Below the pieces are notes generated by a model. The model saw only the letters and a program-made list of their open reading frames with translations, was not told where the DNA came from and made no database searches. This document shows, one piece after another, positions 1 to 32,020 of a stretch of DNA of 32,020 nt (its first letter is position 1; every line of letters begins with the position of its first letter). Both the position numbers and the translations under genes were made by a program. This DNA comes from a bacterium (GTDB taxonomy: Bacteria; Elusimicrobiota; Elusimicrobia; UBA1565; UBA9628). Location: the NCBI GenBank assembly GCA_021810245.1, contig JAJZJF010000013.1:1-32020 (forward strand). Reading direction: 5' to 3'.

Positions 1-580
1 TTTTGAGGATCCGCGCCTTGGCGACCATTCTGGGATCGGCTGTATAGATTCCGCGGACATCGCTAAAAATCATGCATTGCCTAGCCTTGAGTTGTGAGGC
101 TAACATGATCGCCGTTAAATCCGAGCCTCCTCGTCCCAAACTGAGAATGTCTTTTTCCGCGTTTATGCCTTGAAATCCGGCGACCACGGTGATTTTCCCG
201 TTTTTGAGCTCTCTTAAAATCCGCCGCGGATTGAGTCTTGAGATATCGGCATTCCCGTAAAACCCCGAAGCCGCGATTCCAGCCTGAGCGGCGCTGAGAG
301 AAATAGCCCGGGCCCTCTGCTCAAGGCAAGACATCGCAAACAAAGACACGCCGACAATTTCTCCGGTCGTAATCAGCTGATCTTTTTCCCTGGGAGACGG
401 GTTTTTTGAGACGCGGGAAGAAAGAGTCAACAACTCATCGGTCATTTCCCCGGGGGCGGAGACAACGACTACGACCGCTTTTCCACGTTTTTTTTCGGCA
501 ATGGCCCGGGCCGCAGCGCGCTGAATTTTTTCCGGATCGGCGACGGAAGTGCCGCCAAATTTCATCACGGTGATGTTCAT
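1..580 (-). CDS. lysC: Aspartate kinase, N-terminal part (truncated by window edge)
   Basis: Reverse-strand reading from ATG at 580 gives MNITVMKFGGTSVADPEKI...VVVVVSAPGEMTDELL...LSLGRGGSDLTAIMLA; KFGGTSV motif is diagnostic. Open to position 1. Confidence 0.9.
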   Translation of the reverse strand, partial: MNITVMKFGGTSVADPEKIQRAAARAIAEKKRGKAVVVVVSAPGEMTDELLTLSSRVSKNPSPREKDQLITTGEIVGVSLFAMSCLEQRARAISLSAAQAGIAASGFYGNADISRLNPRRILRELKNGKITVVAGFQGINAEKDILSLGRGGSDLTAIMLASQLKARQCMIFSDVRGIYTADPRMVAKARILK

Positions 581-1212
581 GCCGCTAAAAGACCTTCTGT
601 TTTTCGGGCGAAAACCTCCGAAATCGCGCGGGCGCATTCTTTCACTGAAACCGATCTTTTCATCAAGGCTTCGAGATTTGAAATTGTTGCCGGTTCAAGT
701 TTGCAGGGATAAATGGCTGAAAAGGCCTTTAAATCGCAACTGACATTAATGGAAAACCCATGATAAGCGATTCCTTGCTTGACCGCGATGCCGATAGACG
801 CCACTTTTTTGTTTTGACACCAAACCCCGGTCAAACCTCGGATTGTCTCCGCCTTAAGACCGAAAGATTCGAGAGACTCAATGATCACGTCTTCCAAAAA
901 ACGCAAATAGTCCCGCACTTTAAAATTTCGCGTGGACAAGTTGATAATAGGATACCCCACCAATTGTCCAGGGCCATGATAGGTCCAGTCTCCACCGCGC
1001 TCGACTAAATAGGCTGGATGCGGAAGATTGGGCGGCTGCGTGGTTTTAGAAGAAATCCCGCACGTATAAACCGGAGGATGCTCTAAAAGGAGCAGTGTGT
1101 CCGAAATTAGGCCTTTTTTTCTTTGGGCTAGAAGCTCTCGCTGAAGGTCTAAAGCCTTTCCGTAATCCAAAAGTCCGAGAAAGCGGATATCAAGGGGAGA
1201 AAATGCATCCAC
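577..1212 (-). CDS. lipB: Octanoyl-[acyl carrier protein]:protein N-octanoyltransferase
   Basis: WTYHGPGQLVGYPIINL, KVASIGIAVKQGIAYHGFSINV and PC motif of the LipB family. ORF track starts at 1329, but the family N-terminus begins near GTG at 1212 (VDAFSPLDIRFLG), just after the upstream stop. Confidence 0.9.
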   Translation of the reverse strand: MDAFSPLDIRFLGLLDYGKALDLQRELLAQRKKGLISDTLLLLEHPPVYTCGISSKTTQPPNLPHPAYLVERGGDWTYHGPGQLVGYPIINLSTRNFKVRDYLRFLEDVIIESLESFGLKAETIRGLTGVWCQNKKVASIGIAVKQGIAYHGFSINVSCDLKAFSAIYPCKLEPATISNLEALMKRSVSVKECARAISEVFARKTEGLLAA

Positions 1213-1216
1213 CGAA

Positions 1217-2623
1217 TCAGGCGGTCTTGGCCAAAATGTGAATAGCTTCACCCAAGGCCGCTTCCGCCGCTTCTTGAAACGCCTCGGACAAGGTCGGGTG
1301 CGGATGAATAGTTCCCGCGACGTCTTCAATCGTCGCTCCCATCTTAATCGCTAGAGAAGCCTCGCCGATTAAGTCCGAGGCATGAGGGCCGACAAAACCC
1401 GCTCCTAAAATCCGGTGATCAGTTTTATCCGCGACCACCTTCACAAACCCCTCCGCTTGGCGAACCGCCTGCGCTCTTCCTGAAGCGGCAAAGGGAAATC
1501 TCCCAACCAAAATCGGGACGTTTTTAGACTTGAGCTCGGCTTCAGTCTCGCCGACATAAGATATTTCAGGATCGGTAAAAACGGCCCAGGGCACCGCGCC
1601 CCGAGACTCGGAAGAAAAGCCGCTGATATTTAAAGCCGCTAAAATCGCCTCGCGGGAAGCTTTATGCGCCAAATACGGAGCCCCGACAACATCCCCCGCC
1701 GCGTAAATATGGGGAACATTGGTTCTAAAACGCTCATCAACCCGAATATGGCCTTTCGCGTCGGTCTCAACCCCCAAGGTCTCAAGACCGAGATTTTTTG
1801 TCGTTGGAGCGCGCCCCACTGTCACTAGGACTTTCTCGGCTTCAATAGTCTTGACTCCTTGGGAAGTCTCGATCTCGATTTGGAGGGTTTCCCCTAAATC
1901 TTTATAAGATTTCGCCTTGGATTGAAGAAACATTTCGATCCCCAGCTTTTGAAGCTTGCGAGAAACTGGAGTCGTAAAATCGGGGTCAATGCCGGGCAAA
2001 ATCTGCGGCAGAAATTCAACCACTGTGACCTTCGTTCCCAGTTTCGCGAAAACAGTTCCGAGTTCAAGTCCAATAACGCCGGCTCCAATAACCAAAAGGT
2101 TTTTGGGCGCGACCGTCAAATCCAGAGCCTCTTTCGAGCTGATGATTTTATTTCCGTCAAAAGGAAAGTTCGGAAGAGAAATCGGGCGAGTGCCGGTCGT
2201 AATCAAGGCGTGCTCAAAATGAACTTCTTCTTCTCCGGAAGCGGTTTTAACCTTGGCCGAATGCTCTCCGGTAAAAACGGCTTCTCCGGTCATCAAGGTC
2301 GCGCCGCGGCCTTTCGTCAAGGACGCGACCCCGCGGTTGAGCCCCCCCACTAGTTGAGATTTCCAAGCCTGAACCTTTCCCCAATCAAGGGAAATATCTC
2401 CGGCATTGAGGCCGGCGGAGGCGGAATTTTTTGCTTCATAAAATTGGCTGGCGGAATAAATCAGGGCTTTTGAGGGGATGCAGCCGTAATTCAAGCACTC
2501 ACCGCCCAAATTTTTATCTTTGTCGACCAAAAGGACTTTTTTGCCTAATTGCCCTAATTTAATGGCCCCCACATAGCCGCCGGGGCCGGCGCCAACGACC
2601 AAGACTTCCGTTTCAATAGGCAT
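1217..2623 (-). CDS. lpdA: Dihydrolipoyl dehydrogenase (E3)
   Basis: GAGPGGYVGAIKLGQLGKKVLLVDKDKNLGGECLNYGCIPSKALI (FAD site and redox disulfide), C-terminal HPHPTLSEAF. SD AAGGGAG upstream of ATG. Confidence 0.95.
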   Translation of the reverse strand: MPIETEVLVVGAGPGGYVGAIKLGQLGKKVLLVDKDKNLGGECLNYGCIPSKALIYSASQFYEAKNSASAGLNAGDISLDWGKVQAWKSQLVGGLNRGVASLTKGRGATLMTGEAVFTGEHSAKVKTASGEEEVHFEHALITTGTRPISLPNFPFDGNKIISSKEALDLTVAPKNLLVIGAGVIGLELGTVFAKLGTKVTVVEFLPQILPGIDPDFTTPVSRKLQKLGIEMFLQSKAKSYKDLGETLQIEIETSQGVKTIEAEKVLVTVGRAPTTKNLGLETLGVETDAKGHIRVDERFRTNVPHIYAAGDVVGAPYLAHKASREAILAALNISGFSSESRGAVPWAVFTDPEISYVGETEAELKSKNVPILVGRFPFAASGRAQAVRQAEGFVKVVADKTDHRILGAGFVGPHASDLIGEASLAIKMGATIEDVAGTIHPHPTLSEAFQEAAEAALGEAIHILAKTA

Positions 2624-2635
2624 AGAAAATCTCCC

Positions 2636-3820
2636 TTAAATTAAGGTGCGCGGATTTTCCAGATGCTTAACAAACGTGTTCATAAACATCGCCGCTTGAG
2701 CGCCATCGGTAATCCGGTGATCGAAAGAAAGAATAAAATTAGCCATCTTTCTAATTTCGATCTTGCCCTCCCGAACCATGGGACGATCTTGAATCTTCAT
2801 AACTCCCAAAATCGCGACCTCCGGAAAATTAATGATCGGCGTCGCGAAAAGCCCGCCCAAGGGTCCGATATTGGTGATTGTAAAAGTGCCTCCCTGCATT
2901 TCGGAAAGCTCTAAACGATTGGCGCGCGCTTTCTCGGCCAAACGCTCGATTTCCGCCGCCAAACCCCAGACGTCCATATTCCCCGCGCCTTTAATGACCG
3001 GAACCACAAGACCCTGATCGGCGGAGACGGCAATACCGATATTATAGGAGCGTTTTTCAATGATAACGCTCTCTGCTTCATTTAATGTCGCGTTAAACAT
3101 CGGGAACTCCGGAAAGGTTTTCACTAGGGCTTTGATAATAAACGGAAGATAGGTTAGCTTAATCGTGCGCTGTTCCGCCTCTTTTTTCATGTCTTCCCGC
3201 AATTGGACCAGGGCGGTCAAGTCCGCCTCTTCCATATGGGCCACATGGGGGATTTTTTTCCAACTCTCGGACATTTTATCCGCGATTTTCCTGCGGATTC
3301 CGGTAAAAGGGATCTTAATGTCAGAAGAAGCGGATGGTGCCAAAGCGGATTTAGAAGCTCCGCCGGCAAAACCGCGAACATCCACCTCGGTGACGCGCCC
3401 CCCAGGGCCAGTTCCCTTAACCGCCGCGATATCCACGCCTAAATCTTTCGCCAATTTTCGGACCGCCGGCGTCGCGCTCACCATAGCTTCCGAGGGCTTA
3501 TCCGCCACCGCCACCGAGGTTTTGACTGCCGCAGACGCGGAGGTCGCGACAGAATGAGTTTGCACCCCTCCGGATACGTTTCCCTCCAATTCAAAAATCA
3601 CCAGAGGCGCATGGACCTGGACTTTTTCCCCGGGTTTAGCCATTAACTTCGCGATTTTACCGGTTTTGGGGCTGGGGATTTCGACTTCGGCTTTATCCGT
3701 CAAAACATTGCACAAAGGCTCATTTTCCTTGACCGATTGACCTTCCTGGACATGCCATTTAACGACTTCGCCCTCAGTTAAGCCTTCGCCGATATCCGGC
3801 AATTTAAACTCATAGTTCAT
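2636..3820 (-). CDS. 2-oxo acid dehydrogenase E2 component (dihydrolipoamide acyltransferase)
   Basis: N-terminal lipoyl domain (DKAEVEIPSPKTGKI), peripheral subunit-binding domain (ATPAVRKLAKDLGVDIAAVKGTGPGGRV), catalytic FDHRITDGAQAAMF. SD GGAGG upstream. Confidence 0.93.
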   Translation of the reverse strand: MNYEFKLPDIGEGLTEGEVVKWHVQEGQSVKENEPLCNVLTDKAEVEIPSPKTGKIAKLMAKPGEKVQVHAPLVIFELEGNVSGGVQTHSVATSASAAVKTSVAVADKPSEAMVSATPAVRKLAKDLGVDIAAVKGTGPGGRVTEVDVRGFAGGASKSALAPSASSDIKIPFTGIRRKIADKMSESWKKIPHVAHMEEADLTALVQLREDMKKEAEQRTIKLTYLPFIIKALVKTFPEFPMFNATLNEAESVIIEKRSYNIGIAVSADQGLVVPVIKGAGNMDVWGLAAEIERLAEKARANRLELSEMQGGTFTITNIGPLGGLFATPIINFPEVAILGVMKIQDRPMVREGKIEIRKMANFILSFDHRITDGAQAAMFMNTFVKHLENPRTLI

Positions 3821-3884
3821 GGTATTCCTCCGCTAGAAAAATCTCTCTCTTCATTCTATCAATTGTCGAAGCAAGAGTTCAAAA

Positions 3885-4871
3885 TCAGCGATTGACCGCC
3901 TGCATGGCTTGTTCCGCATAGCGCGGGCCGGCGGTCGAACCTTTGGGAATTAATTGATTGATTTCTTTAAGCTCTTGATCAGTCAAATGAATCTCAAGCG
4001 CCCCAATGTTTTCCTCCAAACGGGCGAGACTGCGAACTCCAAAAATAGGAACGATGTCTTTTCCTTGCGCCAAAACCCAGGCCAAGGCGATTTGAGCCGG
4101 ACTCGCCTTTTTCTTTTGGGCCAAGGCTTCGATATGCTTGACCAAATTTAGATTCTTATAAAAGTTCTCTCCTTGAAATCGCGGGTGCGCCCGGCGATAA
4201 TCGCCTTGCGGGAAATCCTCGGGAGATTTAAAGCGTCCGGTCAAAAAACCGCGCCCAAGCGGACTGTAAGCGACAAAACCAATTCCCAATTCTCGAACGG
4301 TTTCCAAAATTTCGCCCTCCGGGTCACGGGTCCACAGGGAATATTCGGATTGAAGAGCCGAAATGGGGTGAACGCGATGGGCTCGCCGAATGGTTTTGGC
4401 CGCGGCCTCGGACAAACCCAAATATCGGACCTTGCCAGCCTTGACGAGATCCGCCATCGCTCCGACGGTTTCTTCAATGGGGACATTGGAATCCACTCGG
4501 TGTTGATAGTAAAGATCAATGACGTCTACTCCAAGGCGCTTAAGGGAATTGTCGCAACACTGGCGAACGTATTCCGGGCGCCCGTTAATGCCTAAAAATT
4601 TTCCGTCCTCGCTCCTTTGATTCCCAAATTTGGTGGCCAAGACCACCCGATGGCGCCGATCCTTGATCGCCTTGCCGACTAAAATTTCATTTTTAAACGG
4701 CCCATACATATCGGCGGTGTCAAGAAAATTAACCCCCAGATCAATGGCTTTGTGAATCACTCGAATTGATTCCGCGTCATCAGCTGCGCCGTAAAAATCG
4801 GACATCCCCATGCATCCCAAACCCATTTCCGAAACTTGAAGCCCTTGTTTTCCTAAACTAACTTGTTTCAT
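3885..4871 (-). CDS. Aldo/keto reductase
   Basis: [64 protein letters not shown]. The start is probably ATG 4871 ([11 protein letters not shown]), preceded by AAGGAGGG; the ORF-track start at 4889 would put the SD inside the gene. Confidence 0.93.
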
Positions 4872-4909
4872 AAACCCTCCTTGATTCATTCTCTATGATA
4901 AAATAATTT

Positions 4910-5701
4910 ATGCCTACTCTCCCACACTATTCTTTTTCATGGAATTATTATATTTTCGCAAGCCTCATCGGCGCCGGCGTCGGCTTTTTATCCGGACTTT
5001 TCGGCAAGGGCGGAAGCGCGATCACGACTCCTCTTTTGCGCGTTCTTTTAAACACTCCGCGCTTTTTCGCCCTCGCTTCTCCACTTCCGGCGACTCTGCC
5101 CACCACACTCTCGGCTTCCTGGGCCTATCAAGGCAATGATCTTGTTGACTGGCATGCGGTAGCAGTGACCTGTTTATGGGGAATTCCGGCGACGACGATT
5201 GGATCACTGGCCAGCAGCTGGGTTGGCGGCCATTTCTTAATGATACTCACCGCGCTTTTCATCAGCTATCTTGGCATCATGCTGTTGTGGAAGGGAGAAC
5301 GCGAGAAAACAGAGGGCATCGCCCGCACGGAAAAGTCTCATCGCAAAAAACTCGCCGCCATCGCGATCGGCGTCGGTTTTCTATCGGGACTTCTAGCCAA
5401 CGCCGGAGGAGTTCTTTACGGACCGCTTTTTATCAGTTGGATTAATATGCCGACTAAAAAAGCCCTGGCGACGTCTTTAATCGTCTCCTGCTTTCTCGCG
5501 ATTCCCGGAACGCTGACTCACTGGTATCTCGGACATATTGATTGGGCCCTCGTTTTGGCTTTATCCATAGCGACAATCCCCATGTCTTATCTGGGGGCAA
5601 AAGCCGCTTTGAAAATGCGCGGCTCTTCTTTACTCAAGCTCTACGGAAGCGCCTTAACCCTTTTTGGCCTCTACGACTTGATTCATACCCTTCGTCATTA
5701 A
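4910..5701 (+). CDS. TauE/SafE family membrane permease (sulfite exporter-like)
   Basis: GAGVGFLSGLFGKGGSAITTPLL and second half GVGFLSGLLANAGGVLYGPL, the internal duplication typical of TauE/SafE; multiple hydrophobic segments. Confidence 0.88.
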   Translation: MPTLPHYSFSWNYYIFASLIGAGVGFLSGLFGKGGSAITTPLLRVLLNTPRFFALASPLPATLPTTLSASWAYQGNDLVDWHAVAVTCLWGIPATTIGSLASSWVGGHFLMILTALFISYLGIMLLWKGEREKTEGIARTEKSHRKKLAAIAIGVGFLSGLLANAGGVLYGPLFISWINMPTKKALATSLIVSCFLAIPGTLTHWYLGHIDWALVLALSIATIPMSYLGAKAALKMRGSSLLKLYGSALTLFGLYDLIHTLRH

Positions 5702-6997
5702 CCGCTCAAACCCCGCGTAAGGAACCAAGGCCTTAGGCAAAAGAACAGAACCGTCTTTTTGCTGGAAGTTTTCAAGAATGGCGGCAAAGAGCCTTCCGAT
5801 GGCGACGCCGCTGCCGTTAAGAGTATGGACCAATTCCGGCGGATTTTTGAGAGCGCGGCGAAAGCGCGCGTTCATCCGGCGGGCTTGAAAATCCCCGCAA
5901 TCGGAACAAGAAGAAATCTCGCGATACTTTTGCTCAAACGGCATCCAGACTTCCAAATCATATGTTTTGCGCGAGGCAAAGCCGAGATCTCCGGTGCAGA
6001 GTTCAATAATACGATAGGGAATTTCCAACGTCTGCAAAACTCTTTCCGCGTCTTGGGTCAAAGACTCTAAGGCCTCCAAAGAATCCTCGGGTTTGGTAAC
6101 CCAGACAAGCTCAACTTTGTCAAATTGATGATTGCGGATAAGCCCCCTAACGTCTTTTCCGTAAGAGCCCGCTTCCTGCCTAAAGCAAGGCGTATAGGCC
6201 GTCATTTTTATCGGCAAATTGTCTACGGACAAAATTTCATCGCGCACGAGATTGGTCAAAGGCACTTCGGCAGTCGGTATCAAATACATATCTGCGGCGG
6301 TTTGAGAGTTTTCTTTTCCAGGGGCTTCCAAATGATACAGATCTTCTTTAAATTTCGGGAGCTGCCCCGTTCCCTCCAAAATCTCGGGTTTGACTAAATA
6401 AGGCGGCCAGATTTCCTCATACCCCGCCTTGCGGTGCAAATCAAGGGTAAAACTGACCAAGGCCCCCATGAGCCTTGAACCCAAGCCGCGCCACAAGGCA
6501 AAACGCGATCCCGAGAGCTTGGCCGCCGCGGCAAAATCCAAAATTCCCAGATTTTCCCCAATCGTTTGATGGTCCAAGGGCTTAAAATCAAAGGGAACGG
6601 GCTTTTGGCTGAAACGAACGGGGCGATTGTCCTCTTCATTTTTCCCGCGAGGAACGCTTTCATGGGGCAAATTAGGAAGGCTCAACAGCGTTTCTTTAAG
6701 TGGAGAGATCAAAACCTCCAAGGACTTTTCTTTGTCCTCCATCGCCAATTTCAAACGCCCCACTTCCTCAAGCAATTTTTGCGCCTCCTCTTGCGCCCCG
6801 GAGGCTTTCGCTTTTCCGACTGATTGCGACAAAGCGTTTCGTTTCGCGCGCAAGGCTTCCACTTCCTGTAAAAGGGCCCTGTGATCCGAATCCATTTTGA
6901 TCGCCGCTTCCAAATTCGCTTTATAGCGTTCATTGCGCGAACAGAGAGAATCTAAAACTTTTTCGGGATTTTTTCTTAAAAGCGCGGGATCAATCAT
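5654..6997 (-). CDS. serS: Seryl-tRNA synthetase
   Basis: [18 protein letters not shown], coiled-coil N-terminus, class II motifs YLIPTAEVPLTNLV, TPCFRQEAGSYGKDVRGLIRNHQFDKVELV, LNGSGVAIGRLFAAILENFQ. Confidence 0.97.
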   Translation of the reverse strand: MIDPALLRKNPEKVLDSLCSRNERYKANLEAAIKMDSDHRALLQEVEALRAKRNALSQSVGKAKASGAQEEAQKLLEEVGRLKLAMEDKEKSLEVLISPLKETLLSLPNLPHESVPRGKNEEDNRPVRFSQKPVPFDFKPLDHQTIGENLGILDFAAAAKLSGSRFALWRGLGSRLMGALVSFTLDLHRKAGYEEIWPPYLVKPEILEGTGQLPKFKEDLYHLEAPGKENSQTAADMYLIPTAEVPLTNLVRDEILSVDNLPIKMTAYTPCFRQEAGSYGKDVRGLIRNHQFDKVELVWVTKPEDSLEALESLTQDAERVLQTLEIPYRIIELCTGDLGFASRKTYDLEVWMPFEQKYREISSCSDCGDFQARRMNARFRRALKNPPELVHTLNGSGVAIGRLFAAILENFQQKDGSVLLPKALVPYAGFERLMTKGMNQVVEAKKG

Positions 6998-7545
6998 CGT
7001 TTTTTCTCCAACAAGGAAGCATCTCCAGCGACATTTAAAACCGTTTGCGTCGTCTTAAGCGCCGAATTCTCCCCTTGTCTTGGTTCAATCATCACTTCTA
7101 TTTTAATTTTTGCGGGTTTCCAGCCTTCTAGGGCCAATCGCTTAAAATAATCTTTGACTGGATCGGTCACGTCAAAGACAACTGGAAGGGTTTGACCCGA
7201 CCTTAGGATCGGCACCCGTCTCTCATCCACCGCAAAGGGAATGGTCCAACCTTTATCCTTTTCAGGCTTTGTGATGGAGTAGACCTTGGCGGAAAGGGTA
7301 TAACGCAGGAGAATTCCTTCCCGGCTTGCGCCTTGATTATTGAGGTTTAGTACCGCTTTTAAGCGCCCTTTAAGATACCCATTGGGAGGCAAAAGGATCT
7401 CATCAATCGGAGCCGGTGCGCTATTTTCCTGCTTATTGAGTATCTGCCAAGACCAATCTCCAAAGGAGATTGTCGCGAAAGCCGGGCTTTCAAAGCCCGC
7501 AAAAATCGCGATTAAAATGGCGATTTTCCAGTAAAGGCTTTTCAT
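6994..7545 (-). CDS. Hypothetical secreted protein
   Basis: Signal-peptide-like N-terminus [24 protein letters not shown]; 4-nt ATGA overlaps with both gyrA and serS; no family recognised. Confidence 0.75.
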
Positions 7546-10037
7546 TCCGCCGACGCTTCGGAAACCCCTATCGGTTCCGCGGCGACCGGGGAAACGCGCG
7601 CGACCTTGTCTTCTTCATCCATACGGACAAGCCTGACTCCCTGCGTATTGCGGGAAATGACCTTGATATCCTTGCAGCGAAGACGAATCATCTTTCCCTT
7701 CTCGGTCATGACCATTAAGTCGTCCTCATCCGTGACCAATTTGACTCCGATAACCGTTCCGTTTCTCTCCGTGGCCTTGATCGTGATAATCCCCGATCCG
7801 CCGCGATGCTGTCCTCGGTATTCGGAGAGATCTGTTCGCTTTCCAAAGCCGTTCTCGCAAACGGTCAACAAGGTTTTCTTGCTATCGGACGGGAAAGCCT
7901 CCATGCCAATAACTTGATCGCCTTTATCAAGCCGAATTCCGCGCACGCCCATCGCGGTCCTTCCCATAGCGCGGACATCGGATTCCGAGAAACGAATGGC
8001 CATTCCCGCCTTGGTAGCGATCAAAAGCCCATCCGAACCGCTGGTATGTTGGACTTCAACCAAGACATCTCCCTCATCTAAGGACAAGGCGATGAGGCCG
8101 CTTCGGCGAATATGCTCGAATTCCGACAGCGGCGTTTTCTTGATCGTGCCATTTCGGGTGCACATGACCAGAAAACTTTCCTTGCCCTTTTTCTCTTCAA
8201 AAGAGCGAATCGCTATTGAGGATGTGATTTTTTCCTCTCCGGTCAAGGCCAACAAATTGACGACCGCCTTGCCGCGGGAAGCCCGTCCCGCCTCGGGAAC
8301 CTCAAAAGCCCTCAAGGCGAAAGCTCGGCCTCTGTTGGTGAAAAACAGAAGAGTGGCGTGAGTATCGGTGATAAAGAAATGTTCAATAAAGTCTTCTTCT
8401 TTGACATCCGCGCCGGTCACTCCCTTGCCGCCTCTTCCCTGGGCTTGATAAGTCGTAACGGGAATCCGTTTAATGTATCCGGAATTCGAAAGACTGATCA
8501 CAACATCTTCTTTCGCGATTAAGTCTTCTAAAGACATCTCGGCGGCTTCGCTGGTAATCTGAGTGCGGCGCTCTTGAGCGAAAGATTTTTTAACCTCTTC
8601 CAGCTCTTTGACCACGATGGCCATGATTTTTTGAACGTCCGCGAGAATTCCCTTAAGTTCCGCGATTCTCTTTTTCAACGCGTCGTATTCCGCTTCCAAA
8701 TCTCCAACGGAGAGTTTGGTCAGCTGAGACAAGCGCATATCCAAAATCGCTTGCGCCTGTATTTTGCTGAGTTCAAATTCCGCGATTAATTTCTGGCGAG
8801 CCTCTTCTGAATCCTTGGCTCCCCTGATGATTTTAATCACGCGATCTATATTTTTAACCGCGATTAAAAATCCTTCTAAAATATGGGCCCGGTCCAGCGC
8901 TTTTTTAAGCTGGAACTTGGTGCGCCGGGTCACCACCGTCTTTCGATGCTGAATAAAATGCCCAATAATCTCTCGAATCGGCAAAATTCTCGGACGCCCG
9001 TCCACCAAGGACAATAAAATGACGCCGAAAGAAGTCTCAAGAGCCGTGTGCTTAAAGAGCTGGTTTAAAACAACATTGGCGTTTCCGTCGCGCTTGACCT
9101 CAATGACGACCCGCATCCCACTTCGATCCGATTCATCTCGAATATCTGAAATATCCGGAATCTTTTTATCGCGAACAAGGCCCGCTATCGTCTCAAGCAA
9201 AGTCGCTTTGTTGACTTGATAAGGCAGTTCCGTCACGATAATGGCTTGGCGCCCGCCCTTAATATCCTCAATATCGGTCTTGGCTTGAATTCTGACCGAG
9301 CCGCGCCCGGTTTCAAAATAATCGCGAATTCCGGCCCTGCCGCGAATAATTCCGCCGGTCGGGAAATCGGGCCCTTTTAGAATTTTAAAAAGCTCCTTAG
9401 AATCAAGATTAGGGTCCTTAATTAAAGCGATGGCCGCGTCGCAAACCTCGGTTAAATTATGGGGCGGAATATTGGTCGCCATTCCCACCGCGATGCCGGA
9501 AGAGCCGTTGACGAGTAGATTGGGAGATTGGCTTGGCAACACCGTGGGCTCAACGGTATTTCCGTCGAAATTAGGAACAAAATCAACCGTTTCTTCTTCG
9601 ATATCGGCTAACAGATTCTCTCCGAATTTAGAGAGTCGGCACTCGGTATAACGATAGGCCGCCGCGGGATCGCCATCGACGGAACCGAAATTTCCCTGTC
9701 CATCGACCAAAGGATGGAGAAGCGAAAAGTCCTGCACCATGCGCACCAGGGCGTCGTAAACCGCCATGTCGCCGTGAGGATGGTATTTTTTCAAAACCTC
9801 ACCAACGACTCCGGCGCATTTAGAATATTTTTTGTTTGAGGCGAGCCCTTCCGAATGCATCGCGTATAAAATACGGCGATGAACGGGCTTGAGACCGTCT
9901 CTAACGTCCGGAAGAGCCCGGCCGACGATGACCGACATCGAATAATCGATATAAGACGCCTTCATCTCCGCGCCGATATCGCGCGGCAAAACATTGCCCG
10001 ATGGTTCTTGTGGTTTAGATTCTTCCGTTTTGCTCAT
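7542..10037 (-). CDS. gyrA: DNA gyrase subunit A
   Basis: [44 protein letters not shown] catalytic Tyr region, GyrA-box QGRGGKG, C-terminal beta-pinwheel repeats. SD GAGGAG upstream. Confidence 0.98.
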
Positions 10038-10126
10038 AAATTTCTCCTCAACTCGCTATAAAATTATTTTTATCCGGCACGCCATTCCCCTGATTAAAGG
10101 CTGAATTTTTCCGTGGTCATGTTCCC

Positions 10127-13007
<2,881 letters not shown>

Positions 13008-13011
<4 letters not shown>

Positions 13012-14141
13012 ACGGGAGCCTCGACTCTCATCGGCATAATGATAAAGAAATAATCTTTCCCTTTTTCAGGTTCGACGCGAACCGGGTTAGAAGAAGTGGT
13101 AAAACTCATCCGAACCGATTCTGAATCAATTCTCTTAAGCGCTTCAACCATAAACGCCGGGTTAAAGGCGATATCAAATTTATTCCCCGAATATTTAATT
13201 GGAATTTCATCGTCATATTCAGAATAGGGGCTAATCGCAGAAATTTTAAGGGCTTCCGAATTAAGCGAATAAGAAACCGTTCCGCCGCGATCCCCCACGC
13301 ATAAAGCGGCGCGTTTGGTCGAGGTCAATAAATCGGCGGTGTTGGCCGTGATGGAAAAATCTGTTTTTTCCGGTATCACCCTTTTATAATTGGGAAAAGT
13401 TCCACTGACCAAACGGGATAGAAGAGTAGTTTGATTAAATTCAAACACGATTTGATTATCCGTAATGGTTATTTTAATCTTTTTTGCGGAATCAGAATCT
13501 ATTTTATGAAGAGAAGCCAACCGCAAAAGCTCGGAAAGAGTTTTATGTGGAATAATGGACTGAAAACTGGCTTCTTTAGGAAGAGCTTCTTGAGAACTGA
13601 CAGCTAAACGGCGGCCGTCAGTAGCGATCATATCCAGTTTTCCTTTATCGGCGGACCAAAAAACCCCGCTTAACACATGATTAACTTCCGGCAAAGACGT
13701 TGAAAACAAGGTTTTTGAAATCATATCCAAAATTGGATTCGCTAAAACGCTGAAAGTTTTTTCTTTATTGACTGTAGGGAAAACCGGATATTCGTTTTTA
13801 GGACTTCCGGAAACTAAAAAATAAGACCTTCCGCATCTTAGCGAAAGTTTTCCATTGGAATCAATGCTTAAAGAAACGTTTTGGCCTTCGGGAAAACTAT
13901 GCAACATTTCGGAAAATTTTTTAGCGGGAACGGCGATGCTTCCCGTGCCCTCTATTTGAGCTTTAACATAATGTTTAACCCCTATTTCCAAATCCGTTGC
14001 CGTTAGCTTTAAAAAAGAATCTTCGGTCTCTAAAAGAAAATTCATTAATATTGGAAGAGTGGTTCGGCTGGACAATCCCGCTTGAATTGTTTGAATTCCA
14101 TCCACTAGATCATTTTTATTACAAGTAACTTTCATATTCAT
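13008..14141 (-). CDS. dnaN: DNA polymerase III beta sliding clamp
   Basis: MKVTCNKNDLVDGIQTIQAGLSSRTTLPILMNFLLET, AVPAKKFSEMLHSFPEG, C-terminal FFIIMPMRV. ATG 14135 (MKVTC) has better SD spacing than 14141. Confidence 0.95.
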
Positions 14142-14321
14142 ATCCTTAGTAAAGGCATGGGTTTTGTGGATAAAATAATTTAAATATAAAAATCTCTTTT
14201 AAAATCAAACAAAAAACCATTCTTTGTTTAAAGATTGAAAATGAAATTTTATCCACAGTATTCACAAAAATTTTTTTATAAACAAATTTTTTAAGGTTTA
14301 ATCTTTTTATCCCCATCTTTA
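14142..14321. other. Candidate chromosomal replication origin (oriC) between dnaA and dnaN
   Basis: 180-bp visibly AT-rich gap. Perfect DnaA boxes TGTGGATAA (14165-14173) and TTATCCACA (14249-14257), the latter directly abutting near-consensus GTATTCACA (14258-14266); near-match TTATCCCCA at 14307-14315. AAAAATTTTTTTATAAACAAATTTTTTAA tract alongside. Confidence 0.75.
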
Positions 14322-15704
14322 TCACTCAAATTTTTTATCTTCAACCATTTTGATATCAGACTGAAGTTTATTGATCATTTCCAGGAAAAAAGGGTCTTCT
14401 TCGACTTTTTTCCTGATTTTATCCCTTGCGTGAATAACAGTCGTATGATCTTTTCCGCCAAATGCTCTGCCGATATCTTTGAGGGACATATCAGTCATCG
14501 CGCAACACAAATACATGGCGACCTGTCTGGGAATAGAAATAGAAGCGTAGCGGTGACTCCCTTTTAAATCTTTTACATCAACCGAATATTTATAAGCGAC
14601 AACCCTTTGAATCGTCTCTACTGATATAGAATACGAATTTTCATTAGCGATTGAATCTTTTAAAATTTCTTTGGCGTAGTCAATCGAGAGCGGATTACCC
14701 GTCGCCAATGAGAAAGCTTTAAGGCGAATCAAGGCCCCTTCTAAAGCGCGAACGTTGGTTTTTATGGAACTAGAGAGAAATAAAATCACGTCATCCGGAA
14801 CAAAAAAGCCTTCAAGCTCAGCTTTTTTTCTTAAGATGGCGATGCGGGTTTCTATATCCGGAATCTTGATATCAGCGATAACCCCCCACTCAAGCCTTGA
14901 AATCAAACGCTTTTCATATGGAGTCATTTCTTTGGGTGAGCGGTCTGAAGATATCACCAATTGCTTGTGGGCGTTAAAAAGGGCGTTAAAGGTGTGAAAA
15001 AACTCTTCCTCGCTTCTTTCTTTAGCGATTAAAAACTGTAGGTCATCCATTAGTAGGCAATCTAAATTCCGATATTTGTTGCGAAAACTTTCGGTTGTGT
15101 TGTGGCGGATGCATTCCACATATTCGTTGACGAATTGCTCGGAAGTCGTGTAGAGAACGCGGGTGGAGGGATTTTCTTTTCTCAAAGCGTGTCCTATCGC
15201 GTGCATGAGGTGAGTTTTCCCAAGCCCCACGCCGCCGTAGATCACGAGGGGATTATATTGGATTCCAGGTTTTCTGACGATGGCTTCGGCGGTCGCATGG
15301 GCAAAGCGGTTGGAAGCCCCCACGACAAAAGTCGAAAAAGTATATTTCGGGTTTAAATCGCTGGCTCTAAAATCATATTGAGGGCTTGGTTCTGAAATGG
15401 GGTCGGTCTCAAGAATCCCATTTTTAATATCCTTGGCCAAATCGTAATCATAGTCAATTGAAGACACCGACTCTAGGTTTTTCTTGAAATGGTCTAAAAT
15501 TTTTTTCTGATAATTTTTTTTAATCCAATCGGAAAAATATTTATTGGGAACCTTGAGGCGCAAAACTCCATGATCTAAATTAATCGATTCAATGGGTTGC
15601 AGCCACAGGTCCGCTTGTTCATCCCCAATATCGCCGCGAAGCTCATCGATGGTTTTTGACCACAGAGCGGTTATTTGTGAGTTATCCACAGGTTTTCCAC
15701 CCAT
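14322..15704 (-). CDS. dnaA: Chromosomal replication initiator protein DnaA
   Basis: NPKYTFSTFVVGASNRFAHA, GGVGLGKTHLMHAIGH (Walker A), LLMDDLQFL (Walker B), SRLEWGVIADI, C-terminal GKDHTTVIHARDKI DnaA-box-binding motif. Confidence 0.98.
   Translation of the reverse strand: MGGKPVDNSQITALWSKTIDELRGDIGDEQADLWLQPIESINLDHGVLRLKVPNKYFSDWIKKNYQKKILDHFKKNLESVSSIDYDYDLAKDIKNGILETDPISEPSPQYDFRASDLNPKYTFSTFVVGASNRFAHATAEAIVRKPGIQYNPLVIYGGVGLGKTHLMHAIGHALRKENPSTRVLYTTSEQFVNEYVECIRHNTTESFRNKYRNLDCLLMDDLQFLIAKERSEEEFFHTFNALFNAHKQLVISSDRSPKEMTPYEKRLISRLEWGVIADIKIPDIETRIAILRKKAELEGFFVPDDVILFLSSSIKTNVRALEGALIRLKAFSLATGNPLSIDYAKEILKDSIANENSYSISVETIQRVVAYKYSVDVKDLKGSHRYASISIPRQVAMYLCCAMTDMSLKDIGRAFGGKDHTTVIHARDKIRKKVEEDPFFLEMINKLQSDIKMVEDKKFE
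15682..15690 (+). promoter_or_regulatory. Perfect DnaA box TTATCCACA inside the 5' end of dnaA
   Basis: Sequence gagTTATCCACAggttttccacccat; overlaps early dnaA codons (P V D N). Confidence 0.75.
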
Positions 15705-15819
15705 GTGAATCTAAAGAGATTTTTTCTAAATTATATTTTAAAAATAAGTACTTTTTAATTAAAAATTCAGTCAAATAAAGCTCCCACGGCAAATTAATTC
15801 GTCTGATATAAAAGAAACA

Positions 15820-15844
15820 GGAATGCGAATAATAGGCGCATTCC
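15820..15844. repeat. Inverted repeat GGAATGCG-N9-CGCATTCC upstream of dnaA
   Basis: Perfect 8-bp arms 15820-15827 and 15837-15844 with loop aataatagg. Confidence 0.7.
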
Positions 15845-15934
15845 GTATCTTTATCTTAGCTCATTTCTCGACGAGAGTCAAACTACATTTGAATGAAGAG
15901 ATTGAATTTAAGCGGAATGTGATAGGATTAAGAA

Positions 15935-16987
15935 ATGAACACCGTAGAAGAATTTTTAAAACTGATGAATAACAGCGCCATCATCGAGGTGATGATCAAT
16001 GAAGATGGCGCTGTTTACATTGAACGTTCAGGATTGTCTTTTGTCGAAAAAACTTCTCTGGTTCTCGGAAATCCAGAACGCCAGGAGGTTTTAAAATCCA
16101 TGGCTGGAGCGGTAACCCTGACCCCTCAGAGGCCTTATGCGGATTTGCTTGGCGTTGACGGTTCTCGAATACACGCAATCGGGTATCCAATTGTAAAATC
16201 TCTCGCTTTGACGGTTCGCAAACGCCCCCAAAAGCGTCCCTCAATTGAGGAGATGGTCCAACTTCAAACTTTAAGCGCCGCTTGCGCAAATTTTCTGGTC
16301 TATGCCGTTCAATTAAAGAAAAATATCATGATCTGTGGAGGCACGAGTTCAGGAAAAACAACCTTGCTTAACGCATTGGCGGCGCATTGCCAGCCGCAAG
16401 AGCGAATCTTGGTTCTTGAGGATACCCCTGAACTCACCTTGCCCCAGCCGCATGTGATGTATTTGAGGACGCGGATTGCCGATCAAAGCGGGCTCCCTGA
16501 TATTACGTTAAGAGAACTCGTCATCAACACTCTCCGGATGCGCCCCGATCGCCTGATCGTCGGGGAATGCAGAGGCCCGGAAGCGGCCGATATGTTGGGA
16601 GCCATGAATGTGGGTCAGGACGGGCTTTTGAGCACGCTCCATGCCAGTTCTTCCCGCGAGGTTTTGGCGCGATTAGAGACCTTGGTTTTTATGTCGGGAA
16701 TCGATATGCCGCTCAAGGCGGTTCGCTCCCAAATTTCGACCGCGCTTGACTTGATTGTTTTTATGGCGCGTTTGGCGGATGGGAAACGGCGGGTCATTTC
16801 TGTCGTTGAAGTGACCGGCATGGAATTAGACAATATCACCCTGTCGGAACTTTTTTCGGCCGATGTTCGGAAATCTCCGGAGGGGATGGCCGTCTCTCTT
16901 AAAGGCACGGGCCTAAGACCCAAATTTTACGATCAATTAAGGAGCCAAGGTTTTGAACCGCCGATGAATTTTTTTGAGAATTCATGA
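15935..16987 (+). CDS. CpaF/TadA-type (VirB11-like) secretion ATPase
   Basis: MICGGTSSGKTTLLNALAAHC (Walker A), RILVLEDTPELTL, MRPDRLIVGECRGPEAADMLGAMNVGQDGLLSTLHASSSREVLARLETL (Walker B and His box). Confidence 0.92.
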   Translation: MNTVEEFLKLMNNSAIIEVMINEDGAVYIERSGLSFVEKTSLVLGNPERQEVLKSMAGAVTLTPQRPYADLLGVDGSRIHAIGYPIVKSLALTVRKRPQKRPSIEEMVQLQTLSAACANFLVYAVQLKKNIMICGGTSSGKTTLLNALAAHCQPQERILVLEDTPELTLPQPHVMYLRTRIADQSGLPDITLRELVINTLRMRPDRLIVGECRGPEAADMLGAMNVGQDGLLSTLHASSSREVLARLETLVFMSGIDMPLKAVRSQISTALDLIVFMARLADGKRRVISVVEVTGMELDNITLSELFSADVRKSPEGMAVSLKGTGLRPKFYDQLRSQGFEPPMNFFENS

Positions 16988-18393
16988 GTCTCAGCGTTCG
17001 CTTAGTCCTTGTTTTTTCGCTTTATGGCCTCATTCTGGCCGCCGGTTTTCAATATCTTTACGTTTTGTCGGTTAAACGAGAATCTTTTTTATTGGCGGAA
17101 AATATGGCTCAATCCGAACAGAAAGCTATTGAGGTCCTCATTAATAAAGACGCAGCGCGCGGACATTGGAGTCAAGTCCAGAAATACCTAGGAGATATGA
17201 TTCGCCAGACGGGAATTGCCTCTATTTCTATCTTGGATAATCGCGGGAAATATTTATTGCAAAGGTCCGATCAGCTGATGTGGCTTAAACGCCTCCCACA
17301 CCCCGGGCTTTCCATGTCCAAATGTGCGGACGGTTTTTATGATTTAGAATCTCCTTTCAGACTTCCCCGGGGGCGTTGGGGCAAACTTTTGGTCTCTTTT
17401 CATACTGATTCCGTGGAAAATAGCTTAAGCCGCATACAGGCCCAAGCGATTGCCTCGGCTGTCATGGCTTTTTTGGCCATTATCCTCAGCGCCTGGCTGA
17501 TGGGGACATGGCTCGGTTTTCGCCTTGAGCGTTTGGTTCCCCGCATTGAATCCTTGGCGAAGGATCCGGAAAACTTTAAGCCCATTAAATTGGGCGGGAA
17601 AATAAAAGATGAGGCGTGGCGATTGACTGAGGCTTTCAATTCATTGGGGCACTCTTTGAAAAAAGAAATTCGCCTCCGCAGCGAGTTGGAGGCGGAAAAA
17701 GCGGAATTGGCGGCGATGCTGGTGCATGATTTTAAAAGCCCGATTACGGTCATCCGAGCCGGAATTTCCTTTATCGACGAAGAGGTCTCGGAGAAATTGC
17801 CGCCCAAGGACTGGCTGATTATCGAGAAAACTTTTAGGATGGTCCAATCTTCCATGGAACGCCTCCATCGGATGGTGGAAGATGTTTTGCAGTTGGCGAA
17901 AATGGAGGAAAAATCTTATTTTCAGGACGCCTCTTTTGTTGATCTGGGAGCGATGATTATTTCCGCTCAAAAAGATTTTGATTTAGTGGCCAAGTCCCGG
18001 GGACAAACGATTTCAGTTGAACCGATATCCAAGGCTTATCCTCCGGTTTTGGGAGATATGGTCTTGTTAAGAAGGGTTCTTGATAATCTAATCTATAATG
18101 CCATTGAACACACCCCGCCAGGAGGCGCTATCGAGCTCTCTATTTCAAAAACTCATCAAGGCGTTCGAGTCAGCGTTTCAGATTCTGGTCCCGGGATTCC
18201 CAAGGAAGCCAGAAAGGATATTTTCAAAAAATTCTTCCAAAAAGAGATCAAACGCCATATTGGTAATGTCGGCTTGGGCCTGGCCTTGTGCGAAAAAGTG
18301 ATTCTCAGACACGGCGGGATGATTGGTATTGAGGACGCAAAGCCTAGAGGAGCCTGCTTTTACTTTATTTTACCGGAAGCGCGAGAGGCGTAG
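16984..18393 (+). CDS. Membrane sensor histidine kinase
   Basis: Two predicted TM segments flanking an extracytoplasmic sensor region; H-box MLVHDFKSPITVIRAG; N-box DNLIYNAIEHTPPGG; G boxes VSDSGPGIPKEA and NVGLGLALCEKVILRHGG. 4-nt overlap with the upstream ATPase gene. Confidence 0.92.
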   Translation: MSLSVRLVLVFSLYGLILAAGFQYLYVLSVKRESFLLAENMAQSEQKAIEVLINKDAARGHWSQVQKYLGDMIRQTGIASISILDNRGKYLLQRSDQLMWLKRLPHPGLSMSKCADGFYDLESPFRLPRGRWGKLLVSFHTDSVENSLSRIQAQAIASAVMAFLAIILSAWLMGTWLGFRLERLVPRIESLAKDPENFKPIKLGGKIKDEAWRLTEAFNSLGHSLKKEIRLRSELEAEKAELAAMLVHDFKSPITVIRAGISFIDEEVSEKLPPKDWLIIEKTFRMVQSSMERLHRMVEDVLQLAKMEEKSYFQDASFVDLGAMIISAQKDFDLVAKSRGQTISVEPISKAYPPVLGDMVLLRRVLDNLIYNAIEHTPPGGAIELSISKTHQGVRVSVSDSGPGIPKEARKDIFKKFFQKEIKRHIGNVGLGLALCEKVILRHGGMIGIEDAKPRGACFYFILPEAREA

Positions 18394-18983
18394 GCGCTTT
18401 GAGCTTTCGCGAGTAGAGATTTAACCGCGTCCAGGTGAAGCCCGATGACATTGTCCAAGGGGCCGTCAATGGATTCGATAAAGGGATCGTCCCGGTCTTG
18501 AACGGCGTAAGAGCCGGCTTTGTCTAAATGCTTTCCGGCCAGAGATGAAAGCTCTTTTTCCCCCAATTTTTTTGCCTGAAGACTTGTCACAGAGGCGGTT
18601 TTAAAAATCGTTTTCCCGCCATTGATAACGAGAGCCGCTCCGGTATAGACCTTGTGTTTTTGCCCGTTGAGAAATTCAAGGATGCGCCTTGAGTCTTTCG
18701 GGTTTCTCGGTTTTCCGATAATCTTTCCTCTCGACACGACCGTGGTGTCGGCTCCTAAAACCCAATATTCCTTATTTCTTTTTGCTACAAATAGAGCTTT
18801 TTTGACCGCGAGTTGAATGACCATCTTTCGAGGATTTTTCTCGCGGGTGTTTTCCGATACATGGCTGGGAATAATCTTAAACGGGATTTTAAGCTTAGAG
18901 AGAAGTTTTTTGCGCTGGGGAGAGGAAGAGGCTAAAATAAGCGGCTTTGGCGGAAGATTTACCTTGTGTTTTTCCATATCCAA
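18360..18983 (-). CDS. maf: Maf family nucleoside triphosphate pyrophosphatase
   Basis: LILASSSPQRKKLLSKL, VLGADTTVVSRGKIIGKPRNPKDSRRILEFLNGQKHKVYTG, AGSYAVQDRDDPFIESIDGPLDNVIGL. Confidence 0.93.
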   Translation of the reverse strand: MDMEKHKVNLPPKPLILASSSPQRKKLLSKLKIPFKIIPSHVSENTREKNPRKMVIQLAVKKALFVAKRNKEYWVLGADTTVVSRGKIIGKPRNPKDSRRILEFLNGQKHKVYTGAALVINGGKTIFKTASVTSLQAKKLGEKELSSLAGKHLDKAGSYAVQDRDDPFIESIDGPLDNVIGLHLDAVKSLLAKAQSAYASRASGKIK

Positions 18984-19291
18984 TCAAGATAAGAAGAATG
19001 TCCGTCTTTAATCTCAAGAGTCAAAAATTCCGGAAGTTCGTAGCTGTGGCGCTTGAGGATCGATTTTTTGAGGCGCTTAACCAAAGAGGAGCGGGTTTTA
19101 ATCAATAGGAGAATTTCTTTTTCCGATTGCGCGCGGTTTTTCCAAAAATAAAAAGACGCCGAGATAGGAATTAAAGAGACACAAGCGGCCAGTTTTTCCT
19201 TGACCAAGGCTTGGGCCAAGATTTTGGCTTCCGAATTTTTTGAGACCGCCGTTAACGCCAGACAGAATTTTGGCTTAGGGGGTTTTTTCAC
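18959..19291 (-). CDS. cutA: CutA-like divalent cation tolerance protein
   Basis: ALVKEKLAACVSLIPISASFYFWKN, EILLLIKTRSSLVKRLKKSILKRHSYELPEFLTLEIKDGHSSYLDWI. Confidence 0.85.
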   Translation of the reverse strand: MKKPPKPKFCLALTAVSKNSEAKILAQALVKEKLAACVSLIPISASFYFWKNRAQSEKEILLLIKTRSSLVKRLKKSILKRHSYELPEFLTLEIKDGHSSYLDWIWKNTR

Positions 19292-20742
19292 CGGTAAGTA
19301 TGAGAGCCGACAACCATGATTTTAAGCATGTTAGAGGCTTTGTGTTTGGCGGTGCCGCCAGCGGTAATGAGGGCGGTTTGACCCTTTTTTAGCAAGCCTC
19401 TTTTAAGAAGATTTCGTTCTCCCGTGGCGAGCATCTGATCGGTGGAGCTTCCCAAGGGCGAAATCACCGGGGTAATCCCCCAATAAAGCGCTAGTTGATT
19501 GAAAGTTGATTGAAGAGGAGTTAAAGCGTAGATGGGCGCATTAGGCCTGTACTTAGACATGACCTTGGCGGACCACCCGGTCATGGTATAGACTATCACC
19601 GCGTCAGCCCCGGTTACGTCGCAGGCGTCATGGGCCGCCCGGGCCAAGGCGTTGGCGAACCCGGTTTTAGAATTATCGTTGATTCCATGCGGGATATTGT
19701 TGTAGCGAAACTGTGAATTCTCGGCTCTTTGGATAATGTCGGCCATCATTGAGACCGCCTCTATTGGATATTTCCCTACGGCCGTTTCCGCCGAAAGCAT
19801 CACGACGTCGGCGCCGTCATAGATGGCGTTGGCGACATCCGAGGCTTCGGCCCTGGTTGGGGTCGATTTTGAGATCATGGATTCAAGCATTTGGGTGGCC
19901 ACAATCCCAAGTTTTCCCATCTCATTGGCCTTTTTTATCATCTGCTTTTGAAGATTGGGAACTTCCGCCGGAGACAGCTCGACCGCGAGATCTCCACGAG
20001 CGACCATGATTCCATCCGAAAATTTGAGTATCGAGTCTAGATTCTTGATGCCAAGAGGGTGCTCGATTTTCGCGATGAGATTCATCGGAGAATTGGCGGC
20101 TTTGAGAATTTTTTTGGCGAGTATGACGTCTTCCGGCCTTCGGACAAAGGAAAGGGCGACATGGCTAATACCCATTTTAATTCCCACTTTTAAATCTTCG
20201 ATATCTTTGCGGGTTAAGGCGGGAAGATCAATATCGGCTCCTGGAAGATTCATTCCTTTGTGTTCGGCGAGCATTCCTCCAACTATAACTTCGCAATCGA
20301 CAAAATTATCACCTTTTTTAACGACCTGTAAAACTTTAGACCCGTCATCCAATAAAATTTTGGACTTAAGAGAAACGGACTGGGGCAGTTTTTTGAAATC
20401 CGTGGGTATTTCCGAAGACGTTCCGATAATGGACCTTGTGGTGATCCGAATCTTGGCTCCCTGAACTAGGGAAATAGGCTTTCCCCCTTCTAAATTCCCT
20501 ATTCGAAGGCGAGGTCCTTGGAGATCCATTACGATGGAGCAGGGAATTTGAGTTTTTTCGGAGGCGGCCCTGATCTGATTGACCAATGGAGCGAGTTTTT
20601 CCATCGGAGCGTGGGAACAATTAAGACGGAAAGCGTTAACGCCTGATTTTAAGAGTTTTTCCATCATCTCCATGCTTGAAGATGCGGGGCCCAATGTGGC
20701 CAAAATTTTTGTTTTTTTTGAAACTAGAAGCGCATTGAGCAT
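19288..20742 (-). CDS. pyk: Pyruvate kinase
   Basis: TKILATLGPASSSMEMMEKLLKSGVNAFRLNCSHA, IMVARGDLAVEL, GIVATQMLESMISKSTPTRAEASDVANAIYDGADVVMLSAETAVGKYPIEAV. Confidence 0.96.
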   Translation of the reverse strand: MLNALLVSKKTKILATLGPASSSMEMMEKLLKSGVNAFRLNCSHAPMEKLAPLVNQIRAASEKTQIPCSIVMDLQGPRLRIGNLEGGKPISLVQGAKIRITTRSIIGTSSEIPTDFKKLPQSVSLKSKILLDDGSKVLQVVKKGDNFVDCEVIVGGMLAEHKGMNLPGADIDLPALTRKDIEDLKVGIKMGISHVALSFVRRPEDVILAKKILKAANSPMNLIAKIEHPLGIKNLDSILKFSDGIMVARGDLAVELSPAEVPNLQKQMIKKANEMGKLGIVATQMLESMISKSTPTRAEASDVANAIYDGADVVMLSAETAVGKYPIEAVSMMADIIQRAENSQFRYNNIPHGINDNSKTGFANALARAAHDACDVTGADAVIVYTMTGWSAKVMSKYRPNAPIYALTPLQSTFNQLALYWGITPVISPLGSSTDQMLATGERNLLKRGLLKKGQTALITAGGTAKHKASNMLKIMVVGSHTYR

Positions 20743-20760
20743 CGGAGTATCCTTTATAAA

Positions 20761-20810
20761 GGTTCACCCGCGGTTCTCGCTTAACTTGAAGCGCGCGCCG
20801 CGGGTGAACC
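20761..20810. repeat. Perfect 13-bp inverted repeat with nested stem upstream of pyk
   Basis: GGTTCACCCGCGG (20761-20773) and CCGCGGGTGAACC (20798-20810), 24-nt loop containing a second stem CGCTT-AACTTG-AAGCG (20778-20793). Confidence 0.9.
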
Positions 20811-20824
20811 CATACAAACGAAAA

Positions 20825-21088
20825 TCAGGGAATAGATTCCATGACCCGTTTGAGTTGTTCTTCCGTTTTTCCGACTATTTCGACAGTTTTTTCCCGGCCG
20901 TTGGCTCCGCGCAGAATGTTGACTTTTTTATTGGGAACCTCGAAGAATTCAGCCAGGTAATCCTTAAGAGCCGCATTTGATTTCTTATCAATGGCGGGGG
21001 CGGCGACCTTGACTCTCAAAACGCTTCCGATACGGCTGACGACTTCGTTTTCCGGAGCGTTTGGGATGACACGAACCTTTACGATCAT
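20825..21088 (-). CDS. DUF167/YggU family protein
   Basis: MIVKVRVIPNAPENEVVSRIGSVLRVKVAAPAIDKKSNAALKDYLAEFFEVPNKKVNILRGANGREKTVEI: DUF167 pattern. SD AGGGAGG upstream. Confidence 0.88.
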   Translation of the reverse strand: MIVKVRVIPNAPENEVVSRIGSVLRVKVAAPAIDKKSNAALKDYLAEFFEVPNKKVNILRGANGREKTVEIVGKTEEQLKRVMESIP

Positions 21089-21124
21089 GAATGTCCTCCC
21101 TTCCTAGGATTTTTACTCTCACTT

Positions 21125-21153
21125 ATTGTAGCATTTTTTATATTGTGTCTCAA
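21125..21153 (-). promoter_or_regulatory. Sigma70-like promoter for the DUF167-pyk-cutA-maf run
   Basis: On the minus strand TTGAGA - 17 nt - TACAAT with extended -10 TGC; 36 nt upstream of the DUF167 start. Confidence 0.6.
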
Positions 21154-21164
21154 GAGAGCTTTGA

Positions 21165-22607
21165 GTGAACAAAGAAGAAATTATAGATCGGTTTCATTCA
21201 TATGAGCCGGCCATCGACGCCGTTTTGATATCCAAGGCCTACGACTTTTCCGAGAAGGCTCATTCAAAACAGGCCCGCGCCAGCGGCGAACATTATTTTG
21301 TTCATTGCCATGCCGTGGCTTCGTCCTTGGTGGATTGGAAAATGGATTTACCCACTATCTGCGCGGGGCTTCTCCATGACGTCATTGAAGACACCCCAGT
21401 TAAAGAAGATGTGTTGCGCCAGGAGTTTGGGAATGAAATTACGAAATTAGTCCTAGGGATGACCAAACTTGATCATCTCCAATTTCAGTCTCGCGACGAT
21501 GCGCAGGCGGCCAATTGGCGAAAAATGCTTTTAGCGACGGCCCAGGATATCCGGGTCATTATCATCAAGTTGGCGGATCGCCTTCATAACATGAAGACGA
21601 TTAATTTTCTTGAGGCTGAAAGGCAAAAACGGATCGCGGAAGAAACAATTTCCCTTTACGCGCCGCTGGCTCACCGCTTAGGAATGTTTGAAATTAAAAG
21701 CGAGCTTGAAGATTTAGCCTTTGCGGTTCTGGAGCCTAAGGAATATCAGTCGTTGAGCCAAAAGTTGGAGGTCAAAGGCGCTGAAAAGGAAAAAACCTTG
21801 GCGGAATTTACCGAGGCTTTGGAAGCGACGCTGGCCTCTTCTCAAATAGCCTATCGTATTTCGGCCCGGACCAAAAGTCTTTATTCGATTTATCAGAAAA
21901 TGCTCAGACAATCAAAGCCCTTTGAGGAAATACAAGACGCTTTGGGAGTCCGAATTATCACTGATACGGTATCCCATTGCTACGCCCTTTTAGGCATTGT
22001 TCACTCCCGCTTTAAGCCGCTGGCCGGAACTTTTACCGATTACATCTCTTTGCCTAAAATCAATCTCTATCAAAGCCTGCACACAACCGTCATGGGCCCG
22101 CAAGGAGCCTTGATTGAGGTTCAAATACGCACCGAAGAAATGAATCGCACTTGCGAGTATGGAATCGCCGCGCATTGGCGATATAAGACTGGAGACGGGA
22201 AAGAAGATCTCCATCTGGAAGAGAAGCTTAATTGGCTTCGCCAGTGGATTGAATGGCTTCAGGATTTGAAAAGCCCACGCGAATTTTTGGAAAGTTTGGC
22301 GACAGATTTAACTCTTCATCAGGTTTTCGTTTTTACCCCGAATGGGGAGGTCAAAGTTTTGCCTGCGGGGGCGACTCCCCTTGATTTTGCCTTCGCCGTC
22401 CACACGGAAATCGGATATTCCTGCATCGGGGCGGTCGTCAACAATAAAATGGTCAAGCTAGACTATGAACTCCAGTCGGGGGATATCTGCCAGGTTTTAA
22501 CCCGCAAAAACTCAAATCCAAAAAAAGATTGGCTTCAGATTGTCCGTACCGCTCGCGCCAGATCCCGCATTCGCCGATATCTGAGAGATCACGGCCTTGA
22601 GGCGTAG
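21165..22607 (+). CDS. RelA/SpoT-family (p)ppGpp synthetase/hydrolase, short form
   Basis: GTG start with AAGAGAG upstream. HD hydrolase motif AGLLHDVIEDTPV; synthetase FTDYISLPKINLYQSLHTTVMGP...EVQIRTEEMNRTCEYGIAAHWRYK; TGS VFVFTPNGEVKVLPAGATPLDFAFAVHTEIG. Confidence 0.94.
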   Translation: MNKEEIIDRFHSYEPAIDAVLISKAYDFSEKAHSKQARASGEHYFVHCHAVASSLVDWKMDLPTICAGLLHDVIEDTPVKEDVLRQEFGNEITKLVLGMTKLDHLQFQSRDDAQAANWRKMLLATAQDIRVIIIKLADRLHNMKTINFLEAERQKRIAEETISLYAPLAHRLGMFEIKSELEDLAFAVLEPKEYQSLSQKLEVKGAEKEKTLAEFTEALEATLASSQIAYRISARTKSLYSIYQKMLRQSKPFEEIQDALGVRIITDTVSHCYALLGIVHSRFKPLAGTFTDYISLPKINLYQSLHTTVMGPQGALIEVQIRTEEMNRTCEYGIAAHWRYKTGDGKEDLHLEEKLNWLRQWIEWLQDLKSPREFLESLATDLTLHQVFVFTPNGEVKVLPAGATPLDFAFAVHTEIGYSCIGAVVNNKMVKLDYELQSGDICQVLTRKNSNPKKDWLQIVRTARARSRIRRYLRDHGLEA

Positions 22608-24088
22608 TTTTTCCGAACAAACAATAAAGCGGTGGGGTCCTCATAAACGAGAGTCCATTTAGATTTCGGCATTAAAAGGGAATACCAAGACAAGCTTTGT
22701 TTTAAATGGGGGATTAAGGCCGCGTCGATTTTTTGGGAGTCCAAAAATTTCCTCCAATTTTGGGGGTTTGAGAGGGCTTTTTTTTGCTCCAATAAAAGAT
22801 CATGGAAGAGATACCTTCCGTCGCAATAGACTTTAAACTGAGGCCTTAATTTCCAAGCGAGATATCCCCCCCATTCCCAGGGGTTGTAAAAGCGGAGTTT
22901 AGATAGAGAATTATGTTGGGAGATAAAGGTCGTCGCTTTCTCGGGGAAAAGGCGTCCGTCAAAAGGGAAATTTTGAATGGAAGGCGTCCAAAAACTCCAG
23001 ATAAAAAAAATAGAGCCCAAGGCGATTATAAACGAGCCGTTGAGCGCATATTTTTCCTTAATCCGTATTTCATTGAGCCAAGAACCTCCGCCCATCAAAA
23101 AGGCTATGACAAAATAGGGGGCGATTCTGCGGCGCTCTAGGGTCAATAGGGATAGAAATAAAACTAGGCAGAAAATCGGGCTATTTTTTTTAAATTCTAT
23201 TTGATTGGGTTTGGACAGGAGGATTGTTGCCAAGCCTAATAGCAATAAGATAAATACGGCATCGGTTGGCCAATGACTTGGAGGAAGGAAATTAAACGCG
23301 CCCCATTCGGCAATGGAGTTGAGAGCGTTGTTTTCTTTTAAGTGGATGAGAGCCACCTGATAAGGCCCGATTCCATATGGATTTAACAACGTTCCTAAAA
23401 AAGCGGAAGTACCCCACAAAATAGTTTTTTTGAGCTCGGAAATTTCCCGGTACAAAAGGCGGAAAAAAGCGTAGATGAAAATCAGGACTTCTCCAAGGAT
23501 AAAACCCGCGTGGAGATTTGACCACAAAATAAAAACTCCAAAGAACCCCCAGGAAATTTTCGAGTTTAGAATAGCGGGGTTTTGCCAGTCTATTTCAAGG
23601 GCTAAGAGAACCCAGGTAAAGAAAATAAGCGAAAACAGTTCGGGCCTGAGATCGGAATGGGATATCGAGGTGGCCGCCCACAATAAAAAGGCGCCTAAGA
23701 TCATGTTTGTTTGAACGCGCTTTTGGCGGAGCCCGATTTCAATAGGAATCCAGGCTAAACAGAGAAGCGATGATTTGAATAAAAGAAGAGCTTTCCATCC
23801 GCCAATTTTATAGAGGCTCAAGAACATCAGTTGGGAGAGCCATTCAAAATCAATCCAGGGCGCATGGGGTTTGCTCCAAGACCAAAAATCAAAGCGTGGA
23901 AATGCGTGGTTTATCAACATCCAGCGCGCGGCGGAAAACCCCCAAAAGAGATCGGGGTTTCTAATTGGAATTAGAAAAGCCGGTAGAGCGGCAATAAAAA
24001 TAAGAAAATAAAAAAGCGGACCTTTTATTTGCGGTTTGAGATTGAGTAATATGGAAGAAGCGTCCGGGATTAACCCGCGCTTAGGCAT
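22589..24088 (-). CDS. Polytopic membrane protein, GT-C-like, unknown function
   Basis: Many hydrophobic segments; RNPDLFWGFSAARWMLINHAFPRFDFWSWSKPHAPWIDFEWLSQLMF and YNPWEWGGYLAWKLRPQFKVYCDGRYLFHD match the recalled DPDLWWHL.../GGYL..DGR pattern of a GT-C-like membrane family. Confidence 0.8.
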   Translation of the reverse strand: MPKRGLIPDASSILLNLKPQIKGPLFYFLIFIAALPAFLIPIRNPDLFWGFSAARWMLINHAFPRFDFWSWSKPHAPWIDFEWLSQLMFLSLYKIGGWKALLLFKSSLLCLAWIPIEIGLRQKRVQTNMILGAFLLWAATSISHSDLRPELFSLIFFTWVLLALEIDWQNPAILNSKISWGFFGVFILWSNLHAGFILGEVLIFIYAFFRLLYREISELKKTILWGTSAFLGTLLNPYGIGPYQVALIHLKENNALNSIAEWGAFNFLPPSHWPTDAVFILLLLGLATILLSKPNQIEFKKNSPIFCLVLFLSLLTLERRRIAPYFVIAFLMGGGSWLNEIRIKEKYALNGSFIIALGSIFFIWSFWTPSIQNFPFDGRLFPEKATTFISQHNSLSKLRFYNPWEWGGYLAWKLRPQFKVYCDGRYLFHDLLLEQKKALSNPQNWRKFLDSQKIDAALIPHLKQSLSWYSLLMPKSKWTLVYEDPTALLFVRKNYASRP

Positions 24089-24278
24089 TCACGGGACGAA
24101 CGGCTTTCCCCGAGCGAATGCAACGGGTGCAAACATAAGCCGTTTGAGAGCGCCCTTCCAAAACCACCTTCTGTTTTTGGAGGTTGGGACGGAAAACGCG
24201 CTTGGTTCCGCGATGAGAATGACTGTAAGAGCGGCCCGTGACTGGACCCTTTGAACAGATGCTGCATTTAAAAGCCAT
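24081..24278 (-). CDS. rpmB: 50S ribosomal protein L28 (zinc-binding C+ form)
   Basis: MAFKCSICSKGPVTGRSYSHSHRGTKRVFRPNLQKQKVVLEGRSQTAYVCTRCIRSGKAVRPVNA; CxxC pairs. ORF-track start 24335 is an over-extension. Confidence 0.95.
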   Translation of the reverse strand: MAFKCSICSKGPVTGRSYSHSHRGTKRVFRPNLQKQKVVLEGRSQTAYVCTRCIRSGKAVRPVNA

Positions 24279-26390
24279 ATGATTAATGATACTAAAAAAG
24301 ACTTCCAAACTGCAAGGGAGTTGTCCGTCACTCACTTAAAGGGGGTTGGTGAAAGCCGGGCAAAGGCTCTTGAAAAACTGGGAATTAGGAGTCTTTTAGA
24401 CTTATTGAGGCATTTTCCGCGGGATTGGCAAGATCGTCATGCGGCGAATCAATTTCCGGATCCGGACAAACCCGAGTTGAGAGCGTTTTTCGGAAAGGTG
24501 GTTCATGCGCGTTCTCTTTCGGCGGGAATGAGATTGTCTCTTTTTAAAGCGGAAATCGTGACTACGGCCGGGACGGTGTCCGCGGTTTGGTTTAGGCGCA
24601 AGAATCCGCGTTTTGACGCGATGGAATCTCTTAAGAAAGAAATAATTCCGGGCGCCAATATTTGGATTATAGGGCGGGCGGAAACCTCTGTTTTAGGAAA
24701 ATGCGAAGTTCATGTAGACGAGTATTATCTTCAGGGCGAATCCGCTTTTCTCCATGCCGACCGTTTAACCCCGATTTATCCTTTAACGGAGGGCTTGACG
24801 CAAAAGTTTTTCCGGGAAATTGAATGGCAGGCGTTGTCCAAATTCGCAAAAGACGTTCCCGAATTTGTCCCTCATCTCATTACCGCCAAACGCCAGCTTC
24901 TTGTGCCGGAGCAAGCGGTCAAGGGAATCCATTTCCCGCAGTCTCGCCTAGAACTTACGCAGGCGCGGCGCCGATTTGTCTATGAAGAACTTTTCTTTTT
25001 AAGCCTGGCTTGGCAGATCAAGCGCCGGCAGACTCGGGAGGCGGATAAAAATTTCGCTTATCAGATTAAACGCTCTCTTCTGACCCCGTTTAAAAATAAA
25101 TTGGGGTTTGAATTTACCGCCGCTCAGAAAAGGGCCATTAACGAGATTTTTGCCGACATGCAAGAGCCCTTTCCGATGTCGCGGCTTTTGCAGGGAGACG
25201 TGGGGTCAGGAAAAACCGCGGTCGCCATTTCAGCGATTCTTTTGGCCGTTGAGAATGGCGCTCAGGCGGCCTTAATGGCGCCTTCTGAAATTCTCGCCGA
25301 GCAGCATTTGGCGACTTTATCGCGGGCGCTTCAAGGTTTGCCGGTCAAGATTCAGATTCTCACTTCCCGTCTTAAATCCAAGGATAGAAAAGAAGCCCTG
25401 CGGAAAATTAAAGACGGGGAAATCGATATCGTGGTGGGGACTCACGCTTTAATTGAAGAAGACGTCGTATTTAAGAATTTGCGCTTGGCTGTTGTTGATG
25501 AGCAGCATCGTTTCGGCGTGCGCCAAAGGGCGACCCTTAAGCGAAAAGGGAGGTTGATCGATCTTTTGGTTATGACGGCGACCCCGATTCCGCGAACGCT
25601 TGCCTTGGCGCTCTATGGAGATCTCGATGTTTCAACCTTAGATCAGATGCCGCCCGGGCGCGTGCCGCCAAGAACATTTTTTTCCTCGGAAGCCAAGGCT
25701 CTTGAGGCCGTGCGTCGGGAAATTCAAAAAGGCCGCCAAGCCTATATCGTTTATCCGGTCATTGAGGAATCGGCCAAACAAGACCTTTTATCGGCCAAGG
25801 CTGAATTTAAGCGCTTAAGCGAAAGCGTTTTTAGCGGCATTTTCTGCGGTCTCATTCACGGCGCGCTTAAAAGCGCGGATAAAATTAAGGTGATGGAAGA
25901 TTTTAATTCTGGAAAAATAAAAATTCTCATTGCGACCCAGGTTATTGAAATTGGGATTGACGTCCCCAACGCTTCGATTATGGTCATTCAAAACGCCGAG
26001 CGTTTTGGTTTGGCCAGTCTTCACCAATTGCGCGGACGCGTTGGTCGGGGCGCGGGAGATTCCGAATGTCATTTAGTGGGAAATCCCCAGACTCCCGAAA
26101 GCAAAAGGCGAATTGAGATTTTATTGGAAAGTCACGACGGCTTTAGACTGAGCGAAGAGGATATGGCTTTGCGGGGATCGGGCGAAATTCTTGGCACGGT
26201 GCAGCATGGAGATTTTGGCTTTCATTTGGCGGATTTATCCAAGGACGAAGAGATTTTGAAGGAAGCTCGCGAAGATGCGGAGCAAATTTTATCCCAGGAC
26301 CCGAGTTTGCGCTTTCCCGAACATGAGCCGCTGCGGATGAGGCTAAGAGACCTCTATCAAGAACACTGGAGCTTTATTGATTTGGCATAA
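24279..26390 (+). CDS. recG: ATP-dependent DNA helicase RecG
   Basis: LKGVGESRAKALEKLGIRSLLDLLRHFPRDWQDR, LLQGDVGSGKTAVA, VDEQHRFGVRQR, MTATPIPRTLALALYGDLDVSTLDQMPPGR, HQLRGRVGRGAGDSECHL. Exact start uncertain. Confidence 0.96.
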   Translation: MINDTKKDFQTARELSVTHLKGVGESRAKALEKLGIRSLLDLLRHFPRDWQDRHAANQFPDPDKPELRAFFGKVVHARSLSAGMRLSLFKAEIVTTAGTVSAVWFRRKNPRFDAMESLKKEIIPGANIWIIGRAETSVLGKCEVHVDEYYLQGESAFLHADRLTPIYPLTEGLTQKFFREIEWQALSKFAKDVPEFVPHLITAKRQLLVPEQAVKGIHFPQSRLELTQARRRFVYEELFFLSLAWQIKRRQTREADKNFAYQIKRSLLTPFKNKLGFEFTAAQKRAINEIFADMQEPFPMSRLLQGDVGSGKTAVAISAILLAVENGAQAALMAPSEILAEQHLATLSRALQGLPVKIQILTSRLKSKDRKEALRKIKDGEIDIVVGTHALIEEDVVFKNLRLAVVDEQHRFGVRQRATLKRKGRLIDLLVMTATPIPRTLALALYGDLDVSTLDQMPPGRVPPRTFFSSEAKALEAVRREIQKGRQAYIVYPVIEESAKQDLLSAKAEFKRLSESVFSGIFCGLIHGALKSADKIKVMEDFNSGKIKILIATQVIEIGIDVPNASIMVIQNAERFGLASLHQLRGRVGRGAGDSECHLVGNPQTPESKRRIEILLESHDGFRLSEEDMALRGSGEILGTVQHGDFGFHLADLSKDEEILKEAREDAEQILSQDPSLRFPEHEPLRMRLRDLYQEHWSFIDLA

Positions 26391-26410
26391 TTTAAAGATA
26401 GGAGACTTGA

Positions 26411-27262
26411 ATGAAAATAGAACGCGCGGCAGTCGTGGGAGCGGGGGCGATGGGCTCGGGCATCGCCCATGTTTTGGCTCTTAAGGGAATTTCGGTGGCC
26501 TTAATCGAGGCGAGCGAGGCTTTCGCCAAAAAGGCGGTAGAGGGAATTTCATCCAACCTGGACCGCCAGATTAAAAAAGGCGTTATTGATTCTTCGGCAA
26601 AAGACAAAGCCCTGGCCAAGATTCAAACCGCCGTTGATTTGAGCGCGGCTAAAAACGCGCAGATTGTCATCGAGGCGGTTCCGGAAAAAATTGAAATTAA
26701 AAAAGATATTTTTACGCGCCTGGATTCTCTTTGCTCTCAAGAGGCGATTTTGGCGACCAACACCTCTTCGATTTCAATCACTCGCATCGCCGCTTTCACC
26801 CGCCGCCCCAAGAACGTTGTTGGAATGCACTTTATGAATCCCGTCCCGGTCATGAAGCTGGTTGAAATTATTCGCGGGCTTGAGACCTCGGATTCAACTT
26901 ACCAAACCGTAAAAGACTTAACCTTGTTCTTGGGGAAGACTCCGGCTATGTCCTTGGATTTTCCCGGTTTTATCTCCAATCGCGTTTTGATGCCGATGAT
27001 TAACGAAGCCTGTTTCGCTTTGATGGAAGGCCTGTCCACGAAAGAAGATATAGACACCGTCATGAAATTAGGAATGAATCACCCCATGGGACCGCTGGAA
27101 CTGGCCGATTTTATAGGTCTTGACGTTTGCCTGGATATCCTTAACGTTCTTTTTGATGGTTTTGGAGATTCCAAATACAGGCCTTGCCCGCTTCTTAAAC
27201 AAATGGTTGCGGCCGGCCGCCTGGGCCGAAAAACCAAAAGAGGGTTTTATGATTACCTCTGA
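26411..27262 (+). CDS. 3-hydroxybutyryl-CoA dehydrogenase (3-hydroxyacyl-CoA dehydrogenase family)
   Basis: VVGAGAMGSGIAHVLALKGISVALIE, ATNTSSISITRIA, VVGMHFMNPVPVMKLVEIIRG, GFISNRVLMPMINEA, NHPMGPLELADFIGLDV. Confidence 0.95.
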   Translation: MKIERAAVVGAGAMGSGIAHVLALKGISVALIEASEAFAKKAVEGISSNLDRQIKKGVIDSSAKDKALAKIQTAVDLSAAKNAQIVIEAVPEKIEIKKDIFTRLDSLCSQEAILATNTSSISITRIAAFTRRPKNVVGMHFMNPVPVMKLVEIIRGLETSDSTYQTVKDLTLFLGKTPAMSLDFPGFISNRVLMPMINEACFALMEGLSTKEDIDTVMKLGMNHPMGPLELADFIGLDVCLDILNVLFDGFGDSKYRPCPLLKQMVAAGRLGRKTKRGFYDYL

Positions 27263-28409
27263 TCTTGAACTTGAGTTTTCAGAATCCCAGATCATGGCCC
27301 GCGATTTAGCGCGGAGTTTTGCTGAAAAAAAGCTTAAGCCTCTCGCCCAGGAAATGGATGAAACCGAGGATATCCCGCAAGAATTGCTGAGCGAAGCGGC
27401 GGAACTTGGATTTTTTGGAATGATGATTTCGGAAAAATACGGGGGTCTGGGGCTTGATTATCTGGCTTACGTCTTGGCGATGGAGGAAATAGCCAAGGCC
27501 GCGGCGGCTTTTCAAGTGGGGCTCACGGTCCATAACAGCCTTGTCTGTTCGGCCATCCTAAAGTTCGGAACGGAAAAGCAAAAGGAAAAATATCTTCCCA
27601 AGGCGGCGGCGGGAGAGTGGATTGGATCTTATAGTTTGTCCGAGCCCGGAGCCGGAACCGACGCGGGAAGCCTTAAAGCCTCGGCGGTTTTGGAGGGAGA
27701 TCATTATGTTCTCAATGGGGCCAAGGCCTGGGTGACCAATGCTGGAAGATCGCGGTTTTTTCTGGTGTTTGTCTCAACTTCCCCATCTCTTAAAAACAAG
27801 GGCATCAGTTGCCTGATCGTTGATAGAGAAACCCCGGGCTTATCCATCGGCAAAAAAGAAAAAAAATTGGGGATTCGGGCTTCGGATACCCGCGAGATTC
27901 GCTTTTCCAATGCCCGGGTTCCAAGGGAAAACCTTCTCGGGGAAGAAAACCGGGGTTTTAAAATCGCTTTGACCCAGCTTAATTCCGGACGCATCGCGAT
28001 TGCGGCACAATCCTTGGGAATTGCGCGTGCGGCGTTTGAAGAGGCCGTCAAATACTCAAAGGCCCGCGAACAATTTGGCCGTCCGATCGCCGATTTTCAG
28101 GCGACTCAATTTAAAATTGCGGATATGGCGGTTGGGATTGAAGCCTCCCGGCTCTTGACCTATCAAGCCGCGCGCCTCATGGCTTTGGATAAGCCCTGCG
28201 CTCAACAAGCATCGATGGCGAAACTCTTTGCGTCCCAACACGCCAACAAAACGGCCTTTGAGGCTCTTCAAATTCATGGCGGAAACGGCTACATCCGCGA
28301 GTTTCCCGTCGAGCGCTATTTTAGAGACGCGCGAGTGACCGAAATCTACGAAGGGACTTCCGAAGTTCAACGCCTCATCATCGCGCGGGAAGTTTTAGGC
28401 GATTCCTGA
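27249..28409 (+). CDS. Acyl-CoA dehydrogenase (short-chain/butyryl-CoA type)
   Basis: YSLSEPGAGTDAGSLKASA, FDQ-like REQFGRPIADFQATQFKIADM, QIHGGNGYIREFPVERYFRDARVTEIYEGTSEVQRLIIAREVLG. True start ATG 27249 (MITSDLELEFSESQ), overlapping the upstream gene by 14 nt. Confidence 0.95.
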   Translation: MITSDLELEFSESQIMARDLARSFAEKKLKPLAQEMDETEDIPQELLSEAAELGFFGMMISEKYGGLGLDYLAYVLAMEEIAKAAAAFQVGLTVHNSLVCSAILKFGTEKQKEKYLPKAAAGEWIGSYSLSEPGAGTDAGSLKASAVLEGDHYVLNGAKAWVTNAGRSRFFLVFVSTSPSLKNKGISCLIVDRETPGLSIGKKEKKLGIRASDTREIRFSNARVPRENLLGEENRGFKIALTQLNSGRIAIAAQSLGIARAAFEEAVKYSKAREQFGRPIADFQATQFKIADMAVGIEASRLLTYQAARLMALDKPCAQQASMAKLFASQHANKTAFEALQIHGGNGYIREFPVERYFRDARVTEIYEGTSEVQRLIIAREVLGDS

Positions 28410-28414
28410 TTTTT

Positions 28415-28993
28415 TTACTTGAAATCAAGATTTATCGGTTTTTCGGGATAAGCGGAGCTTCTTGTTTTTGAGGTAACCGGAACATCTTTCCCCACAATCT
28501 CAAACTTCAAATCGCTAACCTCTACCTCGCCGGCTTTCGACAAAAGAGCGCCGAACGCGATTGTTTTAGCTTGTTCCGGGACATCCATAACGATTTCACA
28601 AAACTTCCAAGGAACATTGCCATGGAGCGAGCGTTTGTCCATATTATCAATACCCAAGACGTCTCCGTTTGGGCCATCAACGCGCATCCACAAACCCGCG
28701 TGGCCAGATACATCTTGGGCCCGTAGATACCCTGAAAAGCGGACGCGGCGCCCGAGATAAGAATTGGCGAGAATGGTTTGCATCAAGGTTCCAAACCCTT
28801 TTGGGTTGCCACGCTTAGAACGGATCACAACGCCAGAATGACCTTCGTAAGCGCCCGTCGGTTTAACTGCAACAGTATAGGCCGCTGAAAGGTTCCCTGC
28901 CTTAATCCATCCCCTAGGTAAAATATCCTTGGCAGAAGCGACATTTCCCGCGAGCATCAACGCAAGTCCAAAAACTCCAGCCGCATATTTCAT
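28415..28993 (-). CDS. Secreted hypothetical protein with a beta-sandwich/carbohydrate-binding-like region
   Basis: Signal peptide MKYAAGVFGLALMLAGNVASA; GFGTLMQTILANSYLGRRVRFSGYLRAQDVSGHAGLWMRVDG...LGIDNMDKRSLHG resembles C-terminal domains I recall attached to some bacterial regulators. SD AAGGGGG upstream; extended -10 TGCTATCAT at 29041-29049. Confidence 0.75.
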   Translation of the reverse strand: MKYAAGVFGLALMLAGNVASAKDILPRGWIKAGNLSAAYTVAVKPTGAYEGHSGVVIRSKRGNPKGFGTLMQTILANSYLGRRVRFSGYLRAQDVSGHAGLWMRVDGPNGDVLGIDNMDKRSLHGNVPWKFCEIVMDVPEQAKTIAFGALLSKAGEVEVSDLKFEIVGKDVPVTSKTRSSAYPEKPINLDFK

Positions 28994-29107
28994 GAACAGA
29001 CCCCCTTTTCCATTTTGATAAACTGGGCGCGCTTAAAAATATGATAGCACAAAATTCGTTTTAATCTTGAACATAGAGTTATTCAATAAAGGCAACTGCT
29101 CAGATTT

Positions 29108-29300
29108 GTCATTCTGGCGAACGCCGGAATCCAACCGAACATTGGCGAGGAAGCGCCGCTCCCGAGTCTGTTGGAAAGCGGCCAGGGGCAGACTTTCTGA
29201 GAGTCTGAACTCTGCCTTTGCTCGCGAAGCGAGAGCGTGCCGAACCGCCTTTAGGGAAGACTTTGAGGTCCGGTCCAGCTTACGAATTGCCGGAATTATA
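29108..29300. repeat. Structured non-coding repeat region beginning with a dispersed-repeat palindrome
   Basis: gtcATTCTGGCGAACGCCGGAATcc (29111-29130 near-palindrome) followed by CAGACT-N7-AGTCTG and GCTCGC-GAA-GCGAGAGC stems; no convincing CDS. Confidence 0.6.
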
Positions 29301-29324
29301 TAAGTATTTGTAATAAAGATAGTT

Positions 29325-29353
29325 GTTTTTATTACATTTAATGTAATAAAAAC
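29325..29353. promoter_or_regulatory. Perfect 14-bp inverted repeat (operator-like) upstream of the DUF4143 ATPase
   Basis: GTTTTTATTACATT-T-AATGTAATAAAAAC; a further half site TGTAATAAA lies at 29309-29317. Confidence 0.8.
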
Positions 29354-29364
29354 AGTATTATTTA

Positions 29365-29373
29365 TGTTATAAT
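29365..29373 (+). promoter_or_regulatory. Extended -10 promoter element TGTTATAAT
   Basis: Exact TGnTATAAT 6 nt before the GTG start at 29380; implies a leaderless transcript. Confidence 0.65.
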
Positions 29374-29379
29374 TCTTGA

Positions 29380-30741
29380 GTGTTTAATCGAAAGATAGAA
29401 GATCGCCTCTTGGATTGGAAGCGCCAGCCTGACCATAAGCCTCTGGTATTGCGGGGCGCTAGGCAGACAGGTAAGACGACCTTGGTTAGAAAATTCGCGG
29501 CGAACTTCGAGATATTCGTCGAGCTCAATCTTGAAAAGGACCGAGTGAGGAGGATATTCTCCGAGGTCAAAGACATCAAGGACGTCGTTCAAAGCATTGA
29601 GGGAATGACCAATCAGCGAATTATTCCAGACAGGACGCTTCTCTTCATTGACGAGATACAGAACTCCGTTCCCGCCATCAGGCTGTTGCGCTTTTTTCAT
29701 GAGGAGATGCCCGGGCTTCATGTCATCTCCGCTGGTTCGCTCCTTGAAGTGCGCATGAAAACCGAAGGATGGTCGTTTCCAGTCGGTCGCGTGGAGTTTC
29801 TCTACCTTTACCCTGCTTCGTTTGATGAATTTCTCCGAGCACGAGATGAGAGCGTCCTGCTGGAAAAGTTGCTGGAAATGCGGGCGGGACAAGAGACTCC
29901 GTCTCCGCTCCACGACAGACTCAATGAACTGATCTTGGACTATATGATCGTAGGAGGAATGCCAGAGGCTGTGGCTCAATACGTTGCCTCCGGCAGTTTC
30001 GCGGCCGCGAGAAATTGTCACGAAGCCATTTCATCCTCTTTTAAAGAAGACTTTGGGAAGTATTCAGGAGGGGCCGAGGCGGAACGCCTAAAATCCATCT
30101 GGGACAGGGTTCCATTTGAAGTGGGCAGCCGAATCAACTATGCGCGATTGGCTGGAGAAGAGGGAGGCTCGCGTGAGGTGTCCAAGGCGTTTGACATCCT
30201 GCATGAGGCGATGCTGGTTGAGAGAATATCTCCGACGACGCGGACTTCTCCGCCCCTGGCGTTAAAACCCAAGAGCGCCCCCAAAACACAATTTTTAGAC
30301 ATAGGCTTGTGCTCCCATGCTCTCAGCTTGACGCGGGACCAACTTCGCGATAAAATCGTTTCATCGGGATTTAGCGGAGGTCTCTCGGAAGCGCTCGCCG
30401 GACAGGAGTTGATCGCTGGAAATTTCCATCGCAGGGGGCCGCTCTTTTTCTGGGTTCGCGATGAGAAAAGCGCTCGCGCGGAACTCGACTTTCTCATTCA
30501 AGTCGGCGATCGGATTATGCCGGTCGAGGTGAAATCGGGCAGTCACGGATCTCTGAAGTCTCTCCACCAGTTTCTCTATCGAAGCGGCACGGACTTCGGC
30601 ATCCGGATTTATGGCGGGCCATTGATGATTGAGAACCACTCTGTCAGCCTGCCCGACGGAAAAAGACTGAACTACAGGCTCCTGTCTGTTCCCTTTTACC
30701 TTGTCTTCCGATTGACTGATCTTGTCTCGGCGCTTCTTTAG
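29380..30741 (+). CDS. AAA_14 / DUF4143 ATP-binding protein
   Basis: GTG start. [37 protein letters not shown] (Walker A), [24 protein letters not shown] (Walker B), C-terminal [32 protein letters not shown] (nuclease-like ELD...EVK motif of DUF4143 proteins). Confidence 0.92.
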
Positions 30742-31295
30742 CGGCCTAAAAGTTTCAAAAATTCTTCTCGGGTTCGGGGATCTTTGCGAAAGGATCCTAA
30801 CATCGCGCTTGTCACCGTCGGAGATAAAAGGCTTTTCGCGCCGCGCATTTCCATGCAGAGATGCCGCGCTTCAATGACGACGCCGACGCCCATGGGGTTT
30901 AACTTTTCTCTTAGGATTTCGGCAATTTGACTGGTCAAGCGTTCCTGCACCTGAAGCCTGCGGGAAAAAGCCTCGACTAATTTCGGAATTTTAGAAAGTC
31001 CGACGATTTTTTTGTCCGGAATATAGGCGACATGGACCTTGCCGAAAAAGGGAAGGAGGTGATGTTCGCAGAGAGAATAAAAATTGATGTCTTTGACCAA
31101 GACCATTTCGCTGTAGGCGACGGTGAACAAAGCGTCGTTGATGATGGCGTCGGGGTCAGCGGAATATCCCGAGGTCAGTTCTTTGAGCGATTTTTCGACG
31201 CGCTCGGGAGTCTTTAAGAGCCCCTCCCGGTTCGGGTCCTCGCCTAGGATCTCGAGGATATTTTTAATGGAATCTGAAATAGCGGGGGCGCTCAT
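30738..31295 (-). CDS. folE: GTP cyclohydrolase I
   Basis: [94 protein letters not shown]. Confidence 0.97.
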
Positions 31296-32020
31296 TTATT
31301 TATCTCCGCTTCCCCCGACCAGGATTTTGGGAATATGAAGAGTGGGTTGTCCGTCTCCGACCGGAACGCCTTGACCGTCTTTGCCGCAGGTGCCGATCCC
31401 CCATCCAATGTCCGAGCCAACTTTGTCGATTGAGCGCAGGATATCGGGGCCGATTCCCATCAAATTGGCGTCCCTGACGCGATGCTTGATTTCGCCGTTT
31501 TCAACCCAGAAGGCGTCGTCGATCTCAAAGACAAATTCACTGGTCGCGGTATTGACCTGGCCGCCGCCCATCCGGGTCACGAAGATCCCAGATTTAAGGC
31601 CTTTTAATATTTCTCTTGGATCATGCGGCCCGGGCGCGATATAGAGGTTGGACATTCGCGGGATGGGGCGGCAGTGAAAAGATTCTCTTCTGCCGTGCCC
31701 GTTTGATTTTTTCCCTTCTTTCATCGCGGTCACCCGGTCATAGAGGTAATCGCTAAGAACTCCGTTTTTGACCAATACCGTGGGTTGGGATTTGTGGCCT
31801 TCATCGTCAAAATAAAAGCTTCCGCGGTAGAAGGGAAGAGTGGGGTCGTCGATAACGGTGATAGTTTCCGGAGCGACGATCTTTCCTAATTTTCCAATGT
31901 AGGCCGGAGAAGAGCCTTCCTGTACATGATCGACTTCCAGAGAATGCCCGATCGCTTCATGGATAAAAGTTCCGCCCGCGGAGTTAGACAAAATGACCTG
32001 CATTTCCCCCGCCTTGGCCT
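31296..32020 (-). CDS. TldD/PmbA-family metalloprotease, C-terminal part (truncated by window edge)
   Basis: GGTFIHEAIGHSLEVDHV (HExxxH), YLYDRVTAMKEGKKSNGHGRRESFHCRPIPRMSNLYIAPG, ATSEFVFEIDDAFWVENGEIKHRVRDANLMGIG. Reading frame continues to 32020. Confidence 0.92.
   Translation of the reverse strand, partial: AKAGEMQVILSNSAGGTFIHEAIGHSLEVDHVQEGSSPAYIGKLGKIVAPETITVIDDPTLPFYRGSFYFDDEGHKSQPTVLVKNGVLSDYLYDRVTAMKEGKKSNGHGRRESFHCRPIPRMSNLYIAPGPHDPREILKGLKSGIFVTRMGGGQVNTATSEFVFEIDDAFWVENGEIKHRVRDANLMGIGPDILRSIDKVGSDIGWGIGTCGKDGQGVPVGDGQPTLHIPKILVGGSGDK

What the first reader, a model, noticed from the sequence alone, without database searches (positions are those of the whole stretch)
14142..14321. 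Likely oriC with tandem abutting DnaA boxes in the dnaA-dnaN gap
Two perfect TTATCCACA boxes in opposite orientation, one fused head-to-tail with near-consensus GTATTCACA (14249-14266), next to a long A/T tract. Abutting DnaA boxes beside an unwinding region are a hallmark of bacterial basal origin unwinding sites. I did not see a clear DnaA-trio (TAG repeats), so the unwinding element may differ.
Basis: partly seen in the sequence, partly recalled or inferred. Interest (0 to 1): 0.6.

Follow-up and report, generated by a model that had tools for sequence, protein, structure and literature searches.

The report
Elusimicrobiota replication origin around dnaA
This stretch is almost certainly part of the chromosome replication origin of an uncultured Elusimicrobiota bacterium; it has an ordinary two-part layout on either side of the dnaA gene, but it lacks the usual unwinding motif and carries a conserved cluster of DnaA-binding sites built into the start of dnaA.

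Summary
The 180-bp dnaA-dnaN gap holds two perfect, opposed DnaA boxes, one abutting GTATTCACA, beside AT tracts; two perfect boxes in 180 bp are expected with P about 5e-7. Congeners keep the boxes while the filler changes. The genome is an Elusimicrobiota MAG. In a congener's 773-kb contig the cumulative GC-skew minimum lies about 0.9 kb from the gap.

A three-box, 11-bp-phased array (TTATNCACA-NN-TGTGGATAA-NN-TGTGNATAA) straddles the dnaA start next to an AT tract. It is nearly always single-copy and at dnaA in several Elusimicrobiota families, often with the GTG start codon inside its third box; the window has a degenerate copy (15682-15712). So the origin is bipartite.

No DnaA-trio exceeds chance in either half (positive controls passed). 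Which AT tract opens is unresolved: strand asymmetry favours the gap, while duplex instability and family-wide conservation favour the dnaA-upstream tract. DnaA binding and unwinding are inferred, not shown.

The parts
14142..14321 (.). dnaA-dnaN gap, proposed oriC2 half
   Evidence: strand-asymmetry switch placed here
14165..14173 (-). Perfect DnaA box TTATCCACA, dnaN-proximal
   Evidence: identical in all four congeners
14174..14248 (.). AT-rich tract (15% GC); the TTAT ends of both neighbouring boxes face it
   Evidence: block TTTTTTATTTAATTTTAAAAGAGATTTTT largely kept in congeners
14249..14257 (+). Perfect DnaA box TTATCCACA, first of the abutting pair
14258..14266 (+). Abutting DnaA box GTATTCACA
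   Evidence: GTATTCACA or GTATCCACA in all four congeners; abutting same-direction pairs (spacing 9) are the commonest same-direction spacing in relatives
14267..14306 (.). AT-rich tract (10% GC) on the ACA side of the pair: best-placed unwinding candidate within the gap
   Evidence: polarity rule and PMC5043019
14307..14315 (+). Near-perfect box TTATCCCCA
15682..15690 (+). Perfect DnaA box TTATCCACA; the likely dnaA GTG start codon is 15689-15687 on the minus strand
15693..15701 (+). Second box of the start-codon array, TTTTCCACC
15704..15712 (-). Third, inverted and degenerate box of the array, AGATTCACA
   Evidence: The array as a whole has 4 mismatches and the next best site in the window has 8
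15713..15767 (.). AT-rich tract (9% GC) on the ACA side of the array; it contains the least stable 40 bp of the window (15727-15766); rival unwinding element
14322..15704 (-). dnaA; the true start is probably GTG 15689 because ATG 15704 is ATA in the three other congeners aligned
13008..14141 (-). dnaN
12709..13011 (-). DciA-family helicase-loading protein, next to gyrB
   Evidence: PF05258; context as in PMC5109545

Best explanation
This is oriC of an Elusimicrobiota chromosome, a bipartite DnaA-box origin with dnaA in the middle. DnaA binds the cluster in the dnaA-dnaN gap (abutting pair, TTATCCCCA, opposed dnaN-proximal box) and the phased array over the dnaA start (inferred). The two complexes probably loop out dnaA, as in Bacillus subtilis and Helicobacter pylori (inferred by analogy). 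Strands open at an AT tract on the ACA side of a box array, without a canonical DnaA-trio, and DciA then helps place the helicase (inferred). In this organism the opening is more likely in the gap (candidate 14267-14306), because leading and lagging strands switch between dnaN and dnaA (computed on relatives). DnaA on the start-codon array probably also represses dnaA expression (inferred).
For: Box excess and conservation. Skew minimum or maximum skew contrast at dnaA/dnaN in several genera. Third-position skew calls dnaA lagging in G001 (LR 20), G004 (34), G025 (14), G017 (3) and G047 (271), and dnaN leading in four of these five; the dnaA shift is small in G005, where strand asymmetry is small. 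E. coli dnaA, which is leading, shows no such bias. Array at dnaA start. dnaA-dnaN-dciA-gyrB-gyrA context.
Against: Outside this genus the gap is not AT-rich: in 20 relatives above 52% GC the least stable site lies upstream of dnaA (median z 4.8 against 2.7 in the gap, P 4e-6). No DnaA-trio marks the gap. dnaA may have its own codon bias, since its skew is somewhat beyond the lagging mean in several genomes; at four-fold sites the likelihood ratios are only 1.8-20. In G004 the dnaN GC3 value leans lagging (LR 2.9). No DnaA binding or unwinding data for this phylum were found.
Confidence: 0.68

Rival explanations
1. Same bipartite origin, but the strands open upstream of dnaA at the AT tract next to the start-codon array (15713-15767), and the gap cluster is only the DnaA-loading half: the reverse of B. 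subtilis and H. pylori.
For: Least stable 40 bp of the window (z 4.18); it is the least stable or nearly least stable site of 20 kb in most of 20 relatives although their genomes are 56-67% GC; the boxes have the R1-type polarity toward it; the module is conserved at the dnaA start across families. In nearly all the comparison taxa, most with the trio in the gap, the gap rather than the upstream region is the unstable side.
Against: dnaA would then be replicated as a leading-strand gene, yet it looks lagging in five of six genomes and the sixth is uninformative. The upstream tract may also hold a dnaA promoter. In Epsilonproteobacteria, unstable upstream sites proved not to be the unwinding site (PMC5043019).
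Confidence: 0.27
2. The array and AT tract at the dnaA start are only a promoter and autoregulatory operator of dnaA, and the origin is the gap alone (monopartite).
For: Genus-conserved promoter TTGACT-17-TAAGAT at 15881-15853; the array covers the start codon.
Against: 11-bp phasing, inverted first box and strong adjacent instability are more than an operator needs; bipartite layout is common in origins of this gene order.
Confidence: 0.15
3. The boxes are a DnaA-titration or regulatory cluster and the origin lies elsewhere.
For: DnaA-box clusters exist outside origins (general knowledge).
Against: Skew minimum and strand switch lie at dnaA-dnaN in several genera.
Confidence: 0.02

Closest known systems
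Bipartite dnaA-flanking oriC of Bacillus subtilis, Clostridioides difficile, Helicobacter pylori and other Epsilonproteobacteria
   Same: DnaA-box clusters on both sides of dnaA; dnaA-dnaN gene order; strand switch in the gap
   Different: No DnaA-trio; the most conserved array sits over the dnaA start codon; in GC-rich relatives the unstable AT tract is upstream of dnaA, not in the gap
Basal unwinding system (BUS): tandem DnaA boxes, short GC spacer, DnaA-trios
   Same: Abutting boxes in the gap, with a weaker second abutting box also at the dnaN-proximal site in family relatives
   Different: No (CTA)n tract at the right side and distance; only a T-tract that meets the loose NAN rule no better than shuffled sequence. 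A same-class relative (L135) does have box-13 bp-CTACTACTA
Pseudomonas-type oriC in the rpmH-dnaA interval
   Same: The rival model's unwinding site upstream of dnaA
   Different: No rpmH neighbour here; a gap cluster is present as well; recalled knowledge with PMC5109545, not tested further

Membership tests
Bacterial DnaA-box oriC | Cluster of DnaA boxes beyond chance, conserved in relatives | tested here: met
Bacterial DnaA-box oriC | At the GC-skew minimum or strand switch | tested here: met
   (congeners and relatives; the window's own assembly is in 152 contigs)
Bacterial DnaA-box oriC | Unstable AT-rich element beside boxes of the right polarity | tested here: met
   two candidates, 14267-14306 and 15713-15767
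Bacterial DnaA-box oriC | DnaA binding and DnaA-dependent unwinding | not testable with these tools
   Needs footprinting and P1 nuclease or KMnO4 assays
Bipartite oriC | Box clusters both upstream and downstream of dnaA | tested here: met
Bipartite oriC | DnaA-mediated loop joins the two clusters | not testable with these tools
   Needs electron microscopy or 3C with purified DnaA
BUS (tandem boxes plus DnaA-trios) | Tandem or abutting boxes | tested here: met
   14249-14266
BUS (tandem boxes plus DnaA-trios) | At least three DnaA-trios within about 16 bp on the ACA side, beyond chance | tested here: not met
   window P 0.72 (gap) and 0.14 (upstream); 2 of 52 gaps and 0 of 55 upstream regions at P<=0.05 against 9 of 10 positive controls

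The most novel reading that the evidence does not exclude
Elusimicrobiota use a trio-less bipartite origin whose roles are reversed: the strands open upstream of dnaA, beside a three-box phased array that contains the dnaA start codon, so that origin firing and dnaA translation compete for the same DNA.
Probability: 0.25. Interest if true: 0.6.

Novelty: new variant of a known kind. Interest (0 to 1): 0.4.

Why it matters
No description of an Elusimicrobiota origin was found in the open literature searched. The phylum offers a natural contrast: a family-wide lack of the DnaA-trio next to a same-class relative that has one, and an array embedded in the dnaA start codon. This lets one ask how DnaA chooses a melting site without trios, and whether initiation and dnaA expression are coupled through shared boxes.

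Tried and rejected
A first DnaA-trio test looked on the wrong side of the boxes; polarity was then fixed from loci with clear CTA repeats and the test redone. Only the redone test counts.

A pooled 16-kb skew profile over GC-rich relatives was dominated by codon bias and is not used.

The GATGATGAAGAGGATGAT stretch before dnaN in many relatives was considered as a trio. Its polarity is wrong, it overlaps the ribosome-binding site, and column frequencies are unconvincing.

The three-box array was first thought special to the phylum, but an exact copy lies 58 bp upstream of the dnaA alignment start in one Clostridia locus (L062) and a 3-mismatch copy in another (L059). The partial count (18 loci) was a naming error and is superseded.

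An E. coli 13-mer-like ATCTCTT motif in the gap was noted but is single and weak. Rfam found nothing.

Full report
What is there. The window is one contig (G000:C35) of a 2.03-Mb, 152-contig genome. DnaA relatives with names are Elusimicrobia MAGs. Gene order on the minus strand is dnaA, dnaN, dciA (PF05258), gyrB, gyrA; a T2SSE-type ATPase gene runs the other way from dnaA. The gap 14142-14321 has perfect boxes at 14165-14173 (-) and 14249-14257 (+), GTATTCACA abutting at 14258-14266, and TTATCCCCA at 14307-14315. Two perfect boxes in 180 bp are expected about 5 times in 10 million at the genome's own box density.

Conservation. In the four congeners aligned, the dnaN-proximal perfect box is identical and the abutting pair persists with single-base changes, while much of the filler changes. 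Among 46 non-redundant relatives the gap holds 17 perfect boxes against 0.03 in shuffles, with preferred geometry: abutting same-direction pairs (spacing 9, 11 cases), an inverted box starting 19 bp after a pair box (19 cases), and a dnaN-proximal box often 43-44 or 64-65 bp further on. At the dnaN-proximal site a second, weaker abutting box is visible in the column frequencies.

Origin position. Reading 773 kb of congener G001 in pieces, the cumulative GC-skew minimum is at 623,997; the gap is at about 624,837-625,017. The strongest skew contrast in G005 (40-120 kb windows), and in G025, G017 and G047, also falls at or within a few kb of dnaA-dnaN in most window sizes. Genes were then split into leading and lagging by position. 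In G001, G004, G025, G017 and G047 dnaA lies with the lagging genes (GC3 likelihood ratios 20, 34, 14, 3, 271; four-fold sites 3.8, 3.5, 2.9, 1.8, 20), and dnaN mostly with the leading ones. In G005 strand asymmetry is weak and dnaA is uninformative. E. coli dnaA, a leading-strand gene, is not C-biased. Orthologues are not independent, so the ratios should not be multiplied. The inference is that replication switches strand between dnaN and dnaA.

The missed half. Over the dnaA start there is an array TTATNCACA-NN-TGTGGATAA-NN-TGTGNATAA: in 41 non-redundant relatives, spacing 11 occurs in 27 same-direction and 30 inverted pairs, and in 35 of 41 an in-frame GTG lies inside a box near the start. 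A pattern search with up to 3 mismatches finds it in 105 of 295 Elusimicrobiota genomes, nearly always once, with no hit of the reversed control. Where loci were examined it usually sits at dnaA: 24 of 30, including a family with about 45% DnaA identity where it almost always starts 8 bp before the alignment start, and most of ten further loci from other families. The window has it with 4 mismatches; the next best site has 8. It is not unique: two Clostridia of 69 other loci carry it upstream of dnaA, not over the start. ATG 15704 is ATA in the other congeners aligned, so GTG 15689, inside the perfect box, is the likely start.

Unwinding element. Canonical BUS polarity, TTATCCACA-box-GC-(CTA)n, was read from loci with clear repeats and agrees with published criteria (PMC8287927; PMC5043019; PMC7561715). 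With it, 9 of 10 controls are significant, but only 2 of 52 Elusimicrobiota gaps and 0 of 55 upstream regions. A T-tract next to the window's pair meets the loose published rule (three NAN motifs), but not beyond chance. L135, of another family in the class, has box-13 bp-CTACTACTA in the gap.

The conflict. The least stable 40 bp of the window is 15727-15766 (z 4.18); the gap's best is 14169-14208 (z 3.85) and the tract beside the pair 14270-14309 (z 3.52). In 20 GC-rich relatives the upstream tract is far less stable than anything in the gap (median z 4.8 against 2.7, P 4e-6), whereas taxa with trios in the gap show the opposite. So stability points upstream, and strand asymmetry points to the gap. 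In Epsilonproteobacteria a similar upstream instability proved misleading. I therefore favour the gap for this organism, at roughly 0.7 to 0.3.

Verdict. An ordinary kind of origin in a phylum whose origin has not, as far as searched, been described, with an unusual start-codon array and no trio. Presence, position and conservation are computed; DnaA binding, looping, melting and autoregulation are inferred.

Noticed in passing
window 15805-15881 (minus strand): Genus-conserved promoter TTGACT-17-TAAGAT followed at once by hairpin GGAATGCG-N9-CGCATTCC and a T-rich run, before dnaA: looks like an attenuator or a short terminated transcript. Fold z-scores -4.4, -3.1, -5.0 and -0.6 in four congeners.
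   Followed up: partly
L135 (gap, near dnaN): A same-class relative of another family carries ATATTCACA-13 bp-CTACTACTA, a canonical-looking DnaA-trio, and lacks the array at its dnaA start codon; the two origin types coexist in one class.
   Followed up: partly
L016-L029, just before dnaN: Trinucleotide-like GATGATGAAGAGGATGAT stretch between the dnaN-proximal boxes and dnaN, overlapping the ribosome-binding site.
   Followed up: partly
L062 and L059 (Clostridia), about 50-60 bp upstream of dnaA: The same three-box array, exact in L062, in unrelated bacteria: convergence or a wider oriC1 motif.
   Followed up: no
L208-L212 (family f12): Three-box array present, but no dnaA found within the 3-kb loci; dnaA may have moved away from the origin in this family.
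   Followed up: no
window 12691-13011: dciA follows dnaN directly with no recF between them, unlike the common dnaN-recF order.
   Followed up: no
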